Source: Ignavibacteria bacterium (GTDB taxonomy: Bacteria; Bacteroidota; Ignavibacteria; Tepidaquicellales; OLB5). Taken from it: a stretch of 64,000 nt of DNA. Location: NCBI GenBank assembly GCA_017303675.1, contig JAFLBX010000001.1, positions 941,970 through 1,005,969 on the forward strand. Reading direction: 5' to 3'. Numbering within the stretch: position 1 is the first letter of the stretch; every line of letters begins with the position of its first letter. Shown here in pieces: positions 1 to 64,000 of the stretch. A program made the translations under genes and the position numbers. The notes beneath the pieces were generated by a model, which was not told the DNA's origin, made no database searches, and worked only from the letters and a program-made list of their open reading frames with translations.

Positions 1-595
1 TCATTACAACCAAAGTAACAATTGTTGCTTCCAGTATGGCAAAGTGGAAAAGGTAAGCCAAACCCAGTGTAAGCTCTATAAACGGGTAAATGAATCCCCA
101 GGCTAACCATTTTTTAGCTACAATGTCATATGACATGTAAGAATACGCGAAGCCTTTTAGATCAAGCATCTTAAAAAATGAAAATACCAGGAAGAACCCG
201 CCCATAAAAAGATGCATTGCCGACATTATATTAAAGCTGCTTTTTGAAATGCCGCTCAGAAGTGTTATACCTGTCAGATATGCAAATACAAGAAATATTG
301 GTTTGTAAGCAGTAAAAAAAGGTCGTTTTTGCTCTGGCATATCATTTACTGATTTTTCTGAATGTTTCATCTCATCATGCATACTTCCTGTTTCTTCCAG
401 GGAATATTTACCGGCTGCAGATAAATGTTTGTTCATTACTTCTGTTGGTATATGAGCATCCATAGTAATAACAGCCTGCGGAGGATCAAGGGTTACATCA
501 GCCTTTATAACTCCCTGGATATTATTAAGTATTGATTTTACTGAGGCTTCACATTTCCGGCATGTCATACCGTTTACCTTATATGTATGTGTCAT
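1..595 (-). CDS. HMA domain + MauE/DoxX-like membrane protein (C-terminus cut by window edge)
   Basis: The reverse strand reads open from an ATG to the window edge, giving 198 residues without a stop, so the C-terminus is missing. Residues 1-65 form a heavy-metal-associated fold with a GMTCRKC metal site (Cys12, Cys15). After a polar linker come hydrophobic helices near 99-115, 124-141 and 166-195, as in MauE/DoxX-type redox membrane proteins. A purine-rich Shine-Dalgarno lies just upstream, and a TATCTTTG box lies at 623-630 (reverse strand), which supports this start. The upstream neighbour is an HMA-AraC regulator, so metal- or thiol-linked control is likely. Family knowledge: HMA-MauE proteins occur with copper and mercury handling genes in Bacteroidota. 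The exact substrate cannot be told. Confidence 0.82.
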   Translation of the reverse strand, partial: MTHTYKVNGMTCRKCEASVKSILNNIQGVIKADVTLDPPQAVITMDAHIPTEVMNKHLSAAGKYSLEETGSMHDEMKHSEKSVNDMPEQKRPFFTAYKPIFLVFAYLTGITLLSGISKSSFNIMSAMHLFMGGFFLVFSFFKMLDLKGFAYSYMSYDIVAKKWLAWGFIYPFIELTLGLAYLFHFAILEATIVTLVVM

Positions 596-695
596 TTTTG
601 TACCTTCCTTTAATTTACGATACAAAGATAGCCCGTACAAACAGGCAAAGCGTTACAGAATTTTTAAAAAGATGTATAAGATTTTATGAAAAGGG

Positions 696-1265
696 TTAAA
701 CTGTGATTTTATCGATAAAATGGCGTTTTTGTTCTTTTAATTCTTTAAAATAACTGGGTGTGAAGCCAGTTATTTTTTTAAACTGGCCCGATAAATGCTG
801 TGAGCTGCTGTAACCCAGCAGGTAAGCTATTTCACTGAGTGTAAGCTCGCCGTAAACCAAAAGCTCTTTAGTGCGCTCAATCTTTTGGGCAATAATGAAT
901 TTTTCTATGGTAGTATTTTCAACCGATGAAAAAAGACTGCTGAGGAAAGTATACGGTTTGCCTGTAGCTTTGGAAAGATAATCAGAATAATTTATCTCAG
1001 AAGGCTTGTTGCTTTCATAAATTGACCTGATAATAAGGGTTTTTACTTCTTCTATCAGCTTTGTCCTGGAATCATCAATAAGCTCAAACCCGTTTTCAAG
1101 CAAGCTTGCCCTTAGCTTTTCAAGCTTTTCAGGTGCTATTTCTTCCGCAGGCTGCACTTCACCAAGCTGAACCGAATTATAACTGATACCAAGCTTGTTC
1201 AGCTCTTCACGAACAACCTTGATGCATCTCTGGCAGACCATATTTTTTATATAAAGTTTTTTCAT
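696..1265 (-). CDS. AraC-type transcriptional regulator with N-terminal HMA-like domain
   Basis: This 189-residue protein begins with a short HMA-like segment that keeps a CxxC pair (Cys11, Cys14 in NMVCQRC). It ends with an AraC/XylS double helix-turn-helix (about residues 95-180, including LSEIAYLLGYSSSQHLSGQFK and the FTPSYFK end). It contains no sugar-binding cupin domain. The gene lies about 100 bp upstream of the HMA-MauE gene on the same strand, which suggests that it senses a metal or thiol signal through the CxxC and controls that neighbour. The AraC call is firm; the metal-sensing role is inferred from the CxxC and the context. The gene sits only 8 bp after the acetyltransferase gene and is probably cotranscribed with it. 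Confidence 0.85.
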   Translation of the reverse strand: MKKLYIKNMVCQRCIKVVREELNKLGISYNSVQLGEVQPAEEIAPEKLEKLRASLLENGFELIDDSRTKLIEEVKTLIIRSIYESNKPSEINYSDYLSKATGKPYTFLSSLFSSVENTTIEKFIIAQKIERTKELLVYGELTLSEIAYLLGYSSSQHLSGQFKKITGFTPSYFKELKEQKRHFIDKITV

Positions 1266-1273
1266 ATTATTTT

Positions 1274-1774
1274 TTACACCCCTGTTATCCTGCTTCTCCG
1301 TTCAAACAGCACTGTGTTGCGCCAGGTTCCGTTCATGCAGCCTGCTTTTTCCATGAAGCCTATTTCACGAAAGCCGCAATTTAAGTGAAGCTTAATACTG
1401 GCTGTATTTTCGGGGAAGATTGAAGAGTATAACGTCCACACTCCGTTTTTTTCGCTTTCTTCAATTAAGGAGCTCATAAGTATCTTCCCAAATCCTTTGC
1501 CTGATTGCGCCGATGTAATATAAATACTTACTTCACATATACCTTTGTAAACTTCCCGTGATGATGTTGCTGAAAGCGCAGCCCAGCCTATTATTTCATT
1601 ATTCAAAACTGCTGCTAGCCTGCCAAATGGCAGTTTATGTTTATCCCAGTGATGCCAGTCCGGAGCGGTTTTTTCAAAGGTCGCATTGCCTGAAGCAATT
1701 CCTTCTTCATAGATCCGCTTTATAACAGGATAATCTGAGGCTGTAATTTCTCTAATAGTAATATTATCATTCAT
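1274..1774 (-). CDS. GNAT N-acetyltransferase, phosphinothricin acetyltransferase-like
   Basis: A 166-residue single-domain GNAT protein. The N-terminal TIREITASDYPVIKRIYEEG and the acetyl-CoA loop QSGKGFGK followed by a helix are typical of the phosphinothricin/methionine-sulfone acetyltransferase (Pat/YncA) group, which acetylate small amino-acid-like amines using acetyl-CoA in the cytoplasm. The late motif ENTASIKLHLNCGFREIG also fits that group. The start codon overlaps the stop of the upstream 99-aa gene (ATGA), so the two are translationally coupled. The real substrate is not predictable from sequence. Confidence 0.85.
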   Translation of the reverse strand: MNDNITIREITASDYPVIKRIYEEGIASGNATFEKTAPDWHHWDKHKLPFGRLAAVLNNEIIGWAALSATSSREVYKGICEVSIYITSAQSGKGFGKILMSSLIEESEKNGVWTLYSSIFPENTASIKLHLNCGFREIGFMEKAGCMNGTWRNTVLFERRSRITGV

Positions 1775-2070
1775 AACAGGTCTTCAATGGAATCCAGAAT
1801 ATTATTCCATTCCGCCTCCGGGTCAAAACCTGTTTCGGGCATATTCTGTTCAGCCCGCATATACCAGTATTTAGCATTAATAAGATCGCCTTCTTTTCGG
1901 TGAAGGTATGCATGGATCCATTCAGCAGCTTTGGAGGTGAGATCCTGAACTATTTCATGGGCTTTATGCCAATCACCTTTTGCATCATACCATAAGGAAA
2001 GAATAAGCGGGTCAAGTCCGGCAGGAGGTGATGCGTTTTTTAAAGAACCAATAAGCTCAGCTTTGGTCAT
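1771..2070 (-). CDS. Small conserved hypothetical protein (99 aa), helical, TPR-like
   Basis: A 99-residue soluble protein with no signal peptide or membrane segment. It is rich in tryptophan and tyrosine, and its centre (KAHEIVQDL... WIHAYLHRKEGDLINAKYWYMRAEQ) reads like one or two TPR-style helical hairpins. Similar small proteins are conserved across many bacteria without a known function, and I cannot name this one. It starts 5 bp after the esterase gene and overlaps the acetyltransferase start by four bases, so it belongs to the same minus-strand operon. Codon use looks like that of its neighbours. The protein is probably real; its function is unknown. Confidence 0.72.
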   Translation of the reverse strand: MTKAELIGSLKNASPPAGLDPLILSLWYDAKGDWHKAHEIVQDLTSKAAEWIHAYLHRKEGDLINAKYWYMRAEQNMPETGFDPEAEWNNILDSIEDLL

Positions 2071-2075
2071 TTATA

Positions 2076-2999
2076 TTACTCTCTTTCGGGCAGTGATTTG
2101 AAGAATTCCCAGATCATTTCAGTAGCGTTAAAATCCTTGCAAACATTACCAACCAGTATTTTAGGCAGGTATTGTGATGCTCCGGGCCAGGTGTGCCCGC
2201 CTCCTTTGATAGTTACCAATATTACTTTTGTGCCTTCAGCGCATTTATAGTATGTTTCTTTTTCAGCAGTACATTCATCATCTTCTTTATCTTCAATTAC
2301 TTCGATCTTAGTACTGGATTGGCAGGAATTATTTCCTGTAAGTATTTTAACAGTCCAGCTTGTTGAAAGGCTTACACCTCTTCCGGTTTCATCATCTTTA
2401 AAGCCCACAGGTCCGCCGTCAAATTTCACAAGCGGATCTTTTGTGCCGTTTATCAGCAATACAGAAATTGGTTTATCGGTTTTCCAGGTATCTTTCAGGT
2501 TTTCGGGAATATTTGCAGTAACGGGTGCGATTGCAAGTATTCTGTTTGAAAGCTTTAATGCCAGGTAAAAGGAAAAAAATCCGCCGTTTGAAATACCGGT
2601 GGAAAATATCCGTTTACTGTTGATTTTGTAATTTGCTGTCAGCGTATCCAGCAGCATTGAAATGAATTTAACATCGTCTCTATCCATTGGCAGCTTATCG
2701 CCGATCCTTCCGTCGTTCCAGTTTTTATCAACAGCATTAGGATATACAACAATGAAATTTTCCTTATCGGCAAGCTTGTTGAATTTTACATGATTCTTTA
2801 TCTGCTCTGCCGTGCCTCCGCCGCCGTGAAATACCATAACAAGAGGCAATTCACTGCTCCCGTAATTTTTCGGAAGATGAAGTATATATTCCCGTTCAAT
2901 TCCGTCAACTGAAAATTTTCCTTCTATATCACCTGCGGAATAACATACTGAAATAACAGCAAATAAAAAATATAATGTAATGAAAAATTTTTTGCTCAT
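2076..2999 (-). CDS. Secreted alpha/beta-hydrolase, PHB depolymerase / feruloyl esterase (LpqC) family
   Basis: A 307-residue protein with an N-terminal signal peptide (about residues 1-22, ending SVCYSAG) and an esterase-fold core. The nucleophile motif GISNGG places Ser137. Asp188 in NGTKDPL and His269 in GGGHTWPG complete the triad. The VFHGGGG oxyanion segment is near residues 57-62. These are hallmarks of the polyhydroxybutyrate depolymerase/CE1-like family, which cleaves polyester or feruloyl ester bonds outside the cytoplasm. Two cysteine pairs in the insert before the His probably form disulfides. It is the first gene of the minus-strand run that continues through the 99-aa protein and the GNAT. 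The substrate is uncertain. Confidence 0.85.
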   Translation of the reverse strand: MSKKFFITLYFLFAVISVCYSAGDIEGKFSVDGIEREYILHLPKNYGSSELPLVMVFHGGGGTAEQIKNHVKFNKLADKENFIVVYPNAVDKNWNDGRIGDKLPMDRDDVKFISMLLDTLTANYKINSKRIFSTGISNGGFFSFYLALKLSNRILAIAPVTANIPENLKDTWKTDKPISVLLINGTKDPLVKFDGGPVGFKDDETGRGVSLSTSWTVKILTGNNSCQSSTKIEVIEDKEDDECTAEKETYYKCAEGTKVILVTIKGGGHTWPGASQYLPKILVGNVCKDFNATEMIWEFFKSLPERE

Positions 3000-3106
3000 A
3001 AATATCTTTGCTATAATTTGAAACCTTTATTGGAATAAATTCCTTTTAAAATATGAAATTATTTTATAAAATGTAGCTGTAAAAATCATAGTATAGTGTA
3101 TTTATA

Positions 3107-3718
3107 ATGTTAAATAAGGAAGAACATATTATAGAAGAGAACATACCGCTTTTTCCGCTGGGAATTGTAGTACTGCCCGGTGAAACAAGATTCCTGCATA
3201 TCTTTGAGCAAAGATACAAAAATCTTTTTGAAGATATAGAAAAATCAGACGGCAGTTTTGGAATACCATTTATTCGATCTGGTTCAATTGACGGAACTGG
3301 TTCATTTGTAAAAGTTGAAAAAGTTCTTGCCAGGTACCCGAACGGAGAGCTGGATATTGCCGTAAAGGGTATTGATATTTTTAATACTGTTGAATATAAT
3401 GATGAACACCCCCAACGGCTTTACCCGTACGGCAATCTGGAATTGCTTCACAGGGATTCAATTGTACCAAGCAGACCCCTTGTTGATGCATTTTTGAAAT
3501 ATAACAAGCTTGTATTAAAGCTTGACCTGGAAAAATTACCAAAACCCGGATTTTATCTCATTGCGAATTCAATAGGTTTAAGCGATCTTGAAAAATACGA
3601 TCTAGTAATAAGGGGAAGCGAGCAGGCGCTGAATAAAACAATGACAAATCATGTTAACTTAAGAACACTTCTGGCGCTTCAGCAGAACTCTCTGCAGGAT
3701 TATTACTGCCTCAATTAA
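3107..3718 (+). CDS. Lon protease N-terminal (substrate-binding) domain protein
   Basis: A 203-residue stand-alone version of the Lon N-terminal domain (PUA-like). The signature stretch is PLFPLGIVVLPGETRFLHIFE near residues 14-35, followed by QRYKNLFEDI and the VKVEKVLARYPNGELDIAVKG strand set. There is no AAA or Ser-Lys protease domain, so it cannot be Lon itself. Such proteins are common in bacteria and are assumed to bind unfolded or specific protein substrates; the cellular partner is unknown. The gene stands alone on the plus strand, divergent from the esterase gene. It is closed by a strong bidirectional terminator shared with the convergent lipoprotein gene. Confidence 0.85.
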   Translation: MLNKEEHIIEENIPLFPLGIVVLPGETRFLHIFEQRYKNLFEDIEKSDGSFGIPFIRSGSIDGTGSFVKVEKVLARYPNGELDIAVKGIDIFNTVEYNDEHPQRLYPYGNLELLHRDSIVPSRPLVDAFLKYNKLVLKLDLEKLPKPGFYLIANSIGLSDLEKYDLVIRGSEQALNKTMTNHVNLRTLLALQQNSLQDYYCLN

Positions 3719-3733
3719 ATAAAGTACAGTAAT

Positions 3734-3772
3734 CATAAAAAAAGAGAGGTTTTGCAGCCTCTCTTTTTTTGT
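3734..3772. terminator. Bidirectional intrinsic terminator
   Basis: A GAGAGG/CCTCTC stem is extended by A-run and T-run arms on both sides, giving U-tracts in both directions. It lies between the convergent Lon-N-domain gene and the lipoprotein gene and probably serves both. Confidence 0.88.
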
Positions 3773-3782
3773 TGTTAATTAT

Positions 3783-4499
3783 TTACTCGCCTATTTTTTC
3801 AGTTTCGAATTTTTTCCATTCTTCACGTGCGTATGCAAAAAATCCTGCCGGACCCTTATCAAAAGCCGGGTCAGGTTTCATTTCGCCGCCGTATTTCTCT
3901 CCGCCCATTATCTGGATCATCTGGCCGCGGATAGCATATTTATTTTCGCCTTCATGCATTATTAATTTCATATCATCGGGTGATACATCACCCTTGCATG
4001 ACATCCTGTACAAAAAGGTATTTTCAGCAATTCCATCCTTGTTAATATCAGTAATTGAAATTGATTTTGGAATAAGGCTCAGCATAACATCAACAGGGCA
4101 ATCTTTAATGAAGTCATTTACCTTCCATAACATTTTAGCGTTCTCGCCATCTAAAATGTATTGATAAGCAAAGAGCTCCTTTGAGCGGTTATCGCCTGTA
4201 GTTTTTTCTTCAGTTTCACATACAATAAGAACATTCTGGCCGTTTTTATCTTCCCATCTCGCACCTGCAACAATTTTACCGTCATATTTAACGGATGCAG
4301 GCAGCTTGCCCGGCTCGTAAGAAATATTTTTGATACCCGCTGTATTGTTTTTTGTGACAGTATCGGTTTTAGTTGTTGTTTCGGTTTTGGTTTGAGTTGT
4401 TGAATCCTTTTTTTGATTTTCGGTGTTCTTTACATCATCTTTCTTGCCGCATGATGAAAGAATTGCTGCTGAAAACAGAATGACTAACAGTAATTTCAT
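3783..4499 (-). CDS. Lipoprotein of unknown function (238 aa)
   Basis: The protein starts with a lipoprotein signal (hydrophobic residues 3-14, lipobox LSSC, Cys16). A Thr/Lys-rich low-complexity linker follows (about residues 20-55), then a globular domain of about 180 residues. That domain contains an acidic loop, DINKDGIAE, like a calcium-binding loop, and a conserved-looking CKGDVSPDDMKLIMHEG segment. Homologous lipoproteins of this type are scattered through Bacteroidota and have no established function. It is predicted to be anchored in the inner or outer membrane facing the periplasm. The overlapping plus-strand reading frame here is a shadow. The gene follows the DUF937-like gene in the same direction with a 26-bp gap, so they may be cotranscribed. 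Confidence 0.85.
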   Translation of the reverse strand: MKLLLVILFSAAILSSCGKKDDVKNTENQKKDSTTQTKTETTTKTDTVTKNNTAGIKNISYEPGKLPASVKYDGKIVAGARWEDKNGQNVLIVCETEEKTTGDNRSKELFAYQYILDGENAKMLWKVNDFIKDCPVDVMLSLIPKSISITDINKDGIAENTFLYRMSCKGDVSPDDMKLIMHEGENKYAIRGQMIQIMGGEKYGGEMKPDPAFDKGPAGFFAYAREEWKKFETEKIGE

Positions 4500-4525
4500 T
4501 AAATTTTTTTAAATTTTGTTCTTAA

Positions 4526-5032
4526 TTATTTTCCTGCGAGAATATTAAATATACTTCCCAGGTCAGTTGATTGTTCCTGCTGTCCTGAATTCTGAGAGCC
4601 TCCGATCAATCCGCCAATATTGAATTGATCTGACTTTCCGCCGGTTAATGAGCCGAATATTGAATTAATATCAAACCCGTTATCATTTGGATCATTAGTA
4701 CGGTTGACCAGCTTACTTATTACAACAGGTACCAGTGAAGCTGCTATTTGTTTAGCAATTGGATTTGAAACTCCAAGCTTATCCATCAGGCTGTTTGTAA
4801 CATTTGTTGTCAGGTTCCCAACCAATGGATTACCCTGAACCCCGGATTCTCCGCCCAGCAGGCTCAGCACATCGGCGCCGTTGCCGCCGGCTATTTGACC
4901 CTTTAAGCTATCCATAATGCTTGATGTTGTTGTTTCTATGGCAGCTTCGTTCTGTTCATTGGGGATCTGGGGATTATTTATTATCTGTTCACCTGATTCG
5001 TTAGAAACTAGTTTAAAAAGTTCATCAAACAT
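4526..5032 (-). CDS. DUF937-like protein (168 aa)
   Basis: A soluble, Gly/Asn/Ser-rich protein of 168 residues. It starts with MFDELFKLV and contains IINNPQIPNEQNEAAI, SIMDSLKGQIAGG, a central hydrophobic segment IAKQIAASLVPVVISKLV (about residues 88-106) and the acidic loop NDPNDNGFD. This pattern matches the DUF937/YidB-like family seen in Bacteroidota, whose function is unknown. The C-terminal Gly-rich tail is probably disordered. It lies between two terminator-like hairpins. A TATATTTG box is just upstream (5092-5099, reverse strand), but the hairpin lies between that box and the gene. Confidence 0.8.
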   Translation of the reverse strand: MFDELFKLVSNESGEQIINNPQIPNEQNEAAIETTTSSIMDSLKGQIAGGNGADVLSLLGGESGVQGNPLVGNLTTNVTNSLMDKLGVSNPIAKQIAASLVPVVISKLVNRTNDPNDNGFDINSIFGSLTGGKSDQFNIGGLIGGSQNSGQQEQSTDLGSIFNILAGK

Positions 5033-5049
5033 TATAATTTTCCTTTGTA

Positions 5050-5083
5050 AAAAAAAAGAGGTAGCAACACCTCTTTTTTTAAT
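5050..5083. terminator. Intrinsic terminator-like hairpin, symmetric A/T tails
   Basis: A 12-bp perfect stem (AAAAAAAGAGGT with its complement) closes a six-base loop, AGCAAC. It follows the minus-strand oxidoreductase gene and would terminate it. It also lies in the possible 5' leader of the DUF937-like gene. Confidence 0.8.
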
Positions 5084-5101
5084 TTATTATTCAAATATAA
5101 T

Positions 5102-5752
5102 TCATTTTTTTAATAGTTTAAATGCATGGTTCCACTCGCCTTCTCTGAATCCGCGTGCACACCAGATAATACAAAGCCCTTCAAGTGCGGCGGATGCTTC
5201 GATGCCGCCGGAATCCATAACATCCCAGCCGAAGGCAGTAAGTATATCTGTTACTGACCTTTTTGATTCTTCGTTATTTCCGCAAATAAACATTGTGGGC
5301 TGGCCGCCTTCAAATTTGGGTTTATACATGTAAGCGCTGCCGATACTGTTAAATGCCTTTACAACATGAGCGTTGGGAAGCAAGGTCTGAATATGTTCAC
5401 CCGCCGAGCCTTCAGCGGTCTTAACGTACTTAAGCACACCATTCACAGGCGGCTCTTCTGCTATTGGATTAGTTGTATCAATTACAATTTTGCCTTCAAA
5501 ATTTTTCTTTCCGGCAAGCTCTATTACATCATCAATTGCCCGGTATAGCGGACATAATATTATAATTTCTCCATAAGCCGCAGTCTGCTCAAATGTTCCC
5601 GCTTTAACTCCTTTACCATTTCCAGAAAGCCACTCGGTAATTTTTGCTGCTTTTGGGTCACGTGTACCCAGCATTGTTTCATGACCTTCTGCCGTAAATC
5701 CAATGGCCAGCGCTTTTCCAACAGCGCCTGAACCTAAAATTCCAATTTTCAT
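5102..5752 (-). CDS. NAD(P)-binding oxidoreductase, F420-dependent NADP reductase-like
   Basis: A 216-residue protein beginning with a Rossmann fold: MKIGILGSGAVGKALAIGF gives the GxGxxG dinucleotide loop at residues 7-12. The strand EIIILCPLYRAIDDVI and the IVIDTTNPI segment are typical of the F420-dependent NADP oxidoreductase-like family (DinG/NPD fold) found in many bacteria that lack F420. TRDP after the second strand suggests NADP recognition. The protein is cytoplasmic and its substrate is unknown. It is followed 22 bp downstream on the transcript side by a hairpin terminator and preceded by the SnoaL-like gene with a 22-bp gap, so these two may be one operon. Confidence 0.83.
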   Translation of the reverse strand: MKIGILGSGAVGKALAIGFTAEGHETMLGTRDPKAAKITEWLSGNGKGVKAGTFEQTAAYGEIIILCPLYRAIDDVIELAGKKNFEGKIVIDTTNPIAEEPPVNGVLKYVKTAEGSAGEHIQTLLPNAHVVKAFNSIGSAYMYKPKFEGGQPTMFICGNNEESKRSVTDILTAFGWDVMDSGGIEASAALEGLCIIWCARGFREGEWNHAFKLLKK

Positions 5753-5774
5753 AAATAACTTTCTTTAATTATTT

Positions 5775-6095
5775 TTAATTAGTGTTATAAAATACATTAA
5801 TTTCTGAAATTATTCCATTTTTAAACGTCAGCCACTCTATCATAGGCTTGGTTGAACCATCGGGCATTGGAAATTCATACTTAACACACACATTTTCACT
5901 ACCTGAAAGAAAAACTTTGTTTTGAAATTTGACTCCGCTGTATTGCCAGCATGTATCAAGGAATTCCTTTGCACTGCTGAAATTCCCTTCAGGCGAAGTA
6001 AATTTGAGGTCAGGTGAAATATTCAAAAGCTCTTTGCTGGATGTTTCCCAGCCCTCGTAATACTGCTTTGCAATTTTTAAGACTTCGTCTGCCAT
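5775..6095 (-). CDS. SnoaL-like / NTF2-fold protein (106 aa)
   Basis: A small cytoplasmic protein with the NTF2-like (SnoaL) pattern: an N-terminal helix containing YYEGWET, then LNISPDLKFTSPEGNFSSAKEFLDTCW, and closing strands ending in EWLTFKNGIISEINVFYN. Members of this fold bind small hydrophobic ligands or act as isomerases; many are annotated as nuclear transport factor 2 family proteins with unknown substrate. No catalytic Asp/His pair can be assigned with confidence. It is encoded just upstream of the F420-reductase-like gene and probably cotranscribed with it. Confidence 0.75.
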   Translation of the reverse strand: MADEVLKIAKQYYEGWETSSKELLNISPDLKFTSPEGNFSSAKEFLDTCWQYSGVKFQNKVFLSGSENVCVKYEFPMPDGSTKPMIEWLTFKNGIISEINVFYNTN

Positions 6096-6131
6096 TTTTC
6101 CGAAATAATAAAATTGAATTATTTTAGTTGA

Positions 6132-6404
6132 TCAATGCGAATACTCTTCTTTAATTTTCTCGGAAATAAATATCTTCATTAAAGATTGATAAGGTATATC
6201 CTTTTTGTTAGCTATGACTTTTAGGTCATTTAACATTGACTCAGGAAGTCTTAATGAAATGGATCTGACGGAAGGTTTAAGATTTGGAAAAGATATCTTT
6301 TCTGCTTTCTTCCAGTCAATAAAGTCCGAAGTGTCATTTTTTTGCCAGAAAATTCTTTCTTCTGATTCAGATCTGAATTTTGGAATTTTTTTAAGTTTTT
6401 TCAT
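6132..6404 (-). CDS. CopG-type (BrnA-like) antitoxin
   Basis: A 90-residue protein with an N-terminal toxin-binding segment (KIPKFRSESEERIFWQKNDTSDFIDWKKAE) and a C-terminal ribbon-helix-helix (SISLRLPESMLNDLKVIANKKDIPYQSLMKIFI, about residues 48-82). This is the CopG antitoxin pattern commonly paired with BrnT toxins. Its start overlaps the toxin gene's end by 14 bp, so translation is coupled, with the toxin gene first as in other brnTA operons. The dimer is expected to neutralise BrnT and to repress the shared promoter. Confidence 0.9.
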   Translation of the reverse strand: MKKLKKIPKFRSESEERIFWQKNDTSDFIDWKKAEKISFPNLKPSVRSISLRLPESMLNDLKVIANKKDIPYQSLMKIFISEKIKEEYSH

Positions 6405-6693
6405 TATATATTTCTTTCTCTTTCTTCGACATTTTTCTTGCTGAAATTATCCTTATAAGATTTTCTCTTAAAGTAAATACAACGGTCAGATATTTTTCGT
6501 TGTCAGTTCTGCCTAAAGCATAAAAGCGTTTTTCTTCACCGGTTGAATGAACTGTATCGCTTGATACAATTAAGGGATCGTTAAAAAATATTTGCTCTGA
6601 TTCAAGGTTTGTTACCCCATGTTTGCGGAGATTTTTATCAATATTACCCTTATCCCATTGAAATCCTTCAATTTTATCAAAAACGATTAACAT
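6391..6693 (-). CDS. brnT: BrnT family type II toxin
   Basis: A 100-residue protein with the BrnT signature: FQWDKGNIDKNLRKHGV near the N-terminus, then EQIFFNDPL, the RFYALGRTDNEKYLTVVFTLRE strand region and the closing RIISARKMSKKEKEIYNE. Family knowledge: BrnT is a RelE-fold ribonuclease that inhibits translation and is controlled by a DNA-binding antitoxin. The active-site residues expected for the fold (His, Arg and Glu in the GRT/RIISAR region) are present. The upstream region is AT-rich, and no clear promoter box was found. The pair stands between housekeeping-type genes and the MFS gene. Confidence 0.92.
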   Translation of the reverse strand: MLIVFDKIEGFQWDKGNIDKNLRKHGVTNLESEQIFFNDPLIVSSDTVHSTGEEKRFYALGRTDNEKYLTVVFTLRENLIRIISARKMSKKEKEIYNEKT

Positions 6694-6802
6694 TTATATC
6701 TATTACTTTTGTATATGATAAAGATATACAATATATATAACTTATTCAATAAATAAAGTGTTCCATCTAAAATAAGTAAATAAGCTTTAAAATTATAACA
6801 GC

Positions 6803-8056
6803 TTATTCGGAAAAATCCTTACTTAAAAGGTTTTTGCTTTTGAAAAATATATAGGTTACAATTATCATTGTGGCCGCGCCGCCAAGAATCACAGAAGGAA
6901 CTGTACCCAGCAGCTTGGCAGCCAGGCCTGACTCAAATGCGCCGACCTCGTTTGATGTAGAAAGGAATATTCCGTTTATTGCATTTACCCTTCCGCGCAT
7001 GTTATCAGGAACAAGAAGCTGCAGCAGGGTTGAGCGGATAACGACACTGACGCTGTCAAATGCACCGGTAGCAAATAAAGCAGCAATAGATAAGATAAAA
7101 TTTTCTGATACCGCAAAAACCAGGGTTGAGACCCCGAAGCCAGCCACAGCCAGCAATAGATTGCGCCATGCGCGTTTCATAGGGGAGTACTTAGAAAGCA
7201 CAAAAAGCACCAGTACAGCACCTATCGAAGGCGCAGCGCGCATCACACCAAGTCCCTCAGGCCCGACTTTTAAGATATCTTCGGCAAATACAGGGAGTAT
7301 AGCAACAACACCACCGAACATAACAGAGAACATATCAAGAGATATGGAATAAAATATAATTTTGGTTTTGTATGTATAGCGGAAGCCTTCCCTGATCTTT
7401 TCAAGCATTGAGCCTTCTTCAGAGGGGTCCGGCGGACGGTTCTTAATTAAAGCAACTGCAGCAATTGAAAGAAAAATTATAGCTATAACAAAAAGCAGCG
7501 TTCCTGAAAAACCAAACAAGCTGTAAAGAAAACCTGAAACACCCGGGCCTATAATTACACCTGTTTGCCATGATGAAGAGCTCCACGTGGATGAATTGGC
7601 ATATACTTCCCTCGGCACCAGGTATGCCTTAATTGATGTTGATGCAGGAAAGAAGAACGCTTTACAGATCCCGATGAAAAATATAACTCCCCAAATTACA
7701 TACTTAAACTCCCCGGCATGTTCTTCTGTTAAAAGGCTGAATGAAAGTATATACAGCGCAATTGAAGCTGCCATTGTGAATGCAAGCGACCAAAGCATGA
7801 TATTTTTCTTTTTGAGCTTATCAGAGTAATGGCCGCCAAACAGCGAAAGCAGTATAAATGGTATGGCTTCTGCCAGACCTATCATGCCGATTGCAAGAGG
7901 GTCATGGGTAAGCCTGTAAAGCTCATATCCTATTATTACTTCCTGAATAAGAAGCCCAACGGTCATGAAAAAATTGGAAAATAAAAAATAACGGAACTCC
8001 GCGTACCGCAGAGCGAGGAAGGGATCTTGTTTTACAGGGGGCGGATTATTTTGCAT
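6803..8056 (-). CDS. MFS transporter (MFS_3 / EntS-like exporter)
   Basis: A 417-residue polytopic membrane protein with roughly twelve hydrophobic segments. The first, RYFLFSNFFMTVGLLIQEVIIGYELYRLT, and the loop GGHYSDKLKKKN (the MFS motif-A-like G-x-x-x-D-K/R-x-x-+-+ between TM2 and TM3) are characteristic of the enterobactin-exporter-like MFS_3 group. These proton-coupled carriers export siderophores, macrolides or related compounds; the substrate here is unknown. The gene stands alone, separated from the toxin-antitoxin pair by about 110 bp and from the AT-rich DUF262 gene by about 140 bp. Its base composition matches the housekeeping neighbours, not the DUF262 gene. Confidence 0.88.
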   Translation of the reverse strand: MQNNPPPVKQDPFLALRYAEFRYFLFSNFFMTVGLLIQEVIIGYELYRLTHDPLAIGMIGLAEAIPFILLSLFGGHYSDKLKKKNIMLWSLAFTMAASIALYILSFSLLTEEHAGEFKYVIWGVIFFIGICKAFFFPASTSIKAYLVPREVYANSSTWSSSSWQTGVIIGPGVSGFLYSLFGFSGTLLFVIAIIFLSIAAVALIKNRPPDPSEEGSMLEKIREGFRYTYKTKIIFYSISLDMFSVMFGGVVAILPVFAEDILKVGPEGLGVMRAAPSIGAVLVLFVLSKYSPMKRAWRNLLLAVAGFGVSTLVFAVSENFILSIAALFATGAFDSVSVVIRSTLLQLLVPDNMRGRVNAINGIFLSTSNEVGAFESGLAAKLLGTVPSVILGGAATMIIVTYIFFKSKNLLSKDFSE

Positions 8057-8195
8057 TTAAGTTATAAAAGCAAAATAGTTTTATAAGGAAATTTTTACAA
8101 GGAATAAAGAAAAAACCAGAGACAGATTATATTTTAAAATAATAAAAAAGCTATTTCGAAAGACTAAAAATAAGGAAAAATTAATTGCCTTCAAA

Positions 8196-10742
8196 TCAAG
8201 TAATTAATTTTTTCCCCTTTTTTCTATTACAATTTTTGTGAACTATTTGCAAATTTAAAAAACCATCTCTACCGCCAACCGCAAGTGGATTTATATGATC
8301 AACTTCAATATCATCACCATAGTAAAGTTCTCCACCACAAATAAAACACTTATTATTCTGTTTTTTTATTAATCTTTTTTTTTCATCCTCTTTTAAAAAT
8401 GTTTTTCTATCATTCTTTTTATATTTGTTCTTAAATGATTTGATTAATTCATGAAACTTACTAATTTTGTCACCATTTCTGGTAAAATTAAATATTTCTT
8501 TCAAATCATTTTTAATATCATTTCGATAAAAATTAATCATTTCTAAATTTAAATCATTAATTATATACCACAAAGTGTAAAAACTTTGAGTTGTCCTTTT
8601 ATTAGATTTGATATGAAATATTTTATTAAGTTCTGATTTTAAATATTCGTTCAATTCATCAATATCCTTATCGATTATAATGGCTTTTACTTTTTTAATG
8701 AACGATTCGATATTACCAACTGACCGAATAAATTTTTTCTTTTCAATGTCACTTAGAGAAACCAAGTTTAATAATTTAGTAATTTCCGATTTATCTTTAA
8801 TACGTAAATTTATATTATTTTCTCGTTGATAAATATTTAAAACTTTTTCTAAATCATGGTGTTCTTTGATGTATTCTAAAAATGATAGTGTAATATATGT
8901 TTCTTCATTATCCATTCTTTTATTGTAGTCTTCAGTACGAATATGAAACCAACTTGAATGTTTTTTTGTATTTGTCTTTACTTGACTAATAATTTCTTTA
9001 TCAATATAAGAATTCCACATCTCAAAGGAATTTTCTTTGATTGGATAAGGTTTATTGTTTAAGCGAATAAATAAATCTATATTGTCGAAGCTTGGATTTT
9101 GTTTTTCATCAATAAAAACTATTGGTATATTAAAATCTAATAATTTATCTTTAAATTCTGGAGCTATTTTTTCAAAAGGTAAACCTTCAAGTTCATTTAG
9201 GATTGTTAACTTATTTAATTTAAATTTATTTTTTTCTGATTTAACTCGATTACCATTTTCATCTAAAAATTCTTCACCTATAAAGCCAATAATTGATAAA
9301 AGTCTTTGTTGCCCATCAACTACCTCACAAATTCCATCTTTTCTTTTAAACACAAAAATTGGAGGTAATTTAATGCCAAGAATAATACTTTCTATTAATG
9401 CAGAGGATTTTATTTTATTAATTACTTCACCTCTTTGGTAAATAGGCCTTACTAGAAATCTATCTCTATTCATTAATCTACAGATATCTTCAATTGTATT
9501 TGTAGAGGGCTCAGGTTTATTTAGGCGTAAATTTTCTAATTTATCAAGAGCATCAATTCCTTTATTGCCTTTATTTATTTCACTAATTTTTTCCTGAAAC
9601 AAAGTGTAGTCATCCAGATAATATTTAAAAGAACAATCAAATTCTTTCTCAAAAAACCTTGCAACTTTTGTATAACGATCAATTACATTTTTATAAAAAT
9701 GACTATTTTCTGTTGAAAAAGAGACTTCATTATCAGATATAAAAGTAGAAAATTTTGAAATTAGTTTATTATCAATTTTTTCTAAGTTCACTTTTTCTTT
9801 TTCCAAAACTGTAAGCGCCCAAAAGAACACTTCATAGATTAACCGATTGTTGGATAATTCCTTATTTTTAAAAGAAAGCTTTAATTTATGGCATAAATCA
9901 AATTTAATTTCTAATTCTTTATAAAAATCTACTATATCTTCTAAATCTTCAACGAAAATCTCATAAAATTTAGATAGAAATTCATCTCTTCCATGTAAGA
10001 CCGAATATCTCTTTATTGGTATATTGTTTATAACTAATAGTTTACGAATTTTAGATAGGGTGTTTTCTAGAGCTATAGGTTTATTAATATTATCTTTTTC
10101 TTTTTCAGAGAACAATAATACTATAACTTTTTCATAGAATTTTCTATTTTTTCGAAATTGTTCTTTAATATGTTGAGTTAAATCATCATTAATATATATC
10201 GCTTTTTCAATTTCGGGTTTTTTTAGTGGAGTTATACCAGAATTGTATCTTCTAAAAATTTCTTTTTTAATTAAATCTTCCTTATTGTCATCAAGTTTAG
10301 GCTCATTAACTACACTAAATTCTATAAATCTTAATTTTGTATCCCAAAATATTTCTTTAATTCTTTTATCTAGATTGTCGAAATCTTTTTTTGCTAAAAA
10401 TTTTAATTGATATAAACCATTCTTTGTTAATTTAAATTCTTTATCTATAAAACGTTTTATGGTTTCATATCTTTGTCTTCCATCAATGATTTCAATTTTA
10501 GACCCATTATTGAACAAAACCAATGGAGGTATTTCAGTACCTAAAAGTATGCTTTCTACAAAATATGTACCTTTATTGTCGTCCCAAACATAATTTCTTT
10601 GATAATATGGATCATAAACAATTTTACTTTCTAATCTCTTATTAGCAAATAAAGCTTCAATAGATTTAACACCATTTTCAACTTTTAAATGATTCTTAAA
10701 TATTTCTTGAATTTGGCTATAATTAAGTTGTATTTCGGCCAT
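8196..10742 (-). CDS. Tandem DUF262 - DUF262 - HNH nuclease protein (GmrSD-like, putative defence)
   Basis: An 848-residue protein with two separate DUF262 (ParB/Srx-like) modules. The first has YDPYYQRNYVW (43-53), ESILLG (63-68) and IIDGRQR (85-91). The second has RPIYQRGEV (432-440), ESIILG (451-456) and VVDGQQR (474-480). The C-terminus is an HNH nuclease: Cys799-x2-Cys802, then VDHINPLAVGG (Asp815, His816), Asn830, His835 and Cys838. Family knowledge: DUF262 modules hydrolyse NTP in GmrS, BrxU and SspE, usually fused to a DUF1524 HNH. Here a McrA-like HNH and a doubled DUF262 are combined. The gene is far more AT-rich than its neighbours (15 G/C in the 60 bp from 9241, against 27 in the 60 bp from 13021), a sign of transfer. 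It has its own FCB-type promoter and no partner gene. A role in restricting phage or modified DNA is inferred. Confidence 0.9.
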   Translation of the reverse strand: MAEIQLNYSQIQEIFKNHLKVENGVKSIEALFANKRLESKIVYDPYYQRNYVWDDNKGTYFVESILLGTEIPPLVLFNNGSKIEIIDGRQRYETIKRFIDKEFKLTKNGLYQLKFLAKKDFDNLDKRIKEIFWDTKLRFIEFSVVNEPKLDDNKEDLIKKEIFRRYNSGITPLKKPEIEKAIYINDDLTQHIKEQFRKNRKFYEKVIVLLFSEKEKDNINKPIALENTLSKIRKLLVINNIPIKRYSVLHGRDEFLSKFYEIFVEDLEDIVDFYKELEIKFDLCHKLKLSFKNKELSNNRLIYEVFFWALTVLEKEKVNLEKIDNKLISKFSTFISDNEVSFSTENSHFYKNVIDRYTKVARFFEKEFDCSFKYYLDDYTLFQEKISEINKGNKGIDALDKLENLRLNKPEPSTNTIEDICRLMNRDRFLVRPIYQRGEVINKIKSSALIESIILGIKLPPIFVFKRKDGICEVVDGQQRLLSIIGFIGEEFLDENGNRVKSEKNKFKLNKLTILNELEGLPFEKIAPEFKDKLLDFNIPIVFIDEKQNPSFDNIDLFIRLNNKPYPIKENSFEMWNSYIDKEIISQVKTNTKKHSSWFHIRTEDYNKRMDNEETYITLSFLEYIKEHHDLEKVLNIYQRENNINLRIKDKSEITKLLNLVSLSDIEKKKFIRSVGNIESFIKKVKAIIIDKDIDELNEYLKSELNKIFHIKSNKRTTQSFYTLWYIINDLNLEMINFYRNDIKNDLKEIFNFTRNGDKISKFHELIKSFKNKYKKNDRKTFLKEDEKKRLIKKQNNKCFICGGELYYGDDIEVDHINPLAVGGRDGFLNLQIVHKNCNRKKGKKLIT

Positions 10743-10771
10743 AATGGTTAGATTTATTTATTAGTTATGTT

Positions 10772-10802
10772 CAAATATATATTTTAGTGTTTATCAAAGC
10801 AA
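10772..10802 (-). promoter_or_regulatory. FCB-type promoter for the DUF262-HNH gene
   Basis: On the reverse strand TTG (10800-10802) is followed after 20 nt by TATATTTG (10779-10772), a full match to the Bacteroidota TTG/TAnnTTTG consensus. It lies about 30 bp before the ATG and gives a short leader. Confidence 0.75.
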
Positions 10803-10910
10803 TGGGTTAATAATGTTTATTTCAAAAAAAGTAAATAAAGTAAGTTTTTTAATTTTACTATATTTCTGTTTGCATTTGTTTAGATATATTTAAAAAAAAT
10901 TAAAATTTAT

Positions 10911-11171
10911 TCACCCGATTTTACCGCCTGATGTCCTGTTCCATTTTTCCTTTACCTTGTTTATCAGCTTTTCATTTTTCAAATCTTCATCTCTTATGAA
11001 TTCTTTGAAATATCCGCAGTTTGTGCAGATATATGTAAATACTGTAAAGCTTTTTATTGCTGAAACATTTATAGCGGGCCTGTATCCCTGGATCAGTTTA
11101 TTGGTGTTGTCGTACACTTCATTTGATCCGCAAACGGGACACTTGCCGGTTTTGATGGTTTCTACGTTCAT
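10911..11171 (-). CDS. Small zinc-ribbon protein (86 aa)
   Basis: A short soluble protein with two cysteine knuckles, CPVC at residues 10-13 and CTNC near 50-53, separated by a stretch of beta-strand character (TVFTYICTNCGYFKEFI). It is a single treble-clef or ribbon-type zinc site with no recognisable enzyme domain. The layout resembles the other 80-aa zinc-ribbon protein in this window (next to prfA): both have CxxC near the start and the CxNCGY form in the second knuckle. The function is unknown. It is a single gene between the DUF262 gene and the hemerythrin gene, with ordinary base composition. Confidence 0.75.
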   Translation of the reverse strand: MNVETIKTGKCPVCGSNEVYDNTNKLIQGYRPAINVSAIKSFTVFTYICTNCGYFKEFIRDEDLKNEKLINKVKEKWNRTSGGKIG

Positions 11172-11250
11172 AATAATTGTTAAGTATTTTCTTTTATAAT
11201 TTGCTAATAAGATTCATTGTTTCCTTGGATTTGGTTCTATCAAAAATTAC

Positions 11251-11280
11251 AGTCTGGATTCCCGCCTTCGCGGCAATGAC
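11251..11280. repeat. Intergenic palindromic repeat (CCCGCCTTCGCGG type)
   Basis: The segment GTCTGGATTCCCGCCTTCG followed by CGGCAATGACA matches 29525-29554 (GTCTGGATACCCGCCTTCG...) almost base for base. Only the hairpin arms differ. It is a short dispersed palindrome lying between two minus-strand genes. Confidence 0.75.
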
Positions 11281-11288
11281 AAGCTATT

Positions 11289-11951
11289 TCACTTTAGCTT
11301 CTCATTAATAGCAGTATATTCTTCAGCCGGCAGGAATTTTTCTGCCATAACCATAAGTCTTGTGAACTGCTCAGGTGCATTGGCTTTCATTCCCCCAAGC
11401 ATAACCAGAAGATCGTTTTGTGTAATTGCCGGCATAATGAAGCTCTGCCATTTTTCAAATGCTTCGGGTGTGAAGCGCCCGATAATTTTTCCGCGCATTG
11501 CATGCAATTCCTGGTCAGTGAAATTTTCCCAAAGCAGGCGCTGGGTTTCGGTCTCTTCTTCAACAGTGTGGAGCAGGTATTCGCCGTGGAATTTTGAGAA
11601 TTTAATATAAAGCTCAGCGCCTGAGCCGGATGCATCAGCGCCACGGGTGTTCAATTCCTTAATATCATCAAGCAGTTTTTCTATTGCATCCTGGTCCTGC
11701 TCAAGCCTCTTGTGGTCATCCATATCGTGTTTGGATGAACCCGGTATTTTTTCTTCAAGCGCTGCAAGGATAATGGAATTTTCATCGTTGGCATGTGAGC
11801 TCAGCATCATAAAAAGATCCTTGCCAAGCGAGTGCAGCTTAGTTATATCAACTGCATTGTTGAAGTCACATTTGCCCAGTAAAAACGAAAATTGTGAAAG
11901 CGCGCTTCTAAGTCCTTTATGAGCTGCTTCAAATAGTTTTACTCTCTGCAT
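11289..11951 (-). CDS. Hemerythrin-like domain protein
   Basis: A 220-residue protein whose first 145 residues form a hemerythrin four-helix bundle. Candidate di-iron ligands are His11, His53, Glu57, His75 or His80, His122, His128 and Glu131/132; the FHGEYLLHTVEEE motif is the diagnostic last helix pair. The C-terminal 70 residues (FTPEAFEKWQSFIMPAITQNDLLVMLGGMKANAPEQF) are a helical extension found in hemerythrin-domain proteins of Bacteroidota. Such proteins bind O2 or NO, or serve iron-sulfur repair. No signal peptide is present, so it is cytoplasmic. It is monocistronic, with repeats on both sides. Confidence 0.88.
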   Translation of the reverse strand: MQRVKLFEAAHKGLRSALSQFSFLLGKCDFNNAVDITKLHSLGKDLFMMLSSHANDENSIILAALEEKIPGSSKHDMDDHKRLEQDQDAIEKLLDDIKELNTRGADASGSGAELYIKFSKFHGEYLLHTVEEETETQRLLWENFTDQELHAMRGKIIGRFTPEAFEKWQSFIMPAITQNDLLVMLGGMKANAPEQFTRLMVMAEKFLPAEEYTAINEKLK

Positions 11952-12022
11952 ATTGTTGCTATATTGATTTTATTTATATTAACACTAATTTAAAGGGATT
12001 GGTTTTAAAATGAAGTGTAAAA

Positions 12023-12097
12023 TTAATCCGTTCCCAAACCGGAGCCTGGGAGCGGATTAAATTGATGAATTTTTGCGAGCCGAAGGCGAAGCAATCT
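12023..12097. repeat. Two dispersed palindromic repeats between the hemerythrin and M16 genes
   Basis: The first half is a hairpin with TTAATCCG/CGGATTAA arms around CCCA...TGGG. Its TTCCCAAACCGGAG core resembles the perfect palindrome at 58834-58859. The second half (12072-12097) contains GCGAGCCGAAGGCGAAGCAA. It is related, in inverted orientation, to 15065-15099. No gene was seen in the 265-bp gap. Confidence 0.65.
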
Positions 12098-12216
12098 CAT
12101 TACAAAACCTCACTACCCGTAGTTATTTAAACACATGCATTAACGCAGTTGATAAAATCCGGGAAAGTTAAGTCCCAGCAGATAGCTTATTCTAATAATA
12201 AAATTTGATTAAAAAG

Positions 12217-13548
12217 TTAAAAACCGATCTTCTCAAGCTGCTTAAAATCCTCAGGTGAAACCTTTGTCTCATCGCCCAGGTAATTCCATTTTATATTACC
12301 TGTATTGCCTGTGAATACACGGTTTATATCCTGTACTGTTACAGCATTTACCAAAGCTTCAAAGTTATCAAATGCATTGAGGTTTCCTCTAAGTTTCCAC
12401 CTGCCTATGTTCTGGGTCTGGCTTGATGCCGTTTCAAGCCGCATAAAATAACGGGTTAAATATGCGCTTTTTGATTTAGCGAATTCATCTTCAGTGAACC
12501 CGTTCTTCCTGACGTTGTTTATGATATCCACCATAACATTTATAGCGTCTTTTGGGTGATCGGTAGTTATGTAAAACACACTGTATGGATTTGTGATCGC
12601 GTCACCGTTCATATACGCCGCCGGCGCGTAGCTTAAGCCGCGTTTTGTGCGAAGCTCGACAAAGTACTTATCGTACATAATGCTCATTGCAACCATCATA
12701 GCAATTGCATCGGGTGAATCCCACGGAATTCCTGACATAATACCCGAAAGGTAGTTTGTCGAAATTTTACGTGACTCAATATCCTGCCCCGGCTGCTCTA
12801 TTTTAGTTACAGGTTCTTTTGGAGCGGGTATGCCCTCAGGTAGCTTTGCAAGTGATGACCTGACCTTTTCTATAACGTCACTTTCGGAAACATTTCCCGC
12901 TATCACCAAAAAGGCTCTTTGTTTGCAAAGATTTGCATTTATAAAAGCTTTAATATCATCAAGTGTTAATGAAGCAAGTGTGTTTTCGCTGCCATAAGGA
13001 TCCTTTTCATAATTCTTACCCTTAAATGCTGTTTCCACTGTGATTCTCTCAAGGCGTGAATCAGGGTCGCCTTCATTTTGACGCGCATAAGAAATGAACT
13101 GCTCTTTTTTATTTGCGAATTCATTCGGGTCATAAGCCGGATTCATCAGGGCATCAGTGAACAATAACCATGATCTATCCCAGGACTCCTTTAGGCACTG
13201 CATATTCAGCTCACCGAAATCCAGTGAAGCGTCACTCCCGAAAGTTGTTCCCATTTTCTCAGCGGCTGCAAGAAATTCGGTTTTGCTCATTGATGTAGTG
13301 CCGCCTTTAATAATGTAGCTGTAAGCTACGGCTTCGATTCCCTGTTTATCCAGCGGGTAATTGGCGGTTCCGCCGGTTACAAAGAGCCTTGCGCTAATTA
13401 CATCCTTACCGGTATTTTTAATTATTACTTTAAAGCCGTCAACATCAATTTCTTTGAGGGTATTCTGCGCATGCAGCGCTGAAACATTTACAAGCAAAAC
13501 TGCTGTAAGTATCTTTAAGAAGGCTTTTGATATTTTATATATGTTCAT
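12217..13548 (-). CDS. M16 family peptidase-like subunit lacking the zinc motif
   Basis: A 443-residue exported protein (signal peptide about residues 1-27, ending SALHAQ) with two M16 (pitrilysin/MPP) halves. The position of the HxxEH zinc motif reads IEAVAYSYIIKGG, so the metal ligands are missing and it cannot be the catalytic half. It does keep the C-terminal substrate-contacting motif RTKRGLSYAPAAY. The gene lies 32 bp downstream of the active M16 gene on the same strand, so the two probably form a periplasmic heterodimer like the alpha/beta subunits of mitochondrial processing peptidase. Family knowledge: M16B peptidases degrade short peptides or process signal peptides. Confidence 0.9.
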   Translation of the reverse strand: MNIYKISKAFLKILTAVLLVNVSALHAQNTLKEIDVDGFKVIIKNTGKDVISARLFVTGGTANYPLDKQGIEAVAYSYIIKGGTTSMSKTEFLAAAEKMGTTFGSDASLDFGELNMQCLKESWDRSWLLFTDALMNPAYDPNEFANKKEQFISYARQNEGDPDSRLERITVETAFKGKNYEKDPYGSENTLASLTLDDIKAFINANLCKQRAFLVIAGNVSESDVIEKVRSSLAKLPEGIPAPKEPVTKIEQPGQDIESRKISTNYLSGIMSGIPWDSPDAIAMMVAMSIMYDKYFVELRTKRGLSYAPAAYMNGDAITNPYSVFYITTDHPKDAINVMVDIINNVRKNGFTEDEFAKSKSAYLTRYFMRLETASSQTQNIGRWKLRGNLNAFDNFEALVNAVTVQDINRVFTGNTGNIKWNYLGDETKVSPEDFKQLEKIGF

Positions 13549-13580
13549 ATTAATTTTTATTTAGCTTACTCTCTTATTTG

Positions 13581-14951
13581 TTAATCCAGCAGGTCTTCAA
13601 ATTTATTTATGTTCATTTTACTTTTCATTTCAGGTGAAAGCAGTATTCCGTACACTGCGGGCTTATCTTTGATATATTTCCTGACATATTTTTTTAAATC
13701 GTCGCGTGTAGTTTTATTGATATTTTCAATGTAATCGAACCCGTAATCCAGGTCTTTTATTGCCCAGTTATAACCCAGGGCATGAGCGTAAGACGAAGTT
13801 TGCTCCATTCTGAATTTTTCCTGGATCGCAAGCTGGTTCTTTGCGGTTATCATTTGCTCATCTGTGAAGTAATCGCCTGAATCCCACATGGCTATATGCT
13901 CTTCAAGCTTTACCATACACTCTTTTATTTTTGCGGGGTTAGGAACTATCCTCAATGAAATCGGCCCCGTGTAAATATCTGTTCCGTAGTAAAGACTTGC
14001 TTCGAGTGCAAGCCCCGCATCAATCAGTTCTTTGCTGAACTTTGAAGATTCAAGGTTCACAATATATGAAAACACATCGGCAGTGTAAGTAGCCTTTACA
14101 TCTTTCCTGGTATCGGGTCCGTGCCAGCCTATATAAATTACCGGCGCCTGTGCGTTTTCGCTGGTGGTTACAAAGTACACATTATCATTCAGCGGTTTGA
14201 ATTCAGGTATCGGGAACTTTTCGAACGGGTCAAACCCGGAAGGCTGCCAATCGCCGAAAATACTTTCAGCCTTTGCAAAGGCATCAGTCGGGTTTACATC
14301 ACCTGCAATAATTAATAATGAATTATTCGGCCAGTAATATTTCTGCTGGATTGTACGCATTTTTTCAGTTGTTGCAGAAAGTATCACATCATGATCGCCA
14401 ATCGGGATCTTGCGGCTTTTATCTTTTCCCCACATTTTTTCCTGGAATTGATAATATAAATTGAATTCCGGGCTTGATTCACCCCTCTGAAATTCACCGT
14501 TCACAACAGGATGTTCATTGGTCATTTCCTGCTCAAGAAATAACGGGTAGCGTATTGCGCTGTTCATGAACTTTAAGCCTTCATCAAGATTTGCTGCCGG
14601 CAGTGTGAAAAAATAATTCACACGGTTAACTGATGTTGTACCGTTCCAAGCAATACCAAGCTCCTTTGTACGGTTTATGTACGCCTCCTGTGAGGGAATA
14701 TCCTTATTTGCTTTAAAGAACATGTGCTCGTAGAAGTGTGAGAGCCCGCTGAATTCGGGTGATTCTGTATAAGCGCCGTTCTTTACATTGATTTCAATGG
14801 TAGCAATCGGTACGCTTTTATCTTCCACTACCAGAACATCAAGCCCGTTGGGCAGCGTTTTGAAATGATATCCCGCAGGCAGGTTTGCCTGCGAAAATAA
14901 TAAAGCTGAATTAATAATGAAGGCAAGAAGCGCAATTAAAGTACGTTTCAT
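13581..14951 (-). CDS. M16 family zinc metallopeptidase, catalytic subunit
   Basis: A 456-residue exported protein (signal peptide ending about LLFSQA, residue 22). The inverted zinc motif HxxEH is present as HFYEHMFFKA near residues 67-76, and the distal metal-binding Glu is likely in VNGEFQRGESSP. A second M16_C domain occupies roughly residues 190-375. The RGLxY substrate motif is not seen here; it is present in the partner encoded just downstream, so each protein supplies half of the usual site. A TATATTTG box lies at 15009-15016 on the reverse strand, but without a matching TTG at the right spacing. Confidence 0.92.
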   Translation of the reverse strand: MKRTLIALLAFIINSALLFSQANLPAGYHFKTLPNGLDVLVVEDKSVPIATIEINVKNGAYTESPEFSGLSHFYEHMFFKANKDIPSQEAYINRTKELGIAWNGTTSVNRVNYFFTLPAANLDEGLKFMNSAIRYPLFLEQEMTNEHPVVNGEFQRGESSPEFNLYYQFQEKMWGKDKSRKIPIGDHDVILSATTEKMRTIQQKYYWPNNSLLIIAGDVNPTDAFAKAESIFGDWQPSGFDPFEKFPIPEFKPLNDNVYFVTTSENAQAPVIYIGWHGPDTRKDVKATYTADVFSYIVNLESSKFSKELIDAGLALEASLYYGTDIYTGPISLRIVPNPAKIKECMVKLEEHIAMWDSGDYFTDEQMITAKNQLAIQEKFRMEQTSSYAHALGYNWAIKDLDYGFDYIENINKTTRDDLKKYVRKYIKDKPAVYGILLSPEMKSKMNINKFEDLLD

Positions 14952-15064
14952 GTATGGTTTTAAATTAATTATTGATTATTATGGTGCTGCTGAAGAGGAC
15001 TGTATGTGCAAATATAGGGATTTTTGAATTTATTGGAAACTGAGAAATGGAATGTTTCTTTAAT

Positions 15065-15099
15065 AGATTGCTTCGAAAGCCGAAGCTTTCCCGCAAAGA
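15065..15099. repeat. Dispersed palindromic repeat (GATTGCTTCG type)
   Basis: The segment AGATTGCTTCGAAAGCCGAA continues into GCTTTCCCGCAAAGA. Read on the reverse strand it matches the 12072-12097 copy at both ends (TTTGCG... and GCGAAGCAATCT). It lies downstream of the DoxX-like gene. Confidence 0.65.
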
Positions 15100-15111
15100 T
15101 ATTTTTGCAGC

Positions 15112-15588
15112 CTAATTTATATTTTCTTCCTTTTTCCTGACTGTTGCTCCAATTACAATTCCCGCTGAAACAAGTATAATGTTCTTTATTATATATTGTC
15201 CTTCCAGTGTGGGTACAAATGGAAAAGAGGTAAAAGTTTCCGCGGGAAAAAGAAACAGCGGTGTTACTGTGCCTATCATTTGTCCAAACAGCAAAAGTAA
15301 TGTTATCCGGAGAAATGAACGGGTAATCAGCGCTAATCCGATAAGCGTTTCAAGGGAAGCAAGCAGGTAGATAGAAACTGCCGGCTTTATCAAGCCGAAA
15401 GTGAGGATATCAATTGTTTTGGTAGCAAGCATTTCAGCTGGACTTGTGCCGGGGAAAAATTTCAGGAATCCGAACCAGAAAAATACTATTCCAAGCGATA
15501 TCCTTAACAGCGGTATACCGCTGTGCGACATACTTGCCGTTATGTACCTATCGGCTTTATCGAATAATAATTTAAATTTATTAAACAT
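15112..15588 (-). CDS. DoxX/YkgB-like membrane protein
   Basis: A 158-residue protein with four hydrophobic segments (about residues 24-45, 67-90, 92-112 and 128-150) and the motif PLLRISLGIVFFWFGFLKFF. It ends with the GQYIIKNIILVSAGIVIG helix. This pattern fits the DoxX-like/YkgB (DUF417) group of inner-membrane proteins, whose function is mostly unknown; relatives are tied to quinone or thiosulfate redox reactions. It is the third gene of a run starting with prfA, 21 bp after the 80-aa zinc-ribbon gene. Confidence 0.75.
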   Translation of the reverse strand: MFNKFKLLFDKADRYITASMSHSGIPLLRISLGIVFFWFGFLKFFPGTSPAEMLATKTIDILTFGLIKPAVSIYLLASLETLIGLALITRSFLRITLLLLFGQMIGTVTPLFLFPAETFTSFPFVPTLEGQYIIKNIILVSAGIVIGATVRKKEENIN

Positions 15589-15609
15589 TTTTCCGGTTAT
15601 TTAGTCTGT

Positions 15610-15852
15610 TTAATGTCGCCATTTTTCTGCAGGTTCAGCGTAGTGCTCAATATACCCGCAGTTGGCGCACTTATATGGAGTAACAGGATATTGCGGGGCG
15701 TTGGCATCTGTACCCATAAAGTCTGTTATTTTTTCTTTCTCGCCTTCAACCCATACTACATAATTGTAAAATATAGGATGCTCGCTGTTGCGGACATAGA
15801 AAAATCCTTTTTTCATTTCCGCCATGCATTTGGGGCATTGTTTGTTGTTCAT
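15610..15852 (-). CDS. Small zinc-ribbon protein (80 aa), DUF6487-like
   Basis: An 80-residue protein with two CxxC knuckles, CPKC (residues 5-8) and CANC (about 62-65, in YKCANCGYIEHYAEP). Between them lies a short beta-rich region (FYVRNSEHPIFYNYVVWVEGEKEKI). The pattern is like small zinc-ribbon proteins such as DUF6487. It begins 2 bp after the prfA stop codon, so it is almost certainly cotranscribed with release factor 1. No enzymatic role can be assigned. Confidence 0.8.
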   Translation of the reverse strand: MNNKQCPKCMAEMKKGFFYVRNSEHPIFYNYVVWVEGEKEKITDFMGTDANAPQYPVTPYKCANCGYIEHYAEPAEKWRH

Positions 15853-15854
15853 AA

Positions 15855-16928
15855 TTATACCTGTTCTTCCGAAAGTTTCTCTGCTCTATCGGCTATTTTG
15901 AGTTTTTCAAAGAGCTCCGCCAAGTCGCCTTCCATCACCTGCGAAAGATTATACATTGTTAAGCCAATACGGTGATCGGTAAGCCTGTTCTGCGGGAAGT
16001 TATATGTGCGAATTTTATCGCTCCTGTCACCGGAGCCTACCATCAATTTCCTTTTCTGCGAGGTTTCCTTATCATGCTTTTCAATTTCTGCTTCAAGCAG
16101 CCTTGAGCGCAGTACTTTCATAGCTTTTTGCTTGTTCTTTAGCTGTGAGCGCTCATCCTGGCATTGTACTACAACTCCCGTGGGAATATGTGTTATACGG
16201 ATCGCTGTTTCAACCTTGTTCACGTTCTGTCCGCCTGCGCCGCCGGAACGGAATACATCTATTTTAAGATCAGCGGGATTTATTTCAATATCCACTTCAT
16301 CAGCTTCAGGCAGCACTGCCACCGATGCGGCTGATGTATGAACTCTGCCCTGCGTTTCAGTTTCAGGTACGCGCTGCACGCGGTGAACACCGCTTTCATA
16401 TTTAAGTGTGCCGTAAATATCTTTGCCTGTTACGCTCACTATCACTTCTTTCAGTCCGCCAAGTCCCGATGATTCATTATAAGTCACAACTTCCATCTTC
16501 CAGCCTATTCTTTCGGCAAAACGTGAGTACATTCTGTACAGGTCAGCCGCAAAAAGCGCGGCTTCATCACCGCCTGTGCCTGCGCGAATTTCAAGCATAG
16601 CGTTTTTGGAATCATTCGGGTCTTTTGGAACCAAAAGTTCTTTTATTTCGGCTTCAAGCTTATCAAACCTGTTTTGCAGCTCTTCCTGTTCATTTGCCGC
16701 AAGCTCTTTCATTTCAGCGTCATTGGTCTCATATAAAAGCTTTTTATTCTCTTCAAGCTGCGCTTTAACTTTAATGTATTCATCATAAGCGTTTACAATA
16801 TCAGTTAAGTCAGAGTATTCCTTCGAAAGCCTGCGGAATTCCTTCTGGTCATTTGCCGTTTCAGGCTTATTCAGCAGCTCTGAGATCTCGTTATAACGCT
16901 CTTTTACTTTTTCTAATTTATCAAACAT
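15855..16928 (-). CDS. prfA: Peptide chain release factor 1
   Basis: A 357-residue class I release factor. The GGQ peptidyl-hydrolysis motif is at residues 232-234 (SGGAGGQNVNKVETA) and the stop-codon-reading tripeptide is PET at about 188-190 in the PxT position. RF1 has PxT and RF2 has SPF, so it reads UAA and UAG. The start is set at MFDKLEKVKERY rather than an in-frame ATG seven codons upstream, because family members begin here, a purine-rich stretch precedes it, and a full FCB promoter lies only about 20 bp upstream. It heads a short operon with a zinc-ribbon protein and a DoxX-like protein. Confidence 0.96.
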   Translation of the reverse strand: MFDKLEKVKERYNEISELLNKPETANDQKEFRRLSKEYSDLTDIVNAYDEYIKVKAQLEENKKLLYETNDAEMKELAANEQEELQNRFDKLEAEIKELLVPKDPNDSKNAMLEIRAGTGGDEAALFAADLYRMYSRFAERIGWKMEVVTYNESSGLGGLKEVIVSVTGKDIYGTLKYESGVHRVQRVPETETQGRVHTSAASVAVLPEADEVDIEINPADLKIDVFRSGGAGGQNVNKVETAIRITHIPTGVVVQCQDERSQLKNKQKAMKVLRSRLLEAEIEKHDKETSQKRKLMVGSGDRSDKIRTYNFPQNRLTDHRIGLTMYNLSQVMEGDLAELFEKLKIADRAEKLSEEQV

Positions 16929-16946
16929 GTTTTTTCTTTCTGAATA

Positions 16947-16977
16947 CAAAAATACTTTTATTTGTTTGCAAGTTCAA
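16947..16977 (-). promoter_or_regulatory. FCB-type promoter for prfA
   Basis: On the reverse strand TTG (16977-16975) precedes TATTTTTG (16954-16947) by 20 nt, matching TTG-N19/20-TAnnTTTG. The predicted start of transcription is about a dozen bases before the prfA ATG at 16928 and inside the longer alternative frame, which supports the shorter protein. Confidence 0.75.
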
Positions 16978-17216
16978 TTCAATTAACAGGCTAAAGTCAA
17001 TAGATACAAAGGCTCAAAGACTCAAAGTTTATGATTTAAAAGTACCGTAAGGAAGGAAATTATTTTCAAATTGAAATTATTGCTTCAGTGAATCAAACTG
17101 TTTCAAATTTTTTCGCGCTACAGGAAGTTGCGAAACAAATTTAAAAAATATTTTTACCGTAAAAAATTTTCTGAAAAAGTTTTTAAAAAATATTTTCATT
17201 TTTTTGTGTTTACCTA
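16978..17216. other. Intergenic region between divergent prfA and ATP-grasp genes
   Basis: No gene is seen. It contains a short heptad-like tandem repeat at 17006-17027 (CAAAG units spaced by seven bases) and an AT-rich stretch with long A and T runs (17105-17210) just upstream of the ATP-grasp promoter. Confidence 0.6.
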
Positions 17217-17246
17217 TTGACTATGAGTGTTAGAATGTTATATTTG
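17217..17246 (+). promoter_or_regulatory. FCB-type promoter for the ATP-grasp/KamA cluster
   Basis: TTG (17217-17219) is followed after exactly 19 nt by TATATTTG (17239-17246). The leader to the first start codon is about 115 nt long and AT-rich. Confidence 0.78.
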
Positions 17247-17367
17247 CAAAGAGTTTTTGATGATGAATACAGTACCATAAAAAAATTTTGAGTCAATAAG
17301 GTTTTTGGAAGTATAAAAAAAGTTTTCACATCAAAATAAATTAAAAGTAAGGAAGAAGCCAAATTTT

Positions 17368-18453
17368 TTGCGGGTAGGATTTACTTACAATATAAAAAAA
17401 GAAACTGAACAGGTATCCGAAGGACAGGATCAAAAAGTTCAGAACGAAGCGTATGTTGATGATAATTTAGTCAACAATTATTCTCATCGCTTAAGCGATG
17501 TTTATGCTGAGTGGGATGATGAAGAAACAATTTCTGCAGTTGAAGCTGCGATAAAAAAAGCTGGCCATGAAGTTATTCGTATCGAAGCTGATGAAAACGC
17601 TTTCGAAAAGCTTCGCAGCACCAGGCCAGATATAGTTTTCAATATGGCAGAAGGTTTCGGCGGCGCTTCCCGCGAGTCGCACATTCCCGCAATGCTTGAA
17701 ATGCTTAACATACCCTACACTGCAAGCGATCCCATCACAATTGGCAATTGCCACGATAAATCACGCTGTAAAGAGATATTAACTTATTATGGTGTGCCGA
17801 ATCCCGGCTTTTTTATAACCGATAGCCACGTAAACGGCCATCCCAAGGTAAAATATCCTGCTTTTGTGAAGCCTTTGCATGAAGGCTCTTCTAAGGGTAT
17901 CTATAATAGTAGTGTGGTTTACAACAACGAAGAGCTAAATCGGGAAATAACAAGAATTAAGCAAAATTATGATCAGCACTCTATAATAGAGGATTTTCTC
18001 GAAGGCCAGGAGTTTACGGTTGCTTTATTGGGAAATGGCGAAAATGTGCGCGTTTTGCCTATTGTTGGCATAAATCTGGATTGTTTGCCTGAGGATTTCC
18101 CCAAAATTTACTCATATGAAGTAAAATGGTATTTTGATACCAGGGAAAATAAGCTTGATATATTTTCATGTCCCGCAAAAATAAGCGATAAGCTCACCAA
18201 AAGGATCGAGGAAATTTGTAAACAGGCATATCATGCGCTTCGTATCCGCGATTGGGCAAGAATGGATGTAAGATGTGACGCAAATGATAATCCGTATATA
18301 ATTGAAATTAATCCGCTGCCCGGAATTTTACCGAATCCGGATGATAATTCATGCTTCCCGAAAGCTGCAAGGGAAGTTGGCATTGATTATGACGGTTTGA
18401 TACAGACTGTATTGAATGGCGCGATTGAGAGATATCAACTAAATGCCAAATGA
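17368..18453 (+). CDS. ATP-grasp enzyme, D-alanine-D-alanine ligase-like (1)
   Basis: A 361-residue ATP-grasp protein starting at TTG, preceded by AAGGAAG. Lys168 and the flexible glycine loop HEGSSKG (171-177) bind ATP phosphates, and EDFLEGQE (208-215) contacts the nucleotide. RMDVRCD (around Asp300) and EINPLPG (313-319) supply metal ligands. The N-terminal domain has the D-Ala ligase-like DIVFNMAEG segment. The family joins a carboxylate to an amine through an acyl-phosphate. This is probably not the housekeeping Ddl, because it is one of two dissimilar copies next to a GNAT and a lysine-aminomutase-like enzyme. Its substrate is unknown; an amino acid is likely. Its stop codon lies in a short CAAATGA-type tandem repeat. 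Confidence 0.9.
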   Translation: MRVGFTYNIKKETEQVSEGQDQKVQNEAYVDDNLVNNYSHRLSDVYAEWDDEETISAVEAAIKKAGHEVIRIEADENAFEKLRSTRPDIVFNMAEGFGGASRESHIPAMLEMLNIPYTASDPITIGNCHDKSRCKEILTYYGVPNPGFFITDSHVNGHPKVKYPAFVKPLHEGSSKGIYNSSVVYNNEELNREITRIKQNYDQHSIIEDFLEGQEFTVALLGNGENVRVLPIVGINLDCLPEDFPKIYSYEVKWYFDTRENKLDIFSCPAKISDKLTKRIEEICKQAYHALRIRDWARMDVRCDANDNPYIIEINPLPGILPNPDDNSCFPKAAREVGIDYDGLIQTVLNGAIERYQLNAK

Positions 18454-18530
18454 CAAAGCTCAAATGTCAAATAGTAAATTACAAATATCAAATAACAAAA
18501 TTGATTATTAATATATATTAAATTATAATC

Positions 18531-18587
18531 CCGCCCCTCTCCTTTGGAGAGGGGAAGTCAGCACCAATTGTGCTGAAGGGGTGAGGT
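18531..18587. repeat. Palindromic intergenic repeat carrying the next gene's ribosome-binding site
   Basis: Two perfect hairpins lie in tandem: CCCCTCTCC/GGAGAGGGG with a TTT loop (18534-18554) and CAGCAC/GTGCTG (18559-18575). They are followed by GGGGTGAGGTCA, which serves as Shine-Dalgarno for the second ATP-grasp gene. The C-run palindrome resembles those near 29.4, 30.4 and 31.9 kb. Confidence 0.8.
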
Positions 18588-18589
18588 CA

Positions 18590-19657
18590 ATGAATAAAAA
18601 ACTAAACATATCAATAATTTTCAATGACCCGGTGCAGTATGCGCAGGGTCCGGTATACGAAGGCACAGATGTAGATATTGACACTATACCTGAAGCTATT
18701 GATATGAGTGAATACGGTGTGCTTGATGAAGTTAAAAGCGTTGAGCGCGCTTTGGCTCCGCTTGAGCATAACACAAAAATAATTCCGGTTGCGCTTGATA
18801 TCAACAAGCTTATTAAAGAGCTTAATGAAAACAGGCCTGATATAATTTTTAATCTTTGTGAAAGCGTTGACGGCGATCCAACCCAGGAAATGAACATTGC
18901 GGGATTATTTGAATTACTGAAGATCCCCTATACCGGTTCACGCGCATTTACGCTTGGCCTGGCATTGAATAAGCCGCTTGTGAAATCTATCCTTAACCAG
19001 AACGGAATACCTACTGCCAAGCACTTTGTTACAAATACTTCAAGCATTCACCTGAACGGTCACAAGTTCCCCATGATAGTTAAGCCATCACGGGAAGACG
19101 CAAGTATAGGCATTACCAATGAATCAGTGGTTACAAATGAAGCTGACCTGAGGAAAAGAATTGAATACGTGCTCGAAGAACATAAGCAGCCTGCGCTGGT
19201 TGAAGAGTTCATAGACGGCAGGGAAATAAATGTATCGGTGGTTGGAAATGATGACCCCATAACTTTTCCCATAAGTGAAATTGATTTCACAGGTTTGCCC
19301 TCTGATTACCCGAAAATAATCAGCTACAACAGCAAATGGATGTATAAAACTGTTGAATTCGAAAACACCAAGGCGGTTTGCCCGGCGCAAAACCTGAGCG
19401 ATAAAGAAGTTCAGGTAATACAGGAAACAGCAAAAAAGGTTTATAAGCTTCTCGGAGCCGCTGATTACGCCAGGGTTGATATGAGGCTTAAGGACGGCGT
19501 GCCCTATGTGCTTGAGCTGAACCCGAATCCTGATATTGCAAGCGATGTACCCGAAGATACAGGCTTTACACGCAGCGCCAAGGCGCATGGATGGGAGTAC
19601 AGCTACCTGATTCAGCAGATAATCGGTTTTGCATTGAAGAGGTGGGGAGTTAAGTAG
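18590..19657 (+). CDS. ATP-grasp enzyme, D-alanine-D-alanine ligase-like (2)
   Basis: A 355-residue ATP-grasp protein. An upstream GTG (18581) is in frame, but the ATG is chosen because GAGGT stands at Shine-Dalgarno distance. ATP-grasp marks are VKPSREDASIG (Lys and flexible loop), VEEFIDGREINVSV, DYARVDMRL and YVLELNPNPD. The N-terminal domain has DIIFNLCESVDGD, parallel to DIVFNMAEGFGG in the first copy. The two copies are clearly diverged paralogues, which suggests two successive or alternative ligations rather than redundancy. It is cytoplasmic with no fusion domain. It lies between the first ligase and the GNAT gene in one plus-strand run. The substrate is unknown. Confidence 0.9.
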   Translation: MNKKLNISIIFNDPVQYAQGPVYEGTDVDIDTIPEAIDMSEYGVLDEVKSVERALAPLEHNTKIIPVALDINKLIKELNENRPDIIFNLCESVDGDPTQEMNIAGLFELLKIPYTGSRAFTLGLALNKPLVKSILNQNGIPTAKHFVTNTSSIHLNGHKFPMIVKPSREDASIGITNESVVTNEADLRKRIEYVLEEHKQPALVEEFIDGREINVSVVGNDDPITFPISEIDFTGLPSDYPKIISYNSKWMYKTVEFENTKAVCPAQNLSDKEVQVIQETAKKVYKLLGAADYARVDMRLKDGVPYVLELNPNPDIASDVPEDTGFTRSAKAHGWEYSYLIQQIIGFALKRWGVK

Positions 19658-19725
19658 GTTTTAGGCTGCAGGTTACAGGTTGCAGGTTTCAAAATTACAG
19701 ATTGGGAATTGCAGGTTGTAGTTAA

Positions 19726-20199
19726 ATGATAAGAAAGTTAATACAGAGCGACAGGGAAAAGATACAAAGGATACTTACTGATACGGGACATTTTAATGAT
19801 GATGAGATAAAAGTTGCGATGGAACTGGTTGATATTTACCTGAACGATGCGAAACAGACAGATTATATTTTTTATATTATAGAAAACGCTGAAACCCGGG
19901 AGGCATCAGGGTATATTTGTTACGGAAGAAGACCTCTGACTGACTGGACATATGATCTTTACTGGATAGCTGTAGATCCCAATATTCATGGTAAGGGACT
20001 TGGCAGCCGGCTTGTAAAACATATGGAAGATGACCTTTCAGCAGCAGGCGGAAAAATTATACTGATAGAAACAAGCGGAAAGCCGGAATATGAAAATGAA
20101 CGGAAGTTCTACACCAAAAACGGCTATGAAGTTCAGACTATCATTAAAGATTTTTACAGAAGCGGTGACGACTTGTATGTTTACCGCAAATACCTTTAA
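19726..20199 (+). CDS. GNAT N-acetyltransferase in the KamA cluster
   Basis: A 157-residue GNAT protein with the acetyl-CoA loop GKGLGSRLVKHME (about residues 88-100), preceded by WIAVDPNIH and followed by GGKIILIETSGKPEYENERKFYTKNGYEV, as in single-domain acetyltransferases. AblB, the beta-lysine N6-acetyltransferase that follows a lysine 2,3-aminomutase in N6-acetyl-beta-lysine synthesis, is also a GNAT but about 100 residues longer. This protein is therefore at most a functional analogue. It lies 110 bp upstream of the KamA-type gene. The 68-bp gap before it is filled with GCAGGTT-like low-complexity repeats, and it has no clear Shine-Dalgarno. Confidence 0.85.
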   Translation: MIRKLIQSDREKIQRILTDTGHFNDDEIKVAMELVDIYLNDAKQTDYIFYIIENAETREASGYICYGRRPLTDWTYDLYWIAVDPNIHGKGLGSRLVKHMEDDLSAAGGKIILIETSGKPEYENERKFYTKNGYEVQTIIKDFYRSGDDLYVYRKYL

Positions 20200-20309
20200 A
20201 GAAAGCCTTTAAAGGTAAGGTAACCCGAAATTGAAGTAAGGTGCCCTGTGAAACCTTCCCTGAAATAAACGGGCAGGAATCCAAAAACTAAACAAGGAGT
20301 TAATATTTT

Positions 20310-21440
20310 ATGGAACTATGGCAGCAGCTGCTAAAACAAAGCGTCAGCTCAGTAGATCAGCTTGTCGATCAGTTCGGAATCAAAAAAGAAGTTGCCGAAA
20401 GACTGGATGATTTTTTTCAGGCGAGGATAAATCCATATTACCTAAGCCTCATCCGTTACCCCGGCGATCCTATCTGGCTTCAGGCTGTGCCTGATGAAGT
20501 AGAATTATACGACATCGATGCACCTGAAGACCCGCTCAATGAAGATGAAATGAGCCCGGTTCCTAATATTACTCACCGTTACCCGGACAGAGCTTTATTT
20601 TTAACCACCAGCCAGTGCGGCCTGTACTGCAGGTTCTGCACGCGCAAGCGCAAGGTGGGTGATTCCAGCAAAATCAATATGCGCGAGCTTGAAGCGGCTT
20701 TCCAATATCTGGAGCAGCATACCGAAATTAACGATGTGATACTCTCAGGCGGTGACCCGCTAATGCTCACAGACGCAATGCTTGAAAAAGTACTCATTAG
20801 GCTGCGCCAGATACCGCATATTTCCATAATCAGGCTTGGCACAAAAATGCCCTGTGTGCTTCCGCAAAGGATCACTCCGCAATTATGTGATATGCTGAAA
20901 AAATATCACCCCATTTATGTAAATACACATTTTAATCACCCGTGGGAGATCACACCTGAGAGCACTAAAGCATGTGAAATGCTTGTAAATGCAGGTGTTC
21001 CTGTGGGTTGCCAGACTGTTCTGCTTAAAGGCGTTAATGATGACCCGGAAGTTATGCGCGAGCTTATGAAAAAGCTTCTTGCTATCAGGGTAAGGCCGTA
21101 TTACATATACCAGGCTGATCTTACTAAAGGCGCTAACCATTTCCGTACACCAATTGATGTAGGTTTGGAAATAATGGATAATCTTCGCGGCCATATCAGC
21201 GGACTTGCAGTTCCGCAGTTTGTGATAGATGCACCCGGCGGCGGCGGAAAAATTCCGCTATTGCCTGAATACGTTCTTGCGCGCGATAAAGAAAAGATCA
21301 TACTGCGCAACTTTAAGAATGAAGTATATGAATACCCGGACGTTCAGGAAGAACATATTGTTCTAAAACGGGGCAGGAACATAGAAAAACCGCCTAAGAA
21401 AAAGGCGAAGAAGAAGGTACCGCTCCCGGTTCTGCAATAA
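20310..21440 (+). CDS. KamA family radical SAM enzyme (lysine 2,3-aminomutase-like)
   Basis: A 376-residue radical SAM enzyme. The [4Fe-4S] motif is Cys103-x3-Cys107-x2-Cys110 (CGLYCRFCTRKR), SGGDP (146-150) is the GGxP-type SAM contact, and Lys314 in DAPGGGGKIPLLP is the expected PLP Schiff-base lysine. The region after that lysine is longer than in EpmB, and the sequence is closer to free-lysine aminomutases. The C-terminal 20 residues are a Lys/Pro-rich tail. The enzyme would convert L-lysine, or a related amino acid, to the beta form. It has a strong Shine-Dalgarno (AAGGAG) and a terminator just after it. The GNAT and two ATP-grasp genes upstream suggest acetylation or ligation of the product. 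Confidence 0.9.
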   Translation: MELWQQLLKQSVSSVDQLVDQFGIKKEVAERLDDFFQARINPYYLSLIRYPGDPIWLQAVPDEVELYDIDAPEDPLNEDEMSPVPNITHRYPDRALFLTTSQCGLYCRFCTRKRKVGDSSKINMRELEAAFQYLEQHTEINDVILSGGDPLMLTDAMLEKVLIRLRQIPHISIIRLGTKMPCVLPQRITPQLCDMLKKYHPIYVNTHFNHPWEITPESTKACEMLVNAGVPVGCQTVLLKGVNDDPEVMRELMKKLLAIRVRPYYIYQADLTKGANHFRTPIDVGLEIMDNLRGHISGLAVPQFVIDAPGGGGKIPLLPEYVLARDKEKIILRNFKNEVYEYPDVQEEHIVLKRGRNIEKPPKKKAKKKVPLPVLQ

Positions 21441-21459
21441 CAATTACACATGAATCTGT

Positions 21460-21492
21460 TAAAAGGCGTTCAATATTGGACGCCTTTTTTAT
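21460..21492 (+). terminator. Intrinsic terminator after the KamA gene
   Basis: A stem AAAAGGCG/CGCCTTTTTT closes a 12-base loop and ends in a T-run, about 20 bp after the KamA stop codon. It closes the cluster that starts at the 17.2-kb promoter. Confidence 0.9.
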
Positions 21493-21531
21493 TAAATTTT
21501 TGAAATATATCAACTAAAATAACCATACCTA

Positions 21532-21562
21532 TTGATAATTTGCGGAATTTGAGGTATGTTTG
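21532..21562 (+). promoter_or_regulatory. FCB-type promoter for the M43 protease gene
   Basis: TTG (21532-21534) stands 20 nt before TATGTTTG (21555-21562), a full consensus match. It gives a leader of about 85 nt before the protease start. Confidence 0.78.
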
Positions 21563-21653
21563 TTTCTTTACTTCATAAAAATTAACAGGATAGACCATCA
21601 GAATAAAATATTAAAACTACCATCTTCATTATTAATAAACAAAAAAATACAAA

Positions 21654-22979
21654 ATGAAAAAACTATTCAAATCCGGCTTAAATTCATTTTTATTGCTTTC
21701 AGCAGCGGCTGCAATATTTATATTCAGCACCGCTTTCAGGAGCAGCACAGAAAAAACTGGCAGCATGCATTTCCATTCAGATGGAAGAACATGCGGTACT
21801 GTTGAATTCAACGAACTACAGATGCAGCAGTATCCGCAGTTCAGAGAGAACAGACAAAGAATTGAAGAATATACAAAAAACTACACGCATTCTGAAAGCA
21901 GATTGCTTGTAACGATTCCTGTTGTTTTTCACGTGGTTTATAATACACCTCAGCAGAATATTTCTGATGCGCAGATACTTTCGCAGATTGCTGTGTTAAA
22001 TCAGGACTATGCAAAGTTAAATTCTGATACAAATTTGATCCCCGCTGTTTGGAAATCCATTGCCGCAAACACTCAGATCCAGTTTTGCCTCGCTCAGCGG
22101 GATCCTAACGGAAATCCAACAACAGGCATAACGCGTACATCAACAAGCATTACTGCATTCACCGGCTCCTCTGATCAGCGTATATTTTTTACTGCTCAAG
22201 GCGGCCATGATATCTGGGATAGGGACCGTTATTTGAACATCTACGTTTGCAATCTTGGCGGAGGTTTGCTGGGATATGCCCAGTTCCCGGGCGGAAATCC
22301 CCAAACAGACGGTACTGTAAATCTTTACACTGCAGTTGGTACAACCGGTGTTGTAAACCCTCCGTACGATAAAGGCAGAACGGTTACACACGAAGTTGGG
22401 CACTGGTTAAACCTGTTCCATATTTGGGGTGATGAGCCTGACTGCAACCAGGATGACCAGGTTTCTGATACTCCGCTTCAGGGCAATTCTTCAAGCGGAT
22501 GTCCTACTTTCCCGACAACAGATGCCTGCCAGCCTAACAGTCCCGGAATTATGTTTGTGAACTATATGGATTATTCAAATGATGCCTGTATGTACATGTT
22601 TACTTCAGGTCAGTCAACAAGGATGAATGCAGCATTGAGCGGCCCGAGGGCAAGTTTGTTAACATCAAACGGCTGTATTCCAATCGGTATTACACCAATA
22701 AGCACAGAAATTCCCGCAAAGTATTCGCTTGAACAGAACTTTCCAAATCCGTTCAACCCGGTTACAAATATCAGGTTTGATATCACCCGTTCATCACAGG
22801 TATCACTTAAGGTTTACGATGCTGCAGGCAATGAAATTGCCGTGCTGGTTAACCAGGCACTTAATGCGGGTACATATAATTATGATTTTGACGCCTCAAA
22901 TTACCCAAGCGGTGTGTATTTCTATGTGTTAAGCGCAGGTGAATTTACCGCTACCAAGAAAATGGTATTAATTAAGTAA
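21654..22979 (+). CDS. Secreted M43 (pappalysin-type) zinc metalloprotease with T9SS sorting domain
   Basis: A 441-residue protein: an N-terminal signal sequence (about 1-30), a propeptide-like stretch, then a metzincin catalytic domain. The zinc motif HEVGHWLNLFH gives His246, Glu247, His250 and His256; the Met-turn NYMDYSND has Met305. This is the M43 cytophagalysin/pappalysin pattern. The last 85 residues are a T9SS type A domain (FPNPFNPVTNIRFD ... SGVYFYVLSAGEFTATKKMVLIK), so the protein should cross the outer membrane by the type IX system and be released or anchored there. It is monocistronic, with its own promoter and terminator. The natural substrate is unknown. Confidence 0.93.
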   Translation: MKKLFKSGLNSFLLLSAAAAIFIFSTAFRSSTEKTGSMHFHSDGRTCGTVEFNELQMQQYPQFRENRQRIEEYTKNYTHSESRLLVTIPVVFHVVYNTPQQNISDAQILSQIAVLNQDYAKLNSDTNLIPAVWKSIAANTQIQFCLAQRDPNGNPTTGITRTSTSITAFTGSSDQRIFFTAQGGHDIWDRDRYLNIYVCNLGGGLLGYAQFPGGNPQTDGTVNLYTAVGTTGVVNPPYDKGRTVTHEVGHWLNLFHIWGDEPDCNQDDQVSDTPLQGNSSSGCPTFPTTDACQPNSPGIMFVNYMDYSNDACMYMFTSGQSTRMNAALSGPRASLLTSNGCIPIGITPISTEIPAKYSLEQNFPNPFNPVTNIRFDITRSSQVSLKVYDAAGNEIAVLVNQALNAGTYNYDFDASNYPSGVYFYVLSAGEFTATKKMVLIK

Positions 22980-23016
22980 ATATTTTGTAAAAATTCACTT
23001 ATCAAAAATATTATTT

Positions 23017-23048
23017 TTAAAAACCCGCTTAAAAAGCGGGTTTTTTTA
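23017..23048 (+). terminator. Intrinsic terminator after the M43 protease gene
   Basis: A stem AAACCCGCTT/AAGCGGGTTT with a three-base loop is followed by a T-run, about 45 bp after the stop. Confidence 0.9.
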
Positions 23049-23077
23049 TTTTCATGTTTACAACTAAAATATTAGTA

Positions 23078-23107
23078 TTGTTAAGCAGTGCATATCAATT
23101 ATATTTG
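23078..23107 (+). promoter_or_regulatory. FCB-type promoter for the cupin gene
   Basis: TTG (23078-23080) precedes TATATTTG (23100-23107) by 19 nt. The predicted transcript starts about 25 bp before the cupin ATG. Confidence 0.78.
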
Positions 23108-23138
23108 TAAAATTCAAAAAATTTATTGAACATTTTTT

Positions 23139-23693
23139 ATGAAATATAAATATCCGGTAACAATTGAAAACGGTTTAGGGGAAATACTTATATTTAAATC
23201 CTGTGAAACAGAAAACGGTGAAGAAAAATTAATTGTGGAAAATTTTGTAAAGCCGGGGGCGGGACCTGTTATGCATACACATCTTTTGCAGGATGAAGCT
23301 CTTACTGTAGAATCAGGTGAGCTTACTTACCAGGTTATGGGAGAAGAGCCGAAAACTGCGCAAGCCGGTGAAACAGCAGTTTTTAAAAGAGGAGTACCGC
23401 ATAAGTTTGTTAACTCAGGCACAACAGAACTGCACTGCACGGGTTACATAAAGCCTGCAAATACCATAATTTTTTATCTTTCTGCCATATTTGAAGCACA
23501 GAAGAAGTCCGGAAAGCCCCAGCCGGCGCTGATGGACGCCGCATACCTGATACACAGGTATAAAAGTGAATACGACCTGCCTGAGCTTCCCCTGTTCGTT
23601 AAGAAGTTTATGATGCCTGCGGTTTATTTTTTCGGCAGGTTGTTCGGAAGGTATCAGCATTTTAAAAACGCGCCTGAACCTTTAAAAAAATAA
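23139..23693 (+). CDS. Cupin domain protein (184 aa)
   Basis: The first 105 residues form a cupin barrel: GPVMHTHLLQDEALTVESGELTYQVMGEE carries the first motif (His-x-His with a later Glu), and GVPHKFVNSGTTELHCTGYI carries the second metal His. Metal ligands are therefore present. The C-terminal 75 residues are helical with a hydrophobic segment (PLFVKKFMMPAVYFFGRLFG), which may associate with the membrane. Such cupins in Bacteroidota are annotated only by fold. It is transcribed alone from a full FCB promoter. A weak terminator-like hairpin (AAAGC/GCTTT plus T-run) lies near 23802-23820. Confidence 0.82.
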   Translation: MKYKYPVTIENGLGEILIFKSCETENGEEKLIVENFVKPGAGPVMHTHLLQDEALTVESGELTYQVMGEEPKTAQAGETAVFKRGVPHKFVNSGTTELHCTGYIKPANTIIFYLSAIFEAQKKSGKPQPALMDAAYLIHRYKSEYDLPELPLFVKKFMMPAVYFFGRLFGRYQHFKNAPEPLKK

Positions 23694-24043
23694 TGCAGCC
23701 AAAAAACACTTTTCATTTTATAGGATGTAAAATTTTTTATTTAATTTTTTTTGTTTATCAAAAGTAATTTATTGCCGCATGCAAAATTTATTTTCTTTAA
23801 GAAAGCCTTTTAGCTTTTTTGTTTTTCCGGGGTGTTGATAAAAATCCTTACAAATTATTTTTCAAAAATCAAAACACCCGCCATCAACTGATTTATTGAC
23901 CAATATCCATATTGCGGCATAAAAAAAACATGTCTGAAATTTTTTTTTGAGGGTAAAATTTCACACTTAATTTAGAAACTGCCTGTTTAAGAGGCTTCAC
24001 GGATTGTCAAGTATTTTGGTAAAATTTTTTCTTACGATGTAAT
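23694..24043. other. Non-coding region upstream of nrdJ
   Basis: No gene is seen. Visible features are a weak terminator-like hairpin near 23802-23820 and a GGGTGTTGAT/ATC...AACACCC inverted repeat (23830-23879). There is also a perfect CAATATCCATATTG palindrome (23899-23912 region). No cobalamin riboswitch core could be recognised. Confidence 0.55.
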
Positions 24044-24074
24044 TTGCATTTATAGTTTTGTTCTATTAATTTTG
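24044..24074 (+). promoter_or_regulatory. FCB-type promoter for nrdJ, with adjacent palindrome
   Basis: TTTG (24043-24046) stands 20 nt before TAATTTTG (24067-24074). The perfect palindrome TCGTTAACGA (24082-24091) sits right at the expected transcription start, and GTTAACGA recurs near 24185, so a repressor site is possible. Confidence 0.72.
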
Positions 24075-24243
24075 TTTCCAATCGTTAACGAAAGCTAATC
24101 AAGGTCAGAATAAGGAAAGCTTTTTTCAAAACAGAAGCGTAACCCCTGCCGGTTCAAAAGATAAAGTTAAGATGTTTCTTCCGTGTTAACGATGAGTTAA
24201 ATTTTAATAAAAGAATTCCGAAAATTTTTTAATTACTTACCGC

Positions 24244-27200
24244 ATGAAGATAGACAGACTGTTTGCCGGTGAATCCAATAACCCGTATGATAAAATAGAA
24301 TTTGATAAACGCACATCAGTAATAAGAAATCCCGACGGTTCGATCGTTTTTGAAATGATCGATATTGTTGTTCCCAAACACTGGTCTCAGGTCGCTACAG
24401 ATATTATCTCGCAGAAATATTTCCGCAAAGCTGGTATACCCCGCGTATTAAAAAGAGTACATGAAGAAGGTGTCCCGGTCTGGCTTCAGGCAAGTGAGCC
24501 TGATATGGAAGCGATGAAGGATATTCCGGAATCAGACCGCTATCTTTCTGAAACAGACAGCCGCCAGGTTTTTAACCGTTTGGCAGGCTGCTGGACCTAC
24601 TGGGGCTGGAAATATGGCTATTTTAACACAGAAAATGACGCTTTAGCGTTCTATAATGAGCATTGTTATATGCTGGCACAGCAGATGGCTGCGCCAAATT
24701 CACCGCAATGGTTCAATACAGGCTTAAACTGGGCTTACGGTATTTCAGGTCCCGCACAGGGCCACTATTATGTAGACGGCAAAACAGGCGAGCTTGCAAA
24801 ATCTGAAGATGCGTACACACATCCGCAGCCGCATGCATGTTTTATTCAGTCAGTCAGCGATGACCTTGTGAATGAAGGCGGTATTATGGATCTTTGGGTT
24901 CGTGAAGCCAGATTATTTAAATACGGCTCAGGCACAGGCTCAAATTTTTCAAACTTAAGGGGCAGCAATGAACCCTTAAGCGGCGGCGGAAAGTCATCAG
25001 GCTTAATGTCATTTTTAAAGATCGGCGACAGGTCAGCCGGAGCGATAAAATCAGGAGGCACAACACGCCGCGCCGCAAAAATGGTTACGCTTGATCTTGA
25101 CCATCCCGATATTGAAGAATACATCAACTGGAAGGTTGTTGAAGAACAGAAAGTAGCAGACCTGGTAACAGGCTCAAAACTCCTGAACATTCATTTAAAT
25201 AATGTGATCAAAGCGTGTTTTGAAGTTCACCCCGAAAACGACCCGTTTGACAGGAAACAGAACAAACATCTTGCCAAAGCAATAAGTGATGCAAGAAAAT
25301 CACTTATACCTGAAAATTATATTGAAAGAGTTATACACCTGGCAAAGCTTGGTGTAAAAGAAGTACATATTCCTACCTATGATACTGACTGGAACAGCGA
25401 AGCTTACCTGACGGTATCAGGCCAGAACAGCAACAACAGCGTAAGGGCAACCAATGAGTTCATGAAAGCCGTTGAAAATGATGGTTTGTGGAATCTTTAC
25501 TGGAGAGTTGAGCTTAATAAGGCTAAAAAAGAAGGCCGTGACCCGGTTGCCTGCAAAAAGTTAAAAGCACGTGACCTTTGGGAGCAGATCGCCTTCAGTG
25601 CATGGGCAAGCGCTGACCCCGGAATGCAGTATCACACCACTATAAATGAGTGGCATACCTGCCCTGCCGGCGGAGAGATAAAAGCCTCCAATCCATGCAG
25701 TGAATATATGTTCCTAGATGATACAGCATGTAACCTTGCCAGCTTAAACCTGGTTAAGTTTTATGACGCTGAAAAAGCTGAGTTTAATATAGATACCTAC
25801 CGCCACGCCGTAAAATTATGGACAATTGTACTTGAGATAAGCGTTCTTATGGCGCAGTTCCCCAGCAAAGAAATTGCGAAGCTTTCATATGATTACCGTA
25901 CACTTGGCTTGGGTTATGCGAACCTGGGCGCTTTGCTTATGATGCAGGGTATTCCGTATGATTCACAGGAAGCGCTGGCTATTACAGGCGCATTGACTTC
26001 AATTCTGCATATGCGTTCATACGCTACTTCTGCAGAAATGGCAAGAGAGCTTGGCACATTCCCAAGGTACAAGGAAAATGAGCAGAACATGCTGAGGGTT
26101 ATCAGGAATCACCGCAGGGCTGCTTATAACGTTCCCAATGAAGAGTATGAAGGCTTATCCATAACTCCTGTTGGAATTAACAAAAGATACTGCCCTGAGC
26201 CGCTTCTGCACGCTGCCAGGGAAGACAGTGATATGGCGCTTGATCTTGGCGAGCGTTACGGTTACCGCAACGCGCAGGTTACTGTAATAGCACCAACAGG
26301 CACAATTGGACTTGTAATGGATTGTGATACAACCGGCGTTGAGCCTGATTTTGCCCTGGTTAAGTTCAAAAAGCTGGCCGGAGGGGGATATTTTAAGATT
26401 ATCAATGAATCAGTACCCCCGGCACTTAAAAAGCTTGGCTACAATGATAATGAAATTCACGATATAGTTAAATACTGCACGGGCCACGGTTCTATTATAG
26501 GATGCCCGGGCATCAATCCGCAGTCACTTGCTGAAAAGGGCTTTACTTCAGATGTGCTTGCGCAGGTTGAAAAATCTCTGCCATCAGCGTTTGATATCAA
26601 TTTTGTGTTCAATAAATACACACTGGGGGCTGAGTTCTGCAAAGATACCCTTGGTTTCACCGATGAACAGCTTGATGACTATCATTTTAATATACTTAAA
26701 TCACTTGGCTTTAATAAAGATGAAATAGATGCTGCAAACGATTACGTTTGCGGTACTATGACAGTTGAAGGCGCACCGCATTTAAGGGAAGAGCATTACG
26801 CAGTGTTTGACTGTGCAAATAAATGCGGTAAAAAAGGCACCCGGTTCATTTCAGCAGATGCGCACATAAAAATAATGGCTGCAGCGCAGCCGTTTATAAG
26901 CGGCGCTATCAGCAAAACCATCAACCTGCCCAATGAGGCATCAATTGATGACATGAAGCATGCTTACATGCTTTCATGGAAGCTTGGCATTAAAGCCAAT
27001 GCGCTTTACCGTGATGGCAGCAAGCTTTCACAGCCGCTGAACTCAGTAAGCGATGACGATAATTTTGAGCATGAATCAGAGGAAATTGCCGAAACAATGA
27101 GCAAACCTAATGATATTATCCGTATTGCTGAGCGTATCATTCACCGCTACATCGCAAAACGCCGCAAGCTGCCTTTCCGCAGGCGCGGTTACACTCAAAA

Positions 27201-27930
27201 AGCAAAGATCGGCACTCATTCGGTTTATTTAAGAACAGGTGAGTACGAGAACGGCCAGTTAGGCGAAATATTCATCGATATGCACCGTGAAGGCGCGGCT
27301 TTCAGAAGCTTAATGAACTGCTTTGCTATAGCCGTATCGCTTGGCCTGCAGCACGGCGTACCGCTTGAGGAGTTTGTTGACGCGTTTGTTTACACAAGGT
27401 TTGAGCCTAACGGCATAGTTATTGGCAACCCCAATATAAAGATGACAACATCGCTCATAGATTATATTTTCCGTGAGCTTGCTGTAACATATCTCGGCAG
27501 AAATGACCTTTCACACATCTCCCAGGAAACTGAAATGAGAACAAGCCCGATAGACAGCATAAGCAAGCTTGATACTGAAACCGATTTTGAAGATGAAGAG
27601 ATATTTTCAGAGAGATTTATTGACGAACCCGCCAATAAAACAGCTCCGAAAAACGATATTACACCCTCACAGAACATTCAGCATAAACCCGTTGAAAATG
27701 TATCTGTAAGCTCACAGCAGACAATCTCCGGAGGCGCGCTTGGAATACAGATGACAGGAGCCGCAGTAATTAAAAATGTCAGCGCAAGCGAAGAATCAGA
27801 TAAGATAAAACAGGCTAAGCAGAAAGGTTATACCGGCGATATCTGCCAAAGCTGCGGCAGCTTAACAATGGTACGCAACGGCACTTGCTTAAAGTGCATA
27901 ACCTGCGGCGATACGAGTGGATGTTCATAA
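24244..27930 (+). CDS. nrdJ: Adenosylcobalamin-dependent (class II) ribonucleotide reductase
   Basis: A 1228-residue class II ribonucleotide reductase, the full length usual for the long NrdJ form. It reduces ribonucleotides to deoxyribonucleotides in the cytoplasm with coenzyme B12. Visible marks include the substrate loops [16 protein letters not shown] and [21 protein letters not shown] (with the radical-site region) and [22 protein letters not shown] TSCPxC-like C-terminal zinc-ribbon tail has CQSCG...[14 protein letters not shown], whose Cys pairs should rereduce the active site. A poorly conserved Ser/Thr/Glu-rich linker precedes the tail (about 1085-1180). No NrdA/B genes and no cobalamin riboswitch are present nearby. 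Confidence 0.96.
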
Positions 27931-28005
27931 ATTAGGAATTAAGAATTAGGAATTACGAATTAAAGAAGATAATTTGAGCCTTAAATATAAATATGAACAA
28001 TTAGG

Positions 28006-28041
28006 AGAGCCATTGTACACTAAGTGCAGTGGCTTTTTTTC
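28006..28041 (+). terminator. Intrinsic terminator after nrdJ (first of three hairpins)
   Basis: AGCCATTG (28008-28015) pairs with CAGTGGCT (28027-28034) with one G-T pair and is followed by seven T. It lies about 75 bp after the nrdJ stop. Confidence 0.85.
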
Positions 28042-28074
28042 TAAAAAATTATGAAAGGATTTGATTGATAAAAT

Positions 28075-28110
28075 AAAAACCCCAAGTGGTGGTGCACTTG
28101 AGGTTTGTTT
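28075..28110 (+). terminator. Second terminator-like hairpin downstream of nrdJ
   Basis: AAACCCCAAGTG (28077-28088) pairs with CACTTGAGGTTT (28095-28106) around the loop GTGGTG, followed by GTTTTC. Confidence 0.7.
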
Positions 28111-28147
28111 TCTGGTAAAAACGAAACTTAATTTGAACGTCAAGTGA

Positions 28148-28175
28148 GATTGGGCTTATCACCCAATTGTTTTTA
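28148..28175 (+). terminator. Third terminator-like hairpin downstream of nrdJ
   Basis: ATTGGG (28149-28154) pairs with CCCAAT (28162-28167), followed by TGTTTTT. With the two preceding hairpins it makes three in 170 bp. Confidence 0.65.
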
Positions 28176-28265
28176 CCGTTTTCTGTATGTAACATAATAA
28201 TTATAAAATAAACTTACAACATTTAAATCGCCACATTATAAGTGATTGTATAAGGAATAAAAATC

Positions 28266-28439
28266 ATGTTCAAAATTAAAAAAATTCATCCTATTAAGCC
28301 AATAAAACCGCCTAATAAACTTCCAAAAATGAAGCCGATAATGCCAATTGGTAAAAGCGAATGGGTAGAAGGTCATTGGAGATATGATTACAAAACGTGA
28401 AAATACAATTGGATAGAAGGACATTGGAGAAGAAGTTAG
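28266..28439 (+). pseudogene. Small WxxGHWR-repeat protein interrupted by an in-frame TGA
   Basis: An ATG with an AAGGA ribosome-binding site opens a 44-codon frame rich in Lys, Pro and Ile (KIHPIKPIKPPNKLPKMKP). It ends in EWVEGHWRYDYKT followed by TGA (28398-28400). The same frame continues for 12 more codons as KYNWIEGHWRRS to a TAG. The two WxxGHWR units either side of the TGA are clearly repeats of one motif, so the intact protein would have 57 residues. Either this is a nonsense mutation or the first unit alone is functional. The gene is followed 29 bp later by the DUF2188 gene, perhaps in the same transcript. The function is unknown. Confidence 0.6.
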
Positions 28440-28468
28440 TAAGAAAATCAAAAAAATAAATTAAAATT

Positions 28469-28690
28469 ATGAAAAAAAATCAATGGGTCGTCCCAAACAA
28501 AGATGGATGGGGTGTCCGGGGTGAGGGTAACGATAAACTCACGTCGAAAACAGATACAAAAGCAGAAGCAGAAGCTATTGCGAAAGAAATCGCTAAGAAT
28601 CAAAAGTCTGAACTAGTAATACTTGGTAAAGACGGAAAAATTCAAAGCAGAAATAGTTACGGTAATGATCCTTATCCCCCTAAAGGTTAA
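28469..28690 (+). CDS. DUF2188 domain protein (73 aa)
   Basis: A 73-residue protein of the DUF2188 family: WVVPNKDGWGVRGEGNDKLTSKTDTKAEAEAIAKEIAKNQKSELVILGKDGKIQSRNSYGNDPYPPKG. The conserved W-x-V...GW-V, the alanine-rich central helix and the GKDGKI...SYGNDP ending are all present. Members are short, widespread, often found in accessory regions, and of unknown function. It has the usual length. The intrinsic terminator after it and the interrupted small gene before it frame a short unit between nrdJ and the membrane protein. It is likely cytoplasmic. Confidence 0.88.
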   Translation: MKKNQWVVPNKDGWGVRGEGNDKLTSKTDTKAEAEAIAKEIAKNQKSELVILGKDGKIQSRNSYGNDPYPPKG

Positions 28691-28708
28691 GGAAATTTGA
28701 TTCAATTT

Positions 28709-28736
28709 AAAGGCTACTTTAACAGTAGCCTTTTTT
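28709..28736 (+). terminator. Intrinsic terminator after the DUF2188 gene
   Basis: AAAGGCTACT pairs with AGTAGCCTTT around the loop TTAAC, and a T-run follows. Confidence 0.92.
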
Positions 28737-28831
28737 ATTTGTTTTGAAATTGTGAAATTTGTACTATTGAATGTATCGAAAAACGCTTTTGAAATTTACA
28801 AAGTTTTTTGCTTTGAAATTAATAAATCTTT

Positions 28832-29389
28832 ATGGAACAGAATTTAAGCACAATTGAACATCCCCCAAAAAAAAACCGCAGAATCTTGTGGGTATTACTT
28901 TTATTACCTCTATTGGTAATAGTTGTAATTTATGGTTATAATTACATTACTCTTCAGGAGCCATTAAATACAGTTATTGAAAATGATAGCAGGAATAAGG
29001 GAATCAAAGTATCAGTAACATACGATTCCTATATTAATATCAGTTCTATTGAATACAGCCTTGAAGAGTTTAGTGGTCTCGCACCAGTTGATATATTCAG
29101 AGTTTTTTTGCAGTATGCGGAAGCACTTAAGAGCAGAAATTTTGATTATGTGATTTTGAGTCTAAATGGCAAACCCAAGTTTAAGATTGAGGGCTCCTAT
29201 TTTAAGCAACTGGGTTCAGAATACTCATCTCAAAATCCGGCATATACTATCAGAACATTTCCGGAAAATCTGTATAAAATGGATGGAAGCAAAGCATACG
29301 GGCAATGGACTGGCGGGTTACTGGGAGTTTTAAAACAACAAATGGAAGACTTTAACGATTTTATTAAGAAATGGACTGAAACAAATTAA
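28832..29389 (+). CDS. Single-pass membrane protein of unknown function (185 aa)
   Basis: I do not recognise this protein. It has a short cytoplasmic N-terminus with a Lys/Arg cluster (PPKKNRR) and one transmembrane helix (about residues 19-38, ILWVLLLLPLLVIVVIYGYNY). A mixed alpha/beta domain of about 145 residues, probably outside the inner membrane, follows. No catalytic motif or cysteine pair is seen. It lies between the DUF2188 terminator and a repeat-rich stretch, with no close neighbour on the same transcript. The base composition is slightly AT-rich. Confidence 0.7.
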   Translation: MEQNLSTIEHPPKKNRRILWVLLLLPLLVIVVIYGYNYITLQEPLNTVIENDSRNKGIKVSVTYDSYINISSIEYSLEEFSGLAPVDIFRVFLQYAEALKSRNFDYVILSLNGKPKFKIEGSYFKQLGSEYSSQNPAYTIRTFPENLYKMDGSKAYGQWTGGLLGVLKQQMEDFNDFIKKWTETN

Positions 29390-29407
29390 TCAATTTTGTC
29401 CAATTCG

Positions 29408-29554
29408 TACATAAAACTTTATGTATGACCTCCACGGGCTAAAGCCTACTCCCCCTTGGTAAGGGGGAGATGTTATTTGGTGAAATTAGTGCAATTCGTG
29501 GTTAAAGCTTTTGCAGGGTTTTATGTCTGGATACCCGCCTTCGCGGGTATGACA
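29408..29554. repeat. Cluster of three perfect palindromes
   Basis: TACATAAA/TTTATGTA (29408-29425), CTCCCCCTT/AAGGGGGAG (29449-29469) and ATACCCGC/GCGGGTAT with a CTTC loop (29531-29550) follow one another in the gap after the membrane-protein gene. The second belongs to the C-run palindrome family and the third to the repeat at 11251-11280. No gene is present. Confidence 0.8.
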
Positions 29555-29629
29555 CGTCAGGGGGATAGATAAGGTAACTTTTCTCTGTGACTTTGTTTCT
29601 CTGTGTTGAATAGCTTTTAATTTTTTAAT

Positions 29630-30292
29630 ATGAACTATAAAATAATTCGCTCCAAACGGAAAACGCTGGCATTGCAGGTAAACAGCGATGCAACGCTTAC
29701 TGTTAAGATACCGTACGGTGTTTCTATGGGGTATGTTGAAAAGTTCATAGAAGAAAAGCGTACATGGATAGAAAAGAAGCAGGCGCATTTCATTGAGCAG
29801 AAGGCAAAACACAAACCCAGGCAATATGTTAATGGAGAAGAATTCCTGTTTGCCGGCAAGCCGTATGAGCTGGAAATAGTTCCCGGTGCAGAAGTGCGGA
29901 TTGCCTTAACAGGTGAAGGCAAATTACGTATTACCGAAAAATGCCTTGAAGCGCCGAAGCATTACATAGAATGGTTCTACAAACAGTTCGCTAAACGCCA
30001 CATAACAGCCCGTACAAAAGAAATAGCTGAAGCTTTCGGTTATAAATATGCTTCGATAAAAATTAACAGCGCTAAGACGCGCTGGGGGTCATGCTCTATG
30101 CGTGGGAATCTGAATTTCTCGTGGAGGCTTGTAATAATGCCTGAGGAGATGATAGATTACGTTATTGTACATGAGCTGGTTCACCTGGAAATAAAGGATC
30201 ACTCAAAGCGCTTTTACGCGCGCATGAGCGAGCTTATGCCTGACCACAGACGCCGCGAAAAGTGGCTGAAGGTGAATGCTTCTTTATCCTGA
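29630..30292 (+). CDS. YgjP-like (DUF45) M48-type metallopeptidase
   Basis: A 220-residue protein with the YgjP/DUF45 layout. The N-terminal strands (YKIIRSKRKTLALQVNSDATLTVKIPYGV) and helices are followed by the metallopeptidase motif VIVHELVHLEIKDHSKRFY, which contains HExxH and a distal DHS. The SAKTRWGSCS segment about 25 residues before the motif is also diagnostic. It is predicted to be a cytoplasmic zinc peptidase related to the SprT/M48 group. Its physiological role is not firmly known; E. coli YgjP homologues sit beside restriction or nucleotide genes. Its last codon and stop (TCC TGA) lie inside a dispersed repeat that starts exactly there. Confidence 0.88.
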   Translation: MNYKIIRSKRKTLALQVNSDATLTVKIPYGVSMGYVEKFIEEKRTWIEKKQAHFIEQKAKHKPRQYVNGEEFLFAGKPYELEIVPGAEVRIALTGEGKLRITEKCLEAPKHYIEWFYKQFAKRHITARTKEIAEAFGYKYASIKINSAKTRWGSCSMRGNLNFSWRLVIMPEEMIDYVIVHELVHLEIKDHSKRFYARMSELMPDHRRREKWLKVNASLS

Positions 30293-30641
30293 GGAACGAA
30301 GTGACGAAGGATCTCATTCGGAGAGCAAGAAAACAAACCCCCATCTTAGATATTGGTTAGAGAAGTTTAATGATTAATCCTGATTGTAGGTAGAGTCAAG
30401 ATCAACTCCCCCCTTCAACTGAAGGGGGGACGAGGTCTTTATTTTTCGTTAATTGAAAATTATTGATTAATCTTAAATTAAGAAAAGATCTGCAATGGGG
30501 GTTTTGCCTTTTGATCTATTTCTTTAAACCCCTCACCCGGAGTTTGCCGAAGGGTGTAGATATCCCTCGACAGGCTCGGGATGAGGAATATATTTAAGAT
30601 TATCGCTTCCCGGATGAGATCCTTCGGCTTCGCCTCAGGAT
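30286..30641. repeat. Composite palindromic element, left of ada (copy A)
   Basis: Inverted end segments ATCCTGAGG...GAAGGATCTCAT (30286-30317) and its reverse complement (30614-30641) bound the region. Inside, AAACCCCCAT (30335-30344) and ATGGGGGTTT (30495-30504) are 10-bp inverted repeats. They enclose a central perfect hairpin TCCCCCCTTC/GAAGGGGGGA (30407-30430). A further CCCTCG...CGGGATGAGG hairpin lies near 30565-30590. No gene is seen in the 420-bp gap. Confidence 0.85.
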
Positions 30642-30714
30642 TACCTGTCAATTTTTCGGTGGAATGAACGACCTATAGCCTTTATTTTTGTATCAATAAA
30701 ATTAATATTTAACC

Positions 30715-31776
30715 ATGGAAATGAAGTATTTTCAATTGCCGCCTGCGGCTGAAATGAAGCGAGCCGTTTACAGTAAAGATAAAAGCTACGACGGAATATT
30801 TTTTGTTGCCGTAAAGAGCACGAATATTTTCTGCAGGCCGGCTTGCCCGGCAAGAAAACCGCTTGAAAAGAACATGGTTTTCTACCCATCAGCGCGCGAA
30901 GCGCTTTTTGCAGGCTACAGGGCCTGCAAAAAATGCAGGCCTATGGAGCTTTCAGGCACGCACCCTGACTGGGTGCAGAAGCTCCTCAGTAAAATTGACA
31001 GTTCTGATAATAAACGCATTCGCGATGGCGAGCTGAGACAAATGGGCATACAGCCTGAAAAAGCGCGCAGGTACTTTATGAAAAATTACGGTATGACCTT
31101 TCACGCTTACCAGCGCAGCCGTAGGCTGGGTACTGCATTAACACAGATACGGGAAGGCTCCAAAATAGATGATGCGGTTTTCAGCAACGGGTATAGTTCA
31201 CACAGCGGCTTCCGCGATGCATTTTCCAAAGTGTTCGGCAAACCGCCGGGAAGATCAGAAACAACGGATTGCATAGTTACATCAATGTATCAAAGCAAGC
31301 TGGGCCCGATCATAATTGGCGCGAATTCAAAAGGAGTATGTTTGGTTGAATTCAGCGACCGCAGAATGCTTGAGTACCAGCTAAAGACCCTGCGCAGAAG
31401 ATTCAATGCTGCGATCATTCCCGGAAGCAATAAACATATTGAACAGGTTAAAAGTGAGCTTGACGAATATTTTAATGGGAATTTAAAAAGCTTCAAAACT
31501 CCGCTGGTTTACCCTGGCACTGATTTCCAGGTGAATGTTTGGAATAAGCTTAAAAAAATACCTTACGGCAAAACCTTATCATATGTGGAACTGGCTGAAG
31601 AGATCGGCTTAAAAGGCGCTTCCCGCGCCGTTGGCACAGCAAACGGTATGAACAGGATAGCTATAATTATTCCATGTCACCGTGTTGTGAATAAAGATGG
31701 CAGGCTTGGCGGCTATGGCGGCGGCTTATGGCGTAAGCAATGGCTGCTGGAGCTGGAGAGAATTCACTCATCCTGA
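30715..31776 (+). CDS. ada: Bifunctional transcriptional activator / DNA repair methyltransferase Ada
   Basis: A 353-residue full-length Ada. The N-terminal zinc domain has FCRPACPARKP and CKKCRP (four Cys; the first accepts a methyl from phosphotriesters). An AraC-type helix-turn-helix covers about residues 95-180 (IDDAVFSNGYSSHSGFRDAFSKVFGKPPG). The C-terminal O6-alkylguanine transferase has IIPCHRVV with the active Cys and the RAVGTANGMNR helix. When self-methylated it activates its own and other alkylation-repair genes. A second in-frame ATG two codons later is also possible. It is flanked on both sides by copies of the same 170-bp palindromic element, and its TCC TGA end lies in the right-hand one. 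Confidence 0.95.
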   Translation: MEMKYFQLPPAAEMKRAVYSKDKSYDGIFFVAVKSTNIFCRPACPARKPLEKNMVFYPSAREALFAGYRACKKCRPMELSGTHPDWVQKLLSKIDSSDNKRIRDGELRQMGIQPEKARRYFMKNYGMTFHAYQRSRRLGTALTQIREGSKIDDAVFSNGYSSHSGFRDAFSKVFGKPPGRSETTDCIVTSMYQSKLGPIIIGANSKGVCLVEFSDRRMLEYQLKTLRRRFNAAIIPGSNKHIEQVKSELDEYFNGNLKSFKTPLVYPGTDFQVNVWNKLKKIPYGKTLSYVELAEEIGLKGASRAVGTANGMNRIAIIIPCHRVVNKDGRLGGYGGGLWRKQWLLELERIHSS

Positions 31777-31981
31777 GCGCATCGAAGGATATTATTCGGA
31801 ATGCCAGGAAACAAACCCCCATCTATGCAAGCGGTTATTTAGTTTTTTCGTTTAATTTATCCCAATGCAGTTCTGATGCTTTTCATCCCCCTTCAATTGA
31901 AGGGGGGACTATATTTGTAATTTCCGTCAATTGTATATTATTGATAATTTTATCACCTAAGTTGATTGACGATGGGGGTTT
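31770..31981. repeat. Composite palindromic element, right of ada (copy B)
   Basis: This is a direct-orientation relative of copy A. TCATCCTGAG and GAAGGAT...ATTCGGA...GGAAAC lead into AAACCCCCAT (31813-31822). The core is a perfect palindrome CCCCCTTCAATTGAAGGGGG (31887-31906) and the right arm is ATGGGGGTTT (31972-31981). The arm-to-arm length is 169 bp, against 170 in copy A, with the hairpin central in both. The rest of the gap to trmB (31982-32140) is AT-rich with no gene. Confidence 0.85.
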
Positions 31982-32102
31982 GCAAAGGAGGGGAGCTTTT
32001 TGTTATCATTTAAGATACCAATTCGAAATATTTCCTGTAAAAAATTTTCCAGTATAACAATTTTCTTTTTTCGTTAAATTGTTTCATTCTTAAATTTACA
32101 TT

Positions 32103-32144
32103 ATGAATGTTTGCCTGTGTAAACAGGCGCGAGTTTTATTTTGA
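32103..32144 (+). promoter_or_regulatory. Leader hairpin and short upstream frame before trmB
   Basis: GCCTGT/ACAGGC with a GTAA loop (32113-32128) lies in the leader. A 13-codon frame from ATG 32103 ends at TGA 32142-32144, overlapping the trmB TTG start by two bases, so translational coupling is possible. The frame has no Shine-Dalgarno. Confidence 0.35.
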
Positions 32145-32821
32145 AGAAAATTGATTACACAAAATACCCGCTTCCGCGCATAAGGCATCATGCAAACCCC
32201 GTATTATACTTTCCTTTAAAACAACATAAGGGAAATAATTTCTATTACCCCCCGGTTTTTGAAAAATTGAATTGGGATGAAGTATTCGCTGACGGTAGAC
32301 CCCCTGATATGCTTGATATTGGCTGCGGGCTGGGCAGGTTTTTGATAGAAATGTCACTTGTAAACACAGATAAAAACTTACTTGGCTTCGAAGTCAGGCA
32401 AAGTGCAGTGGAGTGGATCCAGGGTGTAATTGAAGGAGAGAAGCTTAAGAATGTACAGGCGCTTTGGTACAGCGCTGTGAACGGTATGAGCTTTATAGAA
32501 ACCGGTTCAATTGAAAAAGTATTTTATTTTTTTCCTGACCCGTGGGTGAAAAAAAAACATTACAAACGCAGAGCGTTTTCTGCAGAGCTGCTTAAGGAAA
32601 TTGACCGCGTATTAAAACCTGCCGGAAAGCTTTATTTAATGACTGACGTTCCGGAAGTAGATGAATACCAGCAGAAAATTTTAAATGAAACCGGGTTGTT
32701 CGGGTTTACTTATAATGATAAAATTACCTGGGAACCCGGTGTGCAAACGAACCATGAAATTTTTTGTGAACTCAAGGGAATACCGTTTATCCGTATGACC
32801 TGTATTAAAAGACCCGTATAG
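32141..32821 (+). CDS. trmB: tRNA (guanine-N7-)-methyltransferase
   Basis: A 226-residue SAM-dependent methyltransferase. The SAM-binding motif is MLDIGCGLGRFLIEMS, FEVR follows at the ribose-binding strand, and the TrmB signature FFPDPWVKKKHYKRR (about residues 130-145) is intact. The C-terminal part (TNHEIFCELKGIPFIRM) also fits. It makes m7G46 in tRNA variable loops. The start is TTG; there is no usable ATG in the N-terminal 60 residues that would keep the fold. It follows a repeat-rich gap after ada and is apparently transcribed alone. Confidence 0.93.
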   Translation: MKKIDYTKYPLPRIRHHANPVLYFPLKQHKGNNFYYPPVFEKLNWDEVFADGRPPDMLDIGCGLGRFLIEMSLVNTDKNLLGFEVRQSAVEWIQGVIEGEKLKNVQALWYSAVNGMSFIETGSIEKVFYFFPDPWVKKKHYKRRAFSAELLKEIDRVLKPAGKLYLMTDVPEVDEYQQKILNETGLFGFTYNDKITWEPGVQTNHEIFCELKGIPFIRMTCIKRPV

Positions 32822-33166
32822 CTTTAATTTATCAACTTGTTGTGAAAACTGCTGTTTGTTTTGTTTTTTGATGATTTTTAGCGTATCCCTAACAAAAAAT
32901 TAACCCGTTTTTCTTTAAAAATAACCATAAATCAGGATTTTTAACCTTTTAAATTATTTGATTTTCAGATATATTTACGGTTCAGCCTTTTAAATTAGTA
33001 TAATAAATTCTGCAGAATTCATCTGAAGTAATTAGTTGTAAATTTGAATATTGGAGAGTTAAAATATTCTTCAGCAGATAATTTATTATGATTTTTTTTT
33101 TCAGGTCACAGATTTTTAATTTTATAGTATTTAATATTTCTTAAGAAAGGAAGTATAATAATTAAC
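32822..33166. other. Upstream region of citrate synthase
   Basis: No gene is seen. It holds two direct copies of CCTTTTAAATTA (32945-32956 and 32986-32997), 41 bp apart, and a TAAATTTG box (33039-33046) without a TTG at ideal spacing. A ribosome-binding purine run, AAGAAAGGAAG, lies before the gltA start. The long AT-rich leader of more than 100 nt is unusual. Confidence 0.5.
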
Positions 33167-34444
33167 ATGTCTTTGTTGAAAGCAAAACTTGCTTCTCAAG
33201 TTCCGGATTTGAAGGATCGAGTACGGAATTTGGGAAAGAATCACGGAAGTAAAGTTATTTCCGAAGTATCAGTTGAACAGGTTCTGGGCGGCATGAGAGG
33301 AATTAAATCACTTATCTGCGATACATCAGAAGTTGGCCTCGATTACGGGCTGGTGATAAGAGGAATCCCTATTCTTGAATTAACCGATAAGCTTCCTGAG
33401 GATGTACTCTGGCTTATGCTTACAGGCTCACTGCCCACCGAAGAAGAATCAAAAGACCTTCAAAAAGAGCTGAATGCAAGAATGGATGTTCCTGATTTCA
33501 TTTGGAACATACTTGATGCATTCCCGAAGGATGCTCACCCGATGAATATGCTTAGTGCGCTTGTAACCGCATTGGGGTATGAGTCAAAATTCAGGCGTGA
33601 ATATGATAAGGGCTTAAAGAAAGATCTTTACTGGGATTATACCCTGGAAGACTCACTTGATCTTATCGCAAAAATGCCGGTAATAGCATCAGCAATTTAC
33701 AGGAAAAGATTCAGCAAGGGCGAAAGGATCGCTCCGAAAAAGGATCTTGACTGGGGCGCTAACTATGCGTATATGCTGGGTATAGAAGGCAACATGGATG
33801 AATGGTACAAGCTGATGAGGATGTATATGGTTGTGCACTGTGATCATGAAAGCGGTAACGTAAGCGCGTTCACTTCACATGTGGTCGGCTCTGCATTAAG
33901 CGATCCGTATTATTCACTTGCTGCCGGATTGAACGGCCTTGCAGGCCCGCTGCACGGACTTGCAAACCAGGAATGCCTGAAGTTTGTTATAGAGCTGCTT
34001 AACCATTTCGGCAAGGTGCCAAGTGATGACGAGCTGAGAAGCTTTGCAAAAGACAGGCTTGATAAAGGTTTGGTAATTCCCGGTTACGGGCATGCGGTTT
34101 TAAGGGTAACTGACCCCAGGTTCACAGCGTCACTTGACTGGGGAAAGAAAGTTATACCCAATGATGACCGTTTTGTTGTAGTTGAAAAACTGTTCAATAT
34201 TGTTCCTGATCTTTTAATCGAACAGGGCAAGGCTAAAGACCCCTGGCCCAATGTGGATGCGGCTACCGGCGCTTTGTTATATCACTACGGTATCAAAGAA
34301 TTTGAATATTATACTGTGATATTCAGCGTTTCAAGAGCGCTTGGAATTTGCTCACAGCTTATATTAAGCCGTGCGATGGGCGAGCCTATCACAAGGCCTA
34401 AATCAGTAACTATGGACTGGCTTGAAAAAGCAGTCAATAAATAG
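33167..34444 (+). CDS. gltA: Citrate (Si)-synthase, eukaryote-like type
   Basis: A 425-residue citrate synthase, which condenses acetyl-CoA and oxaloacetate in the TCA cycle. The catalytic-region motifs are clear: VVHCDHESGNVSAF, GLAGPLHGLANQE with the substrate-activating His, and VIPGYGHAVLRVTDPR with the second catalytic His. The N-terminal region (LLKAKLASQVPDLKDRVRNLGKNHGSKVISEVSVEQVLGGMRGIKSL) is of the mitochondrial/type I form rather than the hexameric E. coli type. Bacteroidota and Ignavibacteria commonly carry this form. It is the first gene of a plus-strand series; the next gene begins after 46 bp. Confidence 0.94.
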   Translation: MSLLKAKLASQVPDLKDRVRNLGKNHGSKVISEVSVEQVLGGMRGIKSLICDTSEVGLDYGLVIRGIPILELTDKLPEDVLWLMLTGSLPTEEESKDLQKELNARMDVPDFIWNILDAFPKDAHPMNMLSALVTALGYESKFRREYDKGLKKDLYWDYTLEDSLDLIAKMPVIASAIYRKRFSKGERIAPKKDLDWGANYAYMLGIEGNMDEWYKLMRMYMVVHCDHESGNVSAFTSHVVGSALSDPYYSLAAGLNGLAGPLHGLANQECLKFVIELLNHFGKVPSDDELRSFAKDRLDKGLVIPGYGHAVLRVTDPRFTASLDWGKKVIPNDDRFVVVEKLFNIVPDLLIEQGKAKDPWPNVDAATGALLYHYGIKEFEYYTVIFSVSRALGICSQLILSRAMGEPITRPKSVTMDWLEKAVNK

Positions 34445-34490
34445 TGAAACACGGGATCAAGCTTCATTTTTTATAACAAATTAATTTTAT

Positions 34491-35615
34491 TTGGAAGAAC
34501 AAACACAAAATTCTGATAACTCCCGTCCTCCTGAAGAAATTCAGGAACAAGTTAATTTAAGCAATGATACCGCAGAGAACGGAAGTAAAAATGCTTTGAG
34601 GTATTTATTGCCTCTTCTGCTTTGTGTTTTTCTTTTTGCAGGGTTTACACAGGAGCCATTAAATAAAAGATCTGTTACTAAAAATAACTCGCAGGTTACT
34701 TCCGATTCAGAAGATGATAATGCGCCGAAGATAAATCTTTCAGCGCTGCTTGCAGCTGAGGAGTTTTCAAAAAACCTCCGTGACACTATTTATACAAATG
34801 ATAATGTATGGCTTGAGTTCAGAATTGATCAGCAAATGCTTTATGTGCATTACAAAGACGGAAGATTAGTAAAATATCCTGTTTCATCAGGTATTGCCGG
34901 CGCTCATAAAAGTGTAAGCTCAAGGCCCGGTCTCTTTGCGATATTCCACATGAATGAAGTTCATAAATCCTCGCAGTTCAACTCTCAGCTTAACTACTTT
35001 ATGGCTTTTAATATGGGTTCAGGTTTTCATGGACTTCCGGGCACAGGTTATTATGTTCATTTAGGAGTAAGGCCTTCCTCTCATGGATGCGTAAGAATGA
35101 GAAACGAAGATGCAAGGGAATTGTTCAAACAGTGTAAAATTGGAACGCTTGTTCTTGCTCATAAAGGACACACCAACAGGGTCGTAGCTTTTGCACCTGA
35201 AGGTTTTACAAATGATGCTGAATATACAAAGGAAGATTATATTAATATGCTTGCTTATAATCTTGGTACAATAATGGAAGGCAAGTATTTTATCAATCCC
35301 CCCAAAAGATTTATACTTGATGGCACTGTTATTCCTAAAATAGGGGTTAATGTTCTTTCAACTGAAGAGATCCCCGAAAAGCAGGTGCTGCCTTTCGTAA
35401 TAGCTAAGTTCGAAAGCAAACCGGATTTTCTGAATAACAGGTATTCAGCTTCAGGAAATATTACCGAGCCTGTGAATTTAGCAGAGAACTTTGGTATACC
35501 TGAAGGTGATTCAGTAATTACAGAAAGCCGTCAGATTTCGGTCGCCCCCGAAATGATAAAACGTTATTTTCATAATCCATTGGGAATACTGCCTTATTTT
35601 CCGCCTAATCAATAA
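34491..35615 (+). CDS. L,D-transpeptidase (YkuD) family protein, membrane-anchored
   Basis: A 374-residue protein beginning at TTG, the only initiation codon upstream of the membrane segment. A polar N-terminus of 36 residues is followed by one transmembrane helix (about 37-53), a linker, and a YkuD domain (about 105-225). The catalytic motif SHGCVRM has Cys200, with His180 in GSGFHG and His190 in YYVHLG nearby. The family cross-links peptidoglycan through 3-3 bonds or attaches proteins to it. The C-terminal 140 residues have no recognised domain. No Shine-Dalgarno is seen. It probably shares a transcript with gltA. Confidence 0.88.
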   Translation: MEEQTQNSDNSRPPEEIQEQVNLSNDTAENGSKNALRYLLPLLLCVFLFAGFTQEPLNKRSVTKNNSQVTSDSEDDNAPKINLSALLAAEEFSKNLRDTIYTNDNVWLEFRIDQQMLYVHYKDGRLVKYPVSSGIAGAHKSVSSRPGLFAIFHMNEVHKSSQFNSQLNYFMAFNMGSGFHGLPGTGYYVHLGVRPSSHGCVRMRNEDARELFKQCKIGTLVLAHKGHTNRVVAFAPEGFTNDAEYTKEDYINMLAYNLGTIMEGKYFINPPKRFILDGTVIPKIGVNVLSTEEIPEKQVLPFVIAKFESKPDFLNNRYSASGNITEPVNLAENFGIPEGDSVITESRQISVAPEMIKRYFHNPLGILPYFPPNQ

Positions 35616-35638
35616 GTTAATACAAAAAAATAGAATTT

Positions 35639-35938
35639 ATGGTAAAACTTGTAGCAATGTATAAAACTCCGGCTGATGTGGAAATGTTTGAAAAACATTA
35701 TTTTGAAAAACACATGCCGTTAGTAAATGTTATTCCGGGACTTATAAAATCCGAAGTATCAAAGCTTAAGGTGCTTCCCGGAACAGAATCTGAATATTAT
35801 ATGATGACTGAAATGTATTATGAGGATATGGATTCTTTTAATGCGGCAATGGGCTCTCCTGAAGGCAAGGCTTCAGCCAGAGATCTTGTCAATTTTGCCA
35901 AAGACAGGGTTGATTTTTTCCTTGGAAAAGTAAAGTAG
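35639..35938 (+). CDS. EthD family protein
   Basis: A 99-residue ferredoxin-like alpha/beta-barrel protein. MVKLVAMYKTPADVEMFEKHYFEKHMPLVNVIPGLIKSEVSKL contains the DxxxFxxHYxxxHxPL pattern of EthD proteins (the second His is H25), and the MGSPEGKASARDLVNF helix closes the fold. EthD proteins act as small monooxygenase or dehydratase-like dimers; the name comes from ethyl tert-butyl ether degradation, but most family members have unknown substrates. It follows the transpeptidase gene by 23 bp. No Shine-Dalgarno is visible. Confidence 0.85.
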   Translation: MVKLVAMYKTPADVEMFEKHYFEKHMPLVNVIPGLIKSEVSKLKVLPGTESEYYMMTEMYYEDMDSFNAAMGSPEGKASARDLVNFAKDRVDFFLGKVK

Positions 35939-36113
35939 TTAACTGATGTTTTTAACTGTTTTTTAATAATTTTAGCAAAAAGTGGGCTTGTATTTATTTT
36001 CTTTTTTATCTATTATGCAGTCCAATCTTGTTAAAAATTGGAACAAAATTTATACTTTTAGTGTATAAATTGTAAGAAATTCATAAATAGTTTTATATTT
36101 TAACGGAGGTAAT

Positions 36114-36911
36114 ATGGTTACCGATAACATAGATATCCTGCAGGATACAGGATACGGTGCGACAGAGCTAAAAAAAACATACCAGAAATATCTGCAGCGC
36201 GGACTTATATTTGCCATTTTGATCCATGGATTTATAATCGGCACTTATTTATTTGCCAATTACATCAGCAAAATGGAAGAACAGAAGAAGACTGATATAC
36301 AGCAAAGGATAATCAATGTCAGTGATCTTGAACCGCCGCCATCGGCAAATGATGAAGAAGAACCGCCGCCGCCGAAAATTGAAGAGCCGCCTGTTGCTCC
36401 TCCAAAAGATCTTACAGCTTTAACACCTGAGCCGGTTGCTAAGGAAAAAGCTGAAGAGCAGACAATTAAAACACAGCAGGAGCTTGAAGAAATTAAAGCA
36501 CCCGTTGGCAACAATGATTCGGGTAAGTTCCAATACACAGGCAATGTAAAGGTTGAAGAAAAGAAGATTGAAGAAAAGATAGAGAAGAAGGAAAAAGTTG
36601 TTGAGGAAAAAACGGTGTTCCAGTCTTTTGAAGTTGAGAAAGCTCCGGAATGCGTAAATCTTTCACAGGTAAGATCCTCAATGAGATATCCTGAAATTGC
36701 AAGAGAAGCCGGAATGGAAGGAAGAGTAACTGTTAAAGTGCTTGTTGGACCTGATGGAAATGTATTAAAAGTTGGTTCAGTAAGCGGACCTGATGTATTT
36801 CATGATGAAGTAAGAGATAAAGCAAGTAACCTTCAGTTCACTCCCGGTCTTCAGAACGGAAAACCTGTAAAGGTTTGGGTTACTGTACCGTTTAACTTTA
36901 AGCTGAATTAA
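36114..36911 (+). CDS. tonB: Energy transducer TonB
   Basis: A 265-residue TonB. A cytoplasmic N-terminus of about 30 residues precedes one transmembrane helix (about 30-50, LIFAILIHGFIIGTYLFANYI). A Pro/Glu-rich periplasmic spacer (EPPPPKIEEPPVAPPK, then Glu/Lys-rich to about 170) follows. The C-terminal TonB domain begins at MRYPEIAREAGMEGRVTVKVLVGPDGNVLKVGSVSGPD and ends TVPFNFKLN. It links the inner-membrane ExbB/ExbD motor to outer-membrane receptors. The strong GGAGG Shine-Dalgarno is unusual in this window. ExbB and ExbD genes are not next to it. Its own promoter probably lies in the 175-bp gap upstream. Confidence 0.93.
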   Translation: MVTDNIDILQDTGYGATELKKTYQKYLQRGLIFAILIHGFIIGTYLFANYISKMEEQKKTDIQQRIINVSDLEPPPSANDEEEPPPPKIEEPPVAPPKDLTALTPEPVAKEKAEEQTIKTQQELEEIKAPVGNNDSGKFQYTGNVKVEEKKIEEKIEKKEKVVEEKTVFQSFEVEKAPECVNLSQVRSSMRYPEIAREAGMEGRVTVKVLVGPDGNVLKVGSVSGPDVFHDEVRDKASNLQFTPGLQNGKPVKVWVTVPFNFKLN

Positions 36912-36976
36912 TACCCTGTGCAGGCATAGCCTGTACACCGGATATAACGCGGCTTTAATATGATGTGATATTATAA

Positions 36977-37210
36977 TTGAAAGTATATAATTATTTTACA
37001 ATAGGAATTTCCCTCATCTTCTTGGTGATGGGAATTCTTATTTTAACAGGTGCCTATAACACAGGCGAGCTGTTCAAGAATAACGAATTTTTCCGCTGGA
37101 TATTCGGGGGGATACTGGTAATATACGGAATTTTCAGGGCCTATAACGCATATCTTAAAATGCAGAACCAGGGCAAAAAACTGAGATATTACGACAGGGA
37201 AGAAGATTAG
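36977..37210 (+). CDS. Small two-TM membrane protein (77 aa)
   Basis: A 77-residue protein starting at TTG with two transmembrane helices (about residues 7-25 and 38-57: ISLIFLVMGILILTGAYN and FFRWIFGGILVIYGIFRAY) and a basic cytoplasmic tail ending YYDREED. No known domain. It lies 65 bp after tonB and 33 bp before the PstS-like gene, so it is likely part of the TonB transcript. Small proteins of this form accompany TonB/PstS-like/TPR clusters in Bacteroidota, which supports a real gene. The function is unknown. Confidence 0.78.
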   Translation: MKVYNYFTIGISLIFLVMGILILTGAYNTGELFKNNEFFRWIFGGILVIYGIFRAYNAYLKMQNQGKKLRYYDREED

Positions 37211-37243
37211 AACGAAATCCTCACCATAAATGTTAAAAATTAT

Positions 37244-38185
37244 ATGAGAGCCGAAATAAAAAAAGTATTGTTATTTGCGGCAGTTTTCAGCGTAATAACA
37301 ATCAGCGCTTGTGATTATACAATGAAAAAATCCGTTTCCACTACCGGTGAGCTTACCGTTGGGGTGGATGAAGGGATATCTCCCGTAGTAAAAGAAGAAG
37401 CTTCGGAATTTATGAGGCTGAACACTGATGCAAAAGTTACCCTTAATATTAAAACCACCAAAGAAGTAATTGCAGACCTGAATAACGGCACATACAAATC
37501 AATTGTTGTAGGCAGAGATCTTACAAAGGAAGAAGCCGATATTTTTGCCGCAAATAAAATTGAAATCAAAAAAAGCGCATTCGCGCTTGACGGGATCGGT
37601 GTAATTGTAAATCCGAAGAACCCGCTTACAAAGCTGAATTTTAATGAGCTGAAAAGAATATTTACCGGCGAGCAGAAAGAATGGAACGCTTTGGACGGTG
37701 ATAATAAAGATGTTTACAGCGGTAAAATAAAAGTGTTTATCGCAAGGAAGAACGCATCTGTACATGATATTTTTAAACAGAAGGTACTAGCAGGCGCTGA
37801 GTTTGGCGCAAATGATGTTATTTGCAGCACGTCATCACAGATGATGCGTGAAATTAAGGAAGACCCGAACTCTATCGGGTTTATTTCCATGGCCTGGATT
37901 ACGGTATCCAATGATACGCTCGATGAATCAGTTAAACCGCTTAAAATTGCTGCAGTCGATCCTTCAACAGGTGCAATAGGAAATTATGTTGGGCTTCACC
38001 AGGGGTATATTGCAAATAAAACATATCCGCTGATAACCGAAGCGTATATATTTTCAACTGATTTTTCTATGAACCTTTCTGTCGGGTTTACAAGCTTCAT
38101 GTCTTCTTATGACGGGCAAAGAATAGTGTTAAAATCAGGCTTGGTACCGGTAACCCAGCCGGTAAAAATAATACAGCTTAACTAA
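37244..38185 (+). CDS. PstS-like phosphate/substrate-binding lipoprotein
   Basis: A 313-residue periplasmic-binding-protein-like lipoprotein with a signal and lipobox (ITISAC, lipid Cys23) and a two-domain PBP fold. DGIGVIVNPKNPLTKLNFNELKRIFTGEQKEW is the classic PstS/PBP_like_2 segment. SSQMMREIKEDPNSIGFISMAWI and the C-terminal GQRIVLKSGLVPVTQPVKI match the family end. The PstABC transporter genes are absent, so the protein is not a standard phosphate ABC subunit. In Bacteroidota this gene commonly accompanies tonB and a TPR gene, as here. The ligand is unknown. Confidence 0.87.
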   Translation: MRAEIKKVLLFAAVFSVITISACDYTMKKSVSTTGELTVGVDEGISPVVKEEASEFMRLNTDAKVTLNIKTTKEVIADLNNGTYKSIVVGRDLTKEEADIFAANKIEIKKSAFALDGIGVIVNPKNPLTKLNFNELKRIFTGEQKEWNALDGDNKDVYSGKIKVFIARKNASVHDIFKQKVLAGAEFGANDVICSTSSQMMREIKEDPNSIGFISMAWITVSNDTLDESVKPLKIAAVDPSTGAIGNYVGLHQGYIANKTYPLITEAYIFSTDFSMNLSVGFTSFMSSYDGQRIVLKSGLVPVTQPVKIIQLN

Positions 38186-38319
38186 CTGTTTAGCCGTACA
38201 TTTTACAATTTATTACAAAACATCAGCCGATTTCCGGAAACAATTTATTTGAAAAAAGCTTTAAATTAGCAGAATTACTAATTATAAAAGAGAAACTATA
38301 AATTTAATATTATTTGAAA

Positions 38320-39780
38320 ATGTTTACTAAAAATTTGTTAAGAGCGGTTACGTTTTTTATGATATTTGCTGCTGCCATTAATGCGCAGGATAATCTAGAA
38401 AAAGGGATCAATGCAGTTAAAAAAGGTGATTACCTTGGTGCGCTGAACCTGCTTAAAGGGGTTTCTAAAGATTCCTACGATGCAAATTTATATTACGGCA
38501 TTGCACTTTTCCAGACAGGTTCAGTAAAGGATGCAGAAAAGTTTCTGAAAGATGCTGTTAAAAAAGATGAAGAACGCCCTGAAGCATATTCAGCACTGGG
38601 TGAGCTTTATTCATCGCAGAAAAATTACGGCGAAGCTTCTTCACAGTTTGAAAAAGCAAAAAAATACCTTCCGCTTAACAAGACAAAAGACGATCTTGAT
38701 AAAGCAGAAATTGAAACAATTATTGATGTATTAAGCGCTGAAGCGGATAATTTTATTGCTGATGGCAAAGTAGATAAAGCTATAACCTCGCTTACAACCG
38801 CCAAGACATATGATGATAAAAATCCGATGATATACGTGGGTCTTGGAGATGCATATCTTGCCCGCGGCGCTTTTGACCCCGCAAAATCAAATTATGACCA
38901 GGCGCTGAAGCTGAAAACCGGTTATGCGCCGGCATTATATGGTTTAGGAAAGATATCATTTAAACAGAAAAAATACAGCATTGCGCTGGAAAATTATATC
39001 AAGTCTTCAGAATCGGACAATAACTTTGCTCCTGCATTTTTTGAAAAAGGCCTGATGTTCTACCTGCTTGATAAATTTGGAGATGCCATCGAAGCATTTG
39101 AAAGATATGATGTATTAGTGCCCGGTTCACCCAGGGGAAAAACTTATCTTGCAAAATCATATTACGGTAAAGGTGACTATGACAGGGCTCTTGAGATACT
39201 GAATGAAGTGCTTGCTAAGGATCCTGAATACAGTGAAGCAAATAAGTACACAGCATATGTAATGATCGAAAAGAAAGATTATACAAAAGCTGATGAATTC
39301 TTTGCAAAAGTAAAACCTGAGGATCTTAACAGCGAAGATTACACAAAACGCGCAAAGATCCACGTTGATAAAAAGGAATATTCAGAAGCGTATGCAGATC
39401 TTGATAAAGCAGTAGAGCTTGATCCAAATGACGAGAACACATATTTTGAGTACGGCAAAGCTTTGTTTGCCGAGCAGAAATATGCTGATGCCCGTTTAAA
39501 GTTCAGCAAAGCTATAGAGCTTGGTATACTGAATGTTGCAGCTTATGTATATGCAGGCATTTGTGATTTTTACCTGAATGAATTTGAAAAAGGTACACAG
39601 ATATTAACAAAGAGCATAGAGCTTAATCCGAATATCGGAAGCGCATATTTATGGCGCGCAAATAATTATGCCGGTTTTGCAAAAAATGCAGAAGCATGCG
39701 CCGATTATAAAAAATACCTGGAATTTGAACCCAATGACACATTTGCGCAGGAACAGGTAAAAAAATTCTGCGGACAGTAA
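38320..39780 (+). CDS. Exported TPR-repeat protein (about 486 aa)
   Basis: A signal peptide (ending AAAINAQ, about residue 22) is followed by about ten to twelve TPR units that run almost to the C-terminus. Examples are PEAYSALGELYSSQKNYGEASSQF, PMIYVGLGDAYLARGAFDPAKSNYDQAL and NTYFEYGKALFAEQKYADARLKFSKAIEL. TPR proteins are protein-interaction scaffolds in the periplasm or outer membrane. A TTG start two codons upstream (38314) is an alternative. It follows the PstS-like gene by about 130 bp and belongs with the TonB-associated set. No enzymatic motif is seen. Confidence 0.9.
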   Translation: MFTKNLLRAVTFFMIFAAAINAQDNLEKGINAVKKGDYLGALNLLKGVSKDSYDANLYYGIALFQTGSVKDAEKFLKDAVKKDEERPEAYSALGELYSSQKNYGEASSQFEKAKKYLPLNKTKDDLDKAEIETIIDVLSAEADNFIADGKVDKAITSLTTAKTYDDKNPMIYVGLGDAYLARGAFDPAKSNYDQALKLKTGYAPALYGLGKISFKQKKYSIALENYIKSSESDNNFAPAFFEKGLMFYLLDKFGDAIEAFERYDVLVPGSPRGKTYLAKSYYGKGDYDRALEILNEVLAKDPEYSEANKYTAYVMIEKKDYTKADEFFAKVKPEDLNSEDYTKRAKIHVDKKEYSEAYADLDKAVELDPNDENTYFEYGKALFAEQKYADARLKFSKAIELGILNVAAYVYAGICDFYLNEFEKGTQILTKSIELNPNIGSAYLWRANNYAGFAKNAEACADYKKYLEFEPNDTFAQEQVKKFCGQ

Positions 39781-39798
39781 CAGAAGGTAGAGATAAAA

Positions 39799-41169
39799 AT
39801 GGCAGACTTAAAGGATTTTATTGCAGGTAGTAAAGACAGGTATTTATCTGAGCTTAAACAGTTTTTAAAATTTCCAAGTATCAGTACTAACCCTGAAAAC
39901 AAAAAGGATGTACTGGAATGTGCTGAATATTTAAAAAAGCACATGGAATCGATCGGTATGCAGAATGCCAAAGTGTATCCGACAAAAGGCCACCCGGTGG
40001 TTTATTCTGACTGGCTTAATGCCGGAGCTGATAAGCCTACTGTGCTTATTTACGGACATTATGATGTGCAGCCCGTGGACCCGGTTGAGCTGTGGACATC
40101 GCCGCCGTTTGAAGCAGATATCCGTGGAGAAAATATTTATGCGCGCGGCTCTGCCGATGATAAAGGACAGGTGTTTATTCACCTGAAAGCCATTGAAGCC
40201 CACCTAAGCCGGAATAAAACCCTGCCTGTAAACATAAAGCTGTTAATAGAAGGTGAAGAAGAAATTGGCAGCGTTCACCTGGGTGATTTTATAAAGGATA
40301 ATGTAGAGCTGCTGAGGTGTGATGTTATAGTTGTATCAGATACATCAATGTTCTCAAAAGAGCTTCCCGCATTAGGTTACGCCTTAAGAGGCTTATGTTA
40401 TATGCAGGTTGATGTTACAGGTCCGAACCGCGATCTTCATTCAGGCCAGTATGGCGGATCTGTTGAAAACCCGATAAATGCCCTGGCTGAAATGATTTCA
40501 AAGATGAAAGATGCTGACGGAAAAATTCTGATAGACGGGTTTTATGATGATGTGGCTCCATTAAGCAAAGAAGAAAAAGAGAATTTTGAAAAGCTTCCTT
40601 TTGATGATAAGGAATACGCTAAAGGACTCGAAGTAGATGAGCTGGCAGGTGAAAAAGGCTACAGTACACTTGAAAGGATATGGTCAAGGCCGACGCTTGA
40701 TTGCAACGGTATATGGGGCGGGTTTACAGGTGAAGGAGCCAAAACTGTTCTGCCATCAAAAGCATCAGCAAAGATCAGCATGAGGCTTGTACCGAACCAG
40801 GACCCCGATAATATAGCGGAGCTGTTTGTAAAATTTGTAAAGAAGATCGCGCCGAAAAGCATTAAGGTTGATGTTTATGGTCAGCATCACGGCAAGCCGT
40901 GGATCTCGCCGATAGACAGCAAATGGAACCAGGCAGCAATCCGGGCTCTAAAGGCAGGTTTTGGCAAAGAACCTGTTTTTATGAGAGAAGGCGGTTCTAT
41001 ACCGATCGTTTTTACGCTGGAAGAATATCTTAAAGCACCTACGGTGCTTTTGGGTTTCGGTCTGCCTGATGAAAATGCGCACTCTCCGGATGAACACCTG
41101 AACCTAAATAATTTTTTTAACGGAATTCAGACGAGCGCAGTTTTTTATAATGAAATAGCTAAGGCTTAA
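39799..41169 (+). CDS. M20 family dipeptidase
   Basis: A 456-residue M20/M25/M40 metallopeptidase. Zinc-binding motifs appear in order: YGHYDVQPVDP (first His/Asp), ARGSADDKGQ (bridging Asp), EGEEEIGS (catalytic Glu pair), VSDTSM, and near the C-terminus FGLPDENAHSPDEHLN (last His). The dimerisation domain (about 190-310, starting VDVTGPNRDLHSGQYGGSVENP) is present. It acts as a cytosolic dipeptidase or carboxypeptidase of the CNDP/PepV-like group. No signal peptide is seen. It follows the TPR gene by 18 bp, so it may be expressed with it. Confidence 0.93.
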   Translation: MADLKDFIAGSKDRYLSELKQFLKFPSISTNPENKKDVLECAEYLKKHMESIGMQNAKVYPTKGHPVVYSDWLNAGADKPTVLIYGHYDVQPVDPVELWTSPPFEADIRGENIYARGSADDKGQVFIHLKAIEAHLSRNKTLPVNIKLLIEGEEEIGSVHLGDFIKDNVELLRCDVIVVSDTSMFSKELPALGYALRGLCYMQVDVTGPNRDLHSGQYGGSVENPINALAEMISKMKDADGKILIDGFYDDVAPLSKEEKENFEKLPFDDKEYAKGLEVDELAGEKGYSTLERIWSRPTLDCNGIWGGFTGEGAKTVLPSKASAKISMRLVPNQDPDNIAELFVKFVKKIAPKSIKVDVYGQHHGKPWISPIDSKWNQAAIRALKAGFGKEPVFMREGGSIPIVFTLEEYLKAPTVLLGFGLPDENAHSPDEHLNLNNFFNGIQTSAVFYNEIAKA

Positions 41170-41268
41170 TTACTAATTTTAATGGGATTGAATATATTAT
41201 AGTTAAATTCTATCTTTAAATAATATCAGTAATTTAAGTTTAGATAAAACACGGAGTTAGAATATATA

Positions 41269-41583
41269 ATGCAGCCAAAAATTAAAAGTAAAAAAACTCA
41301 GATAGGAAAATCCAAGGTTAAGAAGGAATTTTCCTTTCCGCTGGAAAAAGAGAATTTTATGATAATAGGATTAGGCATACTGCTCCTTATCATAGGTTAT
41401 TTTCTTATGTCTGAAAATTCAGTTGACGGATTTTTACCTACTGTAGTTGCTCCAATATTACTGGTTGCGGGATATTGTGTTGTAATTCCCTACGGTATTC
41501 TTAAAAAACCGAAGAGTGAAATGGTATCTGCGCCTGCAGAAGTAAATCAGGAAGCTGAAACATCAAATATAAAAACCAGCTAA
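41269..41583 (+). CDS. DUF3098 membrane protein
   Basis: A 104-residue protein with a basic N-terminus, the conserved FSFPLEKENFMIIGLGILLLIIGYFLM (first transmembrane helix about residues 31-48), and a second helix (about 60-80). The DUF3098 family is found mainly in Bacteroidota; members lie near cell-division genes in many genomes, but no function is established. A promoter-like TTG (41188-41190) N20 TATCTTTA (41211-41218, one mismatch) and a Shine-Dalgarno CGGAG precede it. It is followed by a strong terminator. Confidence 0.88.
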   Translation: MQPKIKSKKTQIGKSKVKKEFSFPLEKENFMIIGLGILLLIIGYFLMSENSVDGFLPTVVAPILLVAGYCVVIPYGILKKPKSEMVSAPAEVNQEAETSNIKTS

Positions 41584-41601
41584 GTACGATCATAAATATT
41601 T

Positions 41602-41638
41602 CAAAAAAAAAGAAGAGCAGCCGCTCTTCTTTTTTTTG
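41602..41638. terminator. Bidirectional intrinsic terminator after the DUF3098 gene
   Basis: AGAAGAGC/GCTCTTCT with an AGCC loop (41611-41630), flanked by A and T runs on both sides. Confidence 0.92.
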
Positions 41639-41644
41639 AAATAA

Positions 41645-41680
41645 ATAACCCCGGTACTGTTTATGCCGGGGTTATAACGT
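41645..41680 (-). terminator. Hairpin downstream of the beta-barrel gene, likely terminator
   Basis: ATAACCCCGG (41645-41654) and CCGGGGTTAT (41666-41675) form a perfect 10-bp stem, followed on the reverse strand by TTATTT. It serves the minus-strand gene ending at 41707. Confidence 0.7.
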
Positions 41681-41706
41681 CAATAGGTGAATATAGAAGG
41701 ATGGAA

Positions 41707-42327
41707 TTATAATTTAAATCTTAAGCCGGTTGTCAACTGTATACCTGTTGTTTTAGTAGTTGAAGCAGGATTATTTTTCTGAATATTTGAAAGTCCCAAT
41801 GAATAACCAAACTGTCCAAAAATATCCATGGTTGGGGCAACCTTGAAATCTAAACCGCCTCCAAACATAAGACCAAAATCGATAGTTTCAACATTAGAGC
41901 TCACATCCTGTGAAGAGGATGTACCTCCTGTTGGTGTTTGTGAGTAGGTTGCAGATAAAATAAATCCAAGGTTCGGACCTGCAAAAATATATGGTTTTAT
42001 TTCAGTGAGAGGAAATTTTACTTTTAATAAAGCGTCAATTTCGATAACACTTAAGCTGTTCGAAGCTACTCCATCTGCTCCGGAATATGAATTACCTTTA
42101 GTAATAAACCTGATCCCCGGTGCAATTGAAAACTGAGGTGAAATACTTGCATCTAACATACCTCCAATAATAAAACCGGTTTTTGAACCGAATGAAGTTG
42201 AAGGTGTTTGATTTGCGTTTGCAATGTTTATTCCCGCTTCAAAACCCAGTGAAAGTTTAGATTGTGAATAAACAGATACTGTTGTAACCACCAGTAATAA
42301 TGCTAACAAAATTGTTCTGATTTTCAT
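41707..42327 (-). CDS. Outer-membrane beta-barrel protein (PorT-like)
   Basis: A 206-residue protein with a signal peptide (ending SVYSQ, about residue 22). An eight-stranded barrel-type sequence follows, with repeated alternating strands (LSLGFEAGINIANA, FIIGGMLDASISPQFSIAPGIRFITKG, PYIFAGPNLGFILSATYS, FGLMFGGGLDFKVAP) and a C-terminal strand ending in Leu (LTTGLRFKL). This is the porin-family OMP_b-brl pattern of Bacteroidota. Such barrels are outer-membrane proteins of mostly unknown role. It follows a small lipoprotein gene by 36 bp, probably in one operon. Confidence 0.88.
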   Translation of the reverse strand: MKIRTILLALLLVVTTVSVYSQSKLSLGFEAGINIANANQTPSTSFGSKTGFIIGGMLDASISPQFSIAPGIRFITKGNSYSGADGVASNSLSVIEIDALLKVKFPLTEIKPYIFAGPNLGFILSATYSQTPTGGTSSSQDVSSNVETIDFGLMFGGGLDFKVAPTMDIFGQFGYSLGLSNIQKNNPASTTKTTGIQLTTGLRFKL

Positions 42328-42363
42328 TTTTTTCTCCTTTAGTTTGAAATATTTATAGTTTGT

Positions 42364-42741
42364 TTATGGAATTGTTAAATTTGCTGTTGAAGTATATGCC
42401 TGGTTCGAAGAATCAGTACCGGTAAATGTAAATTGCCACTGCTGACCCGTGGTCACACCGGTATATTCATTAGGATAAGCCCAAACCTGGTTGGCAGTAT
42501 ACAGCTGGTTGGAATTATCAGTGATCGTATCTGTGAATCCGGTTGTACCAAGAATAAGCTTGCTAACTCTTACGCTGGCTGATGGCTGCCAGGTGAATTG
42601 CACTCCGTTAGTGCTTTGCTGTACACCCATCGTGAATGTTATGTTACTGCCCAATAAACCCCCTGTACCGCTATCTCCGCAGGAAATTATTCCTAAAGTC
42701 AGGACCAAAACCGGTAAAAAAAGTAATAATGTTTTTTTCAT
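42364..42741 (-). CDS. Small lipoprotein (125 aa), Ig-like
   Basis: A signal and lipobox (LGIISC, lipid Cys21) lead into a mature part of about 105 residues that reads as a beta-sandwich (GVQFTWQPSASVRVSKLILGTTGFTDTITDN ... GQQWQFTFTGTDSSNQAYTSTANLTIP). The strand pattern resembles fibronectin/Ig-like domains. There is no catalytic motif. It is transcribed with the beta-barrel gene downstream, so the two may act together at the outer membrane. I do not recognise a specific family. Confidence 0.82.
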   Translation of the reverse strand: MKKTLLLFLPVLVLTLGIISCGDSGTGGLLGSNITFTMGVQQSTNGVQFTWQPSASVRVSKLILGTTGFTDTITDNSNQLYTANQVWAYPNEYTGVTTGQQWQFTFTGTDSSNQAYTSTANLTIP

Positions 42742-42786
42742 TTTTTTTATTTTCCTTTCTTGAATATTTGTTATATTTAAAAACTA

Positions 42787-42903
42787 ATCCCCCGAACCCA
42801 TAATTTGCTGAAGTCGTAGGCTATACGTTGTTCCAGGAAGTGTTATGGAAATATCCGGGGGATGTAATATCATTTTTTGAAATTGCTGAACCTCGTATAG
42901 CCT
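42787..42903. other. Interleaved inverted repeats upstream of the lipoprotein gene
   Basis: ATCCCCCG (42787-42794) pairs with CGGGGGAT (42856-42863), and AGGCTATACG (42818-42827) pairs with CGTATAGCCT (42894-42903). The arms alternate, as in a pseudoknot. TTGCTGAA occurs twice (42804-42811, 42883-42890), each just before one of the second pair of arms. No coding frame is visible in the 307-bp divergent gap. Confidence 0.55.
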
Positions 42904-43048
42904 GATGAAGCAAACATAATCTTTCGAGTTAGCTTCTCAAAAGTAAAATATTTTGTGTTTTAGAAGTTGTTGTTTAGTTTATTAAGGGAAAAATGCGATT
43001 TTCTTAACATTTTTCACTATTTTTGTATATTCATTTTAGAAAATTAAT

Positions 43049-44482
43049 TTGAAAAATACCAAACTGATAAATTTGCTTAAGACCTTTAACCAGACTGAAG
43101 CTAAAAAATTCAGAGATTTTGTTAATTCTCCTTACTTTAATAAGAATAAGAACATCATTAAATTAAATAATGAACTGTTAAAATATTACCCCGGGTTTGA
43201 TTCAGATGAATTGAATGAAGAATTTATATTCAGGAGTGTGTATGGGAATGAAAAATACGATTATTTTAAGATCAAAAACATTATTTCAGATCTTTACAGC
43301 CTTGGCCTGGATTTTTTAAAACAACTGCCCAATGTAACGACTTCGTTTGTACCTGAATACAACATGCTTACTCAGCTTAGAAGCAGAAACCTCAGGACTT
43401 ATCATGAAAAACTGGTTACTTATTTTGAAAAGAAATTCAGCAGCAATAAAATTAAAGATGGTACTCAGCTTTTTAATGAGTACCTGCTCGTAACCGAACG
43501 CCATCTTTCTAACGTGCTTGTGAGACCAACTGATATAAAAATGATCCAGGATGAGTTCAACAGTTTTCATGATTTTACCATTTTGAATATATTGAAATTT
43601 TATGCTTTGATGCTCCATATAAGCAAAGAAAATAAAACATCAGTAGAAATGAAGATGTTCAGGGATATTTTCAATTATATTCAAAATGAGCACTCCGGCA
43701 GCAACCCGATAATCAATATATATAAATATATTATATTGCTAATGGTTAAACGGAAAGAGGAAAATTATTTTGATCTTAAAAATGAATTTTTCTCAAACTT
43801 TGATTCATTGAGCAAAGAAGATGCTTATTATGCACACATGTATATTTTCGGTTATTGCATGGATAGGTTCAATTTTGATTCTGACAGAAAATATATAGGT
43901 GAGTGTTATGAGCTTTTTAAACATGCATATTCAAAAGATCTGGTATCGCTGGGCGAGCTGCTTTACCCGGATTTTATAAATTACGTTAAAGTATTTATGC
44001 GCCGGGGTGACTCTAAACTTACTGAAAAATTTATTGAAGAATATAAAAACAGCCTGCCCCAAGAACAGGCGGAAAACTGTCTCAATTTTTCATATGCATA
44101 TATTGCGCACTATCAAGGCAGGCTGAAAGAGGCGTTATCATTGATCCTGAAGGTAAATTTTCCGTTAATGATTATGAAAGTTCAGGTAAAAATAATGCAG
44201 ATACAGCTTAATTATGAGTTGGGTTATTTCGAAGAAACAAGAGAGATGTCAGATTACTTCAGAAAATCCCTTTTAAAAGAAGAAGGTATATCAGAAGATT
44301 ACAAAAATTCCATACTGAATTTTCTGAAATTAACAGTATCTTTGATCAACTTGCAACTGATAAATGACAAACAGAAGCTTGAATTTGAGAGATCAAAATT
44401 CCGGGAAGAGCTAATTTTAAATCAAAAAAATCATTTCGGTATCCGGTTTTGGCTTGAAGACATGCTTAAGGAAATTAAATAA
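43049..44482 (+). CDS. Large helical protein of unknown function (477 aa)
   Basis: I do not recognise a named family. The start is TTG, with a TATTTTTG box close upstream (43018-43025). The protein is rich in Lys, Asn, Phe and Tyr and looks all-helical, possibly of TPR-like build. The opening LLKTFNQTEAKKFRDFVNSPYFNKNKNIIKL resembles an N-terminal motif recurring in unnamed Bacteroidota/Ignavibacteria proteins. No signal peptide or membrane segment is apparent, so it is probably cytoplasmic. A coiled region near the C-terminus (KLEFERSKFREELILNQKN) is likely. It lies 8 bp before the SRPBCC gene, in the same run. Confidence 0.75.
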   Translation: MKNTKLINLLKTFNQTEAKKFRDFVNSPYFNKNKNIIKLNNELLKYYPGFDSDELNEEFIFRSVYGNEKYDYFKIKNIISDLYSLGLDFLKQLPNVTTSFVPEYNMLTQLRSRNLRTYHEKLVTYFEKKFSSNKIKDGTQLFNEYLLVTERHLSNVLVRPTDIKMIQDEFNSFHDFTILNILKFYALMLHISKENKTSVEMKMFRDIFNYIQNEHSGSNPIINIYKYIILLMVKRKEENYFDLKNEFFSNFDSLSKEDAYYAHMYIFGYCMDRFNFDSDRKYIGECYELFKHAYSKDLVSLGELLYPDFINYVKVFMRRGDSKLTEKFIEEYKNSLPQEQAENCLNFSYAYIAHYQGRLKEALSLILKVNFPLMIMKVQVKIMQIQLNYELGYFEETREMSDYFRKSLLKEEGISEDYKNSILNFLKLTVSLINLQLINDKQKLEFERSKFREELILNQKNHFGIRFWLEDMLKEIK

Positions 44483-44490
44483 ATAACAAA

Positions 44491-44958
44491 ATGACAAAAA
44501 AATTTAAATACAACTGGAAAGAATTCACATTACAGGCAGCATTCAGAGGTTCACCCGAAAAACTGTTTAAAATGTGGACAGAACCAAAAAATTTATGTAA
44601 ATGGTTTTTAACCGGCGCTAAAGTTGAGCTAAAAAAGGGCGGTGAATATGTATTTATGTGGGTAAACGATGCTATGGAAAAAGGTAAAGTTTTGGAAGTT
44701 AAGAAAAACTCCCTTTTCAGCTTTACCTTTGCAGGTGGAAAGTGTGATGTAAGGTTCAGAAAATCAGGAAAAGACTGCATAATTACATTGAGGCAATACG
44801 GTATTCCTGATGATGAAATTCACAAAGTAGGTACTCATATGGGCTGTCAAATAGGCTGGGTGTTCTTTTTTGCAAATCTGAAATCTGTTATAGAATCCGG
44901 CACTGATCTCAGAGAGTTTAATCCAAAATATTTAAAAGAAGGAACGGTATTCTACTAA
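44491..44958 (+). CDS. SRPBCC (AHSA1-like) domain protein
   Basis: A 155-residue helix-grip (START/Bet v1-like) protein. Key parts are the N-terminal strand and helix (FTLQAAFRGSPEKLFKMWTEPKNLCKWF), the strands GGEYVFMWVNDAMEKGKVLEVKKNSLFSFTFA, and the C-terminal long helix (GTHMGCQIGWVFFFANLKSVIE). This matches the activator-of-Hsp90-ATPase-like (AHSA1) SRPBCC group in bacteria, which bind hydrophobic ligands. The specific ligand is unknown. It follows the 477-aa gene by 8 bp, and its stop overlaps the next start (TAATG), so the three are an operon. Confidence 0.87.
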   Translation: MTKKFKYNWKEFTLQAAFRGSPEKLFKMWTEPKNLCKWFLTGAKVELKKGGEYVFMWVNDAMEKGKVLEVKKNSLFSFTFAGGKCDVRFRKSGKDCIITLRQYGIPDDEIHKVGTHMGCQIGWVFFFANLKSVIESGTDLREFNPKYLKEGTVFY

Positions 44959-46061
44959 TGTTAAAAACTTCTATGTTCAGGCTGCAAATCGTCTGCCCCG
45001 GCTGCAATAATTTTGTTGCAGTTTCCGGTATTACAGATTTTGATACCTGTCAGAACTGCGGGAAAAAAATCAATGTATTATCTATTATCAACGATAAAAT
45101 GTTCGGCATTCTCCATAAAGAAAAATATATGAACGGATTTCTTTCAGGAGGAATAGAACAAATTGGAGGATCAGGGGCTTATAAACTTGAGTATTCATCA
45201 ATGCAGCCTTATTGCGAAGAATGTTATACTGTAATTGATGAAAATACTGCGTTAGAAGCGATCCGGGCAGGGAAGGTATATGAATGCTCAAATTGCAGAC
45301 ATAAAATGCCCGTCAGGGCAGCAGATGTTATGCTGAAGGAGTTTCACCCGAAGGCTGCAGGAGTGCTGAATGATTCTTGGGGTATCGACAGGAAAAGTCT
45401 AAATACAAATGCTGAGGAGATGCTGGTTTTCAAATGCATGACATGCGGCGCAGGTTTGGAACTGACCGGTGAGACTAAACGAACCATAAAGTGCGGTTAT
45501 TGTGATAATGAAAACTATTTGCCTGATTCTATATGGACTAAGCTCCACCCCAATAAGGAAGTACAGCCTCTTTTCATTATTTTAGACCTGGATGAAAGAG
45601 ATATAAAAGGAACAATAGATTATTTTATTAATGTTACTGCATTAAATATTTACAGCAGGCATTTTGATAATTTTATTAAGGAATATTTCCAAAGACCGTT
45701 TATTTCTGAATCATTGCTTACATGGGTGAAATTTTTTGTTTCAGCTAAGAATAATGAACAGGTTAACTTTAACATGGATATAACAAAAAGCCATAAATAT
45801 TTCTACGATAACCTGAAGCTTGGAATAAGCACCCATCCGGCTGAATTAAAAATTACAGTCGCTGAAAATGGCCGCGGGATTCCGCTCGAACTGCAGACAT
45901 TATTGGCTGAAGACAAAAATGAATCAGTAAGAGCAGCACTTGCTAAAAACACCAGTATAAATAAAAATATAATTAAAAAACTTCAGTCAGATACTTCACC
46001 ATCAGTCCGGGAAACGGCTAAAAAACAAAAAACAGGCTTATTCAGCCGATTATTCGGGTAA
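44958..46061 (+). CDS. Multi-zinc-ribbon protein with C-terminal HEAT/LRV-like repeats (367 aa)
   Basis: Three pairs of CxxC knuckles are visible: CPGC...CQNC (N-terminus), CEEC...CSNC (about residues 86-110) and CMTC...CGYC (about 155-180). These suggest three zinc ribbons. A middle region of about 120 residues has no recognised fold. The C-terminal 80 residues contain two repeats of the variant-leucine/HEAT type (LLAEDKNESVRAALAKNTSINKNIIKKLQSDTSPSVRETAKK). No enzyme motif is seen. It starts inside the stop codon of the SRPBCC gene, so both are coupled. The function is unknown; RNA or protein binding is plausible. Confidence 0.8.
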   Translation: MLKTSMFRLQIVCPGCNNFVAVSGITDFDTCQNCGKKINVLSIINDKMFGILHKEKYMNGFLSGGIEQIGGSGAYKLEYSSMQPYCEECYTVIDENTALEAIRAGKVYECSNCRHKMPVRAADVMLKEFHPKAAGVLNDSWGIDRKSLNTNAEEMLVFKCMTCGAGLELTGETKRTIKCGYCDNENYLPDSIWTKLHPNKEVQPLFIILDLDERDIKGTIDYFINVTALNIYSRHFDNFIKEYFQRPFISESLLTWVKFFVSAKNNEQVNFNMDITKSHKYFYDNLKLGISTHPAELKITVAENGRGIPLELQTLLAEDKNESVRAALAKNTSINKNIIKKLQSDTSPSVRETAKKQKTGLFSRLFG

Positions 46062-46131
46062 ATTATTTGGTAACTCACTTTTCTATATATTTTATCTATT
46101 AATATTGATATTTTTGTAAATAATATCAAAA

Positions 46132-46680
46132 ATGGCACAAATCTCAGAGTCTCGATCCACTAAAATTGCTTTAACCCTGCTTGTAATATCGGCTATTTTC
46201 TGGCTGGGCGGAATTAATATCCGTACGCTTATTGGTAATGAATTGCTGGATTATGATCAGTTTGATTTCCGAACCTCATTACCTCCTGACAGGGAAAATA
46301 CTTTGTTTCAGATGATATCCAATGCATCGCTTGTTGTTGTTATCAGTTATGCGATAGTATTAATTTCTGCAATTTGGTTCATAGCAACCACTAAATTGAA
46401 GATGAAGGAAAATGGATGGCTTTTAATGAGTGCTGTTCTTTTCTTTCTGTTTGTACCTGTTGAGCTTTACACAAATTATCTAGATGTCAGATTCATGATT
46501 CTGTATCACCAGGGACCCCCGAATCATGATGAGCTTCTTAAACTCTTTGGAGAAAGGATTGGAGCTTTCAGGGGAGTTCCTGTAATTGCTATGTTATGTT
46601 ACTACACAATCATACCCATCGCTGTATTCAGACCATTAAGGAGACCTAAAGATATAAATGAAGAAAAAAAAGCAGGTTGA
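46132..46680 (+). CDS. Membrane protein of unknown function (182 aa, about four TM)
   Basis: Hydrophobic segments lie near residues 12-28, 64-86, 95-115 and 145-165, with a long loop after the first one (IRTLIGNELLDYDQFDFRTSLPPDRENTLF) that is likely extracytoplasmic. No domain is recognised. Its last 23 bases overlap the start of the next gene, and that gene overlaps the MBL-fold gene, so the three probably form a tightly coupled operon. A TATTTTTG box lies 16 bp upstream of the ATG (46109-46116), but no TTG at the right distance was found. Confidence 0.75.
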   Translation: MAQISESRSTKIALTLLVISAIFWLGGINIRTLIGNELLDYDQFDFRTSLPPDRENTLFQMISNASLVVVISYAIVLISAIWFIATTKLKMKENGWLLMSAVLFFLFVPVELYTNYLDVRFMILYHQGPPNHDELLKLFGERIGAFRGVPVIAMLCYYTIIPIAVFRPLRRPKDINEEKKAG

Positions 46681-46975
46681 TCCGGAATTAAAACAAATGT
46701 TAACCGAGCTTGAAGAAGTAGCAGATAAGCTTGGCTTTAAAGTCCGTTATGAAAAAGGAAATTTTGCAGGCGGATACTGTATATTAAAAGAATCAAGGCT
46801 GCTTGTTGTAAATTCACGAAATGAAATTGAACGCAGAATTATTATAGTTGCAAAAAGCCTTAAGGAAATTGGAATTGATGATATATTTGTTAAGCCAAAT
46901 GTCAGAGAAATTATTGAAAAGGAAAGCTCAAGGAAGTTAAAGGAAGAAGCGGCTGAATCAGTGGAGACAGAATGA
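46658..46975 (+). CDS. Conserved hypothetical protein (105 aa)
   Basis: A 105-residue soluble, charged protein beginning MKKKKQVDPELKQMLTELEEVADKLGFKVRYEKGNFAGGYCILKESRLLVVNSRN and ending in an acidic tail. The helix-strand layout is compact, with a conserved-looking GGYCILKE turn. It is read in a different frame from the end of the membrane-protein gene and overlaps it by 23 bp. It also overlaps the MBL-fold gene start by 4 bp. That double overlap, ordinary codon use and lack of stops support a real gene. I do not recognise a family. Confidence 0.72.
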   Translation: MKKKKQVDPELKQMLTELEEVADKLGFKVRYEKGNFAGGYCILKESRLLVVNSRNEIERRIIIVAKSLKEIGIDDIFVKPNVREIIEKESSRKLKEEAAESVETE

Positions 46976-47754
46976 AAGTAACCGTTCTTGGAAGCGGAAC
47001 TTCCCAGGGTGTGCCTATCGTTGGCTGCCATTGCCGGGCCTGTACTTCAAGTGACCCTAAAGATAAAAGATTAAGGGTATCCCTTTATATTGAAACTGAT
47101 AAAAAAATTAACGGTAAACCTTTAATAATATTAATTGATACTTCGCCTGATTTCAGGCAGCAGATGCTGGTAAACAATATTACAGATATTGATGCTGTGC
47201 TGTATACGCATTATCATGTTGATCATATTATGGGACTTGATGATATCCGCCAAATAAACCAGCTTCATAAAAAGTATGTTGAGCTTTATGCCAACAACGA
47301 AACAGCTTACAGAATAAAACAAACATTCAGCTACATTTTTGATGAAAACACCTATAAAGGAGGCGGAATACCTCTTGTTAACCTGCATGAAATTGATCTT
47401 AAGCCCTTCGATGTAATGGGGCAGGAGATTGTTCCTTTAGAGTATAAACACGGACCCACTACTGTATATGGTTTCAGAATAGGGGATCTTGCGTACATGA
47501 CGGATTGTAATTTTATACCGGAAGCTGAATTTGAAAAGCTTCACGGACTTAAAGTTTTAATTATAGATGCACTCAGATACAGAAAACATGAAACCCATTT
47601 TTCAGTTGAGGAAGCTCTTGAAGCATCTAAAAGGATCAATGCAGATAAAACATACTTTACTCATATGACCCATGATATTGTACATGAAGAAGCAGGCAGC
47701 AAGCTGCCGCCAAATATTGAATTTGCATACGATGGTTTAACGTTTGAAGTATAA
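46972..47754 (+). CDS. PhnP-like MBL-fold metallo-hydrolase
   Basis: A 260-residue metallo-beta-lactamase-fold hydrolase. The family signature is GSGTSQGVPIVGCHCRACTSSD, where the Cys cluster forms a structural zinc site as in PhnP. The metal motif is THYHVDHIMGLDD (HxHxDH), followed by a YKHGPTTVYGFRIGDLAYMTDC ligand region and the late HMTHDI His. PhnP itself cleaves phosphoribosyl cyclic phosphate; homologues are general phosphodiesterases, so the substrate here is uncertain. It is the last gene of the 46.1-47.8-kb operon. Confidence 0.88.
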   Translation: MKVTVLGSGTSQGVPIVGCHCRACTSSDPKDKRLRVSLYIETDKKINGKPLIILIDTSPDFRQQMLVNNITDIDAVLYTHYHVDHIMGLDDIRQINQLHKKYVELYANNETAYRIKQTFSYIFDENTYKGGGIPLVNLHEIDLKPFDVMGQEIVPLEYKHGPTTVYGFRIGDLAYMTDCNFIPEAEFEKLHGLKVLIIDALRYRKHETHFSVEEALEASKRINADKTYFTHMTHDIVHEEAGSKLPPNIEFAYDGLTFEV

Positions 47755-47762
47755 AAGCATTC

Positions 47763-47789
47763 CACCACTAAGTCACTTAGGGCACTAAG
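47763..47789 (+). repeat. Left inverted repeat of the GxxExxY cassette
   Basis: A 27-bp arm beginning CACCACTAAGTCACTTAGGG and ending CACTAAG. It is complementary to 48238-48264 at 24 of 27 positions. The unit CACTAAG recurs inside it. Confidence 0.85.
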
Positions 47790-47828
47790 AAATTTGTAAA
47801 TAAATTTATTAACCTAAAATAAATTAAT

Positions 47829-48236
47829 ATGACACAAAAATCATTAAATGACTTAGCTTATAAAGTAGTTGGATGTGCTATTGAAGTACATAAAATAATG
47901 GGTCCGGGATTGCTTGAGAGTATTTATCAAAAATGTATGCTTAAGGAATTAAATTTGAACGGAATTACTGCAAAACAAGAATACAGAATTCCATTGATCT
48001 ATAAAGGTGAAAACCTGGATTCAGAATTAATAATTGATATTTTAGTAGAGGATAATATAGTAATTGAACTGAAATCTGTGGAAAAAACTTTACCAATCCA
48101 TAAAGCGCAGCTTCTTACTTATCTTAAATTAACCGAAAAGCCTAAAGGCTTATTAATAAATTTTAATACTGATAACATTACAGCAAGTTTGGTTCCTATA
48201 GTTACGGAAAAATTTGCATGTTTGCCAAAAGAGTAA
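47829..48236 (+). CDS. GxxExxY protein (PD-(D/E)XK-like)
   Basis: A 135-residue protein of the GxxExxY family. The name-giving motif is GPGLLESIYQ (about residues 27-36), and the IIDILVEDNIVIELKSVEK segment carries the D...ExK of a PD-(D/E)XK nuclease-like fold (ILVEDNIVIELKS). The family is common in genomes rich in dispersed repeats and has no proven function. Here the gene fills the space between two inverted repeats: it starts 39 bp after the left arm, and its stop codon abuts the right arm. That layout suggests a small mobile or formerly mobile cassette. Confidence 0.92.
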   Translation: MTQKSLNDLAYKVVGCAIEVHKIMGPGLLESIYQKCMLKELNLNGITAKQEYRIPLIYKGENLDSELIIDILVEDNIVIELKSVEKTLPIHKAQLLTYLKLTEKPKGLLINFNTDNITASLVPIVTEKFACLPKE

Positions 48237-48237
48237 A

Positions 48238-48264
48238 CTTAGTGTTCTTAGTGACTTAGTGGTG
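48238..48264 (-). repeat. Right inverted repeat of the GxxExxY cassette
   Basis: This is the reverse complement of the left arm with three mismatches. Its outer end supplies GGTGAG, positioned as the Shine-Dalgarno of the pyrophosphatase gene that starts 8 bp later. Confidence 0.85.
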
Positions 48265-48271
48265 AGAAAAA

Positions 48272-48964
48272 ATGAATACAGATAATTTACAGGAAATATG
48301 GGCGCAGATCAGGCTTGTGCTGAAATCACACCCATGGCATGGTGTTTTAATTGGTAAAACTATGCCGGCTGTTGTTAACACTTACATAGAAATTGTTCCA
48401 ACCGATACGGTAAAATATGAGATAGAAAAGAACAGCGGTTACCTTAAGGTCGATAGGCCTCAGAAATATTCTAACATATGTCCTACACCATATGGTTTCC
48501 TTCCGCAAACGCTCTGCGGTCCGCTAACAGCCGCTTACTGTATGGAAAAAACCGGAAGAAAAGGAATAATGGGTGATGGCGACCCCCTGGATATTTGCGT
48601 ACTTACTGAAAAAGAAATTACGCACAGCGATATTTTTCTTAAAGCTGTGCCAATTGGGGGACTGCGTATGATTGACGGTAATGAAGCTGATGATAAGATA
48701 ATTGCAGTTATGGAAGGTGACGGAATTTTCGGGCACTGGATAGATATTACCGATGCGCCTTTTACATTAACTGAAAGGCTGAAACATTATTTTTTGACAT
48801 ATAAAGATGCACCCGGTGCAGAGCACCGCAACTGCGAAATTACCCACGTTTACGGCAGGGATGAAGCTCACGAAGTCATAAACCGAAGCTATGAGGATTA
48901 TCTTGAGAAGTATGCCGATCTGGACAGGTTATTGAAAATGGAACATGAAAGAAATAAAGGGTAA
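48272..48964 (+). CDS. ppa: Inorganic pyrophosphatase (family I)
   Basis: A 230-residue family I pyrophosphatase, slightly longer than E. coli PPase. The signature DGDPLDICVL is present near residue 106, with the nearby EIVPTDTVKYEIEKNSGYLKVDR segment (substrate and metal Lys/Arg/Glu) and YGFLPQTLCG. It hydrolyses PPi from biosynthesis in the cytoplasm. The Shine-Dalgarno lies in the right arm of the GxxExxY cassette, so the repeat now supplies translation initiation for an essential-type gene. It is followed by the convergent 126-aa gene with only 2 bp between. Confidence 0.93.
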   Translation: MNTDNLQEIWAQIRLVLKSHPWHGVLIGKTMPAVVNTYIEIVPTDTVKYEIEKNSGYLKVDRPQKYSNICPTPYGFLPQTLCGPLTAAYCMEKTGRKGIMGDGDPLDICVLTEKEITHSDIFLKAVPIGGLRMIDGNEADDKIIAVMEGDGIFGHWIDITDAPFTLTERLKHYFLTYKDAPGAEHRNCEITHVYGRDEAHEVINRSYEDYLEKYADLDRLLKMEHERNKG

Positions 48965-48966
48965 TG

Positions 48967-49347
48967 TTATCGGCTTTTTCTTACTATAAATGCAAAGTCG
49001 TTAAAGTATTTTTCAAATGACCTGATTTCTTTTGGTAAATCAGGTATATTTTCAGTGAAAATCAAATAACAGAAATACTCTCTTCCGCGGCAGATTTCCT
49101 TATTTCTCTTAAGCCATCTTTTATCAGATAAAGTCAGATCAAATAATTCCAGTGTTCTTTCAAAGGATTGGTTTAATCTTTTATCCTTTTTTAAGAACCA
49201 TTTAAATGTTCTTGTTACTTCACTGCCAATATTTCCCATTTGTTCAGCAAAAGAAAGATCAAACCACCTTCCTGATGATAAACCCTGGTGTTGATATTTT
49301 ATTTCAGATGACAAGTTTATCGTTATTTGATTTTCAATTATCTTCAT
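48967..49347 (-). CDS. Conserved hypothetical protein (126 aa), four-helix-like
   Basis: A 126-residue mostly helical protein. Characteristic features are SGRWFDLSFAEQMGNIGSEVTRTFKWFLKKDKRLNQSFERTLELFDLTLSDKRW and a C-terminal SFEKYFNDFAFIVRKSR. This pattern matches a widespread family of small helical proteins of unknown function. A TATATTTG box at 49402-49395 (reverse strand) with TTTG about 22 nt before it would serve as promoter, overlapping the structured element next to it. It is convergent with ppa, the two ending almost back to back. Confidence 0.75.
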   Translation of the reverse strand: MKIIENQITINLSSEIKYQHQGLSSGRWFDLSFAEQMGNIGSEVTRTFKWFLKKDKRLNQSFERTLELFDLTLSDKRWLKRNKEICRGREYFCYLIFTENIPDLPKEIRSFEKYFNDFAFIVRKSR

Positions 49348-49407
49348 ATAATATTCAAAAATAATGAATTACAGAATAAAATATAGTGCTTTTGCAAATA
49401 TATAAAA

Positions 49408-49486
49408 AATTTCCGCAAGGATACCAAACCACCACTTGGCTTAACCCGTCTTTCGACCGGTTAATTAGTATCCCTGCGGAAAAAAT
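49408..49486. ncRNA. Stable stem-loop element of unknown type
   Basis: A long outer stem TTTCCGCAAGGATAC/GTATCCCTGCGGAAA (about 49410-49424 and 49468-49482, one mismatch) encloses an inner TTAACC/GGTTAA stem around a CGTCTTTCGACC loop. On the reverse strand the outer stem is followed by TTTTTT, so it may also terminate the gene ending at 49600. No known riboswitch was matched. Confidence 0.45.
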
Positions 49487-49599
49487 TGATTTATAAAACT
49501 CTGAAACCCTTCTATTACAAAACTTAAAATGAATCTGATTTAACCTGATGCTGTTATTAGCGAAAATACTATTTTTATATTTTCACTTTTGCCTAATGG

Positions 49600-50517
49600 C
49601 TACCACTCACCGAATATAAAGCTGTTCTGCCCGGTGATCTTGTGACCTGCGATGTTATCAGATACTGATACTGTAAAGCCGACAGAGTAGGGTGAATCCT
49701 TACCGTCTGTAAAGTTATCGAATGCTGATTTTGAACCGAAGGCGTTCATGGTTACATCATATACACCTGCGCCTACAGTTTTTACTGATGCGGGTCCGTT
49801 GAACTTAACATCAAGCTGTCCGGGGAAGTCATCACTGATGGTTACCCTGTAACATACGCTGCTTTGCAGTTGTGTTACACGGGTATCCTCTCCCATTGAT
49901 GCAACTCTCTGCATGCTGATCTTCGGCTTTTCGTTTGGCTTCAGTTCTACTGTTTTAGTTGATGAGCCAACCTTAATTGTTACCGTACTTTGACCTCCTG
50001 TCTGGAAGGTTTTTGAGCTCTTTGGAGGTATTGTTGTGATACCTTCTACCTCTAAAGGTGTATCGTACGGATTGTTAAGCGTGTTATTGGTGTACTGTGT
50101 AAGCTGAATATTACCAATCCTGATCTCCTGCATTTCACCCGGGTCTTTTTTAACTTCTTCCTGCTTTATCTCGGGGTTCTGCTGGATCTGGGGATTATTG
50201 GTTGTGAATGTATTTATTGGCGTAGAAGATACCTGTACGTTCATTGGATTTACAACAAGCTGCTTAATCTTATCATCCATCTTGGCAAGATCTTCCTTTT
50301 TTATTATCACATACAGATTTGTATCAACAATTATGGATTTTTTGATGATCTCATATAACTTCTGCAATGAGTCAGGTGAAAGGAATACTTTAGGCTTCCC
50401 GTCATCTTCTACCACCTGTGCAAGATCAAGATTAGCGCCTTTGATTGCAATTACACAAACTACAAATATGTATAATGCCTGGTAGATTATAAATTTTACG
50501 TCTTTTTGCTTTTTCAT
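49600..50517 (-). CDS. Membrane-anchored extracytoplasmic protein of unknown function (305 aa)
   Basis: An N-terminal transmembrane segment (about residues 9-27, FIIYQALYIFVVCVIAIKG) is followed by a large non-cytoplasmic part with polar, Gln/Asn-rich linkers (INTFTTNNPQIQQNPEIKQEEVKK). Two beta-rich regions follow, the last ending GHKITGQNSFIFGEW. The layout of one N-terminal helix plus periplasmic beta domains resembles GldM/PorM-like proteins of the T9SS motor, but it is shorter and I cannot make that assignment with confidence. It is transcribed from a full FCB promoter and lies downstream of the two-component genes. Confidence 0.75.
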   Translation of the reverse strand: MKKQKDVKFIIYQALYIFVVCVIAIKGANLDLAQVVEDDGKPKVFLSPDSLQKLYEIIKKSIIVDTNLYVIIKKEDLAKMDDKIKQLVVNPMNVQVSSTPINTFTTNNPQIQQNPEIKQEEVKKDPGEMQEIRIGNIQLTQYTNNTLNNPYDTPLEVEGITTIPPKSSKTFQTGGQSTVTIKVGSSTKTVELKPNEKPKISMQRVASMGEDTRVTQLQSSVCYRVTISDDFPGQLDVKFNGPASVKTVGAGVYDVTMNAFGSKSAFDNFTDGKDSPYSVGFTVSVSDNIAGHKITGQNSFIFGEW

Positions 50518-50541
50518 TTAAATAAAGATATTATGTTAAAA

Positions 50542-50571
50542 CAAAAATAACATATTGAAAAAGCCATTCAA
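50542..50571 (-). promoter_or_regulatory. FCB-type promoter for the 305-aa protein
   Basis: On the reverse strand TTG (50571-50569) stands 19 nt before TATTTTTG (50549-50542), a full consensus match about 25 bp upstream of the ATG. Confidence 0.78.
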
Positions 50572-50614
50572 ATAGAGAGCTATACCTGATTTATCTAGGT
50601 AGAACTACTCAAAC

Positions 50615-51253
50615 TTAAATTATTGATTTATACTGAATTGCGTAAAGAAGCAGGGCATGTGGACCTTTTAATCCCAGCTTATTGCATATATTATTTCTGT
50701 GATTTTCAATAGTTCTAACACTGCGGAAAAGTTCAGCGGCGATCTGCGAACTGGTCTTATTCTGTGCAATAAGTTTAAGGATCTCCCGCTCGGCATTTGT
50801 CAGCTTTTCTAAGCCGTTTTGCTTCGCTGCAGACTTGTTTTTTTCAACTAAATAACCTGAAATTGCCGAACTTATATAATACTCACCGACAGAAACTCTT
50901 TTAATACAGTCTAAAAGATCATTTGCAATGCTTTCTTTCAAAACATAGGCTTTTATATCAAGCTCCAGGGCTTCATCAAAATATTCCTTATCCTTATGAA
51001 TAGTTAATATAACTATCTTAGTTGCCAGCTTTTGGGCTTTTACTTTTCGTGCAACATCAAGCCCGCTTAAGCCGGGCATATCTATATCAAGAATTGCAAT
51101 ATCAGGATTAATTTCAGTTATAAGCCTTAAAGCTTCATCACCGTTTGAGGCTTCGCCGGTTACTTCAATTCCCGTATCTTCAGAAACGATACTCAGTATC
51201 CCTTTGCGGAATATGTGATGATCATCAGCAATTACTAATTTTATTTTTTCCAA
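50615..51253 (-). CDS. NarL/LuxR-type response regulator
   Basis: A response regulator of 212 residues from the preferred TTG (MEKIKLVIADDHHIFRKG); a TTG six codons upstream is also in frame, but the family usually begins here. The receiver has the acidic pair DDHH at the N-terminus and the phospho-acceptor Asp in IAILDIDMPG. The C-terminus is a LuxR helix-turn-helix (LTNAEREILKLIAQNKTSSQIAAELFRSVRTIENHRNNICNKLGL). It is the partner of the upstream histidine kinase, but a 137-bp palindromic element lies between the two genes. The regulated genes are unknown. Confidence 0.92.
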   Translation of the reverse strand: MEKIKLVIADDHHIFRKGILSIVSEDTGIEVTGEASNGDEALRLITEINPDIAILDIDMPGLSGLDVARKVKAQKLATKIVILTIHKDKEYFDEALELDIKAYVLKESIANDLLDCIKRVSVGEYYISSAISGYLVEKNKSAAKQNGLEKLTNAEREILKLIAQNKTSSQIAAELFRSVRTIENHRNNICNKLGLKGPHALLLYAIQYKSII

Positions 51254-51284
51254 AATGATTCTATACCCCAAAAATGTTTTTGAT

Positions 51285-51421
51285 TAGCCACGGTCTTTAG
51301 ACCGTGGTTTAAAAATCAGGAGAATTAAGGGCTTTAGCCCGCATTAATGAAAATTAAGCCAATTGCGGCTAAAGCCGCTAATGTATAAAAACTCTGATCC
51401 ACGACCTGAAGGTCGTGGCAA
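51285..51421. repeat. Four-hairpin palindromic element between kinase and regulator genes
   Basis: Four perfect hairpins, each with a four-base loop, lie in a row: CCACGGTC-TTTA-GACCGTGG (51288-51307), GGGC-TTTA-GCCC (51329-51340), GCGGC-TAAA-GCCGC (51365-51378) and CCACGACC-TGAA-GGTCGTGG (51399-51418). The outer pair are similar to each other, so the block is symmetric, like a BIME or MITE. Confidence 0.88.
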
Positions 51422-51438
51422 TTCAGATGATTCATTTG

Positions 51439-52269
51439 TCATTTTATGGGCATAGTTATCTTAAAATTTGTGCCCTTACCTTTTTCTGAATTAAACTCAT
51501 ACACAGCCTTAATCATCCGTAATCTCTCATCGATATTTATCAGACCGAAGCCAAGCTTAGCAGGGTCAGAATTTTCGAACCCAACTCCGTCATCTGAGAT
51601 CTCAGTTACAATGAACATAACTGACTTCCTTACAATAAATGTAACGTTTTTGGCATGTGAATGTTTCATGATATTGTTTATCAGCTCCTGCACTACCCTG
51701 AAATACTGCACCTCGTTCTCACGGGGCAGAATGTTATCGATATTATCGATTTTACAGTTAAAATTTATTCCAGATGCCGATGATATCCGCTGTATCATCG
51801 CTTCAATGGAAACCGTTAAGCCCAGCCTTTCGATCTGTTTAGGGTAGAGCCTTTGGGAAATGCGGCGCACCTCATCAACTGTTTCAACTACGAGTGAAGA
51901 AGCTTCTATGACCTTCGGCGAAGGCTCGGGTGTACTTTTCAGTTCCTGCTGAAGGAAAATGTTTATCGCGCTCAGGTTCTGCCCTATGCTGTCATGCAGC
52001 TCTCCCGCGATTACTTTCCATTCTGATTCCTGCTGCTCAATTATCTTTTCTTTGAATTCCTCAAGCTCTTTATTTTTTTTCTTTGAATACTCAAGGTAAT
52101 AATAAAAGAGGGCTCCTATTACTATTAGTAATATTGCGCAAAGCCGCCAAAAGAACCACTGGGTCTGCCAGATAGGTACTGGCGAGCTTTGTACCTGGTA
52201 ATAACCATCTATTACCAGGATGGTTAACAGCATAAATAAAACCCATACATAACCTGACTTTTTACCCAT
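51439..52269 (-). CDS. NarX-type sensor histidine kinase
   Basis: A 276-residue kinase with two N-terminal transmembrane helices (about residues 7-23 and 39-60) and a short coiled region. A HisKA_3 dimerisation domain carries the phospho-acceptor His in ELHDSIGQNLSAINIF, and a HATPase_c domain has ELINNIMKHSHAKN (N box), DDGVGF (G1) and GFGLINIDERL (G2). No large sensor domain is present, so the signal may be membrane-borne or come from a partner. It forms a pair with the NarL-like regulator downstream, separated from it by a palindromic repeat. A TATTTTTG box lies at 52281-52274 (reverse strand). Confidence 0.93.
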   Translation of the reverse strand: MGKKSGYVWVLFMLLTILVIDGYYQVQSSPVPIWQTQWFFWRLCAILLIVIGALFYYYLEYSKKKNKELEEFKEKIIEQQESEWKVIAGELHDSIGQNLSAINIFLQQELKSTPEPSPKVIEASSLVVETVDEVRRISQRLYPKQIERLGLTVSIEAMIQRISSASGINFNCKIDNIDNILPRENEVQYFRVVQELINNIMKHSHAKNVTFIVRKSVMFIVTEISDDGVGFENSDPAKLGFGLINIDERLRMIKAVYEFNSEKGKGTNFKITMPIK

Positions 52270-52312
52270 AAAGCAAAAATAAGGGATTTATTGGTTAATT
52301 TAAGTGGAGAAA

Positions 52313-52343
52313 AATTAAAGAACGGGTTTAACCCCGTTCTTAA
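52313..52343 (-). terminator. Intrinsic terminator of the M6-like protease gene
   Basis: AAGAACGGG (52318-52326) pairs with CCCGTTCTT (52333-52341), followed on the reverse strand by TTTAATTTTT. Confidence 0.82.
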
Positions 52344-52359
52344 AAGAAAAATTAAGAAA

Positions 52360-54753
52360 TTACTTTAACAGCACCATTTTCTTTACGTCTTTGTAAACAC
52401 CGGCTTCAATTGAATAGAAGTAAATACCGCTTGCAAGTTTAATACCATCAAAATTTACTGAATATCTGCCTGCGTTTTTGTATTCATTGTTAACAAGCTC
52501 CGCAACAACTTGACCAACTGCGTTATAAACTTTCAATGTAACAAAAGTATTCTGCGGCAGCTCGAATTTAATTTTCGTTGAAGGGTTGAAAGGATTTGGA
52601 TAATTTTGAAGTAAAGAGAAGCTTGTTGGAATTTCATTATTAGAGAAATTCGGACTATCGGGAATTATTGAGTTTGCTTTGATAGAAACAAAATCTGATG
52701 GAACTGACTCATCATCATATTTATCAACGGCAACTATTTTGTATCTGAAATATGTATCGTTGGTACTTGAACCTCCTAAACCACAATACACTTCAGCACC
52801 ATTTAGAATGCCGTTATCGATGAAGTTAGCAGTATCATTTGGTGTATAATCATCATACGTTGCATGATAATTATAAGTTAACGGCGCTACATTTGGATTT
52901 GTTGATGCAGCCCTGTATATTTTGTATCTTTTATAAGTATCCCTGGAAACAACCCTTTCCATATCAGGCTCTAAATTATTATCCCATATTATCCTTGGAT
53001 GACCAACTGTTCCGTTACAATTGGCAATTTCAACTGCCCTGTAAAGCATTGGTTTTGAGGGCGATGTGGCTTCGAGAATAGCTTCTTCTTCTGAAGTATT
53101 TGCTGCTGCCTGGTAAACCTTAACAGTAGCTGTGTTACTTGATAATCCATCGTATATGATGAAAATACCTGTTTGATTACCGCTTCTATCCTTTGTATTC
53201 GGACTTGAATATGGGCTGAAAACCTGGTTATAACCAATAGTCCAGGCGTCCCATCTATCGCCCATTGTTTCACGGGAACACCATTGTTCTTCATTATTTG
53301 TGAAAACCCTGTCAGATCCCTGATCTCCAAGCGAAGTATGCCTTTCACCGATTGTAAACCATTTATTATGATATCCTGTATTTGTGGAATAAGTATAATC
53401 ATCAACACTGTGCCCATCCCTGCTTTGCATGCGTGTACTGCTGCCCACCCAGTCACCCGGGTTATCATCATTTCTGCCAATACCTGTTTTATAAAACACA
53501 GGTAAATATTGCCCTGCATTCCAATCCGGCGTTGAAGTGCCGTTTAAGCCCCAGTTCCATAAACCATCAGCGCATTCAAGGTCAACCATTGATTCATAAT
53601 TACTTCCGTCCGAAACATGATAAATATATAACCCTTTACTATAATCTCTAAATTGTTTAAAAGGCTCACCCATTGCGGTATCACCAGCCATGTTGCAGTC
53701 CCAGGTATAATCACCATCTCCCGCAATTCTTCTCCTGTTTGATATCAGGAAATACTCTCCGCTGTTTGTTGTAGGTATTTTTAAAACTTCGCCTGTTGTC
53801 TGCAGGTCTTCAAGTGTAAAGCTGTTTGTTGACCCTGTGTATGTTGTTACATCTGCCAAACCGACTGTTATCAGATCCTGAGGGGCAAAACCAAGTTCAT
53901 ATCCAAAAGCAAAATGCGTACCGTCACCTCCCGCTATAGTGCTGTATGGCCTGTGGTTGCCAAGAGTGTAATGACAGTATTCATGCCTGAAGTAACCTAT
54001 TGCAGCGCCAATAGGCATTTTCCAACCGTTTATGCCCATTACACCGGAACCTTCAAAGCATAGACCGCAGCCATTCACCTGCTTATTATAGTTTATTGTT
54101 GAGTAATCTACATAAAGCGCGCCGTAACCACCTGAGGTCATTCCGCACATATCCGCTCTTCTGAATTGTACATACATCATATCTATGTTACCGTCTGGTG
54201 ACATTTCAAATTCTTGTGTCGAACTGTTCCATTTCCATAAATCGTATCTTGTCCAGTCAACTTGTGATTGCTCATTTGTGTCGAGCATTTTCATTACATC
54301 TAACATAGCTTCATTATAACAGTTACCTGATGAATAATGACTATATTCAAAAGGCAAAGTTAAATGTACAACTTCACCCACCATATCAAATTTATCGTTT
54401 GAGATCTTATTGAAATAGTTGCTTAAATACTTGCCTTCATAAGCATTAATTCCTAACTCCTTTTCCGAAGCAAACAGGCTATTGCCATACGCGGGGATCT
54501 CGCCCGTTTCCCAGTAGGTTGTTTCACCGGTAACATCATTTTTAAATTCTACATATACCATAAGAACACGGAAATATACATCAGTATTGTTTAAGGGCAG
54601 GGTTGACATCGGTTTCGTCATACCGTCACCAAATAAAGATGTTCCCGGAACATCAAAAGTATCGGGCATTCCGCAGTTAAAATTGTATAGCCACTGTGAA
54701 TTTACCGTTACTGTAACCAATAACAATAAAATAATGATTTTTATATGTTTCAT
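52360..54753 (-). CDS. Secreted M6-like metalloprotease with T9SS sorting domain
   Basis: The chosen start is the ATG just before a signal peptide (MKHIKIIILLLLVTVTVNSQ); an in-frame upstream extension of 41 residues has no signal character and is probably not translated. The mature protein (about 775 residues) contains a zinc-protease motif HEYCHYTLGNH in a region like the M6 immune-inhibitor-A peptidases (secreted zinc endopeptidases), then beta-rich modules. A T9SS type A domain ends the protein (YPNPFNPSTKIKFELPQN ... SGIYFYSIEAGVYKDVKKMVLLK). Export to the surface or medium through the type IX system is expected. It is probably transcribed alone. Confidence 0.88.
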   Translation of the reverse strand: MKHIKIIILLLLVTVTVNSQWLYNFNCGMPDTFDVPGTSLFGDGMTKPMSTLPLNNTDVYFRVLMVYVEFKNDVTGETTYWETGEIPAYGNSLFASEKELGINAYEGKYLSNYFNKISNDKFDMVGEVVHLTLPFEYSHYSSGNCYNEAMLDVMKMLDTNEQSQVDWTRYDLWKWNSSTQEFEMSPDGNIDMMYVQFRRADMCGMTSGGYGALYVDYSTINYNKQVNGCGLCFEGSGVMGINGWKMPIGAAIGYFRHEYCHYTLGNHRPYSTIAGGDGTHFAFGYELGFAPQDLITVGLADVTTYTGSTNSFTLEDLQTTGEVLKIPTTNSGEYFLISNRRRIAGDGDYTWDCNMAGDTAMGEPFKQFRDYSKGLYIYHVSDGSNYESMVDLECADGLWNWGLNGTSTPDWNAGQYLPVFYKTGIGRNDDNPGDWVGSSTRMQSRDGHSVDDYTYSTNTGYHNKWFTIGERHTSLGDQGSDRVFTNNEEQWCSRETMGDRWDAWTIGYNQVFSPYSSPNTKDRSGNQTGIFIIYDGLSSNTATVKVYQAAANTSEEEAILEATSPSKPMLYRAVEIANCNGTVGHPRIIWDNNLEPDMERVVSRDTYKRYKIYRAASTNPNVAPLTYNYHATYDDYTPNDTANFIDNGILNGAEVYCGLGGSSTNDTYFRYKIVAVDKYDDESVPSDFVSIKANSIIPDSPNFSNNEIPTSFSLLQNYPNPFNPSTKIKFELPQNTFVTLKVYNAVGQVVAELVNNEYKNAGRYSVNFDGIKLASGIYFYSIEAGVYKDVKKMVLLK

Positions 54754-54981
54754 AGTATTATTTTTTATGTGTTTATAAATAGAAACATTTTTTAAATTAC
54801 AGCGGTTAAAAAATAAGGCAGGCAAAAGGATAGATTCCTTTTGTAAAAAAGTGAATTTTATATATATGCGCGCCAACGTATTATATAACCTTTGAGCCTG
54901 CCTTTTAATTTAAATCACAAAATGGTTTAAATTAAATAATTTTTACTTTTTAATTTGTATTGAACATAGCCTGCCTCCTCT
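54754..54981. other. Intergenic region with a long-loop inverted repeat
   Basis: No gene is visible. AAGGCAGGC (54815-54823) and GCCTGCCTT (54896-54904) are perfect 9-bp inverted arms 72 bp apart, followed by T-rich sequence. The region may end transcription from the YCF48-like gene. Confidence 0.45.
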
Positions 54982-56208
54982 CTATTTATTTAATATCATT
55001 TTTTTGGTTTCAATATAGTTATTTGCGATAAGTCTGTAAAAATATATTCCACTAGGATAATTTGTAGCATTCCAATTTGAACGATAATAACCTGTTTTCA
55101 TATCCTGTTCAAGAATTATTTCAATTAATTGACCCATTGAGTTAAATATTTCAAGTCTTACCAAACCTGCTTTCATTATGCTAAATTCTAATGTTGTTTC
55201 ACTATTAAATGGATTTGGGTAGTTTTGAAATAGTTTATATTCAACAGGTGAATCATTACTTATTGGCTCAACTGCAACGTATGTACCGCCATTCGTTGTA
55301 TTTATTATTCTTCCCCCAACACTAGCCCAACCTAATGAATCATTGTAAAAATACAAAGATGTTATAAAACTCGATACAGGGTTGTTCTGCTGTAACCATA
55401 TTGTTCCGCCGTTTGTTGTTTTGTATACAGCACCTGCATTTCCTCCAACCCATCCAGTAAGAGCATTTGCAAAGTGAACACAGATTCCAGGTAATGTGGA
55501 TAAGGTATCCCAATTTGATCCACTGTTCGTTGTTGAATAAATTATGTTATCATAACCAACAACCCAGCCGGAATTATTGTTGATAAATTGTAATGAGTTA
55601 TACCAAAAATCTGCTGTAGTACCCGTTATCTGTATAGTCCAGTTAGTTCCGCTGTTTGTTGTCTTACGCAGGTATCCGCCATCTCCAGCTACCCAACCTG
55701 TTTGACTGTTAATAAACTCAATTTCTCTTAAAGGTGTAGAATTTCCAGTATTCAATGAATCCCATGAAATACCCCCGTTGGTTGTTCTTTTAATAACGCC
55801 TAGAAAACCACATATCCAACCAGTTTGTTCGTTTAGAAAGAATGATGAGTTCCAGCTGTTTCCTTGTCCAATGGGTCCATCACTAATAATTAGCCAATTT
55901 ATACCGCTATTTGTGGTCTTCAAAATCGTTTCAAACCACCCTGAAATGTATCCTGTATTTTCATTAATCATTGATAAACCAATTAGATTTTTGCTTCCGC
56001 TTAAATTACTTTGTTGGTTTAACCAATTTATTCCCCCATTAGTTGTCTTTAAAACCACACTATTAACTCCAATTGCCCAGCCTGTTAAGTTGTTGACAAA
56101 TTGTATATCATATAATGTAGAGATATTATTATGCTGTAGAATCCATTGTGCAACTGAAGTGCAATTAAAAAATATGACAATGAAAAAGCAAAGTGTTATT
56201 TTTTTCAT
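54982..56208 (-). CDS. YCF48-like repeat protein with T9SS sorting domain (1)
   Basis: A 408-residue secreted protein with a signal peptide (ending TSVAQ, about residue 20). It has seven or so YCF48/BNR-like repeats built from G-W-x-x-G...KTTNGG...W (for example TGWAIGVNSVVLKTTNGGINW, TGWICGFLGVIKRTTNGGISW), predicted to make a beta-propeller. A C-terminal T9SS type A domain follows (FQNYPNPFNSETTLEFSIMKAG ... IYFYRLIANNYIETKKMILNK). No enzymatic residue is obvious. It is a tandem paralogue of the next gene, 7 bp away, and both are probably cotranscribed. They are likely surface or secreted proteins that bind protein or polysaccharide. Confidence 0.9.
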   Translation of the reverse strand: MKKITLCFFIVIFFNCTSVAQWILQHNNISTLYDIQFVNNLTGWAIGVNSVVLKTTNGGINWLNQQSNLSGSKNLIGLSMINENTGYISGWFETILKTTNSGINWLIISDGPIGQGNSWNSSFFLNEQTGWICGFLGVIKRTTNGGISWDSLNTGNSTPLREIEFINSQTGWVAGDGGYLRKTTNSGTNWTIQITGTTADFWYNSLQFINNNSGWVVGYDNIIYSTTNSGSNWDTLSTLPGICVHFANALTGWVGGNAGAVYKTTNGGTIWLQQNNPVSSFITSLYFYNDSLGWASVGGRIINTTNGGTYVAVEPISNDSPVEYKLFQNYPNPFNSETTLEFSIMKAGLVRLEIFNSMGQLIEIILEQDMKTGYYRSNWNATNYPSGIYFYRLIANNYIETKKMILNK

Positions 56209-56215
56209 AGTTATT

Positions 56216-57445
56216 CTATTTATTTAATATCATCTTTTTTGATATTTTACCTTTTGAATAATATAAGGTATAAAAGTATATACCAGAACTTAACGCCTCA
56301 CCGCTGAACTCAAATTTATATTTTCCTGCTTTTAGTCTGTTTTCATTTATTCGGTTAACTTCTCTTCCTAAAATATCATATACAAGTATTTTAATATTGT
56401 CCTCTATTGGTAATTCAAATTCTATAGTTGTAACGGGGTTGAAAGGATTGGGATAGTTTTGGAACAATCTGAATTCATTCGGAATATTATTGCTTATAGG
56501 TTCTATTGCCACATATGTCCCGCCATTAGTCGTATGCAATATTGCGTACACATCAACTGCCCAACCCGTTGTATCATTAACAAATTCTATATCAGTAAAA
56601 AAGCCGCCCGTAACTGGTATGCTTTGTTGGTAAAAATTTAGCCCTCCATTCGTTGTTTTATAAATATCACCGTTGTCTCCTCCAGTCCAACCAGTAAAGG
56701 CATTGATAAAATGTAAACATACGCCGGGTGTATTAGCTACTGAGTCCCAGTTTAATCCCGCATTTGTTGTTCTAAATATCTTGTTATTGTAACTAACTAC
56801 CCAGCCAGTATTAACATTAATAAACATAAGAGAATTATACCAGTAATCTGAAAAGGTTCCAAAGAACTGAAAGAACCAGTTTAACCCCCCGTTTGTGGTT
56901 TTGCGCATATAACCAACGTCACCTGTAACCCACCCTGTCTGTGAGTTTATAAATTGTATGTCTCTCAACTGTGCTGTATTGCCGGTATTCAAAGAGTCCC
57001 ATGTTAATCCTCCATTTGTTGTCCGCCAAATTATACCTAGGAAGGCACATACCCAACCTGTATTTACATCATTAAAACTTATTGCGTTCAATGAACCATT
57101 GGTAACCGATGGTCCAGAAAGCTGAACCCAGTTATCTCCTCCATTTGTTGTCTTTAAAAAAGTATTCGTCCAGCCGGCTATATAACCTGTATTTGCATCA
57201 AACATCTGAATATCGTTCAGCTCTCTGTTGAGTGGTATCGAAGGTATCTGAGTAACCCAGTTTAATCCTCCGTTAGTGGTTTTAAGGATTTTGCTTGCTG
57301 TACCGACAATCCATCCTGTATTTACGTCCACAAAATCTATGTTATAAAGTGTTACGGTAGTCCCGCCATTTTGCTGCACCCACTGTGCACCTGCGAATGA
57401 GTGAAACAATGAAATAGTGAGTAATATGTAAACTGCTTTTTTCAT
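56216..57445 (-). CDS. YCF48-like repeat protein with T9SS sorting domain (2)
   Basis: A 409-residue paralogue of the downstream protein with the same plan: signal peptide (ending FAGAQ), YCF48-like propeller repeats (TGWIVGTASKILKTTNGGLNW, TGWVCAFLGIIWRTTNGGLTW, TGWVTGDVGYMRKTTNGGLNW) and a T9SS type A domain (NYPNPFNPVTTIEFELPI ... GIYFYTLYYSKGKISKKMILNK). Repeats align one-to-one between the two proteins, including the shared KTTNGG...DSLNTGN blocks, so this is a gene duplication. It is the first gene of the pair. The C-terminal domains are more different than the propellers. Confidence 0.9.
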   Translation of the reverse strand: MKKAVYILLTISLFHSFAGAQWVQQNGGTTVTLYNIDFVDVNTGWIVGTASKILKTTNGGLNWVTQIPSIPLNRELNDIQMFDANTGYIAGWTNTFLKTTNGGDNWVQLSGPSVTNGSLNAISFNDVNTGWVCAFLGIIWRTTNGGLTWDSLNTGNTAQLRDIQFINSQTGWVTGDVGYMRKTTNGGLNWFFQFFGTFSDYWYNSLMFINVNTGWVVSYNNKIFRTTNAGLNWDSVANTPGVCLHFINAFTGWTGGDNGDIYKTTNGGLNFYQQSIPVTGGFFTDIEFVNDTTGWAVDVYAILHTTNGGTYVAIEPISNNIPNEFRLFQNYPNPFNPVTTIEFELPIEDNIKILVYDILGREVNRINENRLKAGKYKFEFSGEALSSGIYFYTLYYSKGKISKKMILNK

Positions 57446-57716
57446 AAAATTATTATATTAAAATTATGCATTTGTCAAATAAAAATAGGACTGCCCTTGT
57501 ATTCAGGGGAAGTCCTCTAACATGCTCGGCATCAAAAACAAGAATATAGGTTTCTCATCTTTTTTACTCCGTTAAATTATAGTAATCACCAATGCAAAGG
57601 TAATTATGGGAAATCGAAACATTTTCTATAAGTTCGTTTCTAAAAAAAAAAAAAAAATGATTGCAATTGCAAGGGTAAATGAGGGGTATAACACTAAAAC
57701 GGTAAATTTATTCGAA
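57446..57716. other. Intergenic region upstream of the YCF48 and oxidoreductase genes
   Basis: No gene is seen. It contains a hairpin AGGACT...AGTCCT with inner CCCT/AGGG pairing (57487-57517), a CAAAGGTA box (57595-57602; reverse TACCTTTG) and a long run of A near 57642-57657. Confidence 0.5.
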
Positions 57717-57747
57717 TTGATAGGAAATCAAACTATATTTATTTTTG
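57717..57747 (+). promoter_or_regulatory. FCB-type promoter for the oxidoreductase gene
   Basis: TTG (57717-57719) stands 20 nt before TATTTTTG (57740-57747). The ATG follows 27 bp later, so the upstream in-frame TTG start is unlikely. Confidence 0.75.
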
Positions 57748-57774
57748 CTGATTATCAAAATTAAATACCACATA

Positions 57775-58809
57775 ATGAAGGCAGTAATATTAAATGAAAA
57801 CGGCGGCATTGATAAACTCATCTACACCGAAGAACACCCTGTACCTGATATAAAACCCGGTGAAGTGCTGGTGAACATTAAAGCTACTTCTGTTAACAGG
57901 GCTGATCTTGTGATCCGCGGAGGGTATCCCGGACTTGCTCTTAACTTTCCGCATATTTTAGGCGGCGATATTGCAGGTGTTGTTGCGAAAACAGGAGGTG
58001 ATGTAAAAGGATTTAAAGAAGGTGAAAGGGTCGCAGCGTGGTCAATAGTTTCAGAAGCTGATGATGACTGGTCTAAAAAAGGCAAAGCCGGGCAATCCAT
58101 AAGCTGGCAGTATTTTGGGATGCACCGAAATGGTTCATATGCGGAATATTGCGCGGTACCTGCTTCATCATTAATTAAGCTGCCTGAAAATGTTTCCTTT
58201 GAAGATGCTGCCTGCCTGCCGGTGGCGGGTCTTACTGCTTACCATGCAGTTAAAACTGTGGGTGATGTTCAAAAGGGTGATAAATTCTTTATCTGGGGCG
58301 GTACCAGCGGACTTGGAATAATTGCCATTCAGCTTGCTAAAGCGCTTGGCGCAGAGGTTTTTGCCACTGCGGGATTCTCGCACAAGATAGACTTTCTGAA
58401 ACAATTAGGGGTTGACCACATATTCAATCATCGTGATGGTTCAGCTATAGATGATGAGGTTATGAAAATCACCGGCGGCCTTGGTATTGATGTGATACTT
58501 GATTACGTCGGACCCGAAGCATTTCCGAAAAATTTTAAAATGGTAAAAAAAGGCGGCAAGATATTGTTTTGCGGAATTCTGACAGGAAGGGAAGCGATGG
58601 TTTCGCTGCACCAGACTTATTTGCGGCATATCAGCCTGCTGGGTTTATATCTCGGTGAAAAAAATGAGCTTGAAGTGCTGATAAAGCTGGTTAGCGAAGG
58701 AAAGATCAAGCCGCATATCGGCGCATCCCTTGATCTTAAAGATGCAGCGAAGGCACATGAAATGATGGCAAAGGGTGAGGTGATCGGGAAGATAGTATTG
58801 AAGATCTGA
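57775..58809 (+). CDS. Zinc-free medium-chain dehydrogenase / quinone oxidoreductase
   Basis: A 344-residue MDR protein. The start is set at ATG (MKAVILNENGG), 10 codons inside a longer frame, because it matches the family and sits downstream of the promoter. The N-terminal catalytic domain has VLVNIKATSVNRADLVIRGGYPG and HILGGDIAGVV. The Rossmann segment has WGGTSGLGIIAIQLAKALGAEVFATAG for NADPH binding. There are no structural zinc cysteines. Family members reduce quinones or alpha,beta-unsaturated ketones with NADPH. The substrate cannot be fixed from sequence. It is transcribed alone. Confidence 0.9.
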   Translation: MKAVILNENGGIDKLIYTEEHPVPDIKPGEVLVNIKATSVNRADLVIRGGYPGLALNFPHILGGDIAGVVAKTGGDVKGFKEGERVAAWSIVSEADDDWSKKGKAGQSISWQYFGMHRNGSYAEYCAVPASSLIKLPENVSFEDAACLPVAGLTAYHAVKTVGDVQKGDKFFIWGGTSGLGIIAIQLAKALGAEVFATAGFSHKIDFLKQLGVDHIFNHRDGSAIDDEVMKITGGLGIDVILDYVGPEAFPKNFKMVKKGGKILFCGILTGREAMVSLHQTYLRHISLLGLYLGEKNELEVLIKLVSEGKIKPHIGASLDLKDAAKAHEMMAKGEVIGKIVLKI

Positions 58810-58833
58810 TTATATCATTGGACGTCAATTCCT

Positions 58834-58859
58834 CGTTCCCAAACTCCGGTTTGGGAACG
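58834..58859. repeat. Perfect palindrome CGTTCCCAAA-CTCCGG-TTTGGGAACG
   Basis: The 10-bp arms are perfect, with a six-base loop. The arm core recurs, degenerate, at 12029-12050. It lies between the convergent oxidoreductase and P-loop kinase genes and may act as a terminator or a mobile palindrome. Confidence 0.7.
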
Positions 58860-58876
58860 TAAAGGTCAATACCTGA

Positions 58877-59383
58877 TTAATCCTCCATCTTATATCTTAT
58901 CTCGCGCTGTTCAATATAATACAAAATATCGCTAAGGGTTTCTTCCGGTGATTGCATCGTATTATCAATTGTAATCCCGAAACCCGGGTCATTCACACCA
59001 ATATTATAATGGTATTTTATTCTTTCGGTTTCCCATTCAGTAAGCTCTCTTGACCCGCGGTTGGAAAGCGCATGATCTATCCTTGGATTCAGCGTAAAGA
59101 AGAACCGCTGCACATCTAAAGGCAAATGTTTGTTGAAATATTCATACTCATCCCTGCTGAGAGGGTAAGTAATGATCACATTCATTTCTTCCCCGATGAA
59201 ATTCTGAGTTAAACTGAGTGCGTTTTTGAGGTTTAACGGAATTGATTCTTCTAGTGGCAGCCAGCTTACCATTGCCCTTAAGTCATCAACTTCAATATGC
59301 GCAGTGCGCGGAAATTCTTCCCGAAGAAGCTTCGCAATAGTTGTTTTACCTGAATTAATTGAACCGGAAAGAAATATTATCAT
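58877..59383 (-). CDS. P-loop kinase-like ATPase (168 aa)
   Basis: A 168-residue P-loop protein. The Walker A motif is GSINSGKTT (residues 6-14), and HIEVDDLRAMVSWL carries a likely Walker B/substrate Asp pair. The remaining sequence (LNPRIDHALSNRGSRELTEWETERIKYHY) resembles the lid region of shikimate- or adenylate-kinase-type small kinases. It is cytoplasmic and the substrate is unknown. It lies just downstream of the trpS terminator, so it is probably transcribed separately. Confidence 0.82.
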   Translation of the reverse strand: MIIFLSGSINSGKTTIAKLLREEFPRTAHIEVDDLRAMVSWLPLEESIPLNLKNALSLTQNFIGEEMNVIITYPLSRDEYEYFNKHLPLDVQRFFFTLNPRIDHALSNRGSRELTEWETERIKYHYNIGVNDPGFGITIDNTMQSPEETLSDILYYIEQREIRYKMED

Positions 59384-59416
59384 TATTACACTTTATTTTC
59401 AGGATATGGTTTGTAT

Positions 59417-59443
59417 AAAAAAACCCTGAAGTAAATTCAGGGT
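59417..59443 (-). terminator. Intrinsic terminator after trpS
   Basis: ACCCTGAA and TTCAGGGT form an 8-bp stem with a GTAAA loop, followed on the reverse strand by seven T. Confidence 0.9.
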
Positions 59444-59476
59444 CGAAAAAAATTATTGCCGGGTTTACTTGTTAAT

Positions 59477-60472
59477 TTAAATACTTAATCCAGTTTTATC
59501 CCAAACCTCTGCTTTAGTTGCAGAAGCAACTGACCTTGCTCTTTCAGCGCCCTTTTTAAGAATATCCTTTACATAAGAAATATCATTTTTCAGGCGTTCA
59601 CGCTCTTCACGGAAAGGCTTGAATGTTTCTATTACTTTTTCAAGCAGCAATTTCTTTGCATCGCCGTAGCCCATACCGCCTGCGCGGTAGCGCTCAAGAA
59701 GCGCAGCTTTTTCACTTTCCGATGCAAAATAAGAGTAAAGCTTATATATTGTATCAGGTTCTTTCGGGGCTTCTACCGGTGTGGAATCAGTAACAATTCC
59801 CATTATCTGTTTCTTTAAAGCTTTATCAGTTGCGAAAATTTCAATAGTATTACCGTAGCTTTTGCTCATTTTCTGCCCGTCAGTTCCTATTACAACAGCT
59901 ACTTCTTCAGGTATAAACGGCTCAGGCAGCTTAAACACATCGCCGTAAATACGGTTGAACTTTCCGGCCAGATCACGCGCTATTTCTACATGCTGTTTCT
60001 GGTCTTTGCCTACCGGAACAATATCGGGCTTGTAGATAAGTATATCAACCGCCATTAGTACCGGATATGTAAACAGACCCGCATTAATTTCCTTAATTCC
60101 CTTAGCAACTGCATCCTTGTATGCATGAGCCAGCTCAAGCATAGGCATTGGTGTGAGGCAGTTAAGTACCCAGGTAAGCTCTGCATGTTCAGGCACATCA
60201 CTTTGCCTGAAGAAGACTGCTTTGTTGGGGTCAAGCCCCAAAGCGAGATAATCCATTGCCAGATCAAGAATCAGCTCCTGAAGCTCTGCTTTATTTTTAA
60301 CAGTGGTAAGCGAGTGCAGGTCAGCTATAAAAATATAATTCTCACGGTCATCCTGCATGTTAACATGCCCCTGCATAGCGCCAAGATAATTTCCAATATG
60401 CACCTTGCCTGTGGGCTTAACGCCTGAGAGAATTCTTTTTTTCGGTGATGTAGGTTGTGAGGGTGAAGCCAT
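59477..60472 (-). CDS. trpS: Tryptophan-tRNA ligase
   Basis: A 331-residue class I synthetase. The HIGH-type motif appears as HIGNYLGA (about residues 24-31) and the KMSKS loop as GQKMSKSYGN (about 199-208). GKDQKQHVEIARDLAGKFN and the PVLMAVDILIYKPDIVPVG active-site strand are typical of bacterial TrpRS, and the length is normal. It charges tRNA-Trp. The ATG shares its A with the nuoJ stop codon (TAATG), so translation is coupled to nuoJ, an unusual pairing. A terminator follows directly. Confidence 0.95.
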   Translation of the reverse strand: MASPSQPTSPKKRILSGVKPTGKVHIGNYLGAMQGHVNMQDDRENYIFIADLHSLTTVKNKAELQELILDLAMDYLALGLDPNKAVFFRQSDVPEHAELTWVLNCLTPMPMLELAHAYKDAVAKGIKEINAGLFTYPVLMAVDILIYKPDIVPVGKDQKQHVEIARDLAGKFNRIYGDVFKLPEPFIPEEVAVVIGTDGQKMSKSYGNTIEIFATDKALKKQIMGIVTDSTPVEAPKEPDTIYKLYSYFASESEKAALLERYRAGGMGYGDAKKLLLEKVIETFKPFREERERLKNDISYVKDILKKGAERARSVASATKAEVWDKTGLSI

Positions 60473-60990
60473 TATTCAAACTTCTTTTGTGCCAGAACTA
60501 TTGCGCCGACTATTGCTGCCAGCAAAACGAATGAAACAAGCTCAAACGGGAATGAATAAGTAGTATAAAGCTCTTTGCCGACTGATTCTATTGTACCCAT
60601 AACTTCAGCGTTTGGATTCATGTTTTTAAACTTACCGAAAAATGCGAAAAATGCGGTTATACCCAGTGATGCAAACAGCATTAATGCAAGTATAATTGCG
60701 GATAATTTTTTATATGTAACTGTTTCGGTAAGTTTTTTTTCTCCGCTTAAGTTCAATAACATGATAACGAAAAGGAACAATACCATGATTGCGCCTGCGT
60801 ATACCAGGATCTGGATAATTGCCACAAACTGTGAACGAAGCATAAGGTAAACGCCTGAGATTGCAAAAAAATTAACAACAAGATAAAGTGCGCTGGTTAT
60901 CGGGCTGCGTCTTGTGATCATCATTATTGCCGAACCAAGCGCAAGGATGGCAAATAAAAGCGTTATTATATTTTCTGCATTCCAGATCAT
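60472..60990 (-). CDS. nuoJ: NADH-quinone oxidoreductase subunit J
   Basis: A 172-residue protein with five transmembrane segments. The NuoJ pattern is clear: an N-terminal helix, then ITSALYLVVNFFAISGVYLMLRSQFVAIIQILVYAGAIMVLFLFVIMLLNLS, followed by a charged loop and a final helix FELVSFVLLAAIVGAIVLAQKK. NuoJ forms part of the proton-pumping membrane arm of complex I. The rest of the nuo operon (nuoI, nuoK, nuoL) is not adjacent; instead trpS overlaps its stop and a tRNA gene lies upstream. It could be an isolated gene serving a complex encoded elsewhere. Confidence 0.92.
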   Translation of the reverse strand: MIWNAENIITLLFAILALGSAIMMITRRSPITSALYLVVNFFAISGVYLMLRSQFVAIIQILVYAGAIMVLFLFVIMLLNLSGEKKLTETVTYKKLSAIILALMLFASLGITAFFAFFGKFKNMNPNAEVMGTIESVGKELYTTYSFPFELVSFVLLAAIVGAIVLAQKKFE

Positions 60991-61070
60991 TGTAGTAGTA
61001 AATTTTATTTCTTTGAAACATGAACATCTTTCTCTTAATGCACTTTATCTAAGTGAATGAGAAATGAAAG

Positions 61071-61158
61071 TGCCCGGAGCCGGAATCGAACCGGCACTGA
61101 GATATTATCCCAACAGGATTTTAAGTCCTGCGCGTCTACCAGTTCCGCCATCCGGGCA
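61071..61158 (-). tRNA. tRNA-Leu (UAA anticodon)
   Basis: On the reverse strand an 88-nt cloverleaf has the acceptor stem TGCCCGG/CCGGGCA, the D arm GCGGAACTGGTAGACGC, and the anticodon stem CAGGA/TCCTG with loop CTTAAAA, giving anticodon UAA. A long class II variable arm and the T arm GCCGGTTCGATTCCGGC follow. The 3' CCA is not encoded. It reads UUA and lies between the nuoJ gene and the DnaQ-UvrC-like gene. Confidence 0.97.
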
Positions 61159-61283
61159 ATATTTCAAAGAATTTTCAGCTATTTTTGTGCAATTTAGCCG
61201 ATTTTTTGCGGTTATAGAACACATAAATAATAATTTTTTCCAATTAAATCTAACCTAAAATTCGGTAGTTTCAGGGATAAATG

Positions 61284-63044
61284 TCACTTTTTAATTATAA
61301 ACTTCATTACATCCTCGAGCCTTGTTTTAGCTGTCATTTTCATGACCCTCGAAGGCTTATAGTTCCTGTAAACCCAGTTGGAAATTATTTTAAGTGAATC
61401 GATTTCATCTATCTTGAATTTATGATATGCTTTTCCAAATACATACTCTTTAAATAAAGCCCCGCTGAAATACAGGTAATTTATTTCTTCCTGTATGTTC
61501 TGCAGATACTCAGCATCGTTTTTTGAAATTTCATCGATAATATAAGTCTTTGCAGCCTTGCCGTTAACCATCAAAAATATTTCATATGAAGTTTCATCAA
61601 TGGAATTTTTACATTTAATAATATAGTTCTGAAGCTCAACAATAGAATTAGTAAGCTCGATATTAAGCATAACTTTCCGAAGGTCAGCAATATTATCGCG
61701 CAGATGCGAAGCATGTTCGAAATTTTCCTCACCCGCTGCAATTTCCATTTCACGCTCAAGGAATCTCACCGCCCCTTCTTCAGAATCAGAGAGCAGGAAT
61801 TTATCAACACGCTTTACTTCCCGGTGGTACTCAGCCGCGCTTGATGTAAAATTACACGGCGCTCCGCATTGGCCGATTTCAAAATACATGCAGGTACTAT
61901 GGTTTTTTGCCGGCTTCAGGTTTATATCATCGCACTTGCGCAGCTTGTAAAGCCGGTTAATTCTTTCAATTAGGTTGTTTACTGTAAATGAGCTTGCAAA
62001 TGGACCGTAATATTTTGCGCCGTCAGGTATTATTTCAAATACCTTCTGTACTTTTGGGAATGCCCGGTTAACATCGATCTTTATGAATGGAAACTTGCGG
62101 TATGATTTAATCGCTGAATTGAATCTGGGCTTATGTGATTTTATCATCCGGCTTTCAGCCAGAAGGGCGGAAAGCTCAGAGCCGGTTGTTTCCCACTCAA
62201 CCCTGTGAACATACCTCACCAGCTTTTTAACCTTTGTAGAGTGTGAAGTATTGTGGTAAAAATAAGAGCCCAGGCGCTCTTTAAGACTTTTTGCTTTACC
62301 TATATATATTATCTCATCATTTTTGTTGAACATAAAATATATGCCGGGCTTTTGCGGTACTTCCTTCAGGTTTATCTTAAGCTTTTTGAATCTTGTTGTT
62401 GTTTTTGTATCATCATATATCTTTTTGAACTGAAACCCGATTATCTCATCTGCTGTCTCAAACTCAAATTCACTTACAAGCTGCTCTATAAAAATAGAAA
62501 GTATCTGCGCTGTCGCGCGGGCATCATCAATTGCCCTGTGTTTGCGTTTGGTGTGTATGCCAAAATGCCGCTTTAATGAATCCAGTGATTTTGAAGGAAG
62601 CGAGCGGCTAAGCCTGCGAGCAAGCCTTGCAGTGCAAAGTGAAGGATACTCTAGCCTGTTATAGCCTGCCCTCAGCAGCGACTCATTTAGGAAACTGTAA
62701 TCAAATCTTACATTATGGCCGCCGAGTATCACACCGCCGCTGCCAATAAAATTCAGTATTTGCGGAGCTAATTCTTCAAACGCCGGTTTTTTGTGAACCA
62801 TTTCATTGGTGATTCCCGTCATTTGTGTGATATAAGGCGGTATAAATTCACCCGGATTCATCAGGGTTTCGTATTCATCGATAATTTCGCCGCCTCTTAT
62901 CTTAACTATGCCTATTTCAGTCATGCGGTTATTAACCGCGCTTAATCCTGTTGTCTCAACATCAAACACAGTGAATACTGTATCATTTAATGATGATATT
63001 GTTTCAACAGCTTCAGGAGATAATATTTCAGATACGGCTTTCAA
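61284..63044 (-). CDS. DnaQ-type 3'-5' exonuclease fused to a GIY-YIG/UvrC-like nuclease
   Basis: A 586-residue fusion. Residues 20-190 form a DEDDh exonuclease: FDVETTG (Asp28, Glu30), GGHNVRFDYSFL (His110 region) and HRAIDDA (His169, Asp173). Residues 230-320 are a GIY-YIG domain (KPGIYFMF...IIYIGKAKSLKERLGSYF, with GIY 234-236 and YIG 247-249). A UvrC-like Cys-containing region (CMYFEIGQCGAPC) and a UVR-like helix pair follow. There is no UvrC C-terminal RNase-H-like domain. Similar DnaQ-UvrC N-half fusions are known in actinobacteria and other phyla. The protein probably acts in DNA repair or end processing. It has no close neighbour in an operon. Confidence 0.92.
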   Translation of the reverse strand: MKAVSEILSPEAVETISSLNDTVFTVFDVETTGLSAVNNRMTEIGIVKIRGGEIIDEYETLMNPGEFIPPYITQMTGITNEMVHKKPAFEELAPQILNFIGSGGVILGGHNVRFDYSFLNESLLRAGYNRLEYPSLCTARLARRLSRSLPSKSLDSLKRHFGIHTKRKHRAIDDARATAQILSIFIEQLVSEFEFETADEIIGFQFKKIYDDTKTTTRFKKLKINLKEVPQKPGIYFMFNKNDEIIYIGKAKSLKERLGSYFYHNTSHSTKVKKLVRYVHRVEWETTGSELSALLAESRMIKSHKPRFNSAIKSYRKFPFIKIDVNRAFPKVQKVFEIIPDGAKYYGPFASSFTVNNLIERINRLYKLRKCDDINLKPAKNHSTCMYFEIGQCGAPCNFTSSAAEYHREVKRVDKFLLSDSEEGAVRFLEREMEIAAGEENFEHASHLRDNIADLRKVMLNIELTNSIVELQNYIIKCKNSIDETSYEIFLMVNGKAAKTYIIDEISKNDAEYLQNIQEEINYLYFSGALFKEYVFGKAYHKFKIDEIDSLKIISNWVYRNYKPSRVMKMTAKTRLEDVMKFIIKK

Positions 63045-63224
63045 AATTTGTAAGATGCAAATTAATTAAATTAATTATAACTTTGTAAACCAATAATGAG
63101 GCAATACAGGTCTTAAATAATCTAAACCACAAATTTCACAATTATAACCGAATTTATTCCGGTATTACTTAAAATGCTTATTGGATGTTTTGATTATAGT
63201 AAACCTGAATAAAATTAATTAATT

Positions 63225-63812
63225 ATGGAAAACACTCAGGACTTCTGGCAGAAACGGTGGATCGATAATAAAACCGGGTGGGATATCGGATATGCTGCAC
63301 CGCCGATTACTGATCTAATCGATACACTTACTGATAAAAATATAAAAATTCTGATACCCGGTGCCGGAAATGCGTATGAAGCAGAGTACCTGTTTAAAAA
63401 TGGATTTAGTAACGTTTACGTTATGGATATAGCGGCAAAGCCGCTTGAAAATTTAGGTCAGCGCGTACCGGACTTTCCCCGGGAACAACTGCTTAATGAA
63501 AACTTTTTTGAGCATACAGGCCAGTATGACCTCATCATTGAACAAACATTTTTTATTGCTATCGATCCGGCATTAAGGCAGGAATACGTTTTAAAGATGA
63601 AAGAACTGCTTAAGCCTACCGGTCATTTAACGGGACTATTAATTTTCAAAGATGAACCTTCACAGGGCGGGCCGCCTTACGTAGATACAAAAGAAAATTA
63701 CCGTAAATATTTTGAAGGTGAGTTTAATATCCTGAAGTATGAAATTGCAGAAAACTCAATAAAACCCCGTGCAGGATGGGAAGTGTTCATTGATATGGTG
63801 AAAATTGTATAA
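63225..63812 (+). CDS. TPMT-like SAM-dependent methyltransferase
   Basis: A 195-residue class I methyltransferase of the thiopurine-methyltransferase-like group. The start QDFWQKRWIDNKTGWDIGYAAPPITDLID is diagnostic (FW...RW...GWD), and KILIPGAGNAYEAEYLFKNGFSNVYVMDIA forms the SAM-binding strand-loop (GAGNAYEA). A LLTGLLIFKDEP-type strand and GGPPYVDTKENYRKYF follow. In bacteria these enzymes methylate thiols or selenium/tellurium compounds; the substrate here is uncertain. It is cytoplasmic and transcribed alone before the truncated gene at the end of the window. Confidence 0.9.
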   Translation: MENTQDFWQKRWIDNKTGWDIGYAAPPITDLIDTLTDKNIKILIPGAGNAYEAEYLFKNGFSNVYVMDIAAKPLENLGQRVPDFPREQLLNENFFEHTGQYDLIIEQTFFIAIDPALRQEYVLKMKELLKPTGHLTGLLIFKDEPSQGGPPYVDTKENYRKYFEGEFNILKYEIAENSIKPRAGWEVFIDMVKIV

Positions 63813-63867
63813 TCGAATATTATATTGTATCAAGGAAAACGAATTATTTTAATCTTTTAATCAATTC

Positions 63868-64000
63868 ATGAATATTGAATTTACAAAACATGCCCTTGAA
63901 GAAATTCAAATCAGGGGAATTGAACTGGATATTGTTGAGAAAATAATTCGAAATCCAAAACAGGTATTAGAATCTGAAAAAAACAGGAAGGTCTACCAGG
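63868..64000 (+). CDS. DUF4258-like protein (3' end cut by window edge)
   Basis: Only the first 44 codons are present. The sequence MNIEFTKHALEEIQIRGIELDIVEKIIRNPKQVLES is typical of DUF4258, a RelE-like fold family often paired with a DUF2283 partner in toxin-antitoxin-like modules. The motif F-T-x-H-A-x-x-x-I-x-x-R-G-I is complete. The start is an ATG about 55 bp after the methyltransferase stop, and no Shine-Dalgarno is seen. The reading frame remains open to the window edge. The partner and the true length cannot be seen. Confidence 0.8.
   Translation, partial: MNIEFTKHALEEIQIRGIELDIVEKIIRNPKQVLESEKNRKVYQ

Follow-up and report, generated by a model that had tools for sequence, protein, structure and literature searches.

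A single gene in an Ignavibacteria genome encodes two DUF262 domains and a C-terminal HNH nuclease in one chain, and among the relatives of its product the DUF262 pair is kept while the effector changes. We regard this protein as probably an anti-phage effector encoded by one horizontally acquired gene; its tandem DUF262 part would act as a switch for interchangeable effectors. The gene lies in the stretch of DNA analyzed here (the window), 64,000 nucleotides that correspond to positions 941970-1005969 of contig C1 in a 3.65 Mb genome; its features are listed in Table 1. The coding sequence begins 60 bp inside the start at 10802 that an earlier note on this DNA had given, which counted in a leader. 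A promoter of its own, also claimed there, was not borne out: matches to sigma-70-like sites, the one promoter type scanned, were rarer than in shuffled sequence (16 versus 22.7).

Table 1. Features of the tandem DUF262-HNH gene and its insertion site (window positions)
Feature	Position	Strand	Basis or remark
Tandem DUF262-HNH coding sequence, 848 aa	8196..10742	(-)	ORF, start ATG 10742
N-terminal half, residues 1-395	9558..10742	(-)	Profile scan, AlphaFold2, half-versus-half alignment
N-half GmrSD_N core, approximately residues 30-183	10194-10655	(-)	
N-half motifs YQR (residues 47-49), DGRQR (87-91), FxxxN (163-167)	10596-10604, 10470-10484, 10242-10256	(-)	
C-terminal half, residues 396-770, second GmrSD_N	8433..9557	(-)	Profile scan, fold matches, half-versus-half alignment
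C-half motifs YQR (residues 435-437), DGQQR (476-480), FxxxN (558-562)	9432-9440, 9303-9317, 9057-9071	(-)	
HNH nuclease domain, residues 799-845 (CxxC 799/802, DH 815-816, N830, H835, N839)	8208..8348	(-)	Pfam, fold matches, residue conservation
Segment missing from eight congeners, approximate insertion limits	8112..10909		DNA homology ends near 8111, restarts at 10910
Left flank, MFS-type transporter-like gene	6803..8056	(-)	In 13/13 genus genomes searched
Right flank, small Zn-ribbon protein gene	10911..11171	(-)	Kept in the eight compared congeners
Right flank, hemerythrin-like gene	11289..11951	(-)	In 10/13 genus genomes

Scanned alone, residues 1-395 and 396-770 each matched Pfam GmrSD_N (DUF262, PF03235), at 2.5e-19 (70.6 bits) and 2.7e-10 (41.2 bits), respectively, both above the curated Pfam cut-off of 33.2 bits. 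The protein thus has two full DUF262 motif sets about 390 residues apart, as the earlier note had read them, and homology between the halves is evident from BLASTP (42% over 66 aa, E 6e-12) and hhalign (probability 99%, E 1e-19). The last 78 residues alone matched HNH (PF01844, 4e-11), with the nuclease motif DHINP as against DHIYP, and no match to DUF1524/GmrSD_C (PF07510) was found in the protein at E ≤ 1, which bears out a C-terminal nuclease of a type other than DUF1524 and a stand-alone, HNH-fused architecture. An AlphaFold2 model built from 15 sequences (mean pLDDT 82) folds both halves confidently, and fold comparison of this model gave a ParB-like fold for both. With VIA-align, the first half matched ParB N-domains (Z about 6), the second half matched BrxU (7p9k, Z 7.9) and SspE (7drr, Z 7.3), and the tail matched the HNH domains of Cas9 and Gme (Z about 7); all these scores are modest, and the long alignments have a high rmsd. 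Matches of the whole model to BrxU and SspE were weak (Z 7-8, 11-12 Å rmsd; Foldseek E > 0.01).

We compared the protein with 20 relatives in an alignment of 21 rows (identity 38-53% where measured). These came from 15 genome contigs, one Priestia plasmid, one viral contig, and further genomes of the same phylum (L012/L015 are the same contigs as L039/L038), and they span Bacteroidota, Ignavibacteria, Cyanobacteria, Firmicutes, Pseudomonadota, and one P2-like provirus. The viral relative (L031) was found when viral contigs were searched with the family alignment; with the window protein alone as query, the viral contigs returned no relative, and the phage and plasmid collections gave partial DUF262 matches only, apart from the Priestia plasmid. 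Both DUF262 motif sets stand in one chain in 20 of the 21 rows, the exception being the protein of the Priestia megaterium plasmid (L025, 11965-13668, 567 aa), which is without the first DUF262 and keeps the second together with the HNH. A Brocadia copy (L024, 520-2541) holds several stop codons, is thus a decaying version of the gene, and was excluded from the tree. The Melioribacter-assigned relative (L012, 9260-12571, 1103 aa) has three N-terminal DUF4379 treble-clef zinc modules fused to DUF262-DUF262-HNH, and the truncated L011 probably carries the same fusion.

The two halves differ consistently at one site. The C-half motif is DGQQR in 21/21 rows. The corresponding N-half motif is DG(R/K)QR in 19 of the 20 rows that have the site: DGRQR in 17 and DGKQR in L011 and L012, with DRRQR in the Okeania protein (L020), so that the third position is R or K throughout (20/20). 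The other DUF262 proteins that we met carry DGQQR, DGLQR or, once, DGRQR, and the N-half variant is therefore not unique to these proteins. Judged from the alignment, the asymmetric pair of sites is a fixed trait of the tandem DUF262 family.

The effector is not fixed. The HNH stands at the C-terminus of 12 of the 21 members, and all 12 keep its DH, N, H, and N residues, although one or both zinc-knuckle cysteines are lost in seven of them; because the catalytic residues persist even without the zinc cysteines, catalysis is apparently under selection. The other nine members stop just before the HNH position, and each has a same-strand partner gene that overlaps it or lies no more than 14 bp away. 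Seven of these partners (L017, L018, L019, L021, L022, L023, and L031, with L022 94% identical to L017) are upstream genes for putAbiC proteins (PF16872) whose N-terminus has two hydrophobic helices; in PADLOC they matched AbiC/AbiP where tested. In L018 the AbiC gene is broken in its reading frame, and the split pieces were assigned via sequence similarity by eye. In these matches the partners resemble AbiC and AbiP, and they differ in that they lie directly upstream of, and are coupled to, a tandem DUF262 gene. The PDB held no sequence relatives of the AbiC partner, and a model of it (pLDDT 68) gave low, unspecific fold scores. In L036 the partner is a downstream PIN_8 protein (E 6e-66). In L010 it is an upstream gene (8475-9995) for a 506-aa protein with no Pfam or PADLOC match, and no HNH remnant was found behind the stop in three frames; this partner looks methyltransferase-like by eye only.

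We built an IQ-TREE tree without the HNH columns. The AbiC members formed a single clade (100/100), and L010 and L036 were placed inside the HNH-bearing part, so that the strongly supported branches force at least three effector changes. Taking alignment and tree together, the tandem DUF262 part is conserved and the effector is exchanged. No published description of such effector swapping, and no publication treating DUF262 together with AbiC or putAbiC, was found in the literature searched.

How do these proteins compare with known DUF262 systems? GmrSD and BrxU likewise couple, in one chain, a DUF262 with YQR, DGQQR, and FxxxN motifs to an HNH/His-Me nuclease. That motif set occurs twice in the window protein, the N-half with its DGRQR variant, but GmrSD and BrxU have one DUF262 and a DUF1524, whereas the window protein has two DUF262s and a PF01844 HNH; the exchange of effectors among its relatives sets it further apart. 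BrxU, whose two chains intertwine as a dimer, responds to nucleotide (PMC8565348), and the tandem chain may mimic such a dimer internally. In the phosphorothioate-sensing SspE, recognition by the DUF262 raises GTP hydrolysis, the molecule opens, and the HNH nickase becomes active (PMC9646914), and in both SspE and BrxU NTP turnover by the DUF262 is coupled to HNH activity (PMC9646914, PMC8565348). An NTPase DUF262 that switches on an HNH is thus the point of likeness with SspE, which differs in having one DUF262 and in acting with SspABCD. The PADLOC match of the window protein to SspE covered a 27-residue stretch only, and no Ssp match was found among the 58 other window proteins (E ≤ 1e-5).

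The best PADLOC profile for each half was NsnA (PDLC03877; 1.6e-28 and 3.3e-27), which we take to belong to Menshen. NsnA is a single DUF262 profile of 385 positions, whereas the window protein holds two DUF262s and an HNH. The Menshen DUF262 gene is associated with an OLD-type nuclease (review, PMC10952713); we found no OLD-type nuclease partner near the window gene and no match to further Nsn genes among the 58 other window proteins (E ≤ 1e-5). PD-T4-2_A also matched each half, more weakly than NsnA. In PD-T4-2, as in the HNH-less relatives, DUF262 and effector are separate proteins, but it has one DUF262 and a HEPN effector, whereas the tandem family has two DUF262s and putAbiC or PIN_8; in the window an adjacent HEPN partner is absent, the neighbors being the MFS, Zn-ribbon, and hemerythrin genes. 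GrwAB and TgvAB of Vibrio cholerae share the joint requirement for two DUF262s and the HNH nuclease. Defense by GrwAB depends on both DUF262 proteins and is lost on mutation of either one; neither DG-x-QR site can do without its arginine (PMC12137116). In these systems, however, the DUF262s lie in two proteins, one of them with a DUF1524, whereas here they lie in one chain without DUF1524. The contrast that the earlier note drew with known DUF262 systems was too narrow, since systems without DUF1524 (PD-T4-2, Menshen, and Dazbog; PMC10952713) and systems with two cooperating DUF262 proteins (GrwAB and TgvAB; PMC12137116) have been published.

These comparisons bear on the strongest alternative, a divergent Type IV (GmrSD/BrxU-like) restriction enzyme in which the DUF262s would read modified cytosines, the HNH would replace DUF1524, and the HNH-less relatives would be a separate matter. 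The shared DUF262-plus-HNH logic, the best whole-half structural matches (BrxU and SspE), and the modified-DNA sensing established for GmrSD, BrxU, and GrwAB (PMC8565348, PMC12137116) all speak for it. We nevertheless consider it unlikely, because DUF1524 is unmatched and because putAbiC and PIN_8 partners replace the HNH within the same family, which is hard to reconcile with a dedicated DNA cutter. Since relatives use a membrane putAbiC protein where the window protein has its HNH, a general switch describes the DUF262 pair better than a guide for a single nuclease does. Lacking DUF1524, the window protein stands outside GmrSD, BrxU, and SspE, and the best reading is that it would work like them without being a member.

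The earlier note had also taken the gene to be transferred, and the insertion site bears this out. In eight congeners with the flanks on one contig, the order MFS, Zn-ribbon, hemerythrin is kept without the DUF262 gene. The full-length tandem protein was absent from all 12 congeners searched, and of 391 class genomes 6 carry it (missing from about 98%). Its closest relative in the tree (L010, 53% identity) comes from a Firmicute MAG, outside the phylum of the window, and the 38-53% identity to members from other phyla fits horizontal transfer. Together these observations support horizontal acquisition as a single-gene insertion. Other species of the genus (L064, L068, L070, and L071) carry DUF433/DUF5615, RelE-like, or nucleotidyltransferase genes in this gap, which is therefore a small accessory-gene spot. 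The adjacent Zn-ribbon protein consists of two zinc ribbons, and it resembles the Lar restriction-alleviation family at a level below the cutoff (7.5e-06). Base composition, which had been offered as a sign of transfer, is less telling: the gene has 24-25% GC versus about 40% nearby, but every relative is likewise more AT-rich than its own flanks, so that low GC is in part a family trait, and we rejected it as sole proof of recent transfer.

A single HNH gene inserted cleanly between conserved genes, with patchy occurrence and no transposase signature, could also be a toxin-like or selfish, homing-type nuclease gene that spreads through HNH cuts at insertion sites and has no part in phage defense. 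No convincing direct or inverted repeats were found at the insertion edges. We consider this highly improbable, as relatives lie at unrelated sites, the DUF262 part is conserved even where the HNH has been lost or replaced, and members occur in a phage defense hotspot and with AbiC-like partners. The ParB-like fold of both halves might suggest a ParB/Srx-superfamily factor with a housekeeping task in DNA repair or chromosome maintenance; this is the least credible reading, already largely contradicted by absence from every congener and nearly all class genomes searched and by spread across phyla.

The cassette of L031 (AbiC plus tandem DUF262) lies between the portal gene and gpA of a P2-like provirus and has 29% GC versus 45% for the locus; none was present in the E. 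coli genomes searched. Rousset et al. (PMC9122126) tested anti-phage systems from this gpA-gpQ interval of P2-like phages, where old and tin reside, and showed it to be a hotspot. Elsewhere, a complete GmrSD gene is also found at L036, L010 adjoins TnsA- and TniB-like genes, a second DUF262 gene lies 69 bp upstream of the tandem gene in L035, a PemK/MazF-like gene lies downstream in L012, and a recombinase-like gene lies near L015. A 356-aa protein without a Pfam match is encoded directly downstream in L035 (6695-7765, minus strand), a possible three-gene system. The neighbors of L013, L016, L017, and L019, among others, are ordinary. PADLOC matched 164 families among the 125 proteins flanking relatives and 6 among the 58 window proteins, two unmatched sets compared without a statistic. 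The window itself is no defense island and holds no other strong defense gene, aside from a CopG-type antitoxin and BrnT toxin pair (PF12441, PF04365; 6132-6693, minus strand) beyond the MFS gene. The defense role proposed in the earlier note is an inference that the P2 hotspot, the tns genes, GmrSD, and the AbiC-like partners of several relatives support well; the ordinary neighborhoods of other relatives and that of the window gene speak against it.

For the reading that we favor, an anti-phage effector governed by a tandem DUF262 switch, we propose the following mechanism by analogy with the characterized systems. The two fused DUF262 modules, putative NTPases of the ParB/Srx fold, would pair up within the chain as a pseudo-dimer and detect a phage-associated signal; phage DNA carrying modifications, or DNA in some other state, is the probable cue. 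The canonical DGQQR site of the C-half would be the main place of nucleotide turnover, this turnover would switch on the tethered HNH, and the activated nuclease would then cut or nick DNA. Across the family, the tandem DUF262 part would be the constant sensor and switch, with HNH, membrane-anchored putAbiC, or PIN_8 as the interchangeable effector; abortive infection is the probable mode of action of the AbiC versions at least. We find it about evenly balanced whether these proteins make up a distinct, undescribed defense family, characterized by an asymmetric two-site NTPase switch (DG(R/K)QR plus DGQQR) that would plug into HNH, putAbiC, and PIN_8.

At issue is whether DUF262 in defense reads modified DNA to guide a single nuclease or serves more generally as a switch driven by nucleotides, and a family with two DUF262s and an exchanged effector separates these two ideas. 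The fixed difference between the N-half and C-half sites makes a division of labor between the halves testable through single point mutants. Should the AbiC-armed and HNH-armed versions answer the same phage cue, DUF262 would be a transferable sensor. If the tandem proteins do make up a distinct defense family with such a two-site switch, the known GmrSD logic would be a special case of a broader switching role of DUF262.
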